A stretch of DNA of 64,000 bases from Alphaproteobacteria bacterium (GTDB taxonomy: Bacteria > Pseudomonadota > Alphaproteobacteria > Caulobacterales > Hyphomonadaceae): assembly GCA_018830285.1 (NCBI GenBank), contig JAHJSB010000055.1, forward strand, positions 62,001 to 126,000, read 5' to 3'. Under the pieces are notes generated by a model. The model was not told the origin of the DNA. It did no database searches and saw nothing but the letters and a program-made list of their open reading frames with translations. Position 1 is the first letter of the stretch; each line of letters opens with the position of its first letter. Positions 1-64,000 of the stretch are shown here, in pieces. A program made the position numbers and the translations under genes.

Positions 1-767
1 TTCTCGCATCCGACTATTTCGGACTGGTCGGGCGGGATGAGTTGCTGATCAACGCAGTGTCCAATCTCGGCACGCTGGCGGCCATGCTGCTCTATTTCCG
101 CAAGGATGTCGCCAGCGCCGTGCTGGGAGGGTTCGAACTGGTGGCCGCGCCAGTAACGAAGAAGCCGCTCTCGCCCGGCGCACGCCTGGCGCTGTGCATT
201 CTCGCGGCCACGCCGATCGCGCTCGTCGTCGCTGCCCTTTACGAAAGCCTCCTGCCCCAGAGCATGCAGGATGCCTTGCGCAGCGTATACACTGTAGCCG
301 GTGCGACCATCGTTTTCGGTGCGCTGCTCTGGTGGGCCGATGTTCGCGGCGGACGTGACCGCAAGGAGGCCGACATGACACTCGGGCACGCCTTCCTGAT
401 CGGCGCAACGCAGGCAATCGCCGCAATCATCCCTGGCACCAGCCGGTCCGGCATCACCATGACGGCCGCACGCGCTCTCGGTTACGAACGCTCCGAAGCT
501 GCGCGGTTCTCAATGCTCATCGGTGCACCCATCCTGGCCGCCGCCGGCCTCTACGGCGCGCTTGGCCTGATGGATGCGACGACAGACGGGGTTGTGACAT
601 TCCAGGACGGGATGATCGTCGCCGCTGTCGCCTTCATCACCGGTCTCGCGTCCATTGCCGTCCTGATGGCAATCCTGCGCCGCATGAGTTTCCTGCCCTT
701 CGTATTGTACCGCTTTGTGCTCGGCATCACGCTGATCCTGACCACGCCGATGATTGGATTATTGTAG
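1..767 (+). CDS. uppP: Undecaprenyl-diphosphatase UppP (5' end cut by window)
   Basis: Integral membrane phosphatase that turns undecaprenyl diphosphate into the monophosphate lipid carrier used for peptidoglycan and other envelope polymers. The reading frame is open from the left edge of the window, so the N-terminus, including the first glutamate-rich active-site motif, is missing. The visible part carries the family signature PGTSRSG followed by a run of small and hydrophobic residues, and several hydrophobic helices up to the C-terminus. It is followed by an oppositely oriented NDUFA9-like gene. The BacA/UppP family assignment is firm from the signature motif. Confidence 0.95.
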   Translation, partial: LASDYFGLVGRDELLINAVSNLGTLAAMLLYFRKDVASAVLGGFELVAAPVTKKPLSPGARLALCILAATPIALVVAALYESLLPQSMQDALRSVYTVAGATIVFGALLWWADVRGGRDRKEADMTLGHAFLIGATQAIAAIIPGTSRSGITMTAARALGYERSEAARFSMLIGAPILAAAGLYGALGLMDATTDGVVTFQDGMIVAAVAFITGLASIAVLMAILRRMSFLPFVLYRFVLGITLILTTPMIGLL

Positions 768-971
768 GTCACGCGGCTTTTCGTGTGCCGAACAAAGCAA
801 CACGCGTCGCAAGTGGCGTGAGCCTCCTGCCGCGTGCTGCCCTCCCGCATCGTGCGTCCCTAACGCCCGCGGAGGCTTACATCTCGGACATTAATCAGGC
901 GCGTAAAACGGCGCCTATCGGGCGATTTTCGGGCATTTTTGTTCGGATTGGGTTCAGGTACGATGCGCCGC

Positions 972-1961
972 TCAGGCGTCAGCCGCCCTGTTGAACTCGC
1001 CATAGGGACGGAACCGCCAGAGATAAGTCGGCGCAATCGACTCGATCGTCTCGAGATTGGTCAGTCCAAGGTCGTTTGCCGTCAGTGCACCATCGGCCAC
1101 AACATTATCTGACTTCAGCATCAAGACCTGGTCGCCCGTGATCGGCGGCTCGCCCAGCATACCCCACGAAAACGGCGGAACGTACCGCCAGACAGCCGCG
1201 GCGATGTAGCCAATCGGACGCGCGAGGAAGAAGGGAAGCGAAATCTTGAACCGGCGACGGTCCACCTGCTGCAGGATGAAATCGTAGATCTCAATGAACG
1301 TGTAGGCGCGCGGGCCGCCGAGCTCATAGGTCTTGCCCGCTGCGCCTTCGAGATCGACCGCAAGGGCAATCGCCTCTGCCACATCGCCCGCATAAATGGG
1401 CTGCACCCGCGTCTTGCCACCGCCGATGGCGGGCAGGGCGGGCGCGAAGCGTGTCATCTGGGCAAATTTATTAAGGAAACCGTCCTCCGGTCCGAACACG
1501 ACGGACGGACGCAGGATCGTCGCGGTCGGTACCGCCGCGCGAACAGCCGCTTCTGCTTCAGCTTTTGTGCGGCCATAGTCTGACTTGGACTCCGCATCCG
1601 CGCCGATGGCCGACACCTGGACGAATGTCTTGATGCCCTTTTCCGCAGCGACTTCAGCCAGGAGGGTCGCGCCGTCACGCTGTGTTGAGTCGAAATTCTG
1701 CTTGCCGCTTTCGAACAGGATGCCGACCAGGTTGACGACAGCGACAGCGCCGTCCAGCGCGCGCTCGATCGACTCACGGTTGCGAATATTGGCCTGGACG
1801 ATATCAACCCAGCCCGGTGCCCCGGCCAGCCGTACATCAGCTGCCGTGTTCACGTGCCGGCAGGCCACCCGGACCCGGTAGCCCTTTTCCACGAGCGTGC
1901 GCGCCGCATAGCGCCCGATAAAACCCGATCCGCCGAATATCGTCACCAAACCCTTGGTCAT
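972..1961 (-). CDS. NDUFA9-like NAD(P)-binding oxidoreductase (atypical SDR)
   Basis: Short-chain dehydrogenase/epimerase-like protein of 329 residues, related to the NDUFA9 accessory subunit of complex I. Residues 10-16 form the dinucleotide-binding loop GGSGFIG directly after the N-terminal strand, and a YxxxK pair (YGRTK) sits near residue 135. Bacterial members are usually annotated as complex I NDUFA9 subunit family proteins, but their physiological substrate is unknown. The ATG at 1961 is chosen because the Rossmann fold begins right after it; a longer frame upstream adds about 49 residues of unlikely composition. A 19-bp palindrome lies between this start and the divergent gene at 2198. 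Confidence 0.85.
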   Translation of the reverse strand: MTKGLVTIFGGSGFIGRYAARTLVEKGYRVRVACRHVNTAADVRLAGAPGWVDIVQANIRNRESIERALDGAVAVVNLVGILFESGKQNFDSTQRDGATLLAEVAAEKGIKTFVQVSAIGADAESKSDYGRTKAEAEAAVRAAVPTATILRPSVVFGPEDGFLNKFAQMTRFAPALPAIGGGKTRVQPIYAGDVAEAIALAVDLEGAAGKTYELGGPRAYTFIEIYDFILQQVDRRRFKISLPFFLARPIGYIAAAVWRYVPPFSWGMLGEPPITGDQVLMLKSDNVVADGALTANDLGLTNLETIESIAPTYLWRFRPYGEFNRAADA

Positions 1962-2139
1962 GTCACGCTTCTCATCTGCCGGCAGCGCCGGAATTAACGT
2001 TGCCGCCTTTGACCATACAGCCTCGCTCATGTCCATGCGGCATGAGCGGATCGGCGCGCCTGAAACAGGACTCGTTTGCAGCCCGTTCCCGGCAAGCCGA
2101 TCGCCCAAATCCGAAATTCATTGCCCGCGCCGATATGTT

Positions 2140-2158
2140 ATGGCATACGTTATGCCAT
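2140..2158. promoter_or_regulatory. Perfect 8-bp inverted repeat between divergent genes
   Basis: ATGGCATA and TATGCCAT are separated by three bases (CGT). The palindrome lies in the 236-bp gap between the starts at 1961 (minus) and 2198 (plus), 40 bp upstream of the GTG at 2198. Symmetric AT-rich sites of this size are typical binding sites for dimeric repressors. Which protein binds is unknown; the TetR-type regulator encoded at 5060 in the downstream gene string is one candidate. Confidence 0.45.
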
Positions 2159-2197
2159 TAGTTATTCCGTGGCGGCCAGGAAAGGCGCGAGAAAGAC

Positions 2198-3484
2198 GTG
2201 TCATTGAAGACAGCGCTTATTTCCCGAATCGCGGAAGGTCTGACCGGCGAACCGCAGCTGCTTGTCCGGCGCGCAAAGGCCGAACGGCAACGTTTGGCTA
2301 AAAACGCGCCGCATGTGGTCGAGTATTTCCATCAGGCCGACGATCCCTATTCCCATCTTGCCGCGCAAGTCCTGTCTGAGTTAACCGAGCGCTTCGACAT
2401 CGATCTCAAGGTCCATCTGGTCGGACATCCACCCGATTGGGCCGCGCCTGAACGCGAACGCCTTGAAGCCTACGCCCGCACCGACGCCGAAACCCTTGCA
2501 CAAAAAGCGGGCCTCGCTTTTCACGATCCCGGCAAACAGCCCGGCAAGGCGGCACGCATTACTGCGCTTCGTTCACTCGCCAGCGCCGTTTCGGAGAATG
2601 CATTTTCCACCCAGGCCCCTGTGATTGGCCGTCAGCTTTGGTCAGGCGACCAGGATGCGATAGGTGCGTCCTCAACAACGTCAGCCGACGAGATCACCGC
2701 AGCTGGCGATGCACGCCGGGCGGAACTGGGCCACTACCTAGGCGCGATGTTCCACTATGGCGGCGAATGGTATTGGGGCATAGACCGCCTCCATTATCTG
2801 GAATCCCGCCTGACCGAACTCGGCGCCCGCACAGCGCCCGGCGACACCCCCCGCTTTGTCCCTCCACTGGTGCCGTCGACCCGCATCGCGCCGGCCTCGG
2901 CGCCCGGCAAGGAATTGCACTACTATCTCTCTTTCCGCAGTCCCTACACGTACATCGCTGCACAGCGCGCGAAAGCGCTGGCCGATGCCTATGGCGCCGA
3001 CCTGAAGCTGCGCTTCGTGCTGCCCATGGTGATGCGCGGCCTGCCGGTACCGCGCATGAAGAGTCGCTACATCACACTCGACACGGCCCGCGAGGCGCGC
3101 CGCCTCAGTATCCCGTTCGGACGAATCGCCGATCCCGTCGGCCGCCCGGTCGAACGCGGCTATTCCCTCATCCCATGGGCCCGCGAACAGGGGCGTGGCT
3201 TCGAGTTCTGCCAGGCATTTCTCGCAGGCGTCTGGTCACGTGGCGTCGATGCCGGATCCGACCGGGGCATGAAACAGGTCGTGGAAGCAGCGGGCCTCGA
3301 CTGGCAGGCCGGTCGCGACATTCTCGGCAATGATGACTGGCGCGCCGAAGCTGAAGACAACCGCACTGAAATGATGGCGCTCGGAATCTGGGGCGTGCCC
3401 AGCTTCCGGGTCGGTAAGACAGCGACATGGGGCCAGGACCGGCTCTGGCTTGTCGAGGACGCACTCAAACAGCCGCAGAGCTGA
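2198..3484 (+). CDS. Tandem DsbA-fold (HCCA isomerase/GST-kappa-like) protein
   Basis: A protein of 428 residues that appears to carry two copies of the thioredoxin-fold domain seen in 2-hydroxychromene-2-carboxylate isomerases and kappa-class GSTs. The first copy starts near residue 40 (VEYFHQADDPYSHLAA) and the second near 243 (LHYYLSFRSPYTYIAA). The second ends with the usual GVPSF turn near the C-terminus. No CxxC pair is visible, so disulfide chemistry is unlikely; glutathione-dependent isomerase or transferase activity is possible. The start is a GTG with a purine-rich AGGAAAGG region upstream. It is the first gene of a rightward string of five. The exact reaction cannot be told from sequence. 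Confidence 0.75.
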   Translation: MSLKTALISRIAEGLTGEPQLLVRRAKAERQRLAKNAPHVVEYFHQADDPYSHLAAQVLSELTERFDIDLKVHLVGHPPDWAAPERERLEAYARTDAETLAQKAGLAFHDPGKQPGKAARITALRSLASAVSENAFSTQAPVIGRQLWSGDQDAIGASSTTSADEITAAGDARRAELGHYLGAMFHYGGEWYWGIDRLHYLESRLTELGARTAPGDTPRFVPPLVPSTRIAPASAPGKELHYYLSFRSPYTYIAAQRAKALADAYGADLKLRFVLPMVMRGLPVPRMKSRYITLDTAREARRLSIPFGRIADPVGRPVERGYSLIPWAREQGRGFEFCQAFLAGVWSRGVDAGSDRGMKQVVEAAGLDWQAGRDILGNDDWRAEAEDNRTEMMALGIWGVPSFRVGKTATWGQDRLWLVEDALKQPQS

Positions 3485-3507
3485 CGAAAAGGAAAAGAGG
3501 AAACACC

Positions 3508-3978
3508 ATGCAAGTTATCAATGAAGTCTTCCCCACGGATCCGTCGCGCATGCAAGCCATGCTGGAGAAAGGCCCTGACGGTCCGATCTTCATGGTCAAC
3601 CTGCTGAAGTTCAGGGACAAGGCGGAGTATGACGACGGGCGCGAGACCGATCTCTCGGGACGAGACGCCTACATGATCTACGGGCGCGCCGTAACCGACG
3701 TTTTGCCTCTCTTCGGCGGTCGGGGCATTTTCGCAGGTGACGTGACCTTTCTTGCCCTTGGGCAGGTCGAAGAACTCTGGGACGAAGTCGCCATCGCCAT
3801 GTATCCGGATCGCGCCGCCATGGTAAAAATGTCGATGTCACCCGAATGGCAAGACATCTCCGTGCACCGCGCAGCCGGCCTGAAAGGCCAGTTGAACATA
3901 GAGACTGTCGCGCCGAACGGCGGCAAGGGCTCACCCTTCCTCGCAATGCTCATGGGCGCAAACGGAGACCAATCATGA
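3508..3978 (+). CDS. DUF1330-like dimeric alpha/beta-barrel protein
   Basis: A small soluble protein of 156 residues. The segment FMVNLLKFRDKAEYDDG and the later YPDRAAMVKM region match the pattern of DUF1330 and related ferredoxin-like dimeric alpha/beta-barrel proteins. The function of the family is not established; some relatives bind or modify small aromatic compounds. The ATG at 3508 is preceded by an AAAAGAGGA ribosome-binding site. The stop codon overlaps the start of the metallo-hydrolase gene (ATGA), which indicates translational coupling. Confidence 0.65.
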   Translation: MQVINEVFPTDPSRMQAMLEKGPDGPIFMVNLLKFRDKAEYDDGRETDLSGRDAYMIYGRAVTDVLPLFGGRGIFAGDVTFLALGQVEELWDEVAIAMYPDRAAMVKMSMSPEWQDISVHRAAGLKGQLNIETVAPNGGKGSPFLAMLMGANGDQS

Positions 3979-5063
3979 AATGGCTCGTACGCAGCCTTGT
4001 CGGCATCATATGTCTGGCCGTTGTGGCCATGCTCGGGTTTCAGCTCTTCAAGACGCAGATTGCCGAGGTCGCATTCAAAAGGGTGGCCGAGGCCAATGTC
4101 GGCCGCGACGCCAGCACAGAGCTGCCGGACGGACTACACGTCTTCATGTGCGGCGCCGGCACGCCTCTGCCTGACCCATTGCGCGCAGGCCCCTGCCTGG
4201 GCGTGATCGCGGGCGACCGTGCGTTCGTTTTCGATGCCGGTTCCGGCGGCACGCGCAACCTCACCCGCATGCGTTTCCCGCTTGGCCGTACAGAACGCGT
4301 CTACCTGACCCACCTACATTCCGATCATATGGACGGCCTCGGCGAGTTGCTGATGCAAGTCTGGGTAAACGGCCATCGGGCCGAACCCCTTCCCGTTTCC
4401 GGTCCACGCGGTGTCGATGAAGTCGTCGACGGCTTCAACGCGGCCTACCGGATAGACGGAACATTCCGAACCGCGCATCACGGCGCCGGCATTGCCAATC
4501 CGGCAGGTCGGGGCGGCTTCGGCGAAGCCATCACGCTGCCGGCGGGTCCCGGCTCACGCGCGGTCGTCCTCGACGAGAACGGGCTCAGGATCACGGCATT
4601 CTCGGTCAGCCATGCACCCGTCGAACCCGCATTCGGTTACCGCGTCGATTACAAGGGCCGTTCGGTCGCGATCAGCGGAGACACGATCTATGATCCGAAC
4701 CTCGTTGCCGTTTCCGAAGGCGTGGACATTCTCTTCCATGAAGCCCTGGACCCGGAAATGGTCGGCGCGATGCATGATGCCGCCGCCGCCAAGGGTGCGG
4801 ATCACCTCGCGAAAATTCTCGACGATATCCTCACCTACCACGCACCGCCCGTCGACGCGGCGCGGGCGGCGACCGAAGCGGGCGCGCGGCAACTCGTTTT
4901 CTATCACACGATCCCGCCCCTGCCCTCGCGCCTGCTCAACGACTATTACGTGCGCGACGCGAAGAAGGCATTTGACGGCAAGATCACCGTGTCGGAAGAC
5001 GGCATGGTGTTCAGCCTGCCGGCGGACAGCGACGCAATCAATCGCCATGACGGGTTTAGATGA
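3975..5063 (+). CDS. Membrane-anchored MBL-fold hydrolase (RNase Z-like)
   Basis: Metallo-beta-lactamase-fold hydrolase of 362 residues with an N-terminal hydrophobic segment (about residues 4-24) that serves as a signal anchor, so the catalytic domain should be in the periplasm. The zinc-binding motif HLHSDHMDG is complete, with further histidines in the segments SVSHAP and FYHTIPP. The overall order resembles the RNase Z/arylsulfatase branch of the superfamily, but an exported member is not a tRNA-processing enzyme. It more likely hydrolyses an ester, lactone or sulfate ester. It overlaps both neighbours by ATGA. Confidence 0.8.
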   Translation: MKWLVRSLVGIICLAVVAMLGFQLFKTQIAEVAFKRVAEANVGRDASTELPDGLHVFMCGAGTPLPDPLRAGPCLGVIAGDRAFVFDAGSGGTRNLTRMRFPLGRTERVYLTHLHSDHMDGLGELLMQVWVNGHRAEPLPVSGPRGVDEVVDGFNAAYRIDGTFRTAHHGAGIANPAGRGGFGEAITLPAGPGSRAVVLDENGLRITAFSVSHAPVEPAFGYRVDYKGRSVAISGDTIYDPNLVAVSEGVDILFHEALDPEMVGAMHDAAAAKGADHLAKILDDILTYHAPPVDAARAATEAGARQLVFYHTIPPLPSRLLNDYYVRDAKKAFDGKITVSEDGMVFSLPADSDAINRHDGFR

Positions 5064-5674
5064 CCATATCGAAAATCACGCCCTTTCCCGGCCCGCAGGC
5101 CAATGACGACTCCTCTGACGGACGGCGTCAGCGCAGCGAGCGTAGCCGGACGCAAATTGTCGACGCCCTGTTCGCCCTGATCCGGGAAGGCGACATGAAC
5201 CCCAGCGCCGCCCGAGTCGCCGAACGGGCCGCTGTCGGCCAGCGCACCGTATTTCGCCTGTTCGAAGACATGGACAGCCTCTTCGGCGAAATGGCCGAGC
5301 AGATACAGGCCGAGATCATGCCGATCGTACTGGCGCCTTACACTGCTACGGACTGGAAAGAGCGGCTTGGCGAAATGGTCCGTCGACGGGCCGATGTCTA
5401 TGAGCGAATTTTCCCGGTCCGGGTTTCGGCCAATCTCAGGCGATTCCAGTCGCGTTTCCTGATGGACGAATATCGCCGCAACCTCATACTCGAGCGTGAG
5501 AGCCTGAAGGCCGTGCTGCCGGCGGATCGGGCATCCGACAAGCAGCTTGTCGCCGCGCTGGATGTCGTTACCGGCTTCCAGGCCTGGCGCCGCCTGCGTC
5601 AGGACCAGGGCCTGTCCGCCCAGGAGGCTCAAGCGGTCATGCAGTTCATGGTCGATGGCCTGATCGCCACATGA
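5060..5674 (+). CDS. TetR/AcrR-family transcriptional regulator
   Basis: DNA-binding regulator of 204 residues. The N-terminal third has the TetR-type helix-turn-helix (around residues 30-75, with AVGQRTVFRLFEDMDSLFG as the recognition part). The rest is a helical ligand-binding and dimerisation domain without obvious similarity to a known ligand class. It is embedded in a rightward gene string and overlaps the genes on both sides by four bases. It probably controls this string and perhaps the facing dehalogenase-sulfatase string. Palindromes at 2140-2158 and 10333-10355 are possible operators; this link is inference. Confidence 0.85.
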   Translation: MTISKITPFPGPQANDDSSDGRRQRSERSRTQIVDALFALIREGDMNPSAARVAERAAVGQRTVFRLFEDMDSLFGEMAEQIQAEIMPIVLAPYTATDWKERLGEMVRRRADVYERIFPVRVSANLRRFQSRFLMDEYRRNLILERESLKAVLPADRASDKQLVAALDVVTGFQAWRRLRQDQGLSAQEAQAVMQFMVDGLIAT

Positions 5675-6573
5675 ACCGATGCGTCGCAGTCGTGCTCCTG
5701 CTGTTGGGACCGGCTTGCAGCAAAGCCGTTCCGCTGCTCCCGGCGGAGGCATCCTGCGGACTGCCCCACGCCGCAATCGGACGATTCGTGTCGCTTCCGG
5801 ACGGCAGCTTCATTAAAGGCGACAGGCCGCACTATCCGGAAGAATCGCCCCGGCTCTCGCTTCACGTCGACGCCTTCAGCCTCCAGGCCCATGAAGTCAC
5901 CAACGACCAGTTCGCCGCCTTCGTTCGCGAAACGGGGTACACGACCGACGCAGAACAGAGCGCCAAAATTGGTGGCCCCGGAGCTGGCTCGGCCGTCTTC
6001 GATCTCCCGGGAACAGGAACCATGAAACTGGATCCGTGGCGACTCGTGCCTGGTGCGACCTGGACAGCACCAACCGGCCCCGGCTCGTCAATCGCGGGCC
6101 TGGGCGCCTATCCCGTCATCCACGTCTCCGAGCGTGACGCAGCGGCCTATGCCGCGTGGGCTGGTGGAAGACTCCCGACAGAGACCGAATGGGAATACGC
6201 GGCCACGCTGGGCCTCGCGGACCCAGAAATGCCCTCCTCCGGCGCCTACGATGCCGCTGGCGCGCCGGTCTCCAATACATGGCAGGGCATTTTTCCGGTC
6301 GCGAACACCATGGCCGACGGCTTTGAAGGCGCTGCGCCGGTCGGCTGCTTTCCCGCCAGCCGGGTCGGCCTCTACGACATGATCGGCAATGTCTGGGAAT
6401 GGACCGATACGCCCTACAGTCCCGGCGCACACACGCTCAAGGGCGGCTCATACCTGTGCGCCGACAATTTCTGCCGCCGTTACCGGCCAGCCGCGCGCCA
6501 GCCGCAGGATAGCGATTTTTCGTCAGTTCACATCGGCTTCCGGATCGCAAAAGATCTGCCGCAAGCGAAGTAA
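5671..6573 (+). CDS. Exported formylglycine-generating enzyme (SUMF1/FGE family)
   Basis: FGE-sulfatase domain protein of 300 residues. FGE oxidises the cysteine of the sulfatase CxPSR motif to formylglycine. The C-terminal part contains GNVWEWT and then KGGSYLCADNFCRRYR. The two cysteines (residues 263 and 268) have the same spacing as the active-site cysteine pair of true FGEs, which are missing in many FGE-like proteins of other function. The N-terminus (residues 5-16) is strongly hydrophobic and ends in a cysteine, so the protein should be secreted or a lipoprotein. It overlaps the TetR gene by ATGA and faces a sulfatase gene 18 bp away, its likely client. Confidence 0.85.
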   Translation: MNRCVAVVLLLLGPACSKAVPLLPAEASCGLPHAAIGRFVSLPDGSFIKGDRPHYPEESPRLSLHVDAFSLQAHEVTNDQFAAFVRETGYTTDAEQSAKIGGPGAGSAVFDLPGTGTMKLDPWRLVPGATWTAPTGPGSSIAGLGAYPVIHVSERDAAAYAAWAGGRLPTETEWEYAATLGLADPEMPSSGAYDAAGAPVSNTWQGIFPVANTMADGFEGAAPVGCFPASRVGLYDMIGNVWEWTDTPYSPGAHTLKGGSYLCADNFCRRYRPAARQPQDSDFSSVHIGFRIAKDLPQAK

Positions 6574-6591
6574 CCCCTCATCGGCGCCCCC

Positions 6592-8256
6592 TCAGTTCGG
6601 CCACCAGACATATTCATCGTCCGGCCCGACGGCGTCAGCCGCCGTCTTGTCGATCGCGACCGGCGACTCGATCGTATACGGGTAAAGCGGCGTCACCGCA
6701 TCGGCCAGGTGCGCGTCAAGCAATGCCTGCAATTCCGCCAATTTGCCAGGCTGCGTCTCGGCCAGATTCACCTGCTCGGTCGGATCATTCGCGAGATCGA
6801 ACAACCAGCTCTTTTTCTGTCGTCCGTCCACTTGCAGCTTCCAGTCACCGGCCCGCACGACATGATAGTATCCGCTCTGCCAGAACAGGGCGTCGTCCGG
6901 ATGCGAAATTGTTCCCGTCCCTGTCGCAACCGGCAACATGTCGCGCCCGTCAATGACGACTCCCTCTGGTAGCGATGCCCCAGCTGCGGATGCCAGCGTC
7001 GGCATCACGTCGATATGCGCAACCGGTGCATCGACCCGCGTTCCGGGCGTGATCTTCGCCGGCCATTTGACGAACATCGGCACACGGATACCGCCCTCGA
7101 ACAGCGTGATCTTCCAGCCGCGATAGGGCTGGTTGATCTCCGGCAAGCCGATATAGCCCGCGCCGCCATTGTCGCTGGAAAAAACGATGATTGTATTGTC
7201 GGCAAGGCCCTCATCTTCCAGCTTTGCCGTGATCGCGCCAACACTGCGGTCCAGTGCCCGCAGCATGGCTGCATAAACGCGCAACCGATGCGGTTCGATA
7301 TCACCCACCGCCTCATAGTCTTCCTTTGTCGCCTGCAGCGGCGTGTGAACGCCCCAATGCGCCAGGTACAGGAAGAACGGCCGGTTACGGTTCGCCTCAA
7401 TCACTTTCAGGCTTTCATCCGTCCAATAGTCCGTCAGGTAGCCACCGGGTGCAAACCAGTCGCCCGAATTGAACGCAGCCGCGAACTGCATCCGCGCCCA
7501 GAGGAATGTGTCGATCGGGTCGAAATCGAGCTTGGCGTTCACGACATTCGGATCGTCCTCAGGCAGGAACAGGCCGCTGGCCATCAAAAGGCTTTCGTCA
7601 AAACCCTGCGCGTTCGGATTCGATTCCGCGCTGCGGCCCAGGTGCCATTTGCCGATATGCACCGTGTGATAGCCTTGTGCTTTGAGCACTTCGGCAATCG
7701 TCACTTCTGATCCCGGCAGCCCCATTTCCGCGAACGGAACCGCATCATCCGCCGCATCGCGATTGTAGTCGACAGGCGGAAGCGCCCCGCGATCCATGTC
7801 ATTGGCAAACATCGAAACGACCTTGCCCATGCCCGGGGGCGTCGGTGTGAACGCGAACCCGGTCCGTGTGGGATAACGCCCCGTCATCAGCATCGCGCGC
7901 GACGGCGCGCAAGTACCATTGCCAGCATAGGCCTGCGTGAACAGCGCGCCATCGGTCGCCAGCCTGTCGATATTCGGCGTCGGCACGCGTCCGCCGGCGA
8001 CACCGCCACCAAACGCGCTGAGATCATTGATGCCCAGATCATCCACCAGGATGAAGACGATGTTCGGCGGTCGGTCAGCAGCAGGCAGCGCTGCCACATG
8101 AGGGCCCTTGTCCCACACGACCGGAACATTGGGCGCCACCTCGGTCCGGCCGTTATGGGTCGCCACATAGAGGATCACGGCCTTGCGGTTCAGGAAGCCG
8201 ATCACACCGGCGCCCAACAGCACGACCACCAGGCCGATAACGAGTTTCTTCCACAT
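6592..8256 (-). CDS. Membrane-anchored type I sulfatase
   Basis: Alkaline-phosphatase-superfamily sulfatase of 554 residues. It has the metal ligands DD (residues 72-73), the formylglycine signature CAPSR (Cys116) followed by LMTGRYPTRTG, the GKWHLG motif and SSDNGG, so all main catalytic blocks are present. One N-terminal hydrophobic helix (about residues 4-22) places the enzyme outside the inner membrane. The ATG at 8256 has a GGGGAG site upstream; a longer frame runs into the preceding gene. It follows the GST-like gene by 19 bp on the same strand and converges on the FGE gene. The substrate is not predictable. Confidence 0.9.
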   Translation of the reverse strand: MWKKLVIGLVVVLLGAGVIGFLNRKAVILYVATHNGRTEVAPNVPVVWDKGPHVAALPAADRPPNIVFILVDDLGINDLSAFGGGVAGGRVPTPNIDRLATDGALFTQAYAGNGTCAPSRAMLMTGRYPTRTGFAFTPTPPGMGKVVSMFANDMDRGALPPVDYNRDAADDAVPFAEMGLPGSEVTIAEVLKAQGYHTVHIGKWHLGRSAESNPNAQGFDESLLMASGLFLPEDDPNVVNAKLDFDPIDTFLWARMQFAAAFNSGDWFAPGGYLTDYWTDESLKVIEANRNRPFFLYLAHWGVHTPLQATKEDYEAVGDIEPHRLRVYAAMLRALDRSVGAITAKLEDEGLADNTIIVFSSDNGGAGYIGLPEINQPYRGWKITLFEGGIRVPMFVKWPAKITPGTRVDAPVAHIDVMPTLASAAGASLPEGVVIDGRDMLPVATGTGTISHPDDALFWQSGYYHVVRAGDWKLQVDGRQKKSWLFDLANDPTEQVNLAETQPGKLAELQALLDAHLADAVTPLYPYTIESPVAIDKTAADAVGPDDEYVWWPN

Positions 8257-8275
8257 CGGTGCAGGCTCCCCGGCC

Positions 8276-9301
8276 TTAGTCAAACAGTGTTTCGCAACCC
8301 GTTCCGGATAAAAGGGCGCCGACGGCGCCGCGTTCATTTCCGGACAGGGCTTCATATCCCTCGCGCAACCATTTCAGGCACTTGGCCTGATAGGGAAAGC
8401 TGGGCTGTGTCCAGGCACGGCCGTCAATCTCTGTCTCGAAGTTTTTCTCGCCCGCCATGACGGCCTTGGCATTGGCGATCAGGAAAGGCGCATAGACGCG
8501 CCCGATCTCCGCCAGGAGCGGCGCCAGCGCCTCCCGAGCCTCATCTGCCCCGAACCAGTCGTCTTCCAGCGGATCAAGACCCGACAGGTCTTCCATGAGG
8601 TCGACCCAGGCCCTCACCCGCGGCGAGCGCGATACCGTAATCGCCGCAGATGTTGGTTCGACAATGGCAAGCTGGGTGAGTTGGCCATAGAGTGCAAAAT
8701 CCGCCGAAGACGGACGCCCGCCCAGCACGAAACCCTTCTTCTGAAGCAGCTCATTAAGAATCCCGATCAGGCGGGAATAGGAGGATTCAATCGTCTTCGC
8801 CGTGACGTCATTCGACCCGACGACATAGAGCCGGTCGAACTGTCGCTTGGAAATCGCGTCCGAAACCTTGCCAGCGCTCTCGGCATCCAGCGTATTCTGC
8901 GACCAATAGATGAGCAGCGGTCCGGCATTGTCATAATCGGCCTGATGGGCCCAGCGGAAATGAAACATCGCCTTGGTCAGCCATTCGTCGGCATAATCCT
9001 CGATCAGGTCATTCAGGAATGACAGGACAGGATCGGACGGAATCACGGAGCGGCCCGTATGTTCGGATTCCAGCCGCCGTATGATCGGTGTCGAATCCGT
9101 CACGGCCGTCATGGCGCCGTCTCCATCGGGATAGTAGAAGGTCGGCAACAGGGGCACTTTCGGCACCGGGTAGCCCGGCTTCGGGGACCGTCCCGCAGAC
9201 CAGCTCACCTGGTAGGGAATGCGGCGATAGCGCAGCAGTGCAACCATCTTGCGGGTATACGGAGAGCCCGGCGCGCCCATCAGTTCCAGCGGTGCAGTCA
9301 T
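8276..9301 (-). CDS. Glutathione S-transferase family protein
   Basis: A protein of 341 residues with an N-terminal thioredoxin-like GST domain. The segment GAPGSPYTRKMVALLRYRRIPY is the typical first strand-helix unit, and DSTPIIRRLE fits the glutathione-binding loop with a DS pair. The remaining two thirds are helical and longer than in classical GSTs of about 200-230 residues. It lies between the haloalkane dehalogenase gene (13 bp) and the sulfatase gene (19 bp), all leftward, and is probably cotranscribed with them. The ATG at 9301 with a GAGGA site is preferred over an in-frame upstream start inside the dehalogenase gene. Confidence 0.8.
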   Translation of the reverse strand: MTAPLELMGAPGSPYTRKMVALLRYRRIPYQVSWSAGRSPKPGYPVPKVPLLPTFYYPDGDGAMTAVTDSTPIIRRLESEHTGRSVIPSDPVLSFLNDLIEDYADEWLTKAMFHFRWAHQADYDNAGPLLIYWSQNTLDAESAGKVSDAISKRQFDRLYVVGSNDVTAKTIESSYSRLIGILNELLQKKGFVLGGRPSSADFALYGQLTQLAIVEPTSAAITVSRSPRVRAWVDLMEDLSGLDPLEDDWFGADEAREALAPLLAEIGRVYAPFLIANAKAVMAGEKNFETEIDGRAWTQPSFPYQAKCLKWLREGYEALSGNERGAVGALLSGTGCETLFD

Positions 9302-9314
9302 GTTCGCGGCGTCC

Positions 9315-10328
9315 TCATGTTTCCTGGATGAAAGCGATGATTTCCTTGGAGAGCGCTTCTGGCTGGTCTTCCTGCAGGAAGTGGCCGGCACCCTTGATCG
9401 TGACATTCTTCACATTGCCAAGACGTTTGATAAAGGCCTGCTCGCCGCCTTTCGTCACCGGGTCGCCATCGCTGAAGGCTGTCAGCACGGGAAAATTGCG
9501 CGCTTCCAGCACGGCCCACGCGGCATCGCCTGCAATCCGGTCGGCCTTATGTTGCGGCAGCAACGGAACGCAGGACGGAAATTTCCGGGCACCTGCCACA
9601 TGGTTTTCATCCGGGAATGGCGCTTCATATCCGTCCAGCACCGCGTCATCGGAAATATTGGACAGCAGCCCGAACACGTCGCGCACCGAAAAGTCCGGCG
9701 CCTCGGCACAATACTTAATCCAGTAGAGGAACGCGCCGGGCGTACCGCCGGAAAACTGTTCCTGGACCATCGCGGCGGTCGGAACAGGGACCATCGGATA
9801 CATCTTCCCCATCATGTTCGAGATATCGTCTGTCAGCGTCGTCGTATTGGGCAGGCCCGTATTGGCGATCACGAGGCGCTTGAACCGGCCCGGCTGGTCG
9901 CCGACGGCGCGCAGGCCGAGCAGACCGCCCCAGTCCTGGCACATCAGGGTCAGGCCGGTCAGGTCGAGACCGCTAAGGAACTGGTTCATCCAGTCGACAT
10001 GGCCGGCATAGGTGTAATCATCGACCGATGCTGGTTTGTCGGACTTGCCAAAGCCCACAAGGTCCGGCGCGATGACCCGGTACCCCGCACCTGTCAGGAT
10101 CGGGATCATCTTGCGGTAAAGAAAACTCCAGCTTGGCTGTCCGTGCAGGCAGAGGATGATCTCGCCATCGCGTGGCCCCTCATCGACATAATGCATGCGC
10201 AATTCGGTGCCGTCCTGCGCCTGGACGACATGATAATGCGCCGCGAAGGCGTAGTCTTTCAATTGCGCGAAACGGGTCTCTGGCGTTCTCAGAACATCCA
10301 CGGCAGGGCCTCCCTTTTCGCTAGACAT
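9315..10328 (-). CDS. Haloalkane dehalogenase-like alpha/beta hydrolase (HLD-I type)
   Basis: Alpha/beta-hydrolase of 337 residues closely resembling haloalkane dehalogenases. HGQPSW at 62-67 is the oxyanion-hole loop. The nucleophile is Asp132 in CQDWGG, followed by the halide-binding Trp133. Asp289 in FSDGDP is the probable catalytic acid and His316 in GAGHFLQE the base. The lack of the asparagine found after HG in subfamilies II and III points to subfamily I (DhlA-like). Activity on halogenated substrates is inferred; some members act on other esters or epoxides. It is the first gene of a leftward string and has a palindrome immediately upstream. Confidence 0.85.
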   Translation of the reverse strand: MSSEKGGPAVDVLRTPETRFAQLKDYAFAAHYHVVQAQDGTELRMHYVDEGPRDGEIILCLHGQPSWSFLYRKMIPILTGAGYRVIAPDLVGFGKSDKPASVDDYTYAGHVDWMNQFLSGLDLTGLTLMCQDWGGLLGLRAVGDQPGRFKRLVIANTGLPNTTTLTDDISNMMGKMYPMVPVPTAAMVQEQFSGGTPGAFLYWIKYCAEAPDFSVRDVFGLLSNISDDAVLDGYEAPFPDENHVAGARKFPSCVPLLPQHKADRIAGDAAWAVLEARNFPVLTAFSDGDPVTKGGEQAFIKRLGNVKNVTIKGAGHFLQEDQPEALSKEIIAFIQET

Positions 10329-10332
10329 AATT

Positions 10333-10355
10333 TATTGGCATCGATACTGTCAATA
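10333..10355. promoter_or_regulatory. Operator-like palindrome upstream of the dehalogenase gene
   Basis: The 8-bp arms TATTGGCA and TGTCAATA (one mismatched pair) are separated by seven bases, 4-27 bp upstream of the ATG at 10328. The sequence TTGACA, a possible -35 element, is part of the palindrome when read on the minus strand. A dimeric repressor bound here would block transcription or translation initiation of the dehalogenase-GST-sulfatase string. The TetR protein encoded at 5060 is the nearest candidate, but no direct evidence links them. Confidence 0.4.
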
Positions 10356-10461
10356 CAATGAATTGGCGCGGGGACGCACGCGGTCTGTACTTTGGGCCTG
10401 AATGCATACTCTATGTTCAGCGAAGCGGGCCAAAATCACGAGCCCGCGCAGGGAGGATAAG

Positions 10462-10851
10462 GTGATCTGGATTGCACGCGCAGGCGTTACGCTTGCCGGA
10501 CTATTTTCGCTGGCCATGGGCCTTCTGTTCTGGGCGGACCCGGTGAAAGCTGGCGCGATACTCGGCCTGACAAGTATCGATGCCCTCGGAACGAATTCCC
10601 TGCGCGCGGATTTGGCGGCCTTCTTCCTCGTCAACTTCATCGCCTGCACGCTCGCGCTTTTCCGCGGCAAGGCCCATTGGCTATACGGCTCTGCGCTGGT
10701 TTTCGGTTTGGCCGTATCCGGACGCTTCATCGGCGTCATCATTGACGGCGCCCCGGCCGGAATCGCGCAACCCGTAATTATCGAACTCGTGCTTGTTGGC
10801 CTGCTTATCTTCGGCGCACGCCAGCTCGGCCCGCGCACCCCCTCAAGCTGA
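10462..10851 (+). CDS. DUF4345-like small integral membrane protein
   Basis: A membrane protein of 129 residues with about four hydrophobic helices. The order matches the DUF4345 family: a first helix with a GLLFWADP end, a central LRADLAAFFL segment, a GRFIGVIIDG loop and a last hydrophobic helix ending in an arginine. Function is unknown. The GTG at 10462 is chosen because GGGAGGA lies eight bases upstream; an upstream ATG at 10402 would add a charged leader with no ribosome-binding site. Its 3' end overlaps the convergent glpD gene by nine bases. Confidence 0.7.
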   Translation: MIWIARAGVTLAGLFSLAMGLLFWADPVKAGAILGLTSIDALGTNSLRADLAAFFLVNFIACTLALFRGKAHWLYGSALVFGLAVSGRFIGVIIDGAPAGIAQPVIIELVLVGLLIFGARQLGPRTPSS

Positions 10852-12330
10852 CACCTGGCGCTCCAGCCAGGTCGCAAGGTTCGCCTGCTCTGACTCGCTC
10901 AGGTGCAGGCGCAACTTGCTGCGGCGCCACAGAATGTCTTCAGCCGTCTGCGCGAATTCATGCTGCATCAGGTAGGTGACTTCGGCTTCATGCAGGCCGC
11001 CCCCAAAGTCGCGACCAAGCTCCATCGTGCTTTTGGCCGTGCCGACTAGCGCGTCGACCCTTGTGCCGTAGGCGCGCGCCAGCCGCCGCAGGAGGCGCTG
11101 CTCCATCCAGGGATGGCGCAGTGACAGTCCGCGCAGGAAGTCCTCGAAATCAGCACCCGGAATATCACCGCCCGGCAGGCTCGCCGATTTGGTCCACGGC
11201 TTGGTCATGCCCGGAAAGTCCGGTCCGAGCTCCTTGAGCGCATGCTCAGCGAGTTCGCGATAGGTGGTGATCTTGCCGCCGAAGACCGACAGAACCGGCG
11301 CGCCGCCCGTCCGGTCGCAGTTCAGCACATAATCACGGGTCACTTTCGACGCGTTCGCCGCATGGTCATCATAGAGCGGGCGCACACCCGAATAGGCCGC
11401 AACGACATCCGCCGGCGTGATCGGCCGCTTGTAATACTCGCTGGCCCCGGCGCAGAGATAGTCGATCTCGTCCTGGCTGATTTCGACCTTGTCCTTGTCG
11501 GCCTCGTAGGGAACATCTGTCGTCCCGATCAGCGTAAATTCGCCTCGCTCATAGGGAATCGCGAACATGATCCGCCCGTCGCCATTCTGGAAGAAGTAGG
11601 CATAGTCACCGTCATGCCATCGCGGCACGATAATGTGGCTGCCTTTCACGAGGCGCAGGTTCTGCTGGCGCGTACCCGGCTCGGCCAGCCCGAGGATTTC
11701 GTCGACCCAGCCGCCTGCCGCATTGACCACGGCGCGGGCCATCACGGTCTTCTCACCATCCGCTCCGCGCAGCGTGGCTTCCCAATGATCGGCATGGCGC
11801 GCCAGTCCGACACAGGCCGTCTGCGTCAGGACTTCAGCCCCCCGCTCCTGCGCATCGACAGCGTTCAGAACGACCAGCCGCGAATCCTCGACCCAGCAGT
11901 CGGAATATTCGAACGCCAGCCGGAATTCCTCGCGCAACGGATCCAGCCGGTCGGTGTTGTTCCGCCGGAGCGTCCGGGTCGGCGGCAGCATCTTGCGCCC
12001 GCCCATATGGTCATACAGGAACAGGCCCAGCCGGATCAGCCAGGCCGGCCGCAGGTCCTTGTCATAAGGCAGCACGAACCGCATCGGCCAGATAATGTGC
12101 GGCGCCGCACGCAACAGGATCTCCCGCTCGATCAGCGCTTTGCGCACCAGCGCGAAGTCATACATTTCGAGATAGCGCAGGCCGCCATGGATCAGCTTCG
12201 TACTCGCCGAACTCGTATGGGCGGCCAGGTCGTCCTTCTCGCAAAGGAGAACTTTCAGGCCCCGGCCTGCCGCATCGCGCGCAATGCCGGCTCCGTTGAT
12301 ACCGCCACCAATGACCAGGAGATCGTGCAC
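10843..12330 (-). CDS. glpD: Aerobic glycerol-3-phosphate dehydrogenase
   Basis: FAD-dependent dehydrogenase that oxidises glycerol 3-phosphate to dihydroxyacetone phosphate at the inner membrane and feeds electrons to ubiquinone. The N-terminus is the FAD-binding motif VIGGGINGAGIARDAAGRG, followed by the GlpD-type segment STKLIHGGLRYLE. Length (495 residues) equals that of E. coli GlpD. The start is a GTG at 12330; no ATG lies closer to the FAD motif. No glpK, glpF or glpR is next to it, so glycerol kinase and the facilitator must be elsewhere. The gene follows the J-domain gene by eight bases on the same strand. Confidence 0.95.
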   Translation of the reverse strand: MHDLLVIGGGINGAGIARDAAGRGLKVLLCEKDDLAAHTSSASTKLIHGGLRYLEMYDFALVRKALIEREILLRAAPHIIWPMRFVLPYDKDLRPAWLIRLGLFLYDHMGGRKMLPPTRTLRRNNTDRLDPLREEFRLAFEYSDCWVEDSRLVVLNAVDAQERGAEVLTQTACVGLARHADHWEATLRGADGEKTVMARAVVNAAGGWVDEILGLAEPGTRQQNLRLVKGSHIIVPRWHDGDYAYFFQNGDGRIMFAIPYERGEFTLIGTTDVPYEADKDKVEISQDEIDYLCAGASEYYKRPITPADVVAAYSGVRPLYDDHAANASKVTRDYVLNCDRTGGAPVLSVFGGKITTYRELAEHALKELGPDFPGMTKPWTKSASLPGGDIPGADFEDFLRGLSLRHPWMEQRLLRRLARAYGTRVDALVGTAKSTMELGRDFGGGLHEAEVTYLMQHEFAQTAEDILWRRSKLRLHLSESEQANLATWLERQVSA

Positions 12331-12338
12331 GCTCCGGC

Positions 12339-12962
12339 CTAGTCCTTCATCAACCCGCCAGCCTTGAGCAGCTTGCCGGCCCGGATCACCCGTTGCAGCT
12401 TGTGCTCAGACGACCGGTCACCCTTGTTGGAGTCGGGGTGGAAGCGACGGACATATTCGGCATAACGCGCGCGGATCTCGGCCGGCGTGGATGTCGCCTC
12501 GAGGTCGAGCTCGTTCAGCGCGCGGACCTGCAGCGCCGACCGGCGCGCCTTTGCGCCGCCTTCGGCATTGCCTGCATCGTCGACATTGAAAAAGCCGCGG
12601 CCCGCCCAATTGCGCGGATCATGGCTGGTTGCCGCCTTCTTGCCGGCCATCGGCCCTGTCCCGAATTTCCAGGTCCGCTTGTGCCCGTAGCGCTCCGAGC
12701 GCGTGAACGAAGCGGCCTCGGCCTGCGACATGCCCTCGAAGAAATTGAAGGCACGATTGTATTCCGTGATGTGGGTCTGGCAAAAATGCAGTTTGCCTTT
12801 GCCGCCGCGCTTGGGCGCCGGGAAGGCGCCCTCGAGCTCACATTCCGGGTGCTCGCACACACGCGTCTTGCGCGCACGTGCCTTTGACGTCTCCTCGGCA
12901 GGAGGCTTTATCCGAATATCGGTAAACTTGACGCGGTAGCTGAAGGGATCTGAATCTGACAT
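12339..12962 (-). CDS. J-domain protein with C-terminal DnaJ module
   Basis: A protein of 207 residues with the J domain at its C-terminus. The HPD signature is in RFHPDSNKGD, preceded by an IRARYAEYVRR helix. The N-terminal half has cysteines and a histidine (CEHPEC, then FCQTH) that could bind a metal ion. Such proteins are common in alphaproteobacteria next to bolA, as here, where bolA is divergent with 13 bp between the starts. It should act as a DnaK co-chaperone for a specific but unknown client. The ATG at 12962 excludes an unlikely upstream extension reading through bolA. Confidence 0.85.
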   Translation of the reverse strand: MSDSDPFSYRVKFTDIRIKPPAEETSKARARKTRVCEHPECELEGAFPAPKRGGKGKLHFCQTHITEYNRAFNFFEGMSQAEAASFTRSERYGHKRTWKFGTGPMAGKKAATSHDPRNWAGRGFFNVDDAGNAEGGAKARRSALQVRALNELDLEATSTPAEIRARYAEYVRRFHPDSNKGDRSSEHKLQRVIRAGKLLKAGGLMKD

Positions 12963-12975
12963 AGCGGGGCATAAT

Positions 12976-13266
12976 ATGGAGATGATCGTAAACATGCCAC
13001 AACCAAGTGACAGAACTTCGCGAATTCGTGATCTTTTAACCGAGGCTTTTGAACCCGAACACCTCAAGATCACCGATGATAGCGCCCGTCATGCGGGTCA
13101 TGCAGGTGCCGCACCGGGCGGAGAAACCCATTATAACATAGAGATTACGTCAAATGCCTTCGCCGGCCTCTCGCGCGTCCAGATCCAGCGCACCGTCATG
13201 CTTGCACTGCAAAAAGAATTCGATTCAGGCCTCCATGCGCTCTCGCTTCAGGCAAAAACGCCATGA
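12976..13266 (+). CDS. BolA family protein
   Basis: A protein of 96 residues or fewer with the BolA fold: an IRDLLTEAFEPEHLKITDDS segment, a conserved HAGH motif, and the SRVQIQRTVMLAL helix with a short LHALSLQA end. BolA proteins cooperate with monothiol glutaredoxins in iron-sulfur trafficking or affect transcription. Three in-frame starts are possible (12976, 12985, 12994); the family usually begins only a few residues before IRDLL, so 12994 is as likely as 12976. It is divergent from the J-domain gene. Confidence 0.85.
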   Translation: MEMIVNMPQPSDRTSRIRDLLTEAFEPEHLKITDDSARHAGHAGAAPGGETHYNIEITSNAFAGLSRVQIQRTVMLALQKEFDSGLHALSLQAKTP

Positions 13267-13343
13267 TTGACCTTATTTAACCCATCAGGGAACCGGATTT
13301 CGAATCAATCGTTTCGTCTTCGAACCGTCGAGGAGAACGGGTG

Positions 13344-13685
13344 ATGGTACTGAAACGAGCAATACTGGGCGCCGCTTGCCTATGCGCCAGCGGAATGGCC
13401 TCCGCAGAGAACGCACGTGGTGAGCTAGACATGCCGCTGCTGAAAAACATCCAGCAAACCGTATGCGCCAGCGGCAGCGAAATTGTGTTCGTGCCGGTCT
13501 CGCACGATCTTTCGGCACTCCGCACGTCCTATGCCGTGATCGCCTTGAGCAATCCGGATCCGGATTCAGCGAACATTGTCTCGGAACGCGAAAGGCTCTG
13601 GCTCAGCATCAATGGCTGCAACGAACCGCGCATTGAAGCGGTCTATGCGTCCGGTCAGCGGGACTCAGGCCGTTTCAATTTCTGA
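13344..13685 (+). CDS. Exported hypothetical protein
   Basis: A protein of 113 residues, not recognised as a known family. The N-terminus is a clear signal peptide ending near the ASA sequence around residue 21. The mature part contains two cysteines (in TVCASG and NGCNEP) that could form one disulfide. The ATG at 13344 has AGGAG eight bases upstream; the GTG directly before it (13341) is less well spaced. The end overlaps the convergent CBS-domain gene by 21 bases. Confidence 0.65.
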   Translation: MVLKRAILGAACLCASGMASAENARGELDMPLLKNIQQTVCASGSEIVFVPVSHDLSALRTSYAVIALSNPDPDSANIVSERERLWLSINGCNEPRIEAVYASGQRDSGRFNF

Positions 13686-14927
13686 TATATTCAGGCCGGT
13701 CACCTGGTTGCGCTGGCGCCGCAGGATATTGAAACGATAGCCGTGGAACACGAAACTCTGTCCGGGTTCGGGGATTGTCTGCGCTTCGTGGATGACCAGG
13801 CCCGCCACGGTCACGGCCTCATCGTCCGGCAGGTCCCATCCCGTGGCCCGGTTAAGGTCACGAATGGGCACCCAGCCATCGACATTGACCGTTCCGTCGG
13901 CCTGCGGGCGCACGCCCTGAACGGCCACGTCATGCTCGTCATGGATCGAGCCGACGATTTCTTCCAGGATGTCTTCCAGCGTGATCAGGCCCTGCAGTTC
14001 GCCATACTCGTCCACCACAAGCGCGAAATGACCACGCTTGGCCAGGAACAGGTCCAGCTGGTCCTGCACCGGCGTCGTCTCCGGCACGAACCAGGGTTTG
14101 CGCAGGATGCCTTCCAGGTCGAGCGACGCCAGGTCGCCGCCTAACGGCAGCGCCGCGCGCAACAGGTCCTTGGCGTGCAGGATGCCGACAATCTCTTCCT
14201 TCTCGCCGCGGTACAGCGGCAGGCGCGTATGCGGGCTGGCCAGCGCCTTCATCACGATCTGGCGCGGTTCCAGGTCGGCATTCAGCATCTGGATATTGCG
14301 GCGGTGGATCATCACGTCCTCGACCGTCAGGTCCTTCAGGTCCAGCGCGCCCACAAGGCGCAGCCGGTCTGCCGCATCGACGGTGCCTTCGGACGCATGC
14401 AGGTCGATCGCGCCGCGGATTTCTTCTGCCGCTGACAAGGCATCGGCGGGGGTCGCGAGGCCCAACATCTTCAACGTCGCCATCACGATCATCTGGATCA
14501 GTTTGACGATCCACGAGGCGGAGATGACGAGCAGGCCAATCGGCCGCGCCACCGCCATCGCCATCGAGTCGGTCCGCGTGATTGCATACGTCTTCGGCAG
14601 CACTTCCGAGAACACGAGCACGAGAACGGTCATCACGCCCGTGGCCATGGCCAGCGCCAGGCCACCCTGCCCGAACAGGAGCGTGAACAGCGACGTCGCA
14701 AGTACCGACGCCAGGATATTGACCAGGTTATTGCCGAGCAGGATCGATCCGATCAGCCGTTCCCGGTCCGAGATCAGGCGGTTAACGGCAGCCGCGCGCT
14801 TGTCACCCTCTTTTTCAAGCTGGTGCATGCGGGCGCGTGACGCAGCCGTCAGCGCTGTCTCTGATCCTGAAAAGAATGCCGACATGCCCAGCAATACAAG
14901 GATCGCGATGATGTATCCGGCTATCAT
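13665..14927 (-). CDS. CNNM/CorC-type transporter with DUF21 and CBS domains
   Basis: Membrane protein of 420 residues. The N-terminal DUF21 domain (residues 1-180, four hydrophobic segments) begins with the family pattern FFSGSETALTAASRARM. A pair of CBS domains follows (about 200-330, with VEDVMIHRR and LITLEDILEEIVG), then a CorC_HlyC domain near the C-terminus. Such proteins are associated with magnesium or cobalt export and resistance. It lies directly downstream of aroB on the same strand, an arrangement seen in related bacteria. Confidence 0.9.
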   Translation of the reverse strand: MIAGYIIAILVLLGMSAFFSGSETALTAASRARMHQLEKEGDKRAAAVNRLISDRERLIGSILLGNNLVNILASVLATSLFTLLFGQGGLALAMATGVMTVLVLVFSEVLPKTYAITRTDSMAMAVARPIGLLVISASWIVKLIQMIVMATLKMLGLATPADALSAAEEIRGAIDLHASEGTVDAADRLRLVGALDLKDLTVEDVMIHRRNIQMLNADLEPRQIVMKALASPHTRLPLYRGEKEEIVGILHAKDLLRAALPLGGDLASLDLEGILRKPWFVPETTPVQDQLDLFLAKRGHFALVVDEYGELQGLITLEDILEEIVGSIHDEHDVAVQGVRPQADGTVNVDGWVPIRDLNRATGWDLPDDEAVTVAGLVIHEAQTIPEPGQSFVFHGYRFNILRRQRNQVTGLNISEIETA

Positions 14928-14952
14928 AGTGTTCCGAGTTCGGTGATGACCC

Positions 14953-16083
14953 TCACGCCTTTTCCAGTTCGCCCTTCAGGAACGCCGCAACAGACTTCAG
15001 GTCGGCGTCGGGATGAATATAGGACTGGCCGATCGCTCGCGCCAGAATTAGCGGAACCTGTCCGCCTCGCGCCTTCTTGTCCTGTTTCATCAGGTCGGCA
15101 AGTTCTGTCGCATCATACGGCCCGCCGGGCATGTTGCCGAGTTCCACAGGCAGGCCAGACGCCGCGATCACCCGCCCCACTTTTTCGGCAGTGTCCGGCG
15201 ACGTGATCCCCTCGGCGGCGCCATAGCGGAACGCGAGCACCATGCCGAGCGCTACGGCTTCGCCGTGCAGTACATCGGGCCGGTACTGGTTCGCCGCCTC
15301 GACGGCATGGCCGAACGTATGGCCCAGGTTCAACAGCGCGCGCACACCGCCTTCCGTCTCGTCCTCGGCGACAATCGCCGCCTTGGCCCGGCACGAGGTT
15401 GCCACCGCATGCTGGATCGCGTCCGGCTCGAGCGCCAGTGCATCGGCGCCATGCGCCTCCAGCCAGTCAAAGAAGGCCGCATCATTGATCAGGCCGTATT
15501 TCAGCACTTCGGCATAACCGGCACGCAGGTCGCGCGCCGGCAAGGTGGCCAGCAGCGCCGTATCGGCTATCACGAAGCGCGGCTGGTAGAAGGCGCCGAT
15601 CATGTTCTTGCCGCGCGGCGTATTCACCGCCGTTTTGCCGCCGACCGAACTGTCGACCTGTGACAGCAATGTCGTCGGCACCTGCACGAAGCCCATGCCG
15701 CGCTTCATCAGGCTCGCCGACAGTCCCGCAATATCCCCGATGACCCCGCCACCGAACGCGACCAGAATGTCGCTGCGATCGGCACCGGCCCCCAGCAGCC
15801 AGTCCAGGATGCGCTCGAGGTTGGAAAAGGATTTCGATTGCTCGCCCGGAGCCAGCGCCAGCACCTCGGTCGTTATCCCGCTCGGCATGAGCGCCGCCTC
15901 CAGCGCGCCCATGTGAAGGCGCGCGACTGACTCGTCGGTCAGCACGAAGACGCGCTTTCGCTTGAGCAGCGGTGTCAGGCGTGCGCCCAATTGGGACAAC
16001 GCGCCATGTCCGACGACGATGTCATAGCTGCGGTCGCCAAGGCGGACGCGAACGATTTCCGGCTCGGGTGAAGTCTCGCTCAT
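14953..16083 (-). CDS. aroB: 3-dehydroquinate synthase
   Basis: Second enzyme of the shikimate pathway, converting DAHP to 3-dehydroquinate with NAD and a divalent metal. The 376 residues show the family blocks [37 protein letters not shown] and [12 protein letters not shown]. The ATG at 16083 overlaps the aroK stop codon (ATGA), so aroK and aroB are translated together; a longer frame upstream lies inside aroK. Confidence 0.97.
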
Positions 16084-16652
16084 GCCGGTTTCCACGTCTT
16101 CAAGGCCTTGATAATCGCGTTCACGGTCGTCCCGTGCGGGCCGTCCTTGCTGTGCACGATCAGGTCCGCCTGCGAATAGACCGGCTCCCGTTCCAGCAAA
16201 AGGGCCTGCAGGACCTGTTTCGCATCGCCACGCCTCAGCAAGGGGCGCGTATTCTTTTTCTGCACCCTGCGCCACAGGGTCTCGAGATCGGCGCTCAGCC
16301 AGATCGTCACGGCTTTTTCGCGCAGCAGGGCGCGCGTTTCTTCGTTCAGGTAAGCGCCGCCACCAGTCGCCAGCACGTGCGGTTCTTCGCTCAGCAACCG
16401 TTCGAGCACTTTCTGCTCGCCGCGCCGGAAGTCTGCTTCGCCGTGCATCGTGAAAATATCGGCGACCGAAAGCCCGGCCGCTTTCTCGATCTCATGGTCG
16501 CTGTCGTAGAACTTGCGGCCCAGTTTCTCGGCCAGGCGCCGCCCGACTGTCGATTTGCCCGCGCCCATCAGCCCCACAAGCGCGATCGTCCGGGACGCAA
16601 AGGCAGGCGCCGGATCAGGAATTTGCGCGGGACTGTCACTGTCAGCGGGCAT
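16080..16652 (-). CDS. aroK: Shikimate kinase
   Basis: Phosphorylates shikimate in the aromatic amino acid pathway. The Walker A loop GLMGAGKST is at residues 27-35, the shikimate-binding DSDHEIE region follows, and [16 protein letters not shown] and NTRPLL correspond to the substrate and lid motifs. The length of 190 residues is normal for the family with a short N-terminal extension. It is the first gene of the aroK-aroB pair. Confidence 0.97.
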
Positions 16653-16760
16653 TGCAGGCTTTCATTCACTATTCAGACCAATTCCTATAGAGACGGAACT
16701 GTGTGAGCAATCGGTCAACGGCCGATGCAGAAATGAATTCGACCCAGGGGTGCTAATCAT

Positions 16761-16895
16761 ATGCGCAAATTTCTCATCATTGTCGGCATTCTGGTCATTC
16801 TCGGCCTGGTTGGCGCCTGGTGGCTCGGCCAGCAGGCGGTCAAGAACAAGCCGGCCGCTGGCGAAGTGCGCATGGAGGTAGAGGGTGTCCTCTAG
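16761..16895 (+). CDS. 44-residue single-pass membrane protein
   Basis: A short open frame starting MRKFLIIVGILVILGLVGAW. The first half is one hydrophobic helix with a positively charged N-terminus; the rest (QQAVKNKPAAGEVRMEVEGVL) is soluble. Its end overlaps the GTG start of the next gene by 11 bases, and it contains the GGAGG ribosome-binding site of that gene, which argues for coupled expression. No strong ribosome-binding site of its own is seen (AGGGG lies about 12 bases upstream). Function unknown. Confidence 0.6.
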   Translation: MRKFLIIVGILVILGLVGAWWLGQQAVKNKPAAGEVRMEVEGVL

Positions 16896-18477
16896 GTCCT
16901 GGCCGGCGGTTTTCGCCGCCGCTGCAACCCTTTGCCTCTCCGTGAGCGCCCAGATCGAGGATTCCGGCCTGCAAATGGTTGATCCCTGGGGCATGGGCTT
17001 CCTGGAGGCTGGCGAACCGGCCCTGCCGGCGTCCATGTGGCGCGCCTCAAGCACGGAAACGCTGTTGCCAATGATGCGCGCTGTCCGAACGCAGGGCCTG
17101 ACGCCCGGTGAACGCACGCTCATGCGCCGCATGGCCCTGTCGCCTGCGACCGCGCCACAGGGCGACCAATCCCCCGCACTCCTCGCCGAACGCGCCCGCA
17201 TTTTGTTCGAACTCGGCGAAGCGCGCCCCGCTGCCAGCCTGATGGCCCGGCTGGAGACATCGCCGCCGGGACTCGACAGCGACGAGATCGCGACTGACCT
17301 GAACCTCGCCCTCGGCAACGAGGCCATGGCCTGCGCCGAAAATACCAGCGCGCTGCGCGAGGGTGCCTATTGGGCCAAGCTGCGCGCCGTCTGCGCGGCG
17401 CTGCGCGACAATACGGCCGGCGCGGAACTCGCCATCGAAATGGCGAGCAGTCAGGGCGTCAATGACAGCTGGCTGACCTCGGCCGTCTTCGCCGCCTCCG
17501 GTGACCTGCCGAATCCGCCTGGGGCAAAATATGACAGCGGCATCGCCCTCGCCATCTCGTCCAAGGCTGGCCTTGCGCCCCCTGACACCGCCCTGTCGCC
17601 GACACGTCCCGACCTCGCCGCCGCCATGGTAGCCCGCCCCGGCCTCCCTGCCGCCACGCGCGCGGAAGCCGCCGCGATCGCCGCCGAAGCCGGCCTCATC
17701 GACGTCGCCGCCTGGCACGATGTTCTCGACACATTGTTCGCAGAGCCGGAATTCGAGCCACGGTCCAAGGTCGAAATCGCGATCGCAACGGCTCGCAACG
17801 TCGCCATGCCGAATGACGGTCGCGCTGACGCTATCGCTGATGCGCTAAGGGACGCGGCCATCAACCCGGCCCGTTTCGCCGCCGTGTCCGCCGTCCTCGC
17901 GCCGGAACTCGCCAGCCTCAGCCTGACGAACGAAACAGCGAAACATGCGCTGCTTTTTGCCCGCGCCAGTATCGCCGCAGACGATCCCGAAGGCATGGCT
18001 TTGTGGACACTAGTCCCCAGCCTCGATGAAGCTCCGCTGACCGACGCGTTCGACTTCGCCTATATCCACGCGCTGGGCGTCCTGTCCGGCTCCGGCGATG
18101 CGGCGCAGATCGGTGACGCGCTCGTTACTCAGGCGACCAGCAAGAACGACCGGCATGCCGCCGCCCGCCTCTTTTCGCTGTGGACGATGACCGGGATCAC
18201 CCCGCCACCCGTTGCCCGCGCTCTGATGGCCAGCGACAGCGAAGCGCCCGGCAAGTCTATCACGCCGGGCGCTGTGCTCGCCATTCTCGCCAATGCAGAA
18301 GCCGGCGCTGCCGGTGAGGCGATCCTCGCCAGTGTTGCGGTCATCGACGGCGATCCGTCAAAGCGCGACGTGGCCGATCTGGCCCTTATAGGCAAGGCAC
18401 TCAACGCAATCGGCGCACAGGATGCGGCCGCCGCGCTCGCACTGGAGGCCACAGGCTACTGGAAAGCCGCCAAATAA
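16885..18477 (+). CDS. Large exported hypothetical protein, helical repeat type
   Basis: A protein of 530 residues, no family recognised. Residues 1-22 form a signal peptide. The mature part is very rich in alanine, glutamate and leucine and appears to be a chain of helical hairpins (for example ALLAERARILFELGEARPAASLMARLE), suggesting a TPR-like or alpha-solenoid scaffold in the periplasm. The GTG start at 16885 has GGAGG six bases upstream. A similar long protein between aroK and xerD genes seems to be common in related bacteria, but I cannot verify this here. Confidence 0.7.
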   Translation: MSSRSWPAVFAAAATLCLSVSAQIEDSGLQMVDPWGMGFLEAGEPALPASMWRASSTETLLPMMRAVRTQGLTPGERTLMRRMALSPATAPQGDQSPALLAERARILFELGEARPAASLMARLETSPPGLDSDEIATDLNLALGNEAMACAENTSALREGAYWAKLRAVCAALRDNTAGAELAIEMASSQGVNDSWLTSAVFAASGDLPNPPGAKYDSGIALAISSKAGLAPPDTALSPTRPDLAAAMVARPGLPAATRAEAAAIAAEAGLIDVAAWHDVLDTLFAEPEFEPRSKVEIAIATARNVAMPNDGRADAIADALRDAAINPARFAAVSAVLAPELASLSLTNETAKHALLFARASIAADDPEGMALWTLVPSLDEAPLTDAFDFAYIHALGVLSGSGDAAQIGDALVTQATSKNDRHAAARLFSLWTMTGITPPPVARALMASDSEAPGKSITPGAVLAILANAEAGAAGEAILASVAVIDGDPSKRDVADLALIGKALNAIGAQDAAAALALEATGYWKAAK

Positions 18478-18480
18478 GGC

Positions 18481-19467
18481 TCAGCCAAGCCCCTCGAACA
18501 AGGCGGTCGAGACATAGCGCTCGGCAAAGGACGGGATAATTACAACAATCGTCTTGCCGGCCATTTCGGGCCGCCTGGCCACGTTGAGGCCTGCCGCCAG
18601 CGCTGCGCCAGACGAGATGCCCACCGGAATGCCTTCGGTTCGCGCCAGGCGCCGCGCATGCGTGATCGCATCCGCATTGGCCACTTTGACCACGCCATCC
18701 ATCAGGCTGGTATCCATGTTCCCCGGGATGAACCCTGGGCCGATCCCCTGGATGGCGTGAGGGCCCGGTTCGCCGCCCGACAGGACCGGACTCGCTTCCG
18801 GCTCGACGGCGAACATTTTTACCGACGGCTTCTTCGCCTTCAGGACGCGCGCCGTGCCCGTGAACGTGCCGCCAGTGCCGACACCGGCCACCACAGCGTC
18901 AACCGCGCCGCCGGTGTCACGCCAGATTTCCGCGGCCGTGGTCGCTTCGTGGATCGCCGGGTTGGCGGGATTGTCGAACTGGCTCGGCATGACGGAACCG
19001 GGAATCGCCGCGAGCAGCTCAGCCGCCTTGTCGAGGGTTCCCTTCAAGCCAAGCTCCCTGGGCGTCAGGTGCAGCTCCGCACCGAGAATGGCGAGCATTT
19101 TCCGGCGCTCGATCGACATCGAATCCGGCATCGTCAGGATCAGGCGATAGCCGCGAGACGCGGCAACCATCGCAAGTCCGATCCCCGTATTGCCCGATGT
19201 CGGCTCGACCAGCACAGCGCCGGGACCGATCTTGCCGTCCTTCTCCAGCTGCGTGATCATGCCGATGGCAATCCGGTCCTTCACGCTGGCGAGGGGGTTG
19301 AAGAATTCGAGCTTCAGTAGCAGGTCGCTTTTCAGGCCTTCCTCGGCTGAAATACGCGGTATCCGCACGATCGGCGTATTCCCCACGGTCTCGAGGATCG
19401 ACCCGTAAACCCGTCCGCGTCCCGGCGCATCCAGCGTCACACCATTATAATCAACAACTCCGCCCAT
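18481..19467 (-). CDS. cysK: Cysteine synthase A (O-acetylserine sulfhydrylase)
   Basis: PLP enzyme making cysteine from O-acetylserine and sulfide. Lys63 in FNPLASVKDR is the PLP-binding lysine. EPTSGNTGIGLA is the substrate loop, and GVGTGGTFTG the phosphate-binding loop. 328 residues is the normal length. The ATG at 19467 is preferred; an in-frame upstream extension would overlap the control region of the divergent xerD gene and shows no family similarity. Confidence 0.95.
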   Translation of the reverse strand: MGGVVDYNGVTLDAPGRGRVYGSILETVGNTPIVRIPRISAEEGLKSDLLLKLEFFNPLASVKDRIAIGMITQLEKDGKIGPGAVLVEPTSGNTGIGLAMVAASRGYRLILTMPDSMSIERRKMLAILGAELHLTPRELGLKGTLDKAAELLAAIPGSVMPSQFDNPANPAIHEATTAAEIWRDTGGAVDAVVAGVGTGGTFTGTARVLKAKKPSVKMFAVEPEASPVLSGGEPGPHAIQGIGPGFIPGNMDTSLMDGVVKVANADAITHARRLARTEGIPVGISSGAALAAGLNVARRPEMAGKTIVVIIPSFAERYVSTALFEGLG

Positions 19468-19559
19468 CGCTTTTTCCCATCCTGGCTGCTTTCCGGTCGC
19501 CGCGCGCCGAGGCGCGCCACATACAGGCGTCATTAACACAGGCAGGCTAGGCTTGTCCC

Positions 19560-20477
19560 ATGTCAGACCGCGCACGTATCGAAGCCTTCCTCGAAATGAT
19601 GAGCGCCGAACGCGGCGCGGCCGCCAATACGCTGGACGCCTATGCCCGCGACCTGGCCGATGCCTCCGAATTCTGCGCTGGCGACCTGTCAGGCGCCACG
19701 GGCCGCGACCTCGCCGCCTGGCAGGCCGACCTCTCGGCGCGCGGCATGGCCGCCTCCACCTCCGCCCGCAAACTGTCCGCAGCGCGGCGTTTCTTCCGAT
19801 TCCTGTTCGAAGAAGGCGACCGCAAGGACGATCCGACTGCCAAGATAGACGGCCCGAAAACCACGCGCGAAGTGCCGGACGTCCTGTCGCGCGACGAACT
19901 CGGCCTGCTGATCGATGCCTGCGGCGACGACCTCCGCCTCAAATGCCTGGTCGAACTTCTCTACGGCGCAGGCCTGCGCGCATCGGAACTCGTCTCCCTC
20001 ACGCTGGGCAGCCTGCCCCGCCGCAAGGGCGCGCGCTGGGTGACGCAGGACATTATCATTCGCGGCAAGGGCGGCAAGGAGCGGCTCTGCCCGCTTGGCG
20101 GGCCGGCGCTTGCCGCCCTGTCAGACTGGCTCGCGGCTCGAGAAGACAGCCTGCCCGCCGGCAGCCTCGCGCGCGGCCGGGCCGAGCCTTTCCTCTTCCC
20201 CTCGCGCGGCAAGCAGGGTCACCTTACCCGCCGCCGCCTCGGCCAGTTGCTGGATGACCTCGCCCTTGTCGCCGGCCTCAACCCCGCCCGGGTCCATCCG
20301 CACGCCCTGCGCCACGCCTATGCCACACACCTGTTGCAGGGCGGCGCAGACCTGCGCAGCGTGCAGACCTTGCTCGGGCATGTCGATATCGCGACCACCC
20401 AGATCTACACCCACGTCCTGACAGACGAACTCGCTGAACTATTGGAAACCAGCCATCCGCTCGCCCGGCGCGGCTGA
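19560..20477 (+). CDS. xerD: Tyrosine recombinase XerD
   Basis: Site-specific recombinase of 305 residues that with XerC resolves chromosome dimers at dif, under control of FtsK (encoded at 42123 in this window). The N-terminal SAM-like core-binding domain covers residues 1-90. The catalytic residues are visible: Arg140 in GAGLRASEL, a lysine in GKGGKER (170-173), HALRH at 248-252, His274 in LLGHVDIATT and the nucleophile Tyr283 in QIYTH. XerD is chosen over XerC from overall pattern and its location beside aroKB. Confidence 0.9.
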   Translation: MSDRARIEAFLEMMSAERGAAANTLDAYARDLADASEFCAGDLSGATGRDLAAWQADLSARGMAASTSARKLSAARRFFRFLFEEGDRKDDPTAKIDGPKTTREVPDVLSRDELGLLIDACGDDLRLKCLVELLYGAGLRASELVSLTLGSLPRRKGARWVTQDIIIRGKGGKERLCPLGGPALAALSDWLAAREDSLPAGSLARGRAEPFLFPSRGKQGHLTRRRLGQLLDDLALVAGLNPARVHPHALRHAYATHLLQGGADLRSVQTLLGHVDIATTQIYTHVLTDELAELLETSHPLARRG

Positions 20478-20548
20478 TCCTGAAAAAGGCCATTGCGATT
20501 CCGCGACAGCGGGACAATATCTCTCGAAATGCGATTTGGAGCTTTCCC

Positions 20549-20782
20549 ATGAACCGTTTCTTCAAGGCCCTCATTCCAACCCTGCTTCTCACCGAGCTGG
20601 CGCTGGTCACCTCGGCCACCGCCGTCTGGGCGCTCCTTTCGGAATTGCATGCGGGCAAATATGTGATCATGGGCGCCGAAGCGATTGACCTCGTCGCCTC
20701 TGCCGTGCTTGCCGTCATCATCTTCCGCCGCGCCTTCGATTCCGAAGCGCGTATGATGCAGGTCCCCGTCGAAAACGACTAA
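20549..20782 (+). CDS. Small two-helix membrane protein
   Basis: A protein of 77 residues with two hydrophobic segments (about 8-30 and 43-60) and a short charged C-terminus. No family recognised. The upstream region GGAGCTTTCCC gives a weak ribosome-binding site. It is followed immediately by a hairpin resembling a terminator, which supports it as a real, separately ended transcription unit. Confidence 0.6.
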   Translation: MNRFFKALIPTLLLTELALVTSATAVWALLSELHAGKYVIMGAEAIDLVASAVLAVIIFRRAFDSEARMMQVPVEND

Positions 20783-20815
20783 AGAGCCCGGCCGCATCGC
20801 GCAGCCAGGCTCTTT
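20781..20815. terminator. Hairpin terminator between convergent small genes
   Basis: AAAGAGCC pairs exactly with GGCTCTTT across a 19-base GC-rich loop. It starts at the stop codon of the gene ending at 20782 and lies 22 bases before the end of the leftward yqaE-like gene, so it can serve both directions. The T run is interrupted. Confidence 0.6.
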
Positions 20816-20836
20816 CCTTCGTGATTTCGCGGCGCG

Positions 20837-21010
20837 TTACGCGACCGTCGAGCCGCCGCGCGTGTTCACCCAGAAAGCGTGGATCACGCCGGGCAACCAG
20901 CCAATCAGCGTCAACACGACATTGATGACGAATTGGCCGCCTATACCCTCTTTCATCGCAACGGCGACGGGCGGCAGGAAGATAGTCAGCAGGATCATCA
21001 GCAGGGACAT
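20837..21010 (-). CDS. YqaE/Pmp3 family membrane protein
   Basis: A proteolipid of 57 residues with two transmembrane helices. The family signature is clear: an [13 protein letters not shown] loop after the first helix, then [20 protein letters not shown]. Pmp3/YqaE proteins are stress-associated plasma-membrane proteins of unclear mechanism. The start at 21010 is the first methionine of the motif; a longer upstream frame overlaps the divergent mcl gene. Confidence 0.9.
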
Positions 21011-21121
21011 GGTGTTTTCCTTCGTCTTGAGTTCACCCGGGCAACGGGCGGGGTGCGGCTTTGTTCCTGTTTGACGCAGTGCACCATCAGCCTTAGGCCT
21101 GTGGCGGATGAGGAGACACAC

Positions 21122-22177
21122 ATGAGCGAGAAGACACCCCGGAACTTTTTCAAGCCGCTGGCCATTGGCGCGCCGGAACCCATGCGCGAACTGCCAACAC
21201 GTCTGGAGCGGATGATCCATTTCGTCCCGGGCCATAATGAAAAGGTCCGGTCGAAAACGCCATCCATGGCCGCCAAGTGCGATGTCATTCTCGCCAATCT
21301 CGAAGACGCCATTCCTGCCGACGCCAAGGATGCCGCCCGCGCCGGCGCCATTGAAATGGCGTCCATGTATGACTGGCAGGGCACCGGCACCGGCTTCTGG
21401 AGCCGCGTCAATCCGCTGAACTCGCCATGGTTCCAGGATGACGTCTCCGAACTTGTCCTCAAGGCCGGCCATCAGCTTGACGTCATCATGCTGCCCAAGG
21501 TCGAAGGCCCATGGGATATCCATTTCGCCGACCAGTATGTTGCCCAGCTGGAAGCCAAAGCCGGCCTCACCCGCCCCATCCTTTTCCACGCCATCCTAGA
21601 AACTGCGCAGGGCATGGCCCGCGTCGAGGAGATCGCCCTCGCCTCCCCCCGCATGCAGGGCATCAGCCTCGGCCCGGCCGACCTGGCCGCTGACCGCAAG
21701 ATGAAGACCACCCGCGTCGGCGGCGGCCACCCTTTCTATCGCGTGCTCGAAGACCCGCACGCCGATGACAGCGCCCGCGCCAGCGTCCAGCAGGACCTTT
21801 GGCATTATACGATCGCCCGCATGGTCGACGCCTGCCGCATGGCCGGGATCAATGCCTTCTACGGCCCGTTCGGCGACATTTCAGACCTCGATGCGTGCGA
21901 ACAGCAATTCCGCAACGCCTTCCTGCTTGGCTGCTCGGGGGCCTGGAGCCTGCATCCAAGCCAGGTCGACATTGCCAAGCGCGTGTTCAGCCCGGCACCG
22001 GACGAAGTGAAATTCGCCCGCCGCATCCTCGAAGCCATGCCCGACGGCACCGGCGTCGCCATGCTAGACGGCAAGATGCAGGACGACGCAACCTGGAAAC
22101 AGGCCAAGGTCATCGCCGACCTCGCCGATCTCGTCGCCTCGAAAGACCCGGACCTGGCTGCCGCCTATAACAGGTAA
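21122..22177 (+). CDS. mcl: L-malyl-CoA/beta-methylmalyl-CoA lyase (CitE superfamily)
   Basis: HpcH/HpaI aldolase-fold lyase of 351 residues. The segments [12 protein letters not shown]-like N-terminus, [49 protein letters not shown] and [11 protein letters not shown] match malyl-CoA lyases that cleave malyl-CoA to acetyl-CoA and glyoxylate, and beta-methylmalyl-CoA to propionyl-CoA and glyoxylate. These reactions belong to the ethylmalonyl-CoA pathway or glyoxylate assimilation. No other gene of those pathways is adjacent. The ATG at 21122 has GAGGAG upstream; the family identification is from memory of the conserved blocks. Confidence 0.88.
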
Positions 22178-22193
22178 CGCGCGACCTTTCACG

Positions 22194-22769
22194 ATGTACA
22201 AAATTCGGCGAACACAAATTCTTCTCTTCACGGCAATCATGCTGGGTTCGTGCGTATAGAGAGCTGAGAAACCGAGTCGAGAGGAAGATATCACGACCGC
22301 TGAAGTCGATGTTGATCAGGGATACCTGTCCGACGACATGAGGGCAGACCTAGAGGGTTTGCTGCGCGATGAACCACAGAGAAAGCGGCGAGAAGAATAC
22401 GAAAAGGCGCGCAGGAAATTTTCCACCTCGGAATTCTACGCAGAAATTTTTACCAAGCGTCAGGCGGCCAAAGATGAAGGAGCATATGAATCAGAACTGG
22501 CTAAGCAGGCACCTTGGAATCCGGACCACATTCCGCCGGACTTCTCTTTCATCCCGTCCGATGGTCAATGTGTATTCTGCGACGTCTACTTCGACGTCAC
22601 TCCAGCCGGATTGGCGGTCAATATATTCCCGATCTGCTCTGAGCCAAAGTTCAACGACATGGCATTCGCCGCGCTGACGCAGGCGCGCTTACTGTCACGT
22701 GTCCGGCAGGGAAAAACGGTCCCAATCATGAATGTGATCTACCCGATAGAATGGGGCCTTTGTGAATAG
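22194..22769 (+). pseudogene. Lipoprotein gene with TonB_C-like domain, interrupted by an in-frame TAG
   Basis: The frame opens at 22194 with a typical lipoprotein signal peptide (MYKIRRTQILLFTAIMLGSC, lipobox LGSC), reads one more codon and meets TAG at 22257-22259. The same frame then stays open for 170 codons to the stop at 22769. The C-terminal part (CDVYFDVTPAG... then NDMAFAALTQARLL ... VIYPIEW) resembles the C-terminal domain of TonB. The mature part could only be made by readthrough or from an internal start such as 22338, which would lack export. One substitution, a sequencing error or real decay all fit. The DNA is less GC-rich than its neighbours. Confidence 0.75.
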
Positions 22770-22899
22770 GCCCGACATTATCGGTATCGTTGCCCACAAC
22801 GGGTGATTTCCCCTTAACGTGCCGCATTCGCGTGATAACCTCGCCACTAATGGCGCGGCATGCTTGTGGGCGCCCAGAAAACAAAAAGGGAGATGCCAG

Positions 22900-23337
22900 A
22901 TGTTGAAATCAAACCTGTTGCTCGCCGCCGCAATCGTGTTCGCCGGCGCCGCGATGGCCGATGAAGTCTGGAGTACCGAGATTGGCGACGTGATCTATGA
23001 GCGGGAATTGCCGACCGGAGAGGCCGTCCTGTCCTATCCCGCAAGTGATACGGAAGCGCGCGGCCTCGCCTACATTGAAGGCCTTGCGCAAACCTATGAG
23101 GGCCGCGGCGCGTTTGAAGGTGTATGGATCGAAGACGACCTGCCACCCGCCGACGCCTGCAGCGTGTCGATTTCCGATCCCGAAACCGGGGCAGCCCGGA
23201 ACAATTGGGGGCGTCTCGAACTCGTCTTCACCGAACCGGATTTCCCGGGCGGCTGGGTCGCCATTCGTGGCGACTGTTTCAATCAGCCTGACAGCTACCT
23301 GGTTGGCAAACCCGTCGTCGCGGAGGGGGTCCAATGA
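22900..23337 (+). CDS. Exported hypothetical protein
   Basis: A protein of 145 residues with a signal peptide ending at AMA around residue 20. The mature part has two cysteines (in ADACSVS and GDCFNQ) and no recognised family. ATG at 22900 is preceded by AAAGGGAG with suitable spacing. The stop overlaps the start of the next gene (ATGA), so the three genes from 22900 to 24283 are probably one operon. Confidence 0.7.
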   Translation: MLKSNLLLAAAIVFAGAAMADEVWSTEIGDVIYERELPTGEAVLSYPASDTEARGLAYIEGLAQTYEGRGAFEGVWIEDDLPPADACSVSISDPETGAARNNWGRLELVFTEPDFPGGWVAIRGDCFNQPDSYLVGKPVVAEGVQ

Positions 23338-23750
23338 TCGCACTCACCGGACACTCGCCCAATCTCCAGCGCTGGTTCGACTGGATGGAAGGCAGCCATG
23401 ATGCTGCCGGTCTCGCAGACCAGCTCGCCGAGCATGTCGTCTTCCGCAGTCCCGTCGTGCATACACCGCAGGAAGGCAAGGCCATCACTATGGCCTACCT
23501 TTCAGCCGCCGGGCAGACCCTCGGCGGCGACACGTTCCAGTACACGCGCATCTTCGATTGCGGCGACAAGGCCGTGCTCGAATTCGAATGCGTGATGGAC
23601 GGTATCAGCGTCAACGGCGTCGACATGATCGAATGGGACGACCAGGGCAAGATCACCGACTTCAAGGTCATGGTCCGCCCCCTGAAGGGCATGCAGGCCG
23701 TTCACGCCGCGATGGGCGCCATGCTCGCGAAGATGAAGGGCGGTGCATGA
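23334..23750 (+). CDS. SnoaL-like/NTF2-fold protein
   Basis: A protein of 138 residues with the small cone-shaped NTF2/SnoaL fold: an N-terminal helix pair (RWFDWMEGS, AGLADQLAEHVVFRSP), then strands with VLEFECVMDG and DMIEWDDQGKITDFKVMVRP. Members are polyketide cyclases, isomerases or binding proteins; the reaction here is unknown. It overlaps both neighbours by ATGA. Confidence 0.8.
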   Translation: MIALTGHSPNLQRWFDWMEGSHDAAGLADQLAEHVVFRSPVVHTPQEGKAITMAYLSAAGQTLGGDTFQYTRIFDCGDKAVLEFECVMDGISVNGVDMIEWDDQGKITDFKVMVRPLKGMQAVHAAMGAMLAKMKGGA

Positions 23751-24283
23751 TCACCGCGCCGCCAACCCTCGTCACCGACCGCCTGATCCTGCGACCGCAG
23801 CAGGCCAGCGACTATGAGGCCTGCGTTGCCATGTGGAATGACGAGGCGGTCGTACGCCATATCGGCGGCGCGACCCGCCCGGCGCAGGATGTCTGGTTCA
23901 ATCTGGCCCGTTCGCGCGGCATGTGGCCGCTCATCGGTTATGGCTACTGGATAGCCGTGGAAAAGGGATCACAGCGCTTCGTCGGCGAAGTCGGATTCTC
24001 GGATTTCAAGCGCGGCATGAATCCGGACCTGTCGGCCTGGCCTGAGGCGGGATGGGCCTTCAATCGCGACTCCTGGGGCAAAGGCTATGCCAGCGAGGCC
24101 GTCGGCGCCATCCATGACTGGCTCGATGAAAATCGTCCGGGTCCGTCGAACTGCATCATCGACGCAGACAATATCGCCTCCCGCCGTGTGGCGGAAAAGT
24201 CCGGCTATGATTTCTGGTGCGAAGCGCTTTACCGCGACAATCCGGTCAACGTGTACCGCCGCGAAGGCGTAACGGCGACCTAA
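23747..24283 (+). CDS. GNAT-family N-acetyltransferase (RimJ-like)
   Basis: An acetyltransferase of 178 residues. It begins with the RimJ/RimL-like TDRLILRPQQASDYEAC motif, carries the acetyl-CoA loop RDSWGKGYASEAV, and ends with the N..S.RVAEKSGY helix typical of the group. The substrate is unknown. Its start lies in the ATGA overlap with the SnoaL-like gene, and its stop overlaps that of the convergent EAL gene by four bases. Confidence 0.88.
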   Translation: MITAPPTLVTDRLILRPQQASDYEACVAMWNDEAVVRHIGGATRPAQDVWFNLARSRGMWPLIGYGYWIAVEKGSQRFVGEVGFSDFKRGMNPDLSAWPEAGWAFNRDSWGKGYASEAVGAIHDWLDENRPGPSNCIIDADNIASRRVAEKSGYDFWCEALYRDNPVNVYRREGVTAT

Positions 24284-26034
24284 CTGGCCTGGCGCGAATC
24301 AAGCGGCAGCGGATTGGCCCTGAATGCACGCAGGAAATCCAGGAATGCGCCATGCGGCAGGCCGGGACTGTAGAGGAAACCCTGCCCCATCGTGCAGCCG
24401 CGGCGACGCAGGAAATCTGCCTGCCGTTCTGTTTCAACACCTTCGGCTACCGTCTCCAGTCCAAGTGTCTCAGCCATGGCAAGGATCATCTCGACAATCG
24501 CAGGGGCCTGCTTGTCACCCTCGAGGGCCGACACGAACTGGCGGTCGATCTTGAAGATGTCGAACGGCAGCTGGGTCAGCATCGACAGGTTGGAGTGTCC
24601 CGTGCCGAAATCGTCGATGGCGAGCTTCATGCCCATCATGCGCAGCGGCCCCATGACTTCCGCCACTTTTGCCGGGTTCTCGACGGCCATGCTTTCGGTG
24701 ATCTCGAGTTCCAGCCGGTTCGGATGAAGGCCGGTCCGCTTCAGAACGTCCATTACCGTATCGGTCAGGTTGCCTTGCTCGAACTGGCGGGGTGAAACAT
24801 TGACCGCCACCGATACGTCCAGGCCTTCGCGCATCCAGATACGCGCCGACTGGCAGGCCGCTTCGAGTATCTGTTCGCCGATCTGGTTGATCAGGCCGGT
24901 TTCTTCGGCCAGCGGAATGAAAGCCGCAGGGGAAATGATCTTGCCATTGTGCCGGCGCCAGCGCGCCAGGGCTTCAGCGCCGACAATCTTGCCGGTCTGG
25001 AAATCGACCTTTGGCTGGAACACAGCCTTGAACTCGCGGTTCGCCACGGCTTCGCGCAGTTCGTCTTCCAGCTTGGATTTGCCACGGGCGACGCGCGTCA
25101 GTCGCGGCGTGAAGAAGCGGAAACCCGACGTGGCTTCGTCGCGTACAAGACGCAGGGCCAGTTCGGCGTGCCGGAACAGCTTCTGGGAACTGTCAGCATC
25201 TTCCGGTGCCATCACGATCCCGCCGGAAATACCGAGGGTGACCGTTTGCCCGTTCAGCTCGAAGGGTGCAGCAAACGCCTGGCGGATGGCGCGGGCAATG
25301 GTTGCCACGTGCTCGCGGCTGACGGCATTGGGCATGTAGATGCCGAATTCGTCGGCCTGAAGGGCGGCAATGGTCGCGTCGCGCAAGGCGGCACCGGCCG
25401 GGCCGGTGACCGCGGCAAGCTCGGACTTGAGCCGCTGGCCGGCCTGGGCCAGCAAGGCTTCGCTCGCATAGCTGCCAAGCTGTTCGGAGGCGCGTGTGAA
25501 CCGGTCGAGGTCGAGCATGATCAGGGCAGCCGGCGCTTCGAATGTCGCCCGCATCAATGATTCGGTGATCGCCTTGTCGATGGCGATCATGTTGGACAAT
25601 CCGGTCCGCGGATCGACGAAAGCCGTTTCGCGCAGCAGGGCGTTTTCCCGGCGCAGCTTGCCAATCGTGCGCGTGACACCGACGCGCAAGCGGCGCAGTT
25701 CAGCGAAATGCATGCCGTCCAGCGACGCTGTGTCATCAAGGTGGGCATTCAGAAGGTAGTCATTGAACCGGTCCAGCGACCGGCGAAAATGGTTGGCCGA
25801 GGCGTAGGACACCACTGCCGCCAGAGTCGTCGCCACCGCCATCAGCAACAGTAACAGGGGAATCGGAACTGCCGTATCGAACGGCGCAAACCCCTGCTTG
25901 AAAACCCGGTAGGCCTGCGCAACCGCGATCAGCGAAACGAAGACCAGCGATGCCAGCATACCGGCAACCACGCCCGCAAAGGCGGAAATGGTCATGGTGC
26001 CGAAAAATCGGCTGAGGAGTCTTTTCTTTTTCAA
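24280..26034 (-). CDS. Membrane GGDEF-EAL protein, likely cyclic-di-GMP phosphodiesterase
   Basis: A protein of 584 residues. Two hydrophobic helices (about 13-40 and 56-78) are followed by a coiled region, a GGDEF-type domain and a C-terminal EAL domain. The GGDEF signature is replaced by QADEF, so diguanylate cyclase activity is unlikely. The EAL domain has the key blocks GAEALARW, NVSPRQF, LEITES, IDDFGTGHSN, KIDRQFV and ETVAEGVE, so it should hydrolyse cyclic di-GMP, perhaps with the degenerate GGDEF domain as a GTP sensor. It is divergent from hisB. Confidence 0.9.
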   Translation of the reverse strand: MKKKRLLSRFFGTMTISAFAGVVAGMLASLVFVSLIAVAQAYRVFKQGFAPFDTAVPIPLLLLLMAVATTLAAVVSYASANHFRRSLDRFNDYLLNAHLDDTASLDGMHFAELRRLRVGVTRTIGKLRRENALLRETAFVDPRTGLSNMIAIDKAITESLMRATFEAPAALIMLDLDRFTRASEQLGSYASEALLAQAGQRLKSELAAVTGPAGAALRDATIAALQADEFGIYMPNAVSREHVATIARAIRQAFAAPFELNGQTVTLGISGGIVMAPEDADSSQKLFRHAELALRLVRDEATSGFRFFTPRLTRVARGKSKLEDELREAVANREFKAVFQPKVDFQTGKIVGAEALARWRRHNGKIISPAAFIPLAEETGLINQIGEQILEAACQSARIWMREGLDVSVAVNVSPRQFEQGNLTDTVMDVLKRTGLHPNRLELEITESMAVENPAKVAEVMGPLRMMGMKLAIDDFGTGHSNLSMLTQLPFDIFKIDRQFVSALEGDKQAPAIVEMILAMAETLGLETVAEGVETERQADFLRRRGCTMGQGFLYSPGLPHGAFLDFLRAFRANPLPLDSRQAS

Positions 26035-26082
26035 GCGCCGATTCGCCTTCTTTTGGCCTGCTGCGACCGTTTCTGAACAGAC

Positions 26083-26112
26083 ATTCAGTGAATATGTTTA
26101 GAATTCAGTGAA
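26083..26112. promoter_or_regulatory. Two direct copies of ATTCAGTGAA, 20 bp apart
   Basis: Identical decamers lie at 26083-26092 and 26103-26112 in the 124-bp region between the divergent EAL gene and hisB. Each contains the near-palindrome TTCAGTGAA. The 20-bp spacing puts the two on the same face of the helix, as for cooperative binding of a regulator. The protein is unknown. Confidence 0.45.
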
Positions 26113-26158
26113 CAAAACGCGCTAGCTGTCGTGAATACAGCGCACTATATGGTTCCAG

Positions 26159-26755
26159 ATGATTAAGCACCGCACCGCCACCGTCGCCCGCAAGACCAAG
26201 GAAACCGATATTTCGGTCACCCTCGATCTCGATGGCAACGGCAAGTCCGATATCGAAACCGGTATCGGCTTCTTCGATCACATGCTGGAAAGCTTCTCCA
26301 AGCATTCCGCAATTGACCTCACCGTCCGCTGCAAGGGCGACCTGCACATCGACATGCACCATTCCGTCGAAGACACGGGCATTGTCATCGGCCAGGCCAT
26401 TCTCAAGGCGCTCGGCGACTTTGCCGGCATCACGCGCTTCGGCCACGCCTATATCCCGATGGATGAGACTCTCAGCCGCGCCAGTCTCGACCTGTGCAAG
26501 CGCCCCTACCTGGTCTGGAAGGTCAATTTCGTCCGCGACAAGGTCGGCGAGATGGATACCGAACTGTTCAAGGAATTCTTCCACGCCCTCGCCGGAAACG
26601 GCGGCACGTGCCTGCACGTCGAGAATCTCTACGGCGAGAACAGCCACCACATTATCGAGAGCTGTTACAAGGCGACCGCACGCGCATTGCGGACGGCCGT
26701 TGAAATCGATCCGAAGCTCGGCGGCAAGCCGGCCTCGACCAAGGGCAGCCTCTAG
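26159..26755 (+). CDS. hisB: Imidazoleglycerol-phosphate dehydratase
   Basis: Dehydrates imidazole glycerol phosphate in histidine synthesis. The 198 residues are the monofunctional form. The metal-binding repeats are clear: [42 protein letters not shown] and [10 protein letters not shown]. It begins the histidine gene group but is separated from hisH by the oppositely oriented coq4-like gene, whose end overlaps hisB by four bases. Confidence 0.97.
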
Positions 26756-27732
26756 GCGGCGGCCGCCATCGCCATTTCGATGAGGTTTGCCAGGTAGGGC
26801 CGTTCATAGGCCTTGATCCCGAATTGCTCGCGCACCTCTTCCAGAGTGTTCGTCCAGACATTCTCCCAGTCAATCGTGATCATGGGCGGTGTCTGGCGTC
26901 CGTGCACCCACGCACTGGTGAACGTATCCATCAGGACAGGATAGCCCTCGGCCGGCATATGGGCACCGATCGACGCCGTCACCGCCAGGAACTGCGCCGA
27001 ATAACTGTGCCCGAACTGCGACATCTGGAAGGCCGAGATGGCGATCTCGTGCAGTGAGGTCGTCTCGTATCCGCCGACAAGGTGCCACAGGTCATGGGCC
27101 TGCAGCATGCGCGTATTGAGATAGTTCAGCGGCGACGGCAATTTCGACAGGCCGATGGCATCGCGATCGAGCACTTCCAGGTCGAATGAATTGTCGACAA
27201 TCACATGATAGAACAGGCGCCCCAGCGAATTCTCCGGGCACGCGCCGAGCTCTTCCAGCGTATGGCGACGCGGCAGGGGCAGTGCCGCAATGGCTTCAAC
27301 GCCCTCATAGGTGAACGAGGTTTGCACCACACGATCCTGGAATTCTGCATCCTGAAGGGCGCCGAGGCCCGCCGTACGCGACGTCACTCCCAGCGCGTCC
27401 AGCTTGCCGGCCCGGCCGTCCTCCACGACGGACCAGAACGTATCCCACAGGCCGTCCGGTGCCAGGCTGGGCGGCAATCCCAAAGTCGCAATCGGCGCCG
27501 CCATCACGGGCTCGCCGCGCCAGCCTTCGGCCAGCGCATCATAGATTTCAGCCACGCGGTCCGGCGCCAGGAAGGCTGCATGGGCCAGCCGGGCCGCAAG
27601 CTTCATGCGAAGCGCGGCACTGGCGGTGCCATTCGACGCCTTCGCCTCGGTGGCAAGACGTCTCACGTCTGCGACATCCGGCACGACCATCACTTCGCGG
27701 TCGAAAAATTCTCTATTGTTAGAAGCAATCAT
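26752..27732 (-). CDS. coq4: Coq4-family ubiquinone biosynthesis protein
   Basis: A protein of 326 residues with the Coq4 zinc-binding motif HDLWH followed eleven residues later by a glutamate ([10 protein letters not shown]). Coq4 takes part in ubiquinone synthesis, in oxidative decarboxylation of the ring at C1 and in assembly of the Coq complex. About 110 residues at the N-terminus precede the conserved region. The gene sits on the opposite strand inside the histidine group, between hisB and hisH. Confidence 0.85.
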
Positions 27733-27839
27733 TATATTGCCCTATGTGCCTCTATACGACTAGTGTGACTATGCGCGCACGCCGGAATGCAAGCGAATCT
27801 TCCCTTTCGGTTTGTGTGGGGGGGCGCTAAGAGCGGCGC

Positions 27840-28484
27840 ATGAACTCGGTCGCTCTCATCGATTATGGCTCCGGCAACGTCCATTCCGCCGCCGGTGCGC
27901 TGAACGAGGCCGCCCGCCGGGCGGGTCTCGCGATCCAGATCGCGATCACGGACGACCCCGCCGCCATTGCCGCTGCCGCCCGCATCATCCTGCCCGGCGT
28001 CGGCCATTATGCCGATTGCGCAGCCAACCTGCGCGCTCGCCCCGGCCTCGTCGGTGCGCTCGAATCCGCCGTTCTGGGCAACAAGACCCCCTTTCTCGGC
28101 ATCTGCGTCGGCATGCAGCTTCTCGCCGATACCGGCCGCGAGGATGGCGACACGCCCGGCCTCGGCTGGATCCCCGGCATCGTCGACCGCATCGCCCCCG
28201 GCCCCGGCCTGCGCGTGCCGCATGTCGGCTGGAACAGCCTCACGATTCCCCGCCCCCACGCCCTGCTCACCGGCCTCGGGCCCGACCCGCATGCCTATTT
28301 CACCCATTCCTACGCCTTCACGCCGCAGGACCCGGCCGACATCGCCGCCACCACGGACTATGGCGCCCCCTTCACCAGCGCGGTGGCGCGCGGCAATATC
28401 TTCGGCACCCAGTTCCATCCGGAAATGAGCCAGCGCGTCGGCCTGCAACTGCTCGCCAACTTCCTGCAATGGACCCCTGAATGA
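27840..28484 (+). CDS. hisH: Imidazole glycerol phosphate synthase, glutaminase subunit
   Basis: Class I glutamine amidotransferase supplying ammonia to HisF. The nucleophile cysteine is in GICVGMQLL, and the catalytic histidine and glutamate are in TQFHPEMS. 214 residues is normal. The stop overlaps the hisA start (ATGA). Its partner gene hisF lies 5.4 kb away, which is unusual because hisH, hisA and hisF are normally adjacent. Confidence 0.97.
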
Positions 28485-29212
28485 CCTTCACCCTCTACCC
28501 CGCCATCGACCTGAAAGACGGCCAGTGCGTGCGCCTCCTGCGCGGCGAGATGCATGCGGCCACCGTGTTCAATGACAGCCCCGCAAACCAGGCCGCCGCC
28601 TTCCACGCCAGCGGCTTCAGCCACCTCCACGTCGTCGACCTCAACGGTGCCTTTGCCGGCCAGTCGGCCAATGGCGCTGCGGTGAAAGCCATCCTCGCGG
28701 CCACCCCCGCCCCGGTCCAACTCGGCGGCGGCATCCGCACCCGCGCCCAGATCGACGCCTGGCTCGAGGCAGGCGTGTCCCGCGTCATCCTCGGCACCGC
28801 CGCCCTGCGCGACCCGGACCTCGTCAGGACCGCCGCCCGCGCCCTGCCCGGCCGCATCATTGTCGGCATCGACGCGAAGGATGGCCACGTCGCCGTCGAG
28901 GGCTGGGCCGAGACCAGCGACATGAAGGCCGTCGACCTCGCAAAGGCCTTCGAAGGCTGCGGCGTCGCCGCCATCATCGCCACCGACATTGGTCGCGACG
29001 GCCTGAAAACCGGCGTCAATGTCGCCTTCACCAGCCAGCTCGCCAATGCCGTCTCCATCCCCATCATTGCCTCGGGCGGCGTCGCCAGCACAGCCGACAT
29101 CACCGCCCTGCGCGCCGCGCCCGGCACGCCCGTCTCCGGTACCATCCTCGGCCGCGCCCTCTATGATGGCGACATCGTCCCTGCCGAGGCCATCGCCGCT
29201 GCGGCGGCCTGA
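28481..29212 (+). CDS. hisA: ProFAR isomerase HisA
   Basis: TIM-barrel isomerase of the histidine pathway, 243 residues. The general base is in the N-terminal [12 protein letters not shown], and the second catalytic aspartate is in [12 protein letters not shown]. The phosphate-binding loops GGGIR and ASGGVAS are present. It is translationally coupled to hisH. An accessory region begins immediately after it. Confidence 0.97.
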
Positions 29213-29242
29213 CCCGTCCTGTGCGGGCCGCCGGCATGGATA

Positions 29243-29863
29243 TTGCGAGAGGCAGGCAGTAACACGGAAGACGGCGCCTTGCTGAACGGATTACAGGTTT
29301 TGCGGGCGTTTGCGGCCTATGCCGTCGTCGCCTTCCACGTCTTCGAATTCCTGCATGCCGACCCCGGCTTCGGCGTGGGCCGCTTCGAGGTCGGCGAGGC
29401 CGGCGTCGACCTCTTCTTTGTGCTCTCCGGTTTCATCATGGTCTAAACGACCGCCGCCGATGAATCCCCGGCCCGGTTCATCATCAAGCGCGCCGCCCGG
29501 ATCGTGCCCCTCTACTGGGCTGCCACCGCGCTCGCCATTGCCGTCGCCTTCGTGCGCCCCTGGCTGCTGCCGAACGCCGACCTCTCGTTCGCCGCCATCG
29601 CGAAGAGCTTCGCCTTCCTGCCCGCGCCAGACCTCTCCGGCGCGCTCCAGCCGGTGCTCTTCGTCGGCTGGACGCTGAATTTCGAGATGATGTTCTACGC
29701 GCTCTTCGCGCTGACCCTGTTCCTGCCGGCCCGCCACCGCACGCGCCGCCTGATCGGCGCCCTCGTCGCCACGGCCCTGGTCGCGACCCTGTCCTACCAG
29801 CTTTACGAACGCCCCTCGAACCGCCTGCTCCGGCGCGTCCTCCTGCCCCGGCGAACCGCCTGA
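29243..29863 (+). pseudogene. Acyltransferase family 3 (OafA/ExoZ-like) pseudogene
   Basis: Remains of a membrane O-acyltransferase. The first part has the family start (NGLQVLRAFAAYAVVAFHVFEF and DLFFVLSGFIMV), then a TAA at 29444-29446. In the same frame the next codons continue the conserved region (RFIIKRAARIVPLYW). A second defect is visible: the C-terminal motif YQLYERPSNRLLRR comes only about 115 residues later, so most of the central membrane helices are missing. Intact members have about 330-370 residues; this frame has about 206 codons. The original start is uncertain (TTG at 29243 or 29279). Confidence 0.85.
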
Positions 29864-29961
29864 GGCCACCGTGCCGCCGAACGCACTGCGCCGTCCTGCC
29901 CCTGCCCCCCGATACGCGAATGTGCTAATCTGCCTTCGTGTGTAGCGTGAGGGGGTGACAA

Positions 29962-30552
29962 GTGAGCAGACAAGCGCCCCTTTGCGTCGCCCTGGCCACC
30001 CTTGCCGCCTGCGCCTCACCGCCCGCCCAGCCGCGCCACGTCATCGCCGTCGGCAGCACGCTGCCCGCAGACCTCGACACCTGCATCAATGCCGCCTTCA
30101 CCAGCATGGCGGGCGGCTGGCACATGCGCTTCACGGTCAGCCTGCCGGGCGGCACGGTCGCGGGCAGCGACGGCCACCTGCAGATCCGCCCCGTCGGCGA
30201 CAATCGCTGGATCATCCTGCGGCCTGACGCCACCGGCGCCTTCGTGCCCTTCAGCGAGATCACAAATTACGGCCAGGGCCGGCTGGAATCGATCCGCCTC
30301 GACGACGCCGCCACCACCATCTTCCAGGAGCGCTACACCGATTGCCACCCGCCCGATGCCAGCGGCCGGTTCAAATACGTCTCCACGCTCGACCAGGCCC
30401 TGCCGGACGGCACCCACATGCACGTCACCCGCACCGGCTGGGGCACGGCCGACCATCATTATTCCGTAGACGTCATGGAAGGCGACACCAACCCCGCCCT
30501 CTACGCCCTCCGCACCCGCACGGGCGAGCGCGAAAGTCCGCCGCTGAAATAA
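29962..30552 (+). CDS. Hypothetical lipoprotein
   Basis: A protein of 196 residues, family not recognised. The N-terminus is a lipoprotein signal with the lipobox LAAC (cysteine at residue 17). The mature part contains two more cysteines (DTCINA and TDCHPP). GTG at 29962 has GAGGGGG about seven bases upstream. It is located in the accessory region between hisA and hisF. Confidence 0.65.
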   Translation: MSRQAPLCVALATLAACASPPAQPRHVIAVGSTLPADLDTCINAAFTSMAGGWHMRFTVSLPGGTVAGSDGHLQIRPVGDNRWIILRPDATGAFVPFSEITNYGQGRLESIRLDDAATTIFQERYTDCHPPDASGRFKYVSTLDQALPDGTHMHVTRTGWGTADHHYSVDVMEGDTNPALYALRTRTGERESPPLK

Positions 30553-30553
30553 G

Positions 30554-30724
30554 CCCCCTCTCCCTCTCGGGGAGAGGGGGTTGGGGGTGAGGGGCTGCGC
30601 AGGGATCAGGAATCGATCCGGTGGATCGATTCCCCCGAAGCAGGCCTTGAGCGCAAGCGAAAGGCAATCGCTCAACTAGCAGGGTGGGTTAGGATCAGGC
30701 TCATCCTGAGCGAAGTCGAAGGAT
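30554..30724. repeat. Cluster of four short hairpin repeats
   Basis: The 294-bp stretch after the lipoprotein gene contains four inverted repeats in a row. 30554-30580: CCCCCTCTCC with GGAGAGGGGG, followed by TTGGGGGTGAGGGG. 30609-30633: GGAATCGATCC, three bases, GGATCGATTCC. 30647-30675: TTGAGCG with CGCTCAA. About 30704-30724: CATCCT with AGGATG around GAGCGAAGTCGA. The first and last resemble dispersed extragenic repeats known in many proteobacteria. A diverged copy of the first type lies at about 53205-53248 in the opposite orientation. Confidence 0.7.
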
Positions 30725-30736
30725 GGGCCGTGCGCC

Positions 30737-30823
30737 CTAAACCTTCGCCGACAAAGGCTTCCGCAATCTCCGCCGCGTGCGCAGCGCATGCGTCATGTCG
30801 CTTTCCGGCGCGTCGGGCGCGCA
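30737..30823 (-). pseudogene. Truncated duplicate of the small gene at 31503-31697
   Basis: Read leftward, this stretch encodes APDAPESDMTHALRTRRRLR followed by KPLSAKV and a stop. This is nearly the same as the C-terminal 28 residues of the 64-residue protein encoded at 31503-31697 (APDAPESDMAHALRTRRRLR, then KRFSTKV). Similarity ends upstream of this, and there is no start codon or ribosome-binding site in the right place. It is a remnant of a duplication spanning the gene at 30847-31434. Confidence 0.7.
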
Positions 30824-30846
30824 CCCCAAACCCGCGCTGCGTGCGC

Positions 30847-31434
30847 CTAGTCGATCTGCGCGCCCTTGGCGTTCAGCGCCTGCGTCACCGCATCGAGTTC
30901 CGCTTCGGCCGCCGCCGCCACGCTGTCGAAATCTTCCGGCGCAATGCCGTCGCGCCGCACCAGCACCGCATAGCAGGTCTCATTCGCATTCCCGAAGCCG
31001 AACGCGGTGATCGCCAGCGAGGCCGAGAGGCTGTTCTTCTCCCGCACCGGGTTGAACTGGCGCGACGTCTTGTAGGTCGAGAAGGCGCGATACGGGATGA
31101 CCTTGGAATAATAGCCGCCAAAGGTCTTCTTGTTATTGTTCACCTTCACGCTGTCGCCCAGGAACTCGCATTTCTCGCGCGTCGAAAAGATGCGCTTGAA
31201 TGGCCCCGTGTCGTCGGCGTCATAGGTCGCCGCCGCCAGCACCTCGTCCGGCGTCTTCGCAAGCGCCGCCACCGGCTCAGCGGGCGCCACGTCCCCCGCC
31301 GCACACAGCGCGTCCACTTCGGACTTGCCATAGCCGGCCTTGGCCAGTTCGATCCGCTGGTCGACGGAACAGGTTTCCGCCGCCGCCACGCCTGCGAGAG
31401 CCAGCCCCGCCACGCACACACATATCCGCTTCAT
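30847..31434 (-). CDS. Exported hypothetical protein
   Basis: A protein of 195 residues. Residues 1-19 form a signal peptide ending at AAA. The mature part has four cysteines, in the segments ETCSVD, DALCAAG, EKCEFLG and ETCYAVL, so one or two disulfides are likely. No family recognised. It is flanked on one side by a small gene and on the other by a truncated copy of that gene. Confidence 0.65.
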   Translation of the reverse strand: MKRICVCVAGLALAGVAAAETCSVDQRIELAKAGYGKSEVDALCAAGDVAPAEPVAALAKTPDEVLAAATYDADDTGPFKRIFSTREKCEFLGDSVKVNNNKKTFGGYYSKVIPYRAFSTYKTSRQFNPVREKNSLSASLAITAFGFGNANETCYAVLVRRDGIAPEDFDSVAAAAEAELDAVTQALNAKGAQID

Positions 31435-31502
31435 CCCGCCCTCCGACTCGTCAGGCGAAACGCTATTGCCTTATGCGCGCGCGGCAAGCAAAAAATGCGC
31501 CT

Positions 31503-31697
31503 TTAAACCTTCGTCGAAAAACGCTTCCTGAGCCGCCGCCGCGTGCGCAGGGCATGCGCCATATCGCTTTCCGGCGCGTCCGGCGCCGTCTCGGTCTCGC
31601 GCAGCTGCGCCAGTCTCGCGGCGCGGCGGCTCATGTCCGCGTCCGTATCGTGCCGGACCGCCTCTGCAGCCCTGATCTCTGTGATCCTGAGGTCCAT
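31503..31697 (-). CDS. Small charged hypothetical protein (64 residues)
   Basis: A short protein rich in arginine and glutamate, probably helical (MDLRITEIRAAEAVRH...). AGGAGA lies eight bases before the ATG at 31697, which supports translation. No known family. A truncated copy of its C-terminal end lies at 30737-30823. Confidence 0.5.
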   Translation of the reverse strand: MDLRITEIRAAEAVRHDTDADMSRRAARLAQLRETETAPDAPESDMAHALRTRRRLRKRFSTKV

Positions 31698-31835
31698 GCC
31701 ATGTCTCCTCTACACGTCTATCCTCGCGCAGCACGGAGCCGCGCTTGCGCGCAGTATAGCCCAAAAGGGCCGCATTTTCCATGAAAGGTGGGTTAGGACT
31801 CCCCCCCCCTCTCCCTCTTGGGCTTGCGAGGATTA

Positions 31836-31854
31836 GCAATCGCACTGCGATTGC
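31836..31854. repeat. 9-bp perfect hairpin in the 262-bp intergenic stretch
   Basis: GCAATCGCA pairs with TGCGATTGC around a single C. It follows a C-rich tract (CCCCCCCCCTCTCCCTCTTGGG at about 31800) that looks like a degraded copy of the hairpin element at 30554. Apart from these, nothing is recognised between 31698 and 31959. Confidence 0.6.
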
Positions 31855-31959
31855 CCGAGCAAGGGAGGCGTCCGCTTTCGCAGCACATAAACTAACTTGC
31901 GCTTGCTGTGCGCACTACCACAGCCCTATTCTATGCGCTGAGGCGTCTGAGGCGGTTTA

Positions 31960-32772
31960 TTGCGCGTGACTTGGGACACCTTCACCGAGACGCTTGCTTG
32001 CATGAGCGTTGATGTCGGTGGACTTTATATCCCAGCAAGGCGGGCGCTTGATTACTCTGTTAGGTTCTGCTCGCCACTACTTTTTCAGAACGACAATGTC
32101 GACTACCCAATGTCTATTGGTGGATCGAGCTTCCTGTTTCGATATCGGAAGCGTTTCTTCCAGATCGCCACGGAGCACCAGATCACAAATTTGTGCCGCT
32201 ATGCTGGGGAGGTGTGTGTCGCACTATCGTCAAACGCAGAGACGCTCCTCCTTTCTCCGCGGAAGTCGTTCGCGAGAAAATCACTTTCCATTACTGATCT
32301 GGAAACGGATTTTCGAATCTGGGAGCATGATATCTCGCTTGAACCAAGCTTTTCCCGCAGTTTCCTGAAAGTTACGGAAGATCATTTTACTTCGATCCCG
32401 CCTTCAAACGCTCGCAACGTTATCGTCTATTATACCATCGCTTTTCCCTCCAACACACAGAGAGTAGACCTTGACGAACAGGAGCTTCGGTCAATTCGTA
32501 TGCGAACGAATTGGGCAAAAGTACAGCTTCTACCCGACCCAGAAGCAGTAAAGCTAATTGATACAAGAGAATACATGCGGTGTGCTGATACGATGCCAGA
32601 AATGGGCCGTGCTGCCGATGGCTTCAGCGGAGCGCCAGTCTTCGCAATTTATCAAAGCCCAGATTTGCAATGCAGATTGGCATTCTGCGGGCTGATTACA
32701 CACGGCAGCGAAGATGGCCGACTTGCGATTTATCCCGCGACCAGACTGTTCTCAGATATTCGCGATGTGTGA
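31960..32772 (+). CDS. Trypsin-like serine protease-fold protein, probably acquired
   Basis: A protein of 270 residues, not closely recognised. The pattern SSFLFRYRKRFFQIATEHQITN resembles the strand pair with the catalytic histidine (usually TAxH) of trypsin-like peptidases. IWEHDISLEP could hold the aspartate. RAADGFSGAPVFAI matches the GxSGxPV serine motif, followed by the usual GLITHG strand. No signal peptide is seen, so it is cytoplasmic. The codon use and base composition are markedly more AT-rich than in neighbouring genes, which suggests horizontal transfer. Start uncertain: TTG 31960, GTG 31966 or ATG 32002. Confidence 0.6.
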   Translation: MRVTWDTFTETLACMSVDVGGLYIPARRALDYSVRFCSPLLFQNDNVDYPMSIGGSSFLFRYRKRFFQIATEHQITNLCRYAGEVCVALSSNAETLLLSPRKSFARKSLSITDLETDFRIWEHDISLEPSFSRSFLKVTEDHFTSIPPSNARNVIVYYTIAFPSNTQRVDLDEQELRSIRMRTNWAKVQLLPDPEAVKLIDTREYMRCADTMPEMGRAADGFSGAPVFAIYQSPDLQCRLAFCGLITHGSEDGRLAIYPATRLFSDIRDV

Positions 32773-32785
32773 TTAACTGGCGCGC

Positions 32786-33478
32786 CTACCCCCGCAGCAG
32801 CCGCTCATAAAACCCGCCCCATTGCCGCCCCGGTTCCAGCAGGTGGATTTCCAGGATCCAGTGGCGCGGGCGGCCGAACGGGTCGGGTTCGCTGAGGCGC
32901 GTGGGGTTCGCCGGGCCGATCCGCTGGTGGTCCTTGTCGCCCGGCCACACGGCATGCGGGAACTCCGCCACCACATGGCCGGCAATCGCCCCGCCGAAAT
33001 GATAACCATGCGCCGCCGCCATCCGGCAGGCGAGCGCATAAAGGTCCGCCCCCGTCATGTCCGGCGCCGCCTCGGCGCGCACCGCCTCGAACACGGTCTC
33101 CAGCGCGCTGACCAGCGCATGCTTCTCCGCGTCCCGGCCCACTGCATAGGTGCGCCCCACATCGGCTTCCCAGGCCGCGAACACCGGCCCAAGGTCGACA
33201 TAGACTGTGTCCTCGGGCTGGATCACGCGCACGGGCGGCTTGTCATGGAAGGTCGTTACCGTGTTCGCCCCGGCCCGTACATTGCACTGGTGCCAGTGGC
33301 GTTCGATGTCGAAACGGTCGAGCGCCAACGCCGCGATATCGGCGTCCACCTCGCGCTCGCTGCGCCCCGGCGCGATAATGCCCGCCGCCTCAATGGCATC
33401 GAACAGGGTGAGGGCCTTGTCTTCGGCCTCGGTCAGCGCCGTCCAGCGCGCGGTCTCGTCCAGTTGCGGTGTGGTCAT
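32786..33478 (-). CDS. M24-family metallopeptidase (Xaa-Pro aminopeptidase-like)
   Basis: A single-domain pita-bread-fold protein of 230 residues. The metal-ligand order of M24 peptidases is visible: two aspartates in VDLGPVFAAWEADVGRTY, a histidine in AIAGHVVAEFPH and a glutamate in ILEIHL. It lacks the N-terminal creatinase-like domain. The substrate may be a dipeptide or a related small compound. ATG at 33478 is preferred; an in-frame ATG ten residues upstream is possible. Confidence 0.8.
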   Translation of the reverse strand: MTTPQLDETARWTALTEAEDKALTLFDAIEAAGIIAPGRSEREVDADIAALALDRFDIERHWHQCNVRAGANTVTTFHDKPPVRVIQPEDTVYVDLGPVFAAWEADVGRTYAVGRDAEKHALVSALETVFEAVRAEAAPDMTGADLYALACRMAAAHGYHFGGAIAGHVVAEFPHAVWPGDKDHQRIGPANPTRLSEPDPFGRPRHWILEIHLLEPGRQWGGFYERLLRG

Positions 33479-33542
33479 GGCACCTTGCCTATCAATGCGG
33501 ACTTGCATGTCAAACCGCGCCGGGGCCGGGCTAGCACGGGCA

Positions 33543-33557
33543 TTAACCTTGTCTTAA
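33543..33557. promoter_or_regulatory. CtrA-type box TTAA-N7-TTAA
   Basis: TTAACCTTGTCTTAA matches the palindromic CtrA consensus exactly, including the CC after the first half. It lies 29 bp upstream of the ATG of the small membrane protein gene at 33587, a fitting place for cell-cycle control in this bacterial group. Binding is not shown. Confidence 0.5.
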
Positions 33558-33586
33558 CCCGGTTTTCATGACCTTATCGTCGGATC

Positions 33587-33841
33587 ATGGGTGCGCGATA
33601 TACCTTCATCCAGCCATTGGAACTTGACGCCAGAGATCCGTGGACATGGCTTGTCGGCGGTGTTCGCGTGCTCGTCACGACGCTCCTTCTGGGGGCACTT
33701 GCGCTGCCGCTCCTGGTCGGCGGCGAAATGCTGGCGCAATTCCTGTCAGCCACGCCAGCGCTTGCCTTGGTGTTTCTGGGTCTCGTTGCCAGTGCGCTGG
33801 TTGCCGCGCTGGTCGAGCACATGATCCGCTCAGCCAGCTAG
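33587..33841 (+). CDS. Small two-helix membrane protein
   Basis: A protein of 84 residues. A short soluble N-terminus with an LELDARDPWTW segment is followed by two hydrophobic helices (about 24-46 and 54-76). No family recognised. It has a CtrA-type box upstream and lies 32 bp before hisF on the same strand. Confidence 0.6.
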   Translation: MGARYTFIQPLELDARDPWTWLVGGVRVLVTTLLLGALALPLLVGGEMLAQFLSATPALALVFLGLVASALVAALVEHMIRSAS

Positions 33842-33873
33842 ACCCCCGCGCGCATCCCCGCTAAACGCCTCCC

Positions 33874-34632
<759 letters not shown>

Positions 34633-34643
34633 CCACAAGAGCC

Positions 34644-34766
34644 GCGTCACCCCGATGGCACAGCCATCTGGGGGGCCATCTCCGATACGTGCCACACAGC
34701 GAACCGGGTGCGCACTGGAATCACGGGTGCTGGGCTCCCAGACTGCTTCGCGGTCGGGAGTGACGC
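34644..34766 (+). repeat. Palindromic element, copy 1 of a pair flanking hisE
   Basis: A 123-bp intergenic element with ends GCGTCAC and GTGACGC. Internally it has two hairpin-forming parts, one near each end (CCGATGGCACAGCCATCTGGGG and CTCCCAGACTGCTTCGCGGTCGGGAG). It matches the reverse complement of 35181-35304 over its whole length, with identical blocks such as GCCACACAGCGAACCGGG and GGTGCTGGGCTCCCAGAC. This resembles REP/BIME-type elements or a miniature mobile element. Confidence 0.75.
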
Positions 34767-34808
34767 ATCGTAAAACTCCGTCTAAACCCTCCCCAACAGG
34801 AGCGCCCC

Positions 34809-35165
34809 ATGACCCGTCCCCCTCTCGGCCCCCTCGCCCGGCTCAGCGCCGCGCTCGCCCACCTCGCCGCCACCATCGATGCGCGCGCCCTTGAAGGCGA
34901 TGCCGGCACCAGCTGGACCGCGCGCCTGCTGGCCAAGGGGCCGGATGCCGTCGCCGCCAAGATCGCCGAGGAAGGCGCAGAGCTGGCCGAGGCCGTGATC
35001 CGCGAGAGCGACGACCATGTCGCGGCTGAGGCCGCCGACGTGATCTATCACCTGATGGTGGGCCTGCGCGCGCGCGGCGTGCCGCTCGACGCCCTCGCCG
35101 AAAAACTCGAAGCCCGCCAGGGCACCTCCGGCCTCGCGGAGAAGGCGTCGCGCAACGCTAAGTGA
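34809..35165 (+). CDS. hisE: Phosphoribosyl-ATP pyrophosphatase
   Basis: Second enzyme of histidine synthesis, 118 residues, MazG-like fold. The conserved segment KIAEEGAELAEAVIRESDDHVAAEAADVIYHLMV is complete. ATG at 34809 has AGGAG five bases upstream. It is separated from hisF by one copy of the palindromic repeat and followed by the second copy. Confidence 0.95.
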   Translation: MTRPPLGPLARLSAALAHLAATIDARALEGDAGTSWTARLLAKGPDAVAAKIAEEGAELAEAVIRESDDHVAAEAADVIYHLMVGLRARGVPLDALAEKLEARQGTSGLAEKASRNAK

Positions 35166-35180
35166 TTCACCACCCCCCAC

Positions 35181-35304
35181 GCGTCACTCCCGACCGCGAA
35201 GCGGTCTGGGAGCCCAGCACCTGTCGGTGCCGAACGAGCCCGGTTCGCTGTGTGGCATTTTCCGGAGATGGGCCCCCGGATGGCTGCGCCGTCGGGGGTG
35301 ACGC
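35181..35304 (-). repeat. Palindromic element, copy 2, inverted relative to copy 1
   Basis: A 124-bp element reading GCGTCACTCCCGACCGCG at its left end and ending GGGGGTGACGC. Its reverse complement aligns along its whole length with 34644-34766. The 268-bp gap from 35166 to 35433 otherwise holds only a short tandem pair of CGTGTAAAT at 35367-35375 and 35379-35387. Confidence 0.75.
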
Positions 35305-35433
35305 CGAACGGGAAACCTGAGTGCACGGAGTTTCGTGCTCTCTCCGGGCCCCATCCGGGCATTGTCCGTGTAAATATTCGTGTAAATTTCGGCCCGCCAC
35401 ACCCCGCCCAATCCGGGGGAAAGACGGCCCGGA

Positions 35434-36168
35434 TTACATGTCCTTCACAGGCTTTAGGCGGCGCTTGGTCTGGTGGTCCTCGGCCTTGTCGCCGGTCACT
35501 TTCTGGCCCTTCATGTAATGGCGCTGCCAGCGTTCCTTCATCGCCTTCTCCTCGCCTGTGGCGAGGCGCGTATTGAAGTCAGACCGGCTCGCCACCCAGG
35601 CGTCATATTCCTTTACCAGCTCGGGATTCGTCTTCATCGATTTCCGTTCCGGGGTGATCTCTTCCAGCTTCCTGTGCTCCATCAGCGTGATGAAGCAGAA
35701 CGGCTCGCCCTTGCGGAAAATCACTTCGCCGGGCCGCGTCATCGCCCAGTTCATCGTGAACGGGAAAGGCAGCCAGTCGGTCTCCACCAGGCCGGTCAGC
35801 GGCGCGATGCCGTCGCGCGGCCAGTTCGGCGCGCCCGTCGCCCACACGCCCCAGCCGGGCGGGGTGCGGAACAGGTGGCCAGTATGGAAAGTGACGATGC
35901 CGCGCATGAAATGGCTGTCGGCAAAGCTGGCAATCGCATTCGGGTCGCCGGTCGTCTTGAAGCTGATGTCTTCCTTCAGCGGCCCGCCATTCCACGTGAT
36001 CTTGATATCCATCGGGCAGAGGATTTCCCAGCCGGTGGAATTGGCCATGGTCAGCGGCAGGCAGCGATAGGGGTGGCGGTCCGGGAACGCATCCATCCAT
36101 GCGCGCTGACTGCGGCCCGGCACGATCTCGGGGGCGGTGTCGTGTATCTTGTAGCATTCGAGGCGCAT
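35434..36168 (-). CDS. DUF6065-like protein
   Basis: A soluble protein of 244 residues. The N-terminal part (RAWMDAFPDRHPYRCLPLTMANSTGWEIL) and the central FHTGHLFRTPPGWGVWATGAPNWP segment fit the DUF6065 pattern. The C-terminal 60 residues are highly charged. Relatives occur near natural-product and glycan genes, but no activity is known. It is divergent from the ProXp-like gene with 59 bp between starts. Confidence 0.65.
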   Translation of the reverse strand: MRLECYKIHDTAPEIVPGRSQRAWMDAFPDRHPYRCLPLTMANSTGWEILCPMDIKITWNGGPLKEDISFKTTGDPNAIASFADSHFMRGIVTFHTGHLFRTPPGWGVWATGAPNWPRDGIAPLTGLVETDWLPFPFTMNWAMTRPGEVIFRKGEPFCFITLMEHRKLEEITPERKSMKTNPELVKEYDAWVASRSDFNTRLATGEEKAMKERWQRHYMKGQKVTGDKAEDHQTKRRLKPVKDM

Positions 36169-36227
36169 GGGGATAAATCTCTCCGGAAGGCTTGACGCTG
36201 TGGCCAAGTCTTGGCCCAAAGTGCCCG

Positions 36228-36728
36228 ATGACCGCAAGCCCTGAAGACCTGTTCGCCCGTCTCGATGCCCTCGGCATTGCCCACCAGACGCACCAGCATG
36301 CGCCCGTGTTCACGGTGGATGAGAGCACAGGCCTGAAGGCCGCCCTGCCCGGCGGGCATACCAAGAACCTGTTCCTGAAGGACAAGGACGGCGCCTATGT
36401 CCTCATCTCCGCCGAGGCGCATACGCAGGTCCGGCTCAACCAGCTGCACCGCCAAATCGGCACGAAGCGCCTCTCCTTCGGCTCGCCTGAGGCACTGCTG
36501 GAGCTGCTCGGCGTCACGCCCGGCTCGGTCACGGCCTTTGCCCTGATGAACGATACCGGCGGAAAGGTCCGTTTCCTCGTCGATGCAGCGCTTCTGGCCT
36601 GCGACCCGGTGAATTTCCATCCCCTCGCCAACACCGCGACCACGGCCGTTTCACGCGCGGATTTCGAAACGTTCGTGCTGGCGACCGGCCACGCATTCGA
36701 AACTGTCGATTTTGCTGCGCTCGCATAG
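36228..36728 (+). CDS. ProXp/YbaK-family aminoacyl-tRNA editing protein
   Basis: A protein of 166 residues with the YbaK/ProX fold that hydrolyses wrongly charged tRNA(Pro). [22 protein letters not shown] contains the conserved lysine, and [21 protein letters not shown] is the second half of the pocket. Such free-standing domains (PrdX/ProXp-ala type) usually clear alanyl-tRNA(Pro). The ATG at 36228 is the first in the conserved region. Confidence 0.85.
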
Positions 36729-36731
36729 GAA

Positions 36732-36757
36732 AGGGCCGCCTCCCGAGAGACGGCCCT
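36732..36757. terminator. Hairpin terminator between convergent genes
   Basis: AGGGCCG pairs with CGGCCCT around a 12-base loop, just after the stop of the gene at 36228 and before the end of the leftward TonB receptor gene. On the minus strand the stem is followed by TTTCC, so it mainly fits that direction. Confidence 0.55.
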
Positions 36758-36779
36758 CATATTCAGGCACGCATCGCGC

Positions 36780-39251
36780 CTATTCGAACGTGTAGCTGAA
36801 CCGCACACCGATCGCGCGCGGCGGCGCAACCGTTGTGTAATAGCTGCGCACGAAAACATCGCCGCCGTCATTGTCGCTGACGGTCTGGTTACTGAGACTC
36901 GTGCTGACCACACCGGTTTCTGCAAACTCGTCGAACAGGTTGGTGGCGTACAGGGTCGCTTTCCATGTGTCGGCATCATAGACAACCGACGCGTTTGCAA
37001 GGCCGAAACCATCCAGCGTCAGGCTGTTGCCACGCCCACCGGTACGGGTGAGAATGTCGCCCTGGTACGAATAGCCGAAATTGTAGACCAGCGTCGCATC
37101 CCGGAAAGGTTGCTCATAGCTCGCGAAGATCGCGAACTGGTCCTCGGGCGACCCCGGCAGTCGGTCACCGGAAAGGCCATCCTCGAATGCCGTACCAAAC
37201 CCCGGAGGCGTGATCGTACGGATCAGCGACGGCACATCCGCCGTAAGCTCAGTCTCCGTGTGGCTATAGCTGCCCCTCAGGCTGAACGCACGCGTTGCCT
37301 GCCAGTTGCCGGAGATTTCGAAGCCTTTTGATTCCGCACCATCGGCGTTGATCGTGATCGGAATGTTCGCGTTCACCGTGGCCGAGGAGACCTGTGGATC
37401 TGTCCAGTCGATGAAGTAGACGGCACCGTTCAGGATCAGCGCCCCATCCATGAGCGTGGTCTTGGCACCCAGCTCATAACTGGTCGTCTGGTCTGGGCCG
37501 AACTGGCGTTCGTCGAACTGGGCGACGTCGCCCGCATTTGGACCGAACTGCTGTCCCGGCGCCAAAGCACACGCGCCCTGTGTCGCATCCGGATCATACG
37601 CGTCGCATTCGCCAATGCCGTTTGAAGCGCCAATCCGGTAACCCTCACTAATCGTGAAGTAGACCAAGGCATCATCTGTCAGGTCATACGATGTGTTGAA
37701 CTTGTACAGGAAGCCATCATCCGCCTGGCCAAGCGCAGGATCGAAAGCGAGATTCTGGACTTCATCAATAGTCAAAGGCACGAGCGTGTCATCGAACAGT
37801 GGAAAATCCACCGTGCTCGCCGCTTTTAGCTCGTAGTCGTAATAGCGACCACCGACTGTCACCGTCCAGCGGTCGGTGATGTCGTAACCGACTTCGCCAA
37901 AGAAGGCGGTTTCCGTAAGCTCCTGACGGTCCGTCGAGAAATACTCCAGGTCAGCCGGGTGACCGGTCAGGCCGATAATGTCGTCGAACTCCAAGACATC
38001 AATGGCATACTCACTGTAGCCAGGTGTGAACTCTTTGGAGAAACTGGAGGTTTTGGCCTTGTTGTAATATGCGCCGACAATCCAGTTCAGCGGACCATCC
38101 GTTGTCGAGACAAGGCGAAGCTCCTGATTGAGGAACTCGTCATCATCCTTCTCTCGCGTGAATGACGTGAAGGCCGGGAAAAGCTCGTAGCTATACTCCA
38201 GGGAAATCAGGAGGTCTGTCTGGTCACGCTGGCCGTCCTCGTCATGCTTACCAAAGCCCGTTGCCGACGTGAGCTCGGCAAAGCCGAGGTCTGCGACAAC
38301 TTCGAGGGCCAACAGCTGGTTGCGGCGGAAGTTCGGTTCCGTAACGCGCTTTGCAGACTCATAGTCCCCCGTCGCGATGGTTGAGCGGGCACTGGAAATG
38401 GTGCGGCCTTCAATATCCTGATTCTGGAAATAATAGGTCAGAGTGCCGTCCAGCCAATCGAGCGGCTGCCAACGCGCAGCGATCCGTCCAGAATAAGCCT
38501 CTTCGCCGTCGGCATCATTGATGCCGCGCAGGTTCGCCGAGTCAAAGATATCCGGATTGGATACGCCAATTTCCCGAACGAGGAAGGGATAATCGGTGAA
38601 GCCGGAATCATTCTTGAAGTCGAATGACCCGCGCAACGCGAATTTATCCGTGACCGTCTTGTTGATCGTAAAGCCGGCACCCGTGCTGAGATCATCGGCT
38701 TCGGAATACTGGTACGCTTCAGCGCGGACATTGGCCATGTCGCCATCAAAGCTCGGCCTGTTCGGAATATAGCGGATAGCACCGCCAAGCGTGCCGGCAC
38801 CATACAGCGTACCCTGGGGACCAAGCAGGACTTCGACCCGCTCCAGGTCATTCAGCTTGAGATCAAGAAAGATCGGAATTTCACCAAGATACGTGGCAAC
38901 TGTGCCGCCGCCATCATTGTTGCCATCGCCGGGCCCGATCGGGTCAGCGTTCAGGCCGCGCACAATGATCGGGTTGCCCTGGCGGCCGCCTCGATCCACG
39001 ATATTGATGCCGGGAATGTAGGCCAGCACGTCGGCAAGTTCGCTGAAGCCCTGTTCCTCGATCTGCTGCGAGCCGACGGCCGCGATGTTCAGCGGGATGT
39101 CCTGCACGCTTTCCGCGCGCCGGGTCGCCGTGACAGTGATCGTCTGGGCCCGAAGCTCTGTATCCTCCGCAGCGTCCTGGGCCTGCCCCGCAAACGCGGC
39201 GCTGGCGGCGAGCACGAAAGCGCTTGTCGTCTTCAGAAGTGATGGTTTCAT
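36780..39251 (-). CDS. TonB-dependent outer membrane receptor
   Basis: Outer membrane beta-barrel transporter of 823 residues powered by TonB. A signal peptide (residues 1-24) is followed by a short TonB-box region (QTITVTATRRAESVQDIPLN), a plug domain (ADVLAYIPGINIVDRGGRQGNPIIVRG) and a long barrel ending in an aromatic residue (RFSYTFE). The substrate is unknown. It belongs to the type abundant in sphingomonads and Caulobacterales. ATG at 39251 has GAGGA upstream. It is divergent from a TPR-sulfotransferase gene. Confidence 0.92.
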   Translation of the reverse strand: MKPSLLKTTSAFVLAASAAFAGQAQDAAEDTELRAQTITVTATRRAESVQDIPLNIAAVGSQQIEEQGFSELADVLAYIPGINIVDRGGRQGNPIIVRGLNADPIGPGDGNNDGGGTVATYLGEIPIFLDLKLNDLERVEVLLGPQGTLYGAGTLGGAIRYIPNRPSFDGDMANVRAEAYQYSEADDLSTGAGFTINKTVTDKFALRGSFDFKNDSGFTDYPFLVREIGVSNPDIFDSANLRGINDADGEEAYSGRIAARWQPLDWLDGTLTYYFQNQDIEGRTISSARSTIATGDYESAKRVTEPNFRRNQLLALEVVADLGFAELTSATGFGKHDEDGQRDQTDLLISLEYSYELFPAFTSFTREKDDDEFLNQELRLVSTTDGPLNWIVGAYYNKAKTSSFSKEFTPGYSEYAIDVLEFDDIIGLTGHPADLEYFSTDRQELTETAFFGEVGYDITDRWTVTVGGRYYDYELKAASTVDFPLFDDTLVPLTIDEVQNLAFDPALGQADDGFLYKFNTSYDLTDDALVYFTISEGYRIGASNGIGECDAYDPDATQGACALAPGQQFGPNAGDVAQFDERQFGPDQTTSYELGAKTTLMDGALILNGAVYFIDWTDPQVSSATVNANIPITINADGAESKGFEISGNWQATRAFSLRGSYSHTETELTADVPSLIRTITPPGFGTAFEDGLSGDRLPGSPEDQFAIFASYEQPFRDATLVYNFGYSYQGDILTRTGGRGNSLTLDGFGLANASVVYDADTWKATLYATNLFDEFAETGVVSTSLSNQTVSDNDGGDVFVRSYYTTVAPPRAIGVRFSYTFE

Positions 39252-39428
39252 TTTGCTTCCTCTATGAATTCGCTGTCCCGCCTCACACATTCTATTGTGT
39301 GTCGTACGCAGCAATTCGCAAGTTCCCACGCCACCGGACTTCTCTTTTTTCACAAGCCGCGTCAAAATGGGCACACGGGGCGCGACGCGCCCGAAATAAG
39401 GACAGAACTGCTGAAAAATACACCCCGC

Positions 39429-41021
39429 ATGACCGATCAGAGCCCGCGTCTTGTCAGGGCCGCGAGATTCCTTTCCGAAAAAGACTACAAATCCGCCCAC
39501 GCACTTTGTCTCGAGGAGCTGAAAACCGACCCGGGCTCGGCGCAGGCGTTCTACCTGCTTGGCATTCTTACCGCTGATCATGCCAATCATGCCAAGGCTG
39601 TCGAACTGTTGGAGCGCGCCACAGCACTCAATGCCCGCCATGCCGGGGCTTTTGCACAGCTGGCCCGCAACCAAATCGCCCGGCTCAATCGCGACGCTGC
39701 GCTCAAGGCCGCTGACATGTCTGCAGCACTCGATCCGTCGGATGCTTTCACGCTCGACACATTGGGCGTCGTCTACAGCCGGGCCGGCCTACACACGCGC
39801 GCAGTACCCTTCTACGAGAAGGCGACGCGGCTGGCGCCGGCTTCGGCTGAATTCCATTACAATCACGGCGCAGCGCTCCAGTTCGTCGGCGACATGGAGG
39901 CGGCGCGCGCGGCCTTTCGAAAATGCCTCGAAATCGACCCGCTTGAGACGCGAGCCTTATCCTCCATTGTCCAGATCACCCGGCAGACGGAAGGCTCAAA
40001 TTCTGTCCCGACCCTCGAAGCCGCATTCGAGGCGACAAAAGACGACCCGGATGACGCGCTCAGGATTGGCCACGCACTCGCCAAGGCGCACGAGGATATG
40101 GGCAACCCGGCACAAGCGCTTGAATGGCTCCACCGCGCCAAGTCGAAGAAGGGCGCAATTGTCGGCCACGACCTGCCCTCTGACCTCGCCTTGTTCGACG
40201 CGGCACGCACCACACCTGCCCTGCTTCGGGGGATGTCCGGATACAAATCCGCCACGCCCATTTTTATCGTCGGCATGCCCCGCACCGGCACGACGCTGGT
40301 CGACCGCATCCTGTCGAGCCACAGTAAAATCACCTCCGCGGGCGAACTGTCGGATTTCGGCCTTTGCCTGAAACGCCAAGCCGCGACACCGTCAAACTTC
40401 GTGCTCGACCCGGAAACCCTCTTGGCTGCCGAGAAGGTCGATCTTGCGGCGCTTGGACAAGCCTACATGGAAAGTGTGACCAGTACCCAGGACGTCGCTG
40501 GCCGGTTCATCGACAAGATGCCCCTCAATGCATTCTACAGTGCGGTCATCCTTGCGGCGCTGCCCAACGCACGAATCATCTGCCTGCGACGCCATCCGGC
40601 CGACACGGTGCTCAGCAATTATCGACAGATGTTTGCGACGAGCTTTTCCTATTACAATTATGCCTACAGCCTCGAAGCGACGGCGAAGTACTATGTTGCT
40701 TTCGATCGCATGATATCTGAATTTTCCCGCTCGCTGCCCAGGGATCGCTTCTGCGAAGTTCACTATGAGCGCGTGGTGAGTGATATCGAAGGCGAAACCC
40801 GGCGGCTGCTCGACTTTTGCAGCCTGCCATTCGAAGCGGCCTGCCTCGATTTTCACGAAAATACCGCCCCGGTCGCCACGGCAAGTTCCGCGCAAGTGCG
40901 CCAGCCGCTCTACACAGGCTCGCTTGCCCGCTGGAAGCGCTACGAGCCCGGCCTCAAAGATGCGCTCGACATACTTGAGGCAGCCGGCTGCATTTCCGCC
41001 GGGGAACGCACGATCATTTAG
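39429..41021 (+). CDS. TPR-containing sulfotransferase
   Basis: A protein of 530 residues. The first 240 residues form tetratricopeptide repeats (for example FYLLGILTADHANHAKAVELLERATALN). The second half is a PAPS-dependent sulfotransferase: the 5'-phosphosulfate loop is IFIVGMPRTGTTLVDRIL, and the 3'-phosphate motif is CLRRHPADTVLSNYRQMF. The acceptor is unknown. Such fusion proteins are frequently paired with TonB receptors in related bacteria. The start at 39429 lies just before the TPR part; an in-frame extension upstream is not similar to the family. Confidence 0.88.
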   Translation: MTDQSPRLVRAARFLSEKDYKSAHALCLEELKTDPGSAQAFYLLGILTADHANHAKAVELLERATALNARHAGAFAQLARNQIARLNRDAALKAADMSAALDPSDAFTLDTLGVVYSRAGLHTRAVPFYEKATRLAPASAEFHYNHGAALQFVGDMEAARAAFRKCLEIDPLETRALSSIVQITRQTEGSNSVPTLEAAFEATKDDPDDALRIGHALAKAHEDMGNPAQALEWLHRAKSKKGAIVGHDLPSDLALFDAARTTPALLRGMSGYKSATPIFIVGMPRTGTTLVDRILSSHSKITSAGELSDFGLCLKRQAATPSNFVLDPETLLAAEKVDLAALGQAYMESVTSTQDVAGRFIDKMPLNAFYSAVILAALPNARIICLRRHPADTVLSNYRQMFATSFSYYNYAYSLEATAKYYVAFDRMISEFSRSLPRDRFCEVHYERVVSDIEGETRRLLDFCSLPFEAACLDFHENTAPVATASSAQVRQPLYTGSLARWKRYEPGLKDALDILEAAGCISAGERTII

Positions 41022-41094
41022 CCATGTCAGCTATGGCGCTCGCGCAGATAGCCGTTAGTCTGGCGCCGGAAAACAAAAACCCCGGGGAAGACTC

Positions 41095-42111
41095 ATGAAA
41101 CATCGCCGCCTTGGCAAGAGCGCCATCTACGTATCCGACATCTGCATGGGCACCATGACATTCGGGTCCCAGACCGACGAGGCCGAAGCCTTCCGCATTC
41201 TCGACGAATGCTATGATGCGGGCATCAACTTCTATGACGCGGCCGAGAACTATCCCGTCCCGCCGGATCCGAAATGGGCCGGGCGCACCGAGGAGATCGT
41301 CGGCAAGTGGATGAAAACCAAGGACAGGGACTCCCTTATCATCGCCACCAAGGTCTCCGGACCGTCCCACGGATGGATCAAGTCCTCCCAACGCGCCGGC
41401 ATGACCGCCATGGATCGGCACAACATAACGCGGGCCGTCGAAGCCAGTCTCGAACGGCTTGATACGGATTATATCGACCTCTACCAGACCCACTGGCCTG
41501 ATCACGGCACTGACTTTGACGAAGCCATCGAAACGATGGACGAACTGGTGCGGGCCGGCCTCATCCGCATCGTTGGCTGCAGCAATGAAAATGCCTGGGG
41601 CCTGATGAAGAGCATCGCCACGTCAGAGCGCCTCGGTACCGTGCGTCACCAGACGATCCAGAACAATTTCAGCCTGAACAACCGGCGTTTCGAGGACGAG
41701 CTTGCGAACATCTGCAAGCGCGAGAATGTCAGCCTGATCCCCTATTCGCCGATTGGCGGCGGTGTCCTGTCCGGCAAATATAACGGCGGCGCCACTCCGG
41801 AAGGTGCGCGCTTCTCCAGCTATATCAAGAAGGGCGGGCGCCACACGCTGATGGCCCAGCGCTTCGTCAACGACAAATCCCTCGCCGCCACAGAGCGCTA
41901 CATGGCCATCGCGGCTGAGGCAGGCATGTCACCCGTCACGCTCGCCACGGCCTGGTCGAAGCAGCATGACTTCGTCGCGTCGACCATTGTCGGCGTCAGC
42001 CGGCAGGACCAGCTCGCCCCCATCCTCGCCGCAGCTGACCTCACGCTCTCCGACGCGGTAATGAAGGCCTGCGATGCCGTCTCGAAAGATATCCTCTACC
42101 CGATGGGCTGA
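41095..42111 (+). CDS. Aldo/keto reductase
   Basis: NADPH-dependent (beta/alpha)8-barrel reductase of 338 residues. The catalytic tetrad is visible: Asp and Tyr in FYDAAENYPV, Lys in IIATKVSG and His in LYQTHWPD. IVGVSRQDQL is the coenzyme-binding end segment. It is of the Tas/YajO-like type; the substrate is unknown. It stands alone between the sulfotransferase and ftsK and converges on ftsK. Confidence 0.92.
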   Translation: MKHRRLGKSAIYVSDICMGTMTFGSQTDEAEAFRILDECYDAGINFYDAAENYPVPPDPKWAGRTEEIVGKWMKTKDRDSLIIATKVSGPSHGWIKSSQRAGMTAMDRHNITRAVEASLERLDTDYIDLYQTHWPDHGTDFDEAIETMDELVRAGLIRIVGCSNENAWGLMKSIATSERLGTVRHQTIQNNFSLNNRRFEDELANICKRENVSLIPYSPIGGGVLSGKYNGGATPEGARFSSYIKKGGRHTLMAQRFVNDKSLAATERYMAIAAEAGMSPVTLATAWSKQHDFVASTIVGVSRQDQLAPILAAADLTLSDAVMKACDAVSKDILYPMG

Positions 42112-42122
42112 GCCGCACTGCC

Positions 42123-44588
42123 TCAATCGCTGCTGGGCGCTCCGGTGGCCAACACTTCGCGCCGGCCGGCATGGTTCGGCGCGGAGACGATGCCCTCTTC
42201 CTCAAGCCGGTCGATCAGGCCTGCGGCCTTGTTGTAGCCAACCTTGAGGCGGCGCTGGAGATAGGAGGTCGATGCCCGCTTGTCGCGCACCACGATGGCG
42301 ATCGACTGGGCGAAAAGGTCTTCGTCATCATCGCCGGTCGATGTGCCGAGCATGGCGTCCATCACGGCCGATCCCGTCGAGCCGTCTTCCGGCGCTTCCA
42401 GGATGTCCATGACATAGTCAGGTTCGCCCTGTTCTTTCAGCCAGTCGACCACGGACCCGACTTCCTCATCGGACACGAACGGACCGTGCAGGCGCTGCGA
42501 TTTCTTGCCGGGCGCCTGGTAGAGCAGGTCGCCCATGCCCAGAAGCTGCTCTGCGCCCTGCTCGTTCAGGATAGTGCGCGAGTCGATCTTCGTCGTCACC
42601 ATGTACGAAATCCGCGTCGGGAAGTTCGCCTTGATCGTCCCGGTGATGACGTCCACGGACGGACGCTGCGTTGCGGTGATCAGGTGAATGCCGGCCGCGC
42701 GCGCCATCTGCGCCAGGCGCTGGACGCAGCCCTCGATCTCCTTGCCGGCCACCATCATCAGGTCTGCCATCTCGTCGATGACAACCACAATGTTCGGAAT
42801 ATGATCGACCGGCAGGCTCTCGGTTTCATGGATCGGCTTGCCGCGCTCGTCATACCCGGTCTGGACCTTGCGTACCATCTGCTCACCCGAGGCGCGATAC
42901 TTCGCAGCCTTGTCGTTGAAGCCCGACAAGTTACGCACACCCGCCTTCGACATCAGCTCATAGCGGCCTTCCATTTCGCGCACGGTCCACTGCAGCGCGT
43001 TCACGGCCTTCTTCGGATCGGTCACGACCGGCGCCAGCAGGTGAGGGATGCCTTCATAGATCGACAGTTCGAGCATCTTCGGATCGATCATGATGAAGCG
43101 GCATTGTTCCGGCGTGTGACGATACAGCAGCGACAGGATCATCGCATTGACGCCCACCGACTTGCCCGAGCCCGTCGTGCCGGCGATCAGCAGGTGAGGC
43201 ATCTTGGCAAGGTCGACCACGGTCGGCACGCCGCCAATATCCTCGCCCAGCGCCATGGGCAGGCTGGCACGGGTCGCGACATAGGGCTCCGACTGCAGCA
43301 AAGTGCGCAGGTAGACGGTGTCGCGGTCATCGTTCGGCAATTCGATACCGATCGCATTTTTCCCAGGCACTACCGCCACGCGAGCCGAGACAGCGCTCAT
43401 CGAGCGGGCAATATCGTCGGCCAGCGAGATCACGCGGGAGGATTTCACACCCGGCGCCGGTTCCATTTCGAACAGGGTAATGACCGGACCCGGGCGCACT
43501 TCCTTGATCCGTCCACGAACGCCGAACTCCTTCAACACTTCAGACAGGCGAGCCGCCTTGGCGATCAGCGCTTCCTCGTCGACCGTATCGCCGCGCTCTT
43601 CCGGCATTTGCAGAAGATCAATCGAGGGCAGGCGCGTCGCCTTGTTGCGGCGCTCCGTCTTGGTCACACGCGGAACCGGGGACTTGGCCTTGGGCGCCGG
43701 CTCCGGATTCCTGAACCGCATCGTGCGAACGGGCACCTCGTCCGGCTCGTCGCCATCGTATTCCTCCTCATAGACATCCTCGTCGTCGAAGATTTCTTCC
43801 AGGTCTTCGTCATCCTCGTCATACTCAACCTGCGTCTTTGCCTTTCTGAAGAAGCTGCGCGCTTCACCGGAAAGCTCGTCGTCCCCCTTCACGACACGCG
43901 CGCGGTCCGTGACCTCGGATGGGCGGCGCTTGGGCATCAGGAAACGGCCAACAGATGCGAGCATGCCGGCTGCGCCCCTGGCCTTGCGCGCGGCCCGTAT
44001 ACCGGACGTTGCCGCAGCCTCCTGCAGCAGCTGCGCGTCACCACGCCGGAAGCCCAACGCCGCAAGCGCGGCCCACAAGGCGGCGCCGCCCAGGATGAAG
44101 CCCGCCCACGTGCCGGGCGACGGCAGCAGGAGTGCCTTGAACGGCATTTGGGCATAATGGAACAAGGCGTCTCCCACGACACCGCCCAGGCCGGCGCTCA
44201 ATGGCCAGGATTCCGGCACGGGCCAACCGGCGAAACAGGCGGCAGACAGGGGCACAAAGCACGCACCCAGCAGCCAGCGCCGCACGCTGGGCGCACCGAT
44301 CAGCACCGCCCGCATGGCGCCGCCGATCATCAGCGCGAGACCCGCCGTCCAGCTCGACCAGCCAAAGCCTTGCCGCGCGAAGTCGGAAAATATCGCGCCG
44401 GTATTCCCAAACAGGTTTTGAACGGTTGCGTCCGTCGCGGCATTCCAGCTGGGATCGCTCGGCACGTAGGAGCCCACGCTGCCACACACGAACACGCCCG
44501 CGCCGAAGGCTGCGGCGCCCGTCAGGATCCGCCAGACCGGGTCGCTGGCGCTCGGTGCATCATCGTCAGTATAGGCGTAGTCAGTCAT
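42123..44588 (-). CDS. ftsK: DNA translocase FtsK
   Basis: Septal DNA pump of 821 residues that drives chromosome segregation and activates XerCD at dif. The N-terminal membrane domain has about four hydrophobic helices (to about residue 190), followed by a short acidic linker with the run DEDDEDLEEIFDDEDVYEEEY-like composition. The motor domain has Walker A GTTGSGKSVGVN (about residues 464-475) and Walker B VVIDEMADLMM. The C-terminal gamma domain (STSYLQRRLKVGYNKAAGLIDRLEEEGIV) binds KOPS sequences. The ATG at 44588 is the first methionine before the membrane part. Confidence 0.97.
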   Translation of the reverse strand: MTDYAYTDDDAPSASDPVWRILTGAAAFGAGVFVCGSVGSYVPSDPSWNAATDATVQNLFGNTGAIFSDFARQGFGWSSWTAGLALMIGGAMRAVLIGAPSVRRWLLGACFVPLSAACFAGWPVPESWPLSAGLGGVVGDALFHYAQMPFKALLLPSPGTWAGFILGGAALWAALAALGFRRGDAQLLQEAAATSGIRAARKARGAAGMLASVGRFLMPKRRPSEVTDRARVVKGDDELSGEARSFFRKAKTQVEYDEDDEDLEEIFDDEDVYEEEYDGDEPDEVPVRTMRFRNPEPAPKAKSPVPRVTKTERRNKATRLPSIDLLQMPEERGDTVDEEALIAKAARLSEVLKEFGVRGRIKEVRPGPVITLFEMEPAPGVKSSRVISLADDIARSMSAVSARVAVVPGKNAIGIELPNDDRDTVYLRTLLQSEPYVATRASLPMALGEDIGGVPTVVDLAKMPHLLIAGTTGSGKSVGVNAMILSLLYRHTPEQCRFIMIDPKMLELSIYEGIPHLLAPVVTDPKKAVNALQWTVREMEGRYELMSKAGVRNLSGFNDKAAKYRASGEQMVRKVQTGYDERGKPIHETESLPVDHIPNIVVVIDEMADLMMVAGKEIEGCVQRLAQMARAAGIHLITATQRPSVDVITGTIKANFPTRISYMVTTKIDSRTILNEQGAEQLLGMGDLLYQAPGKKSQRLHGPFVSDEEVGSVVDWLKEQGEPDYVMDILEAPEDGSTGSAVMDAMLGTSTGDDDEDLFAQSIAIVVRDKRASTSYLQRRLKVGYNKAAGLIDRLEEEGIVSAPNHAGRREVLATGAPSSD

Positions 44589-44644
44589 GTGCTGGGGCAA
44601 CTCCGCTTCTCGGAATGGGAAGCCCTCACAGTGCCGGATCAGCC

Positions 44645-44691
44645 TTAACACTGCGCAAACGCACTGCAGGGGATTTCTGTTGCAGTGTTAA
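44645..44691. promoter_or_regulatory. 10-bp inverted repeat upstream of ftsK
   Basis: TTAACACTGC (44645-44654) and GCAGTGTTAA (44682-44691) are exact reverse complements, 27 bases apart. They lie 57-103 bp upstream of the ftsK start in the 271-bp gap to the divergent acidic protein gene. Both arms carry TTAA at the outer end. The rest of the gap shows only a small GGGGG/CCCCC hairpin at about 44800. Confidence 0.45.
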
Positions 44692-44859
44692 CGGATGACG
44701 CCGCCGGTCCGCACCCGGTTCACGGCGCCTCACACATCTAGCCGAAGGGCATGATCTTCCCCTGATTGCCCTATTGCGCCGATTTAATGCACGAAATGGG
44801 GGAACTTCGCCCCCGTAATGACCGTTGCTTGCCCATAATACGTTACCAAGGAGACAAGC

Positions 44860-45309
44860 ATGAAACGCATGATGATCATTCCCGCGACGGCCGCCCTGTT
44901 AACGGGTCTGTCTGCGACCGCCCAGGGTTTTAACGATAGCGCCGACGCGGTTAAGACTTCGGCGCCCGTGCTCTACACAGATGAAGCACCTGAGCTTGAC
45001 GAGATGACCATCGACGAACTGAACGCGCTCCAGCACCAGCGCCTTCATGTTGCTTCCAAAACTACAGTCGAGACCGGCGACACGATGGTTCAGGTCGAAA
45101 CGTCCGCCGAAACGGGCATGGAGACGATGCCATCCGATACGATGGAAAGCGAAACCGCCGCGTCAGTCGTTGCGGGCACTGAAATGAACGCTCAGGACGA
45201 CGTGTCCGACGACGAAACGATGGCTGCGCCCAACACGCCGGATATGACTGCCGATCAGGACGACCCCGTAACGGAAGACGAGATGGAGCCGGATTCGGAG
45301 GAGCAGTAA
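44860..45309 (+). CDS. Acidic exported protein of low complexity
   Basis: A protein of 149 residues. A signal peptide (about 1-23) is followed by a mature chain dominated by Glu, Asp, Thr and Met, with runs such as ETGMETMPSDTMESET, and no cysteines. It is probably unfolded, strongly negatively charged and located in the periplasm, where it might bind cations. AAGGAGA lies before the ATG. A terminator follows. Family unknown. Confidence 0.7.
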   Translation: MKRMMIIPATAALLTGLSATAQGFNDSADAVKTSAPVLYTDEAPELDEMTIDELNALQHQRLHVASKTTVETGDTMVQVETSAETGMETMPSDTMESETAASVVAGTEMNAQDDVSDDETMAAPNTPDMTADQDDPVTEDEMEPDSEEQ

Positions 45310-45336
45310 TCGCGCCGACCCGCTCCCTTTCAAAAA

Positions 45337-45370
45337 AACGCCCCTTGGCTCAGCCAGGGGGCGTTTCCTT
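45337..45370 (+). terminator. Rho-independent terminator after the acidic protein gene
   Basis: AACGCCCC with GGGGCGTT forms a GC-rich stem, followed by TTCCTTTT. It is preceded by an A run, so it may also work in reverse. Confidence 0.75.
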
Positions 45371-45380
45371 TTCGGGCAAG

Positions 45381-45414
45381 AAAAAACCCCGGCGGACCTG
45401 GATCCGCCGGGGTT
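45381..45414 (-). terminator. Rho-independent terminator of the ammonium transporter gene
   Basis: On the minus strand the stem AACCCCGGCGGA/TCCGCCGGGGTT is followed by TTTT. It is located just downstream of the stop at 45437. Confidence 0.8.
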
Positions 45415-45436
45415 CGTATTCTCCTGGACGATCCCC

Positions 45437-46795
45437 TCAGCCCCTGGAGAATTCCGGATAAGCCTCGAGCCCGATCTCTGCCTTGTCGAGACCCATCTCT
45501 TCGGCCTCGAGGCTGCAGCGGACGCCGATTGTGAACTTGAGCAGCAACCACACAACCGCCGAGGCAGCCACAACAAACACACCGGTAAGCGCCACGCCGA
45601 CAAACTGGCCGAGATAGCTTGCACCGTCATTAGTGGCCGCAACGATCATCGTACCCCAGATACCGCACACGAGGTGAGCCGGGATGGCGCCGACAACGTC
45701 ATCGATCTTGAACTTGTCGAGCAGCGGAACAGCCAGCACCACGAGGATACCACCAACGCCGCCGATCAGCACCGACTGGCCCATGGTTGGCATCAGCGGT
45801 TCAGCCGTGATCGACACGAGGCCGCCGATCGCACCGTTGAAGACCATGGTTGCATCGACCTTGCCCTTGTAGAGGACGGCCGTTGTGATCATGGCTGCAA
45901 TCACCCCGCCGACGGCTGCCATGTTCGTATTGGCAAAGATCTGGGCCACCGAGTTGATGTCCGCAACCGTGCCGGCAGCGAGTTGCGAGGCGCCGTTGAA
46001 GCCGAACCAGCCAAACCACAGGATGAACGTACCGAGCGCAGCGAGCGGGATGTTCGAACCCGGCATCGGGTTGATCTGCTTGCCGAAATACTTGCCCGTA
46101 CGTGGACCGATCACGATGGCACCGACGAGGGCCGCCCAGCCGCCGACCGAGTGAACCAGCGTCGAACCGGCGAAGTCGGAGAACGACCACACGCTGTCAA
46201 GGTAACCGCCGCCCCATTCCCAGGACACGACGATCGGATAGATCACGGCCGTAAGGACTGCAGTGAAGATCAGGAAGGGCCAGAGCTTGACGCGCTCGGC
46301 CACGGTGCCCGAAACGATCGAGGCAGCCGTTGCCACGAACACCATCTGGAAGAACCAGTCGGATGCCGGAGCATAACCCGCATCGCTCTGGACGCTGAGG
46401 TCCCCGCCCGACCAGGGTCCCGGCGTAATGCCGAGAAGGCCGTTCAGGACCGTTTCGGCCGGATAGGCCATATTGTAACCGACGACCCAGAACATCAGGC
46501 CGGCAATGGAATAGAGCGCCACGTTTTTCGTCGACTGCATGGCCGCATTCTTGGACCGGACAAGGCCGGCTTCCAGCATGCAGAACCCGGCCGCCATGAG
46601 CATCACGATGATGCCGCCGATCAGGAACAGGTAGCTATTGTCGACATACGCGCTGGCGCTGCCGTTCACGCTCTCTTCGAGGGCCGCGAGCCGTGTCGCG
46701 ATGTCGTCTTCCTGGGCATAGGCCAGGACCCCCGCCGTAAGCGCGGCGGGCAACAATGCCGCCCCGCGCAACCATCTTGCTATCGTCTGGCCCAT
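45437..46795 (-). CDS. amtB: Ammonium transporter (Amt family)
   Basis: Membrane channel of 452 residues for ammonium. After a signal-like N-terminus and a short periplasmic segment come eleven helices with the family blocks FCMLEAGLVRSKNA, FQMVFVATAASIVSGTVAER, HSVGGWAALVGA and GWFGFNGAS. The C-terminal tail (DKAEIGLEAYPEF) is the segment that contacts PII proteins. GGAGGGG precedes the ATG at 46795. No glnK gene is adjacent on either side, which is unusual since glnK and amtB are often paired. Confidence 0.95.
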   Translation of the reverse strand: MGQTIARWLRGAALLPAALTAGVLAYAQEDDIATRLAALEESVNGSASAYVDNSYLFLIGGIIVMLMAAGFCMLEAGLVRSKNAAMQSTKNVALYSIAGLMFWVVGYNMAYPAETVLNGLLGITPGPWSGGDLSVQSDAGYAPASDWFFQMVFVATAASIVSGTVAERVKLWPFLIFTAVLTAVIYPIVVSWEWGGGYLDSVWSFSDFAGSTLVHSVGGWAALVGAIVIGPRTGKYFGKQINPMPGSNIPLAALGTFILWFGWFGFNGASQLAAGTVADINSVAQIFANTNMAAVGGVIAAMITTAVLYKGKVDATMVFNGAIGGLVSITAEPLMPTMGQSVLIGGVGGILVVLAVPLLDKFKIDDVVGAIPAHLVCGIWGTMIVAATNDGASYLGQFVGVALTGVFVVAASAVVWLLLKFTIGVRCSLEAEEMGLDKAEIGLEAYPEFSRG

Positions 46796-46935
46796 CTCTG
46801 ACCCCTCCTTCGTGAATGATCTGGAGCTCGGGACCCCCCGCGCTCTCCCACAGCTGATATGATTGGGACGCCCGTGGAATGTCGCTCGCCGCAGGGAGGA
46901 CGGGGCAGATTCAAAGCCCGCGTGGTCAAACACTG

Positions 46936-46951
46936 TGCAGGGTTGCGGCCA
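46936..46951 (-). promoter_or_regulatory. Possible sigma-54 promoter of the ammonium transporter
   Basis: On the minus strand TGGCCGCAACCCTGCA has GG and GC at the -24/-12 spacing of the sigma-54 consensus and matches it at 8 of the 12 usual positions. It lies about 140 bp upstream of the ATG. Nitrogen-controlled sigma-54 promoters are typical of amt genes, but the match is partial. Confidence 0.35.
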
Positions 46952-47009
46952 ATCGCCCAATTCTGCGTCATCGCTGGACGGCTTGGTTAGCGCCCCCTAC
47001 CTAGAAAGC

Positions 47010-48248
47010 ATGACTGCAACGCTCACAGCCCCCGCTCTCAAGGTCGAGTTGGCCGTTATCGGTGCCGGACCGGTCGGCACATCGCTGGCCATCCTTGCGG
47101 CGCGGGCCGGATTCGCAACCCTGCTGGTCGATGCCCGCGACCCGGCGCGCGAACCGCCGCGCGACACGCGCAATTTCGCCATCGTGCGCGGCAGCTGGCG
47201 CCTGCTCGGCGCCGCCGGCGTACATCCGGCGCTCGCAGGCCAGACGCAACCACTGATGGGGCTTGAGGCCACCGATGGCGGGCGCCACTGGTTCGGCGCG
47301 CCCTCTGTCCTGTTTGGTACAGACGACCTTCCCGCAGACGCGCAAGGCGACCCGCTCGGCCAGATGGTCCCCGCCGCTGCGCTTCAGGCCGCGCTTGACG
47401 ATGTTGCCGCCGCAACGCCCGGCCTCACCTGGTGGCAGAACACGAAATTCATCGGCCTGGAAACCCATCCGGCGCATGCCTGTCTCACCATGGATGACGG
47501 ACGCAGTGTCGAGGCCGGCCTCGTGGCCGCCTGCGACGGCGCCAGGTCCGGCGTCCGGGCCGCGCTCGGCATCACCACGGAGGGACGCGCCTACGGCAAA
47601 TCGGTGTTTGCCGCCGATGTTAAACTTTCCCGGCCCCATGAAGGCCTCGCCCGCCAATTGTTCACGCCCGAAGGGCCATTCGCGACCCTGCCGCTGCCCG
47701 GAAATCGTGCAAACCTGGCCTGGTATCTCAAGACCGGCGCCGCCGAAGCCATGGCCGCCATGCCGCCCGCGGCGATCGAAGCCGAGCTCAATGCGCGCTT
47801 TGCCGACTTCGCCGGGCCGATGACACTCGACGGCAAGCCGCTTGCCTATCCCCTGCATCTCCAGATCGCCACATCCATGGTCGGCCCGCGCGCGGCTCTG
47901 CTTGGCGATGCCGCCCGGCGGATCAATCCGCTGGCGGGGCAAGGCCTCAATCTCGGCTTCAAGGATGTCGGTGCACTGGTCGACGTGATGACCGAGGCCC
48001 GCACCATCGGCCTCGACCCGGCTGCCGACACAAGCCTCCAGCGCTACCAGGAATGGCGCCGCTTCGATGCCGCCACCACCGCCATGTTCATGGACGGCAT
48101 CGACCGGGTGTTCTCGAATCACAATGCCCTGCTCAAGCCGCTGCGCGGCCTCGCGCTGATCGCTGCCGGAAGGATCGGTCCGGTCCGCCGCGCCATGGCC
48201 CGCCAGGCCAGCGCCGACCAGGCCAATCTGCCCAGCCTGATGCGCTAG
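47010..48248 (+). CDS. UbiH/UbiF-type FAD-dependent hydroxylase
   Basis: Flavoprotein monooxygenase of 412 residues, most likely hydroxylating the ubiquinone ring. The FAD-binding motif is AVIGAGPVGTSLAILAARAG, and the second FAD motif LLGDAARRINPLAGQGLNLGFKDV is complete with the ubiquinone hydroxylase signature. The position on the ring (C1, C5 or C6) cannot be told. ATG at 47010 is chosen because the FAD motif begins a few residues later. Confidence 0.85.
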   Translation: MTATLTAPALKVELAVIGAGPVGTSLAILAARAGFATLLVDARDPAREPPRDTRNFAIVRGSWRLLGAAGVHPALAGQTQPLMGLEATDGGRHWFGAPSVLFGTDDLPADAQGDPLGQMVPAAALQAALDDVAAATPGLTWWQNTKFIGLETHPAHACLTMDDGRSVEAGLVAACDGARSGVRAALGITTEGRAYGKSVFAADVKLSRPHEGLARQLFTPEGPFATLPLPGNRANLAWYLKTGAAEAMAAMPPAAIEAELNARFADFAGPMTLDGKPLAYPLHLQIATSMVGPRAALLGDAARRINPLAGQGLNLGFKDVGALVDVMTEARTIGLDPAADTSLQRYQEWRRFDAATTAMFMDGIDRVFSNHNALLKPLRGLALIAAGRIGPVRRAMARQASADQANLPSLMR

Positions 48249-48550
48249 GCGGCGGTCGTCAGGCGTTTCAGCAGGTCCCAGGTGTAAAGCCCGCTCGAAT
48301 GCCCGTCGGAGAAAATGATCCGCACGGCATAGCGCCCCACCGGCTCCGCCCGCTCCACACGAATATCCGCCGGCACGGGCGGCTGGACCGGCTTCGGCCC
48401 CGAGCCATGCCCCTGCACTTCGGCTGACGGACTGTTTTCGCGCAGGCGGACAAAGTCCACCGCGCCGGACGATCCGTCATCGAACTCCGCTTTCAGCTCG
48501 CGCGCCGTTCGCCGGAATGTCAGCCGCACCGGCCAGGCAGGCGCGCTCAT
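48245..48550 (-). CDS. DUF971 protein (gamma-butyrobetaine hydroxylase N-terminal-like)
   Basis: A small protein of 101 residues with the DUF971 fold: [35 protein letters not shown], and the C-terminal [20 protein letters not shown]. Members are linked to iron-sulfur or metal handling, but the role is unproven. It overlaps the upstream Trm112-like gene by ATGA and ends at the convergent UbiH-type gene. Confidence 0.88.
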
Positions 48551-48780
48551 GCGTCATCCCCGTCAGCCACGGCAACGTCCAGGTCACGCGCCTCATCAGC
48601 CAGCATGATCGGAATGCCGCCCCGGATCGGATAGGCCAGCCGCGCCTTCTTCGAAATCAGTTCGCCCGCTGCACGGTCATAGGTTAGCGGCTGGCGGGAG
48701 ACTGGACAGATCAGGATTTCCAGCAGGCGCGGGTCGACGCCTGATCCGCGTTCCGGTCTGGCAGGTGTGTCATCATGCAT
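48547..48780 (-). CDS. Trm112/YcaR family protein
   Basis: A protein of 77 residues with the Trm112 segment [21 protein letters not shown] and [16 protein letters not shown]. Trm112-like proteins support methyltransferases in eukaryotes; their role in bacteria is unclear. ATG at 48780 has AGGA nine bases upstream and is preferred to a TTG three codons earlier. It sits 11 bp after the LON-domain gene. Confidence 0.88.
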
Positions 48781-48791
48781 TCCGGTCAATC

Positions 48792-49442
48792 CTACTGCAT
48801 CGTCCCGGCATCATTGCCGGGCACATCCATTCTCAACAGGGTGATGAGCGTTTCGGCGCGCGCTTTCAAGGTCGGCGCCTCGATCAGCGCCTGCTTTTCT
48901 ATCACCGAGAACGGACAGCCCGAGCAAAGCGCATTGACCAGCGTCTCGAGCGGCGCGTCTTCCACAGCCGACCAGTCCGCCTGCATCTTGTTGATCTCGA
49001 CATAGGTTTTCAGAGCGCCGATCAGCTTGTCCCGGCTCGGCAGAGCCGTTTCGTTCGCCGCCGCAAGGTCGGATGCATACGGGTTCCAGTCCGGCCGGAC
49101 CTGGCGATACGGCGTCGTCACGGCCAATTCTTCGCCGACGGCAAAGCGCGCGATCCCGGTCAGCGTGATCAGGTACCGGCCGTCTTCGGTTTCCGCATAG
49201 CTGGTGATCCGTCCCGCACACCCGACCTCGGCCAGAAGCGGGCGCGCCTTCGAGCCGCCTATCGCCTGCACCATGCCGATCAGGCGCGAGCCCGCCATCG
49301 CGTCATCGATCATGTTCAGGTAACGCGGCTCGAAAATGTTTAGCGGCAATTCCCAGCGCGGGAACAACAGCGCCCCCGGCAGCGGGAAGACCGCCAGCGT
49401 GTCCGGCAGGTCGCCTGTCTTCCTGTAATGTCCCACGCTCAT
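48792..49442 (-). CDS. LON substrate-binding domain protein
   Basis: A free-standing LON N-terminal domain of 216 residues without ATPase or protease parts. Conserved parts are [30 protein letters not shown] and [27 protein letters not shown]. In alphaproteobacteria the gene regularly follows a CnoX-type thioredoxin gene, as here (51 bp). The role is probably in protein quality control. A longer start at 49463 is possible, but AGGA nine bases upstream favours 49442. Confidence 0.88.
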
Positions 49443-49493
49443 CGGTCCGAGTCCTGTCTCCATCAGGGATACGAAGGTGGGCCGAATGCCGGT

Positions 49494-50381
49494 CTAGGCA
49501 AACATCAGCGATCCCAGCCGGCGCCGGCCCTCAACCGTTGCCGGATCGGTCGGCCCGGCAGCTTCAAAGACTTGTAGCAGTTTTTCCTTGGCCTTGCCGC
49601 CCTCCCAGTCGAGTTTCGCGCCCAGGATGATCAGCAGGTGGTCGATAGCGTCCCTGTAGCGCTGGGCGCCGATATACTTTTCGGCAAGCTCGAACCGCTT
49701 GGCATGGTCATCCGGCGCGGCGGTTACCGCGCTCAGCAATTCGTCAAACTCGCCGGGCGCGTCATCGTCGGCCATCAGTTCGATCGCCGTGCGCACGCCC
49801 TTGACGGCGGTGTCGTGCTTTCCGGATTCCGGAACCATGTCAAGCGTCGCGCGCGCGCGCTCCTTGTCGCCATTGGCAAGATAGCAGCGGGCAAGGCCGG
49901 CAATCGCGGTTACATTCTCCGGGTCTTCCTGGATCACGCTGGCATAGATCTGCGCGGCGGTGCCGAGATCCCCTGACTGGCTCGCCGTTTCGGCCTGCAC
50001 CAGCGCTTCGGCAATCACCTGCGCGCTGTCAGTGCCGCTCAGCAGCTTGTCGATGAAGCCCTTGACCTGGCCTTCGGGCAGTGCGCCCTGGAACGCATCC
50101 ACCGGACGGCCCTTGTCGAAGGCGAATACAGCCGGAATGGATCTCACGCCCAACTGGCCCGCATAGGCCGGGTTCTCGTCAATATTGATCTTGACCAGCT
50201 TGACCGCACCCTTCTTGCTGTCGACGACGCGCTCGATCACCGGCCCGAGCTGCTTGCACGGCCCGCACCAGGGCGCCCAGAAATCGACAATCACGGGCTG
50301 CGTGTTGGAGGCCTCGACAACATCCGCCATGAAATCCTGGTCAGTGCTATCCTTGGTATTGAGCGAAGCGGTATCCGGCAT
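49494..50381 (-). CDS. cnoX: Thioredoxin-TPR chaperedoxin (CnoX/YbbN)
   Basis: A protein of 295 residues with an N-terminal thioredoxin domain, active site WCGPC (residues 38-42), and a C-terminal TPR-like region (from about 120). CnoX protects proteins from over-oxidation and hands them to GroEL. Both cysteines are present, so redox activity is likely retained, unlike the E. coli form (SxxC). It is the first gene of a leftward string with the LON-domain, Trm112 and DUF971 genes. Confidence 0.9.
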   Translation of the reverse strand: MPDTASLNTKDSTDQDFMADVVEASNTQPVIVDFWAPWCGPCKQLGPVIERVVDSKKGAVKLVKINIDENPAYAGQLGVRSIPAVFAFDKGRPVDAFQGALPEGQVKGFIDKLLSGTDSAQVIAEALVQAETASQSGDLGTAAQIYASVIQEDPENVTAIAGLARCYLANGDKERARATLDMVPESGKHDTAVKGVRTAIELMADDDAPGEFDELLSAVTAAPDDHAKRFELAEKYIGAQRYRDAIDHLLIILGAKLDWEGGKAKEKLLQVFEAAGPTDPATVEGRRRLGSLMFA

Positions 50382-50625
50382 CGATGGGGTTCCTTTATAT
50401 ACGGGGCAAAGATGGGCGCGCAGGCCTCAATACGCAAGCGGGCGCGGTGCCTCAGGCCGGAACATCCCACCCGCTTGCCTGTTCATCCTGCCGTCGGTTA
50501 GCGCCCCCGGTCGCGCCAAACTGAACGCAGGCCAACGAATAGAGGCCGAAATACCTTGATCTGGCCCTGTTTAGGTGAGGTTCAGGCCATTAGATTGAAG
50601 CTCATGGTCAAAGGAGGCCCGCGCT

Positions 50626-51288
50626 ATGATGAACTTGCTGACGACCCTCGGGGCAATCACCGCCCTCGCCACCGCGCCGCTGGCCGTGTCCCTCCAGGAC
50701 GCCGCCCCTGCCGTGCCCGCCGTCACCGCGCCAGCCACGACGACAGCGCTCACCGAAGCCGAGCGCAGCGCCATCCTCAAGGATGTCTCCAAAGCGATGT
50801 CCGACGTGAAAACCGCAAGCGGCAAGTTCGAACAGCTTGCGCCCGATTATTCGATCTCGACCGGCAATTTCGCCCTGTCGCGACCCGGCAAGGTCCGCTT
50901 CGACTATGACGACCCGACACCGCTGCTGATCGTCAGCAATGGCGCAACCGTCGCGATGCAGGACAGCGAGCTCGAAACAACCGACCGCGTGCCGCTCAGC
51001 TCGACACCCCTCTCGCTCCTGCTGGACGATAGTCTCGATTTTGAAAACGAGGCCCGGGTGCTTGACGTTGTCCGCTCCAATGGACGCATCGGCGTCACCC
51101 TCCAGGACCGCTCCGGCGAGATGGACGGCACGCTATCGCTGATCCTGTCGGACACGACACGGGAACTTCTCGGCTGGCGCACGGAAGACAGTGGCGGCAA
51201 CATCACTTCGGTTCAGCTGATCGGCGTCGCGTACGGCAAGAAGCTCAATCCGCGCCTCTTCATCCTGAAGGACTTCGACGACGAATAA
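50626..51288 (+). CDS. lolA: Outer-membrane lipoprotein carrier protein LolA
   Basis: Periplasmic chaperone of 220 residues carrying lipoproteins from LolCDE to the outer membrane. After a signal peptide, the typical LolA segments are present: VKTASGKFEQ, ISTGNFALSRPGKVRFDYDDPTPLLIVSNG and VPLSSTPLSLLLDD. AAAGGAGG precedes the ATG at 50626 (a second ATG follows directly). In related bacteria lolA lies beside ftsK and xth; here only xth is close. Confidence 0.92.
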   Translation: MMNLLTTLGAITALATAPLAVSLQDAAPAVPAVTAPATTTALTEAERSAILKDVSKAMSDVKTASGKFEQLAPDYSISTGNFALSRPGKVRFDYDDPTPLLIVSNGATVAMQDSELETTDRVPLSSTPLSLLLDDSLDFENEARVLDVVRSNGRIGVTLQDRSGEMDGTLSLILSDTTRELLGWRTEDSGGNITSVQLIGVAYGKKLNPRLFILKDFDDE

Positions 51289-51588
51289 GGCCTCTGCGGC
51301 GCGCTGCGGTGTAACCACACCACAACGCGCGCCGCGAGACTTTCGAAAATCCGAAAAGGCAAGCATTTAACATAAAATTTACTTGATTATTTTGCATCGC
51401 GTGACATCTTTGCAACTGTCGATGAAGCGGAATACCCCGCGCAGCACTTGACCCCCCGCTGTGAACAACCGCTCCATCGCCGCCGGAAATCCCTTGCCGG
51501 CGAGACGTAAAATCTCGCGTCAGGCGCGCCCGAACTCCCCCGCGTTCGGGCGCGTTGACGTTTCAGGGATCAATGCTAGGCAGATGCC
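51289..51588. other. 300-bp intergenic region with two hairpins upstream of xth
   Basis: No open frame with coding character is seen. The first part (51360-51385) is AT-rich with TTAACATAAAATTTA, a near match to a CtrA-type site. 51501-51517 forms a small hairpin (CGAGA/TCTCG). 51518-51560 forms a large one: CGCGCCCGAAC and GTTCGGGCGCG make an 11-bp perfect stem with an 8-base loop, extended by CGTCA/TGACG beyond a small bulge. It ends 28 bp before the xth start. Confidence 0.6.
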
Positions 51589-52392
51589 ATGGCCAAACCT
51601 CTCAAGATCGTCAGCTGGAATATCAACTCGGTCCGCCTGCGCGCGCCGAATGTCGCGGAATTCGTCGCTACCGAGGCGCCGGACGTCATCTGCCTGCAGG
51701 AAACCAAGTGCCAGGACGGCGAATTCCCGGAAAAGCAGTTCCGCGAAATGGGCCTGCCCCACCTTGTCCTGAACGGCCAGAAGGGCGGCCATCACGGTGT
51801 CGCCATTGCCTCGCGCCTGCCGCTGGAGCGCGTCGACGTACCGGACCTCTGCCGCCATGGCCATGCCCGCGCCATTGCCGCACGCGTGGGCGGGCTCGAA
51901 ATCCACAACATCTACCTGCCCGCCGGCGGTGACGTGCCGGACCCTGTCGCCAATGACAAGTTCGCCCACAAGCTCGACTTCCTCGAAAAGCTCGGCCCCG
52001 GCTACAAGACGCTCAAGAAGGCGCCCCGCATCCTTGTCGGCGACCTCAACGTCGCCCCGCACGAAAACGATGTCTGGTCGCACAAGCAGCTCCTCAAGAT
52101 CGTCTCGCACACGCCGGAAGAAACCGACCTGCTCGAGCATTCCCGCCAGACCGCCGGCTTTGCCGACATTGCCCGCATGGCCGTGCCGGACGAGCAGAAG
52201 CTGTATTCCTGGTGGAGCTATCGCGCCAAGGACTGGGCCGCCGCCAACAAGGGCCGCCGCCTCGACCATATCTGGGCCAATCCCGAAGCCCTCCCCGACA
52301 CGAAAGTCGACTCCTACCGCGTCCACCTCGCCTGGCGCGGCGGCTGGAAACCATCCGACCACGCACCTATCAGCGTGAAGGTGAGCGTGTAG
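51589..52392 (+). CDS. xth: Exodeoxyribonuclease III
   Basis: AP endonuclease/3'-5' exonuclease of base excision repair, 267 residues. All blocks are visible: SWNINSVR, the metal-binding glutamate in CLQETKCQDGEFP, LVGDLNVAPHENDVW, RRLDHIWANP and the terminal SDHAPISV. The upstream leader contains a strong hairpin. Confidence 0.95.
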   Translation: MAKPLKIVSWNINSVRLRAPNVAEFVATEAPDVICLQETKCQDGEFPEKQFREMGLPHLVLNGQKGGHHGVAIASRLPLERVDVPDLCRHGHARAIAARVGGLEIHNIYLPAGGDVPDPVANDKFAHKLDFLEKLGPGYKTLKKAPRILVGDLNVAPHENDVWSHKQLLKIVSHTPEETDLLEHSRQTAGFADIARMAVPDEQKLYSWWSYRAKDWAAANKGRRLDHIWANPEALPDTKVDSYRVHLAWRGGWKPSDHAPISVKVSV

Positions 52393-52466
52393 CGACCGGG
52401 AAGCTCAGAACGGGTTGATTCGACTTTGCAAAGAAGGTCCGGCCGATCGCCCTACTATGCTTACTG

Positions 52467-52652
52467 GTGATGATGATCGGCTTCGTAGTGTTCAACAGGT
52501 ACCTGATGATATTCGGTATCGTTACATCCGGGGCTTTGGGAACCCGGCTGTTTTGCGAGAAGTGCAAGAGGCCGTATTTACAGAAGCCGCTCAGGTTTCT
52601 GATAACAGGACATGGCTCCGGCAATTGTGTGAGGTGCGGGCACAATAACTGA
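52467..52652 (+). CDS. Small membrane protein with zinc-ribbon-like cysteines
   Basis: A protein of 61 residues or slightly more. A hydrophobic N-terminal part (about 1-28) is followed by two CxxC pairs, CEKCKRPY and CVRCGHNN, 25 residues apart, as in small zinc ribbons. The frame is open to 52419 but offers no better start than GTG 52467 or ATG 52470, and no good ribosome-binding site is seen. The composition is AT-richer than its surroundings. Other open frames overlap, so it remains tentative. Confidence 0.4.
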   Translation: MMMIGFVVFNRYLMIFGIVTSGALGTRLFCEKCKRPYLQKPLRFLITGHGSGNCVRCGHNN

Positions 52653-52677
52653 ACTAGGCAGAGGGCTCGAGATCATC

Positions 52678-53136
52678 GTGCGGCGCCTGCTCACCCTGAT
52701 GGCGCTGGCGCTCTCGCTGCCGGCGGTCCGGCCACGGACCGGCTTCTCCCCTGCCACCCCCATGCCGCTCCCCGAGGGCACCGAACTCGCCACCTTCCCG
52801 GCACCGCGCCGCTTTGCCCTGTCGGGCCGGGTGCAGCCGGAAGTGGCCCCCGAAGCCTCCGGGCTGTTTCCGGGCAGCATCCGGGCCTCCGGCCCGGTGC
52901 CCGCCGCGCCCTTCCTCGCCCGCGTCAGCGCCCTCTACAAGGTGCTCGAAGCGCCCGACCTCTACGCCAGGCGCCTCGCCCGGTCGCTTGATCACCAGCG
53001 TAAACGCGGCGACCCGAAACCGCATGCCCTGCCCATGGCCTCGGCCTATCGCCTGCGCCCGGAACTTGGCCTGATCGCCACGGCCCTGCCGGGCCTGCTG
53101 GGTGCGGCGCTGGAAGTGTGGGATAATTCAAGCTGA
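52678..53136 (+). CDS. Hypothetical protein with signal-like N-terminus
   Basis: A GTG-started frame of 152 residues (MRRLLTLMALALSLPAV...). The N-terminus looks like a signal sequence, and the mature part is rich in proline, arginine and alanine, with LYKVLEAPDLYARRLARSLDHQRKRG as the only segment resembling a folded helix. GAGGG lies upstream at a rather long distance. A competing frame on the other strand is less plausible. No family recognised. Confidence 0.45.
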   Translation: MRRLLTLMALALSLPAVRPRTGFSPATPMPLPEGTELATFPAPRRFALSGRVQPEVAPEASGLFPGSIRASGPVPAAPFLARVSALYKVLEAPDLYARRLARSLDHQRKRGDPKPHALPMASAYRLRPELGLIATALPGLLGAALEVWDNSS

Positions 53137-53204
53137 GTTCCACAGGCTTGTCAGACCAGTTGCCGGGCATTCTGCGGAGCGCGCGGACGCGCAGACCAGC
53201 GCCC

Positions 53205-53248
53205 CCTCATCCCCGGCCCTTCTCCCCAAGGGAAGAAAGGGGCGCCCT
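53205..53248 (-). repeat. Diverged copy of the C-rich hairpin repeat
   Basis: CCCTCATCCCCGGCCCTTCTCCCC followed by AAGGGAAGAAAGGGG is the reverse orientation of the type at 30554-30595 (CCCTCTCC stem plus TTGGGGGTGAGGGG). It lies between the gene ending at 53136 and the end of cenR and may act as a weak terminator. Confidence 0.5.
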
Positions 53249-53933
53249 AAGGCTGCAGCCGGTAGCCGCCGGCATCGGTCAGCAGGAGGCGCGCATGGGC
53301 CGGGTCCGGCTCAACTTTCTGCCGCAGGCGGTAGATATGGGTTTCCAGCGTGTGCGTCGTGACGGCGGCATTATAGCCCCAGACTTCCGACAGCAATTCC
53401 TCGCGCGCCACCGGCTTGCCGCCGGCGCGGTAGAGGTATTTCAGGATATTGGTTTCCTTCTCCGTCAGGCGCACCTTGCGGCCTTCGGCCGTCACCAGCA
53501 GCTTCATCGACGGGCGGAAGTCATACGGGCCGACCTGGAAGGTCGCGTCTTCGGACTGTTCGAAACTGCGCAAATGCGCCCGCACCCGCGCCAGCAGCAC
53601 GGAGAACTTGAACGGCTTGGTGACGTAATCGTTCGCGCCGGAATCCAGCCCCAGGATCGTGTCGGCATCACCGTCCTGCCCGGTCAGCATGATGATCGGC
53701 GCGCGCACGCCCTTCTGGCGCATCAGCTTGCAGGCCTCGCGGCCATCAAGGTCCGGCATCTCAACGTCCAGCAGGATCAGGTCGATCCGCTCGGCCACCG
53801 CTGTCGCAACGCCATCGCGGGCATTGGCTGCCTGCAATATCTCGAAGCCATCATGCAGCTCGAACTGCTCGGCCAGCGCCTCGCGCAGGTCATTATCGTC
53901 ATCCACCAGCAGGATTGTCTTCTTTGCAGACAT
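53247..53933 (-). CDS. cenR: OmpR-family response regulator CenR
   Basis: Two-component regulator of 228 residues: receiver domain with the acidic pair at 11-12, the phosphoacceptor Asp56 in LLLDVEMPD, Thr84 and Lys106 (VTKPF), then a winged-helix domain (VRLTEKETNILKYL, THTLETHIYRLRQKVE). The sequence closely matches CenR, the cell-envelope regulator essential in Caulobacter, usually paired with the kinase CenK. No kinase gene is adjacent. ATG at 53933 has GGAG upstream; a longer frame to 53993 is unlikely. Confidence 0.88.
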   Translation of the reverse strand: MSAKKTILLVDDDNDLREALAEQFELHDGFEILQAANARDGVATAVAERIDLILLDVEMPDLDGREACKLMRQKGVRAPIIMLTGQDGDADTILGLDSGANDYVTKPFKFSVLLARVRAHLRSFEQSEDATFQVGPYDFRPSMKLLVTAEGRKVRLTEKETNILKYLYRAGGKPVAREELLSEVWGYNAAVTTHTLETHIYRLRQKVEPDPAHARLLLTDAGGYRLQP

Positions 53934-54035
53934 TTTCCGCTCCAATCGGTCCAATTTCGCCTTGCACATATCCAAGACCGCAACAGATGTCATAAGAATG
54001 TGGCTGACAAGCGATCACAACACAGGGAGATGCGC

Positions 54036-54545
54036 GTGAACAGCCACTTCATAGCCCGCGCGGACGGAACGTTCGCCGGCATGGATTTTTCCTGCCGCTG
54101 CGCCCTCGGCAAGGGCGGCGTCATCGGCGCCGACCTGAAACGCGAAGGCGACGGGGCCTCGCCGATCGGAATCTGGCAAACCCGGCGCCTGTTCTACCGG
54201 CCGGACCGCACCCAGCCGCCGGAAACCCGCTTGCCAAAAGTGCCGCTGCGCGCCGATGACGGCTGGTGCGACGCGCCCGAAGACCCGCTTTATAACCGCC
54301 CGGTCGCCCTGCCCTACCCGGCCTCGGCCGAAAAACTCTGGCGCGCCGACCATGTCTACAACCTGATTGTGGAACTCGGATACAATGACGATCCGATCGT
54401 TCCCGGCCATGGCAGCGCGATTTTCCTGCATCTCGCCCGCGAAGACTACAGGCCGACCGAAGGCTGCGTCGCCCTCGCCGAGCCGGACCTGCGCACCGTG
54501 CTCCGCTTCCTGACGCCCGAGTCGCATATCGAAATCGCGCTCTAG
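54036..54545 (+). CDS. L,D-transpeptidase (YkuD domain) of the small type
   Basis: A protein of about 169 residues consisting of a YkuD domain. The active site is in GHGSAIFLHLAREDYRPTEGCVALAE, where the cysteine is preceded by TEG rather than the classic SHG. This variant is common in small alphaproteobacterial members. The histidine of GHGSAIFLH is present. No signal peptide is obvious. The GTG at 54036 is preferred because AGGGAG lies seven bases upstream, overlapping the alternative ATG at 54030. It converges on the YggS gene with a four-base overlap. Confidence 0.8.
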   Translation: MNSHFIARADGTFAGMDFSCRCALGKGGVIGADLKREGDGASPIGIWQTRRLFYRPDRTQPPETRLPKVPLRADDGWCDAPEDPLYNRPVALPYPASAEKLWRADHVYNLIVELGYNDDPIVPGHGSAIFLHLAREDYRPTEGCVALAEPDLRTVLRFLTPESHIEIAL

Positions 54546-55201
54546 CGCGCGCCGAACAAGGCCGTCCCGATCCGCACATGCGTCGCGCCGAACTGCGCTG
54601 CCAGCGTGTAGTCGCCACTCATGCCCATCGAAAGACCTCTCAGGCCCTGCCGCCGGGCGAGCTTCGCCAGCAGCGCAAAATGCGGCCCGGCGGGTTCATC
54701 GACCGGCGGAATGCACATCAGGCCCTGCACATCGAGGCCGCACTCTTCGACCGCCACCTTGAGCAAGGCCTCAAGTCCATCCGGCGTGACACCGGCCTTT
54801 TGCGGCTCCTCGCCCGTATTCACCTGGATGAAAATGCGCGGCGTGCGGCCGACCTTTGCGATGGCTTTTGCCAGCGCCCGCGCCAGCTTTTCCCGATCCA
54901 CCGTTTCGATCACGTCGAACAGGGCGACCGCATCATCCGCCTTGTTGGTCTGCAGCGGCCCGATAAGCCGCAGCTCAAGATCAGGATACTGCCTGCGCCG
55001 CTCCGTCCAATGCGCCTGCGCCTCCTGCACCCGGTTTTCGCCGAACACACGCTGACCAGCCGCCAGTATCGCGTCGATCTTCTCGTCGTGTTGGGTTTTC
55101 GACACGGCGACAAGGCAAGGCGGCGGGCTCGCGGCCTGCGCCAGCTCGGCCAGAATCGCGTCGCGCCGCTTGGCAAGGGGGATGGAAACCGTATCAGTCA
55201 T
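54542..55201 (-). CDS. yggS: PLP homeostasis protein (YggS/PLPBP family)
   Basis: PLP-binding protein of 219 residues with the alanine racemase-like barrel. The PLP lysine is in LVAVSKTQ, and the conserved GENRVQEAQ, LIGPLQTNK, QVNTGEEPQKAG and LSMGMSGDY segments are present. It maintains PLP balance without known enzyme activity. Its start codon shares the sequence CATG with the possible start of the divergent ThiE-like gene. Confidence 0.92.
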   Translation of the reverse strand: MTDTVSIPLAKRRDAILAELAQAASPPPCLVAVSKTQHDEKIDAILAAGQRVFGENRVQEAQAHWTERRRQYPDLELRLIGPLQTNKADDAVALFDVIETVDREKLARALAKAIAKVGRTPRIFIQVNTGEEPQKAGVTPDGLEALLKVAVEECGLDVQGLMCIPPVDEPAGPHFALLAKLARRQGLRGLSMGMSGDYTLAAQFGATHVRIGTALFGAR

Positions 55202-55205
55202 GCTG

Positions 55206-55835
55206 ATGACGTTGAAACGCCAATCCTCGCCAAAGCGCAAGCTGCTGGCCGCCGCCCGCGCCGCTTCAGCGCACCTGCCGCACGCGATTCCGCCCGGCCT
55301 GTTCCTGACAGATCCCGCCCGCTCGCCCGATCCGGTCAGGACGGCGCAATCACTGCCGCCCGGCTGGGGCATCATCTATCGCCATTTCGGCGCGCCGGAT
55401 GCCGGGATGATCGCGGCAGACCTGGCGCACGTCTGCCGCGCGCGAAAGCTGTGGCTGCTCATCTCCGCCGATCCTGTGCTGGCCATGGCGGTCGGCGCGG
55501 CCGGCGTTCACTGGCCGCATGCCCGCCTCGCCTCATCCCGGAAGTGGCGCGGCGCGTTCGCGCTGATGACGGCCAGCGCCCATTCGCCCGCCGAGCTTCG
55601 TGCAATCGCGCACTATCCGATTGATGCCGCGCTTGTTTCGGCTGTGTTCCCGTCGAACAGCCCGTCGGCTGGCAAGCCCCTCGGCGCGCTGAAACTCCAG
55701 CAACTCGTGCGATCAGCCCCCTGCCCCGTCTTTGCTCTTGGCGGGGTGACGGCGTGCAATGCCAATCGCATTGCCCCGTTTGCGGGCATCGCAGCAGTCG
55801 AATCGCTCGCGCGCGCGTTCGATCCGGCAAGCTAG
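55206..55835 (+). CDS. Thiamine phosphate synthase/TenI-like protein
   Basis: A TIM-barrel protein of 209 residues. It has the ThiE/TenI pattern in degenerate form: FLTDPARSPDP, an LLISADP strand, GVHWPHA, AALVSAVFPSNSPSAGKPLG (phosphate-binding side) and PVFALGGVTACNANR. Several catalytic residues of true ThiE are unclear, so it may be a TenI-like or other variant. The start could be 55200 or 55206; both leave no promoter gap to the divergent yggS. Confidence 0.75.
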   Translation: MTLKRQSSPKRKLLAAARAASAHLPHAIPPGLFLTDPARSPDPVRTAQSLPPGWGIIYRHFGAPDAGMIAADLAHVCRARKLWLLISADPVLAMAVGAAGVHWPHARLASSRKWRGAFALMTASAHSPAELRAIAHYPIDAALVSAVFPSNSPSAGKPLGALKLQQLVRSAPCPVFALGGVTACNANRIAPFAGIAAVESLARAFDPAS

Positions 55836-57053
55836 TCAGGTGTTGGGACTGCCGCCCTCTGCGGGGGTTCCGAACGCGGCGATGAGCAGGCCCAGCACGG
55901 TCAGGACTGTAAACAGCGATACTTTTCGCCATTGCCCGCCCGCCCGATGCGCCGAGACAGCCGCGATGGCAGACTGGATTGCGTAATAGATCGCGAAGGC
56001 GCGAGACGCGTAAGAAATGATCTCGAATAGGTCGATCGTCCAGGTGAAAGCCAGCCCGACCCCAACAAGCATGGCATAGGCTTGGCGCTCGGTGACGCGC
56101 CCTCCCGTCAATTCCGCAACCAGTCCGCCCGATCCGCTCGTATCGGCAATCGCCGCGCTGAACTGCGCCGTGAGGGCCGCCGCCACCAGCAGGAAAGGCA
56201 GGACCGGCGCCACCACCCGCATCATGTCGATGATGGCTGTTTCCTCGAGATGAAGCTCGTTGCCCTGAAAGACATAGGCCACCAGCGCGATATACATCAT
56301 GTAAATGGCCGAAGAGAGCAGCTGCGCGATGCGCATCGACCGGATCCGCGTTTGCGCGTCATAGGTGCTGCCAAGATAACGCGACGTCTCGAACCCCTGC
56401 ACGGTGACAATCAGTCCGAAGCCAAGCGCGATGCCTGCCCAGCCCGTCGCTTTTGGCGCCAACAGGACCAGCTTGTCTGCGCTCGCCTCCTTGCCGAAAA
56501 AGATCGCGAGCCCGACCAGTAGGCCAAGGATGATGGCAAGTTTCACACTGACGGAAACCTGTTCCATGCGCTCCAGCGCGCTGAAGCCTCTCAGCCAGCC
56601 GACCACCAGGATCAGCGCAAACACGGCGCTGGTGAGCAAGCGCGCATGCAACGAGTCGTCCCAAGGTGTGAGGCTGACCCCGAAGGCGCCAAACAGGTTG
56701 AGATAATAGGCAACCGAGATGACATAAGCGACGGCCAGCACCCACGAACCGGCCATTTCGAGGCGGGCGACCAGCCGGCCAGGATCGGTATCCTGATCCC
56801 CGCGCATATGGATATTGTGCCGGATCGCCGTCCCGAACAGGTAGGCGCCGATGCACAAGGCCAGCATCGCGAGTGGCGCATACTTGCCATAAGAGGAATC
56901 GAGGATTGGCCCGAGGACGAGGAAACCGCTGCCGATGATGGAAGCAAGCGGCGTCATCGTCGCGCGCCAGGTCTTTATGCCCGCCACGCGCGGCATCAGC
57001 AGAAAAACCCCCGCAGCAAGCGTGACGATCAGGATCAGGCCATTCAGGAACAC
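55836..57053 (-). CDS. APC-superfamily-like permease of unknown substrate
   Basis: A membrane protein of 405 residues with about eleven hydrophobic helices. The N-terminal MTPLASIIGSGFLVLGPILDSSYGKYAPLAML, the GFGLIVTVQGFETSRYLGSTYDAQTRIRSMR loop, and the later AQFSAAIADTSGSGGLVAE resemble amino acid-polyamine-organocation carriers. The start is a GTG at 57053, the only one before the first helix. No substrate-linked gene is nearby. Confidence 0.7.
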   Translation of the reverse strand: MFLNGLILIVTLAAGVFLLMPRVAGIKTWRATMTPLASIIGSGFLVLGPILDSSYGKYAPLAMLALCIGAYLFGTAIRHNIHMRGDQDTDPGRLVARLEMAGSWVLAVAYVISVAYYLNLFGAFGVSLTPWDDSLHARLLTSAVFALILVVGWLRGFSALERMEQVSVSVKLAIILGLLVGLAIFFGKEASADKLVLLAPKATGWAGIALGFGLIVTVQGFETSRYLGSTYDAQTRIRSMRIAQLLSSAIYMMYIALVAYVFQGNELHLEETAIIDMMRVVAPVLPFLLVAAALTAQFSAAIADTSGSGGLVAELTGGRVTERQAYAMLVGVGLAFTWTIDLFEIISYASRAFAIYYAIQSAIAAVSAHRAGGQWRKVSLFTVLTVLGLLIAAFGTPAEGGSPNT

Positions 57054-57197
57054 GGCAACAGGACTTCAACTCCCGGGATGCGGGCGCGAACCCGGTGGCG
57101 CGCCACTCACATGGCAACGCCTAACCAGCATGAAAAGCCCGGCGCAACGCCGAATCCACGCGTTGCGATCAGTTGGCTGGCTTAAATAAAAGAAAGA

Positions 57198-57650
57198 TCA
57201 GAACTTGAATGCCGACTTGAGCCGGATGCCGGTCTCGAGCTGGCTGTCTTCCCACTGGGACGTATCGTTGAGGCGCTCGGCGCCAACGCTGACTTCACCA
57301 CCGACGGAGAAACGCGGCGTGACGCGGAATGTGGCACCGGCCTGCATCTGCTCGCGCGGAAGCGGCGACGAGTTGGGCCGGGTCAGCATGTCGAGATTCA
57401 ACTGCCAGCGCGCATTGCCACCAAACTGGACGGAGAAGTCATCCGTCGGCTCGGGCTGCCAGACAGGCTTGGCATCTGCCGGCTTCGGCTGGGCAAACTG
57501 GCGATACCAGTCGGCCTCGGCAGCCTTGCTTTCGGAAAGGGACGGCGACTGGACCGTCAGAACGTCATCCGCCACAGCCGGATCTGCCATCGCCGGCAAA
57601 GCCAGCATGGCGGAAATCAGTGTGATTGAGAGTATCAAGCCCGGTTTCAT
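57198..57650 (-). CDS. ntrZ: NtrZ-family periplasmic regulatory protein
   Basis: A protein of 150 residues with a signal peptide (1-22) and the NtrZ-type C-terminal part: GGNARWQLNLDMLTRP, QAGATFRVTPRFSVGGEVSVGAE and the last residues GIRLKSAFKF. In Caulobacter NtrZ restrains the kinase NtrY in the periplasm. The ntrYX genes are not in the window. A TTAA-N7-TTAA box lies 40 bp upstream of the start. A GTG three codons earlier (57659) is an alternative. Confidence 0.8.
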   Translation of the reverse strand: MKPGLILSITLISAMLALPAMADPAVADDVLTVQSPSLSESKAAEADWYRQFAQPKPADAKPVWQPEPTDDFSVQFGGNARWQLNLDMLTRPNSSPLPREQMQAGATFRVTPRFSVGGEVSVGAERLNDTSQWEDSQLETGIRLKSAFKF

Positions 57651-57690
57651 TTCCTGCACCTTCTCGCAAAAGAATAGTCATCCCGGCCAG

Positions 57691-57705
57691 TTAAGAGAAG
57701 ATTAA
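57691..57705. promoter_or_regulatory. CtrA-type box TTAA-N7-TTAA upstream of ntrZ
   Basis: TTAAGAGAAGATTAA has the exact spacing of the CtrA consensus. It lies in the 75-bp gap between the ntrZ start and the end of the porin gene, so it would act on ntrZ. Confidence 0.5.
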
Positions 57706-57725
57706 CAATCGGTGAGGGGGCCAAA

Positions 57726-58904
57726 TTAAAGCGATAGTGTGATTTCTAACACAATACCGTCGGCCAAATCCCGATTTGGAGGCACTGGACCCAGTCCGAC
57801 TCGCTTGTGGCGGACTGTCTGGCTGCGATACCCGCCGGCAATCCGCAGGCCTTCGTGCAGGTCTTTGGCCGCACCGAGGCTCCATGATTCGGTCTCGAGG
57901 CCCGTCAGGTCATCGCTGGCCTCGCCATAATCCACGCCAAAATCGAGCGAAAAGGCCCGTTTCGTCATGCCGAGCGTCCACGCCGAATAGTCGCCGGGGC
58001 CGGTTTCCACGCCATTATTGCTGTTCAGGAGGCTCGCGCCGATCGTCAGCGTGTCGAATTCTGCTGACGCGCCGGCAGACCATGTGTCGACCGTTCCATA
58101 GATATCCGGCGTGATTGCGGAACTCACATCGGCATGGCTATAGGCCAGCGCCGCCTGTAGCCTCACGCCGCTCTCTCGCAACTTGCGCGAGACATTCACC
58201 GCCACCTCCGACGCCGACTCGACACGGACTTGCGGATTGCCGGCTACTTTGCGCGCCGGATCGCGGTCGAGGCCGCGCACATCCGCTGTCGGCGTGAACG
58301 AGGCACCGGCTCTCACGCCCAGGATACGGGGGCTGGCATAGCTCAGCTTCAGCGCAGGACCTGTCAGGTCATGATCGGTGCGCACATAGGCCTGCCCGGT
58401 CGGGTCGAGGACGGGATTGGCCGTCGAGGCCTTCACGAACACGCTTGGTGCCCCTTCGTGGAAGCGCGCTGCGACGCCCCTGTCGCGCCCCAGCCGCACC
58501 TCGCCATAGCCGCCTTCGGCATAGACATAGGCCTGTTCAAGCTGGCCTCGGGGCCCGACATGTTCGCGCTCAGTTCCGGTTGCCAGACCGCTGAAGGCCC
58601 CTTGCCACCCCCCTGCCACCCCCCCGGCACCCCCGTCCGGCACCCCGGTGAACCCCGCCCGCCCCGGGTGATCCTTCTGAACTTCAGCCCGGCCAACGGC
58701 CCCGATCTCCAGGCCGCTGTCCAGCACCCGGTTCGTGGACAGGCCGAAGGCCCCCAGATAGGTCACCGGCGCACCCTCGGCCGTAGAGCCCGCGACGGCC
58801 AGTTCCGCATCGACTTTGGTCTCCCACACGTCCCATTCATCCTGCGCCTGTGCATGGCCTGTGGCCACGCCCAGTATGGCCAGCAGTGTCAGCGGTTTCC
58901 ACAT
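57726..58904 (-). CDS. Outer membrane porin (Gram-negative porin type)
   Basis: A beta-barrel protein of 392 residues. A signal peptide (1-20) is followed by alternating strands typical of porins, such as DAELAVAGST, LEQAYVYAEGGYGEVRLGRDRGVAARF, and a terminal segment ending in leucine (LEITLSL) instead of the common phenylalanine. A glycine- and proline-rich loop sits near residues 77-105. It should form a diffusion channel; the specificity is unknown. AGGAGA precedes the ATG at 58904. Confidence 0.82.
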   Translation of the reverse strand: MWKPLTLLAILGVATGHAQAQDEWDVWETKVDAELAVAGSTAEGAPVTYLGAFGLSTNRVLDSGLEIGAVGRAEVQKDHPGRAGFTGVPDGGAGGVAGGWQGAFSGLATGTEREHVGPRGQLEQAYVYAEGGYGEVRLGRDRGVAARFHEGAPSVFVKASTANPVLDPTGQAYVRTDHDLTGPALKLSYASPRILGVRAGASFTPTADVRGLDRDPARKVAGNPQVRVESASEVAVNVSRKLRESGVRLQAALAYSHADVSSAITPDIYGTVDTWSAGASAEFDTLTIGASLLNSNNGVETGPGDYSAWTLGMTKRAFSLDFGVDYGEASDDLTGLETESWSLGAAKDLHEGLRIAGGYRSQTVRHKRVGLGPVPPNRDLADGIVLEITLSL

Positions 58905-59020
58905 TGTCTCTCTCCTGCAAACACCATCCGCGATCTTCGGCATATCAGCACTGGCGAGCCCCGACTCCCCTTGTTATACAAATCCTCGTCAACAAGGTCT
59001 TGCACTCAGGAACAATCTTC

Positions 59021-59446
59021 ATGGTCAAACACATTATCACCGCTGCCCTGGCTGGCATGCTGATCGTTTCCGGTTGCCAGTCCGGCAAAAGCAAGAACAG
59101 CGAAAGCCAGATCACCCAGAAGAATGTCGGTACCGTCAATCCATACTTGTGGCGCGCCACGCTGGATACGTTCGAGAACATGCCCGTCCAGAGCGCCGAT
59201 TCGGTCGGCGGTCTCGTCGTTTATGACTGGAAGTCCTTCCCGGACTCGCCGGATGAGCGCATCAAGGCAACAGTCTATATCCTCGACACGCGCCTCCGGG
59301 CCGACGGCGTCAAGGTGTCGGTGTTCCGCCAGACCAACCAAGACGGCACATGGACCGACGCAAGCGTTGATCCGGAGACCGGAATCCAGCTTGAAAACAA
59401 GATCCTTCAGCGTGCCCGCACGCTCAAGGCCTCACAGATCGGCTAG
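59021..59446 (+). CDS. DUF3576 lipoprotein
   Basis: A lipoprotein of 141 residues (lipobox VSGC, cysteine at 19). The mature segment NPYLWRATLDTFENMP and the end ENKILQRARTLKAS are typical of DUF3576, which is found before leuS in many alphaproteobacteria, as here with 36 bp spacing. Its function is unknown but it is probably envelope-related. Confidence 0.88.
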   Translation: MVKHIITAALAGMLIVSGCQSGKSKNSESQITQKNVGTVNPYLWRATLDTFENMPVQSADSVGGLVVYDWKSFPDSPDERIKATVYILDTRLRADGVKVSVFRQTNQDGTWTDASVDPETGIQLENKILQRARTLKASQIG

Positions 59447-59482
59447 AAAGCCAAACACCAGATCTCTTAAAAGGAGCGGGAC

Positions 59483-62056
59483 ATGGCCACCCGTTACGAT
59501 CCGCAGGCCGCGGAAACCAGATGGCGTGCCGCATGGGACGCAGCAGACCTTTTCAAGGCGAAATCGCCCGCCGAGGCGGGTGACGCGCCCAAGGCATACA
59601 TCCTTGAAATGTTCCCCTATCCGTCGGGCCGGGTGCACATGGGCCATGTGCGCAATTATGCCATGGGCGACGTCGTTGCCCGCCATCGCCGCGCCAATGG
59701 ATACAACGTGCTCCACCCCATGGGTTGGGATGCGTTCGGAATGCCGGCCGAGAATGCTGCGCTCCAGCGCGGCGTCCATCCGGGTAAATGGACCTATGAG
59801 AACATTGCCGCGATGCGCGCCCAGCTGAAGAAGCTGGGCTTGTCGCTCGACTGGAGCCGGGAATTTGCGACATGCGATCCGGACTATTACGGCGCACAGC
59901 AGGCCCTGTTCCTGAAGATGCTCGACAAGGGTCTCGTCTATCGCAAGGCGAGCAAGGTCAACTGGGACCCGGTCGACAATACGGTGCTGGCCAATGAACA
60001 GGTCGTCGATGGCCGGGGCTGGCGTTCCGGTGCCGTGGTCGAGCAACGCGAGCTCACCCAGTGGTTCTTCCGCATCACCCATTATGCCGACGACTTGCTG
60101 CAAGAAGTGCAAAAGCTCGAACGCTGGCCGGAAAAAGTCCGCACCATGCAGGCGAACTGGATCGGCCGGTCTGAAGGCCTTCAGATGCGCTTCGAATTTT
60201 CCGGCGAGACGCCAGCGGGTTTCGAAAACGGCGTCGATATTTTCACGACCCGACCCGACACCCTGTTCGGCGCGAGCTTCATCGCCCTGTCACCTGATCA
60301 TCCGCTGACGCTCCAGCTGGCCCAGGGCAATACCGCTCTCACGGCCTTCCGCGCCGAGTGCGCCGCTGTCGGTACCAGCGAGGAGGCCATCGAAAAGGCG
60401 CCCAAGCTCGGATTCGATACCGGCCTCACAGTCCAGCACCCGTTCGATCCCGAGCGCACTCTGCCCGTATGGGTCGCGAACTTCGTGCTGATGGGATACG
60501 GCACAGGCGCCATATTCGGCTGCCCTGCCCATGACCAGCGCGACATCGAATTTGCCCGCAAATATGGCCTGGACGTCGTGCCCGTCGTCTTGCCGCCCAA
60601 TGCCGACCCGGCAACGTTCGACGTGCAGGACGACGCCTATACCGGACCTGGCACGATTTTCCATTCCGGCTTCCTTGATGGCCTCGCCATCGACGACGCC
60701 AAGCGGATGGCGATTTCGAAGATCGAATCCCAGGGCCTCGGCGAGGGCAAGGTCAACTATCGCCTGCGTGACTGGGGCGTCTCGCGCCAGCGCTATTGGG
60801 GCTGCCCCATTCCGATCGTGCATTGCGAAGCGTGCGGCATTGTCCCGGTCCCTGCCGACGAGCTGCCCTTGCGCCTGCCGGACGATGTGACTTTCGACAA
60901 GCCGGGCAATCCGCTGGAACGGCACGCGACATGGAAAGATACGACCTGCCCGACCTGCAAAGGCAAGGCGCGGCGCGAAACCGATACGCTCGACACGTTC
61001 GTCGACAGTTCCTGGTATTGGGCCCGGTTCGCCAGCCCGGACGACATGGCTGAACGCGCCTATTGGCTGCCCGTCGACCAATATGTCGGCGGCGTTGAAC
61101 ATGCCGTCCTGCACCTGCTCTATGCGCGCTTCTTTGCCCGCGCGATGCGCGATGTCGGGGAACTGGACCTGCCGAGCGGCGAACCTTTTGCCGGCCTGTT
61201 CACGCAAGGCATGGTGACCCACGAGACCTACAAGTCGGCAAAGGGCGACTGGCTCGAGCCCTCCGACGTCGCGTTCAAGGACGGCGCCTGGTTCGAGATT
61301 GCGACGGGCGCGCCTGCGAGCGTCGGTCCGATCGAGAAAATGTCCAAGTCGAAAAAGAACACGGTCGACCCGGACGCCATCATCCAGGCCTTCGGGGCGG
61401 ACACCGCGCGCTGGTTCGTGCTGTCGGACTCGCCCCCTGAGCGCGATGTCGAATGGACACAATCTGGCGCCGAAGGCGCCGCCCGTTTCGTGCAGCGCAT
61501 CTGGAGCATCTTCGATGCACTGCCAGACTCAAAGGCGCCAGCGCCAGGCACAGACGAGGCCTCGATTGCCTTGCGAAAGGCATCGCACAAGGCGGTCGCG
61601 GCCATCGACAAGGCGATCAACGAGTTCCGCTTCAATTCAGCCGTCGCCAGCATCCATGAATGGGTCACGGCATTGAAGAAGGCCGAGGCCGAGGCCGATA
61701 CCGGCTCGGTCACCGGCGCACGGTTCGAGGGCGCGTCCATGCTGGCCCGTTGCCTCACACCCTTCATGCCACATCTGGCTGAATCCTGCTGGGAACGGCT
61801 TGGCGAATTCGGCTTCGTATCTGCAGCGGTCTGGCCCATGCCGGACCCGGCCCTGCTGGAAGATGACAGTGTCACCATGGCGGTTCAGGTGAACGGCAAG
61901 CGCCGGGGCGAAATAACTGTCTCCAAAGCGCTGACGAAGGATGCGGTCGAAGCTGCGGCCTTTGCCGAACCCGATGTCGCAACCTTCCTGGATGGCAAGG
62001 TCGTCAAAAAAACCATTGTCGTTCCCGGTCGCATCGTGAATATCGTGGTCGCATGA
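59483..62056 (+). CDS. leuS: Leucyl-tRNA synthetase
   Basis: Class I synthetase of 857 residues charging tRNA(Leu). The HIGH-type motif [15 protein letters not shown] lies near residues 40-55, the editing domain spans roughly 220-420, and the KMSKS motif [13 protein letters not shown] lies at about 618-630. AAAAGGAG lies upstream. Its end overlaps lptE by ATGA. Confidence 0.98.
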
Positions 62057-62526
62057 GACACTTCCTGGCCGCTCTCCTCCTTCTTTCACTGGCTGCCTGT
62101 GGCTTCCAGCCCGTCTATGCGCCCGGCTCAAGCGCACTGGCTGCCGGCGGCCCGATCTCGGTCGAGCCCATTCGTGGCCGGTCCGGATACATACTCCGGC
62201 GCGCCCTGCAGGAAGAGCTCGCGATCGGCTTGCCTGGCGTCACGGAGCCCGCGACGCTGAATGTCATCCTGAAGGACAACCTGACGCGGCTGGCTTTCAA
62301 GCCCGATGGTGCAGCCTCCCGCTCGAGTATTTCCGCCTCCGGTCGCTATGTTCTGGCGCGCGAGAGCGGCGCCGTCTCGGGCGTGGTTGACGCCCAGACC
62401 GACTTCACGGTGCCGAGTGCGCCTTATGGTGACATCGCGGCTCAAACCAGCGCCTACGATCGCACCATGCGTGAACTCGCAAAACGCATCGTCGATGATT
62501 TGCGACTACAGCTCTCTGCCGGCTGA
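62053..62526 (+). CDS. lptE: LPS-assembly lipoprotein LptE
   Basis: Outer membrane lipoprotein of 157 residues that forms the plug of the LptD translocon. The lipobox LAAC leads to [11 protein letters not shown], the family start. The C-terminal part [21 protein letters not shown] is typical. The gene order leuS-lptE-holA is common in proteobacteria. Confidence 0.92.
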
Positions 62527-63560
62527 TGCTGCTAAAGGGCAAGCAGGCTGTTACCTTCTCCCGCCGGCCGGATCCGGCGATCTGGGCAGTGCTCGCATTT
62601 GGTGAGGATGACGGTCTTGCGAGCGACGCTTCTGCCAGTCTGATCAAGGCCTGGACCCCCAAGGCGGGCGAACTGGAAGTGTCCGTCCTCGACGATGATG
62701 CGATCAAGAAAGACCCGTCACTCCTGTTCGACAATCTTGAGGCCGTGTCGCTGCTCGGCGACCCGCGCCTCATTCGTGTCCGCACCAATGGCGACAAGAT
62801 TGCCGCGCTCCTGTCGGAAGCGATCGCGGAAGGCGACAAGACCGAGCAACGCTACGCCGCGAAGCTGGTCATCGAAGCTGGCAGCCTCGCATCGAAATCC
62901 AAGCTGCGGGTAGCGGCCACGGCGGCCAAGCGGACGGCCTGTCTCCAGATATTTGCTGACGAGGCCGGTGACATAGAAGACCGGGTAAAGGCAGCGCTTC
63001 TGGACGTCGGCGCCACAATAGAACCAGCTGCACTGCACGCATTTACCGGCGACCTGCCCGGCCACCGCGGCATCGCCAATTCCGAAATCGAGAAGCTCGC
63101 GCTTTATGCACGCGGACTCGGCCGTGATGTCTTGCTGACCGATATCCGCGCTCTCTCGGCGACCGACATCGATCATGACCTGTCCGCCGCGATACGCGCA
63201 ACACTCGCGGGCGACCTCGTTGCCGCGAATACCGCCTTGCAGCGCCTCGAGATCGCCGGGACATCTGCCATCTCCATCCTGCGCGCGCTGCAGAGTGAAA
63301 CACTACGCATGCTGGATGCGCACAAGCGGATGGCCGCGGGTGAAGGAACTCCCAACATGAAGCTGCGCCCGCCGGTCTGGCAAAGTGACTGGCCGGCGTT
63401 TCGCGCCCGCCTCGGCAAGTGGCCGCAGAAGCGGCTCCTGCGCATCCTGGAGCGGATCTATGACGCAGAACGTCAGGCGAAGTCCGGGTCCGGCAGCGCC
63501 GACCCAGTTGTTCGTGTACTGATGAATGAGCTCGGCAAGGCGGCGGCCCATGCCGCCTGA
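62526..63560 (+). CDS. holA: DNA polymerase III, delta subunit
   Basis: Clamp-loader subunit of 344 residues. Recognisable parts are the N-terminal ALLAFGEDDGL-like segment, FDNLEAVSLLGDPRLIRVR, the HRGIANSEIEKLALYA helix pair and AISILRALQSETLRML. The start shares one base with the lptE stop (TGATG). Confidence 0.93.
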   Translation: MLLKGKQAVTFSRRPDPAIWAVLAFGEDDGLASDASASLIKAWTPKAGELEVSVLDDDAIKKDPSLLFDNLEAVSLLGDPRLIRVRTNGDKIAALLSEAIAEGDKTEQRYAAKLVIEAGSLASKSKLRVAATAAKRTACLQIFADEAGDIEDRVKAALLDVGATIEPAALHAFTGDLPGHRGIANSEIEKLALYARGLGRDVLLTDIRALSATDIDHDLSAAIRATLAGDLVAANTALQRLEIAGTSAISILRALQSETLRMLDAHKRMAAGEGTPNMKLRPPVWQSDWPAFRARLGKWPQKRLLRILERIYDAERQAKSGSGSADPVVRVLMNELGKAAAHAA

Positions 63561-63567
63561 CCCGGCC

Positions 63568-64000
63568 CTAGCGTTTTGCCGTCAGGCGCCGGCAGACATC
63601 ATCGAGCTGTTCGAGGTCGCGATAACGGATACGCAACTCGCCGCCATCCTTGCCGTGCCGAATGTCGACCGCAAGGCCGAGTGTCCGCGTCAGGTCCGCT
63701 TCCAATGCCTCGGTATCGACGTCTTTTTCGGCCCCGGGCGACTTGGCTGATTTGGTCTCGATCGTCCCGCCTTCGCGCGCATCCTTCGCGCGCGACTCGA
63801 CATCGCGCACGCTCAGGCCCTTTTCGGCCGCCATGCGAATGAGGGCTTCGGGATCGGGCGCGCCAAGCGCGGCGCGTGCATGGCCGGCACTCAGCTTGCC
63901 ATCGCGCACATAAGCACGGGCGCTCTCGGGCAATTGCAGCAGCCGCAGCGTGTTCGCGATGTGAACACGGCTCTTGCCGACACTCTGGGCCAGGCTGTCC
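63568..64000 (-). CDS. parB: Chromosome partitioning protein ParB (5' part beyond window)
   Basis: The C-terminal 143 codons of ParB. The helix-turn-helix segment (SLAQSVGKSRVHIANTLRLLQLP) is followed by LSAGHARAALGAPDP, a charged linker and the dimerisation end (LEADLTRTLGLAVDIRHG ... YRDLEQLDDVCRRL). ParB spreads from parS sites near the origin and works with ParA; parA should lie to the right. No parS site was seen in the window. Confidence 0.95.
   Translation of the reverse strand, partial: DSLAQSVGKSRVHIANTLRLLQLPESARAYVRDGKLSAGHARAALGAPDPEALIRMAAEKGLSVRDVESRAKDAREGGTIETKSAKSPGAEKDVDTEALEADLTRTLGLAVDIRHGKDGGELRIRYRDLEQLDDVCRRLTAKR

Follow-up and report, generated by a model that had tools for sequence, protein, structure and literature searches.

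Two strings of genes face each other in a Hyphomonas bacterium, within the 64 kb stretch of DNA analysed here (the window), and the question is whether they are two unrelated operons or parts of one system, and what such a system would degrade. The five rightward genes have the order DsbA2-DUF1330-MBL-TetR-FGE, with ATGA overlaps at the DUF1330/MBL, MBL/TetR and TetR/FGE junctions and a gap of 23 bp between DsbA2 and DUF1330. The three leftward genes encode a haloalkane dehalogenase (HLD), a glutathione S-transferase (GST) and a sulfatase (Sulf), with 13 bp between the dehalogenase ORF and GST and 19 bp between GST and Sulf; the 3' ends of the two strings are 18 bp apart. The coordinates agree with the initial annotation, which described five rightward genes, mostly with ATGA overlaps, converging on three leftward genes with gaps of 13-19 bp. 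The families named in its heading also stand, and the fifth rightward gene, omitted there, belongs to DUF1330 (PF07045). The features are as follows.

2140-2158, no strand: candidate palindromic operator of the rightward string, ATGGCAT-N5-ATGCCAT, placed at its head and matching WTGRCA-N7-TGYCAW
2198-3484, plus strand: tandem DsbA-fold protein DsbA2, GTG start (PF01323; PDB relatives 3fz5, 2imd and 1r4w by profile)
3508-3978, plus strand: DUF1330 protein (PF07045, 25.2 bits, cut-off 23)
3975-5063, plus strand: putative membrane-anchored MBL-fold hydrolase with HxHSDH, RNase Z/AtsA-arylsulfatase-like (PF12706/PF00753)
5060-5674, plus strand: TetR-family regulator, proposed binder of both operators (PF00440, 22.2, slightly under the cut-off of 24)
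5671-6573, plus strand: formylglycine-generating enzyme (FGE) with the C-x4-C pair, predicted to be exported, lipoprotein-like N-terminus (PF03781, 200.6 bits)
6592-8256, minus strand: type I sulfatase (Sulf) with CAPSR, putative membrane-anchored N-terminus (PF00884, 192 bits)
8276-9301, minus strand: GST of about 341 aa (GST_N_3 and GST_C_2)
9315-10301 (ORF to 10328), minus strand: haloalkane dehalogenase, HLD-I type (NF002043, 400.6 bits, cut-off 265)
10335-10353, no strand: candidate palindromic operator of the leftward string, TTGGCAT-N5-CTGTCAA, placed at its head, the second match in the window
10402-10851, plus strand: DUF4345 gene on the other side of the operator, transcribed away from the dehalogenase, a possible further member (PF14248)

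GTG 10301, and not the ORF end 10328, is the probable start of the dehalogenase, since it is preceded at 7 nt by a Shine-Dalgarno-like GGGAGG and coincides with the beginning of the solved homologues. A relative of the DUF4345 gene adjoins the operator, opposite Sulf, in locus L045. Promoter scans of both string heads found no sigma-70 consensus promoter pair at either operator, and the whole stretch contains two such pairs (1.9 expected). No rho-independent terminator was found between the strings (6574-6591); five terminator-like matches occur in 2160-10420, against 6.9 by shuffle.

Sulfatase, its maturase and the MBL-fold hydrolase

Sulf contains CAPSR, the C-x-P-S-R of type I sulfatases, at the formylglycine position as aligned with 6prm. 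Its active-site cysteine is present in 39 of the 39 rows covering the position (40 rows, one truncated), and that of a second sulfatase, Sulf2, in 34 of 34. The best PDB matches of Sulf are carrageenan sulfatases, which are distant relatives. FGE contains the stretch GGSYLCADNFC, which aligns to the FGE structure 1y1e and retains the C-x4-C pair that is catalytic in aerobic FGE; the pair is found in all 27 relatives, and a lipobox-like motif lies at the N-terminus in 19 of the 27. The MBL protein contains the metal motif HxHSDH (39/39 relatives) and has its best PDB match in 8gyg, entitled 'Arysulfatase' (E 4.4e-17), with PNGM-1 and RNase Z also matching. Hydrophobic N-termini occur in 34 of 40 Sulf relatives and in 38 of 39 MBL relatives, and because of the latter a role of the MBL protein in tRNA processing appears unlikely.

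Haloalkane dehalogenase and glutathione-type proteins

HLD has 6f9o, 5esr and 4mj3 as its closest PDB relatives and aligns with 6f9o over residues 11-161 and 199-336. Compared with this structure it contains QDWGG, a cap tryptophan in an FLYW stretch, FSDGDP and GHFLQE; in HLD-I enzymes an aspartate is the nucleophile and is followed by a tryptophan, a second halide-binding tryptophan lies in the cap, and a further aspartate and a histidine act as acid and base. No hydrophobic N-terminus is present in any of 18 HLD relatives, and the orthologue carries an internal stop in two of 22 genomes of the genus.

DsbA2 retains SxxSPY in its C-terminal half, a serine motif that in the DsbA fold is typical of 2-hydroxychromene-2-carboxylate (HCCA) isomerases and kappa GSTs, and its N-terminal half is degenerate (DDPYSH), which leaves the glutathione-type isomerase of the initial annotation a tentative assignment. 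The SxxSPY pattern matches 56 of 74 DsbA2 relatives, and all eight of the 18 misses that were listed are betaproteobacterial. DsbA2 has no hydrophobic N-terminus, nor has GST in any of 30 relatives; GST relatives are also present in other clusters.

Conservation and reshuffling of the gene set

The order DsbA2-DUF1330-MBL-TetR-FGE facing Sulf recurs in the loci of 12 of 32 relatives, with the dehalogenase behind Sulf in 11 of these, and the association of the strings is thus more than chance. Conservation of the block in related genomes, on which the initial annotation staked its proposal, therefore applies to the core. All eight genes in the order of the window, GST lying between the dehalogenase and Sulf, were found in none of the 32 relatives and 80 named loci; one relative (G015) has GST in this place but lacks FGE, and FGE and GST vary among the closest relatives.

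In Alpha-, Beta- and Gammaproteobacteria nine families are found again in new arrangements, and GST, HLD, DUF1330 and FGE are each absent from some clusters. Many aquatic bacteria carry the gene set in reshuffled form. Much of it is present in H. polymorpha PS728, which has DsbA2, DUF1330, TetR, FGE, Sulf and Sulf2, and HLD at a separate place. Of the 83 loci counted, 41 have at most three of the nine families, such family counts being lower bounds as ORF picking loses some genes, and DsbA2 is without any partner in the stretch examined in, for example, L047, L058, L063 and the Limnobacter and Pseudovibrio loci. Polysaccharide degradation was rejected as a role, no glycoside hydrolase being found among the nameable families of the twelve present in at least 7 loci. 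Family c9 has no match in Pfam or NCBIfam, and c10 none in NCBIfam.

A palindrome common to both string heads

The palindrome WTGRCA-N7-TGYCAW matches the window twice, once at each string head (0.04 expected), and none of 100 window shuffles contained two matches; the operator of the rightward string lies within an inverted repeat (2133-2147/2151-2165). A scan of 53 loci, this one among them, gave 65 sites, of which 64 are positioned where a set gene begins, a count that includes the DsbA2 upstream regions from which the palindrome was first derived and many loci of related, hence non-independent, genomes. In the same loci, 200 permuted-arm controls gave a mean of 0.72 sites (one control reached 21), all 719 other arm orders a mean of 0.81 (the best 21, 21, 21, 19, 19 and 17, against 65), and other spacer lengths 0-2 sites. 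Several of the top permuted arms overlap the real arm, such as ATG[AG]C[AT], and GA[AT]C[AG]T (19 sites) does not. If one mismatch is allowed, the sites become too numerous (175, against 22 for the control) to be used alone.

Such sites lie upstream of many DsbA2 orthologues, and sites of the same kind precede HLD orthologues. Where HLD is located away from the cluster, five of six genomes have a strict site upstream of it, and the HLD operator is the best kept by matrix count (23/23, a partly circular figure). The own genome contains eight strict sites, three intergenic at gene heads and five inside coding sequence, the latter treated as background. A distant HLD paralogue in this genome (G000:C44, 37 % identity) has, as a single case, no strict site upstream, its matrix score being 7.2 against a threshold of 7.9. 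The DUF3604-PpiC-HupE operon of the same genome is a doubtful candidate member of the regulon: here a strict site lies 27 nt before it, but when 30 DUF3604 loci from the genus were compared, counting paralogues, only one had such a site; DUF3604 and/or HupE genes lie inside the cluster in L157, L165 and L169 (only HupE tested in L169).

The same palindrome thus heads each unit and is rare elsewhere, and for this reason the strings look like one regulon and not a chance pile-up. TetR contains the recognition-helix stretch RTVFR(H/L)F, kept in 36 of 36 rows beside the conserved site; this and the position of its gene are consistent with the regulatory role that the initial annotation gave it. 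The most fitting interpretation is a single TetR-controlled regulon that takes in both strings, with TetR as the putative binder of the operator, and the operator common to the strings speaks against their being expressed independently. This operator may also serve as a reporter for screening candidate substrates.

Proposed pathway and alternative explanations

The gene set points to a pathway that would free a natural compound of sulfate and probably also of halogen, and we consider it likely that the facing strings form one TetR-controlled catabolic regulon for desulfation followed by dehalogenation. This reading is drawn from the sequence, namely from operon-like spacing, the common palindrome, conservation, intact catalytic residues and hydrophobic N-termini. 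TetR, as a repressor made from the rightward string, would bind the ATGGCAC-N5-GTGCCAT-type palindrome at both heads and possibly a further copy in front of Sulf2-GST2, which lies on a different contig of this genome; an inducing ligand would free both strings jointly and the repressor's own level would be adjusted. Exported FGE would oxidise the active-site cysteine of Sulf to formylglycine, and membrane-anchored Sulf and the AtsA-like MBL hydrolase would cleave sulfate esters outside the cytoplasm. The desulfated product would then pass to the cytoplasmic HLD-I dehalogenase and two glutathione-type proteins, DsbA2 and GST. The stepwise breakdown of a halogenated or sulfated compound, as first suggested for this locus, is supported in part, in that the catalytic residues predicted for sulfatase, FGE, dehalogenase and MBL hydrolase are all kept.

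The set may instead be a regulon for scavenging sulfate esters, with the sulfatases and MBL hydrolase as its core and no real dehalogenation, where the HLD-like protein would act on epoxides or other electrophiles, and GST and DsbA2 would detoxify a reactive product. Sulfatases are commoner partners of DsbA2 (Sulf in at least 39 loci, Sulf2 in at least 34) than HLD (at least 18), and in five clusters an epoxide hydrolase gene is present but HLD is missing from the vicinity, so that halide removal may not be the chemistry common to all clusters. However, HLD keeps Asp-Trp in 18 of 18 relatives and the cap tryptophan in 17 of 18, Betaproteobacteria included, which together with its alignment to 6f9o and its operator, best kept by the partly circular matrix count, makes scavenging a possible but rather unlikely explanation.

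A general xenobiotic defence, where TetR would sense foreign electrophiles or aryl sulfates and unrelated hydrolases and GSTs would act on no single substrate, is improbable. TetR, GST, MBL and HLD proteins are frequent in detoxification and the members vary between genomes, but a dedicated FGE and membrane-anchored sulfatases under one operator would be costly for such a role, and no efflux pump was found among the nameable members of the twelve families in at least 7 loci. That two independent operons became adjacent by chance is hardly credible, for although the exact block occurs in one genome only among the loci mapped and the closest relatives differ as described, both heads have the same operator and the set turns up elsewhere in other arrangements and other chromosomal positions.

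For the favoured regulon of desulfation and dehalogenation, a bold candidate substrate, fitted by gene content and in itself doubtful, is the chlorosulfolipids, algal lipids in which sulfate esters are combined with numerous alkyl chlorides. The sulfates would be stripped by two sulfatases served by an exported maturase of their own; the chlorines and chlorohydrins would fall to the dehalogenase and the glutathione-type proteins, with an epoxide hydrolase taking this part in some lineages, and beta-oxidation would complete the breakdown of the chain. No catabolic pathway for chlorosulfolipids was found among the open-licence papers listed, and this reading, if true, would explain what at least one HLD-I clade does in nature.

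Comparison with known systems

No description of this gene set was found in searches of open-licence papers, in line with the initial annotation, which knew of no described pathway with this combination. All enzyme families except DUF1330 have known chemistry, and their joint control by one operator is, within the reach of those searches, undescribed. The three dehalogenases closest to HLD (5esr, 6f9o and 4mj3, which we take to be DccA, DpcA and DmrA, respectively) have the same nucleophile Asp-Trp and cap tryptophan, and we know of no regulon with sulfatases for them. The biological role of HLDs is described as still poorly understood in the abstract of PMC10619424. The present set links an HLD-I dehalogenase to dedicated sulfatases and a maturase, and thereby narrows the natural substrate of HLD, which probably carries both a sulfate ester and a halogen.

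The SLF module of Psychrobacter plasmid pP62BP1, which serves alkyl sulfate degradation according to excerpts of PMC10779009, is likewise compact and regulated, with sulfate ester removal as the key step. It instead comprises an AraC/XylS regulator, an alkyl sulfatase, an alcohol dehydrogenase, an aldehyde oxidoreductase and an acyl-CoA ligase; FGE, HLD and GST are not among the module's genes as named in these excerpts, and the paper (PMC10779009) mentions an HLD once, outside them.

As in known FGE-sulfatase pairs, a C-x4-C FGE is encoded beside a CxPSR sulfatase. Unlike in those pairs, FGE is here predicted to be exported, often lipoprotein-like, and shares operator control with HLD and GSTs in one gene set; in addition, three betaproteobacterial loci of the set contain anSME, an unrelated sulfatase maturase, without FGE. 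The MBL protein shares a sequence relationship and the HxHxDH metal motif with the MBL arylsulfatase 8gyg and RNase Z, and differs from both in the hydrophobic N-terminus kept by nearly all of its relatives.

Gene layout

The initial annotation's layout of two facing gene strings was right:

2198-3484, rightward, tandem DsbA-fold protein (DsbA2)
3508-3978, rightward, DUF1330 protein
3975-5063, rightward, MBL-fold hydrolase (MBL)
5060-5674, rightward, TetR regulator
5671-6573, rightward, formylglycine-generating enzyme (FGE), a sulfatase maturase
10328-9315 (ORF; likely start GTG at 10301), leftward, haloalkane dehalogenase (HLD)
9301-8276, leftward, GST
8256-6592, leftward, type I sulfatase (Sulf)

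The rightward genes overlap by ATGA at 3975, 5060 and 5671, the leftward genes are separated by 13 bp (HLD-GST) and 19 bp (GST-Sulf), and 18 bp lie between the 3' ends of the two strings.

Shared palindrome, the proposed operator

The two strings almost certainly belong to a shared regulon. The palindrome WTGRCA-N7-TGYCAW, the proposed TetR target, has just two matches in the 64 kb window, one at each string head (2140-2158 and 10335-10353); 0.04 sites are expected in the window, and none of 100 shuffles gave two. It is also present upstream of many DsbA2 orthologues. The 53 mapped loci, which include the window's own and total 902,376 bp, contain 65 sites, and all but one of these lie near the start (from 250 bp upstream to 30 bp inside) of a gene of the set (64 of 65), meaning the families of the two strings and Sulf2, a second sulfatase family; these counts describe rather than test the pattern, which was derived from some of the counted loci, many of the genomes being related. 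The sites fall at the starts of DsbA2 (23), HLD (20), GST (8), Sulf2 (7), DUF1330 (3), Sulf, TetR and MBL (1 each), and 45 of the 53 loci carry one. When L217 and L219, fetched because of their sites, are excluded, the proportion is 62/62. The sole strict site away from known set genes (L217:8987-9005, genome G028) lies just past Sulf2, near a contig end.

Permuted-arm palindromes gave a mean of 0.72 sites for 200 controls and 0.81 for all 719, with a maximum of 21 in both cases, while spacers of 4-6 and 8-10 gave 0-2. With a weight matrix, which is partly circular, genes heading a unit were preceded by a site in 23/23 cases for HLD, 17/22 for DsbA2, 20/25 for Sulf2 and 7/8 for DUF1330. In six genomes HLD lies apart from the cluster, and a strict site stands directly before it in five. 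All 36 TetR rows compared contain the recognition-helix stretch RTVFR(H/L)F.

A DUF4345 gene (window 10402-10851) is divergent from the dehalogenase across the operator and may be a regulon member, as in L045 (Hyphomonas) an operator likewise separates a relative from Sulf.

The window's own genome (3.56 Mb) contains 8 strict sites, whereas the reversed pattern has none. Five of the six beyond the window lie within coding sequences, and the sixth precedes a DUF3604-PpiC-HupE operon (L078:4276-7973, contig C44) by 27 nt, a match seen in this genome only. In L157, L165 and L169 the cluster itself contains genes for DUF3604, HupE or both. Near this operon, a 564 aa protein (L078:1719-3413; FGE match in L191) combines an N-terminus that looks TIR-like by eye with an FGE-sulfatase domain; a motif search found no cysteine pair in this domain. 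A Sulf2 orthologue (61% identity) is encoded on another contig (L259:10211-13159, C21), where its gene overlaps a second one that is GST-like (30% against the window's GST). Just upstream of this pair is a one-mismatch site (matrix score 15.7, background 99th percentile 7.9), which is weak as a single case because 175 genomic sites match when one mismatch is allowed (22 for the control).

Conservation and gene order

Among 81 genomes, own included, DsbA2 has a match (E <= 1e-10) in 41 and an orthologue-grade match (E <= 1e-70) in 33, of which 23 are among the 42 genomes of the genus. The initial annotation's combined block is conserved in part: the order DsbA2-DUF1330-MBL-TetR-FGE facing Sulf recurs in 13 of 33 mapped loci (own included), with HLD behind Sulf in 12 of the 13. 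Among these loci, GST was seen between Sulf and HLD in two alone, that of the window and that of G015, where FGE is absent from the locus. Within the stretches fetched, the flanking UppP, epimerase, GlpD and BolA genes accompany the block in only 4 of 32 relatives, and the set therefore sits at different chromosomal places. The best 80 loci of a search of named genomes, all anchored on DsbA2, came from Hyphomonas, Henriciella, Phycosocius, Aquidulcibacter, Burkholderiales, Moraxellaceae and others.

Clustering of picked ORFs from 87 loci gave exactly nine families reaching at least 14 loci, and the counts are lower bounds because genes such as the TetR and HLD of the window itself escaped ORF picking: at least 74 loci for DsbA2, 39 each for MBL and Sulf, 34 for Sulf2, 27 each for FGE and TetR, 23 for GST, 18 for HLD and 14 for DUF1330. 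At least one of the nine is found in 83 loci, four or more in 42 and only one in 23; DsbA2 lacks partners in L047, L058, L063 and the Limnobacter loci, among others.

HLD orthologues occur in 22 of the 42 genus genomes (E <= 1e-147), two of which (L060 in G005, L206 in G023) carry one internal stop codon each. Sulf orthologues occur in 33 of 42 (E <= 1e-190). In G031, one of these 33, which has no DsbA2 match, the set is apparently decaying: the Sulf orthologue is broken into two overlapping frames (L218:8716-10403), and a motif search found no cysteine pair in the single FGE-family match.

Enzymes and predicted compartments

Hydrolysis of a sulfate ester by a system with its own maturase is very probable. 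Sulf contains the motif CAPSR, with the FGly cysteine in 39/39 covering relatives (one of 40 is truncated), and the equivalent cysteine is present in 34/34 Sulf2 proteins. FGE aligns to the FGE structure 1y1e, with its cysteine pair in 27/27, and MBL contains HxHSDH in 39/39, its best structure match being named an arylsulfatase. True dehalogenation is likely, as a step of lesser certainty. HLD matches NF002043 (400.6 bits), and its nearest solved structures are the haloalkane dehalogenases 6f9o, 5esr and 4mj3, members of the HLD-I class; the Asp-Trp pair is conserved in 18/18 relatives and the cap Trp in 17/18.

By a crude hydrophobicity count, N-termini are hydrophobic in 38/39 MBL, 34/40 Sulf, 24/34 Sulf2 and 17/27 FGE proteins, and in 0/18 HLD, 0/30 GST and 1/74 DsbA2 proteins; a lipobox-like motif is found in 19/27 FGE proteins. 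This pattern suggests that desulfation would take place outside the cytoplasm, and dehalogenation and glutathione chemistry within it.

Substitutions between clusters

In L154, the gene after MBL encodes an anaerobic sulfatase maturase (TIGR03942, 482.5 bits, cut-off 349.45), as it does in L153 and L160 by close homology, and no FGE was seen within the stretches of these three loci examined. That two unrelated maturases would fill one role supports sulfatase maturation as a predicted part of the set. The cluster lacks an FGE at its usual position in G015, G013, G017 and G044, the four such genomes tested; each encodes one with the cysteine pair, either at another place or across DsbA2 on its opposite side. 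In five loci (Phycosocius, Aquidulcibacter and three others), an epoxide hydrolase gene lies near Sulf with no HLD nearby.

A family of about 430 aa, with no Pfam or NCBIfam match, occurs in 13 betaproteobacterial loci (e.g. L177:12840-14123), directly after Sulf2 in L147, L154, L157, L177, L180 and L184.

Substrate and comparison with known systems

Should the whole set act on a single compound, one bearing both a sulfate ester and a halogen fits best. FadD or FadE/FadI relatives lie nearby in 8 of 20 betaproteobacterial loci outside Limnobacter, three of which supplied the queries; this is only a hint of a lipid substrate. Chlorosulfolipids carry sulfate together with as many as 11 chlorines; they are known from freshwater chrysophytes and have been detected in coastal waters of the Eastern Pacific at times of algal bloom (PMC13413282). 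They fit on paper, as a rather improbable candidate; literature searches found no paper on their breakdown by bacteria. The initial annotation knew this combination of families from no described pathway and, as far as literature searches reached, the regulon is indeed undescribed: its parts are ordinary, and the regulon that they form is well supported.
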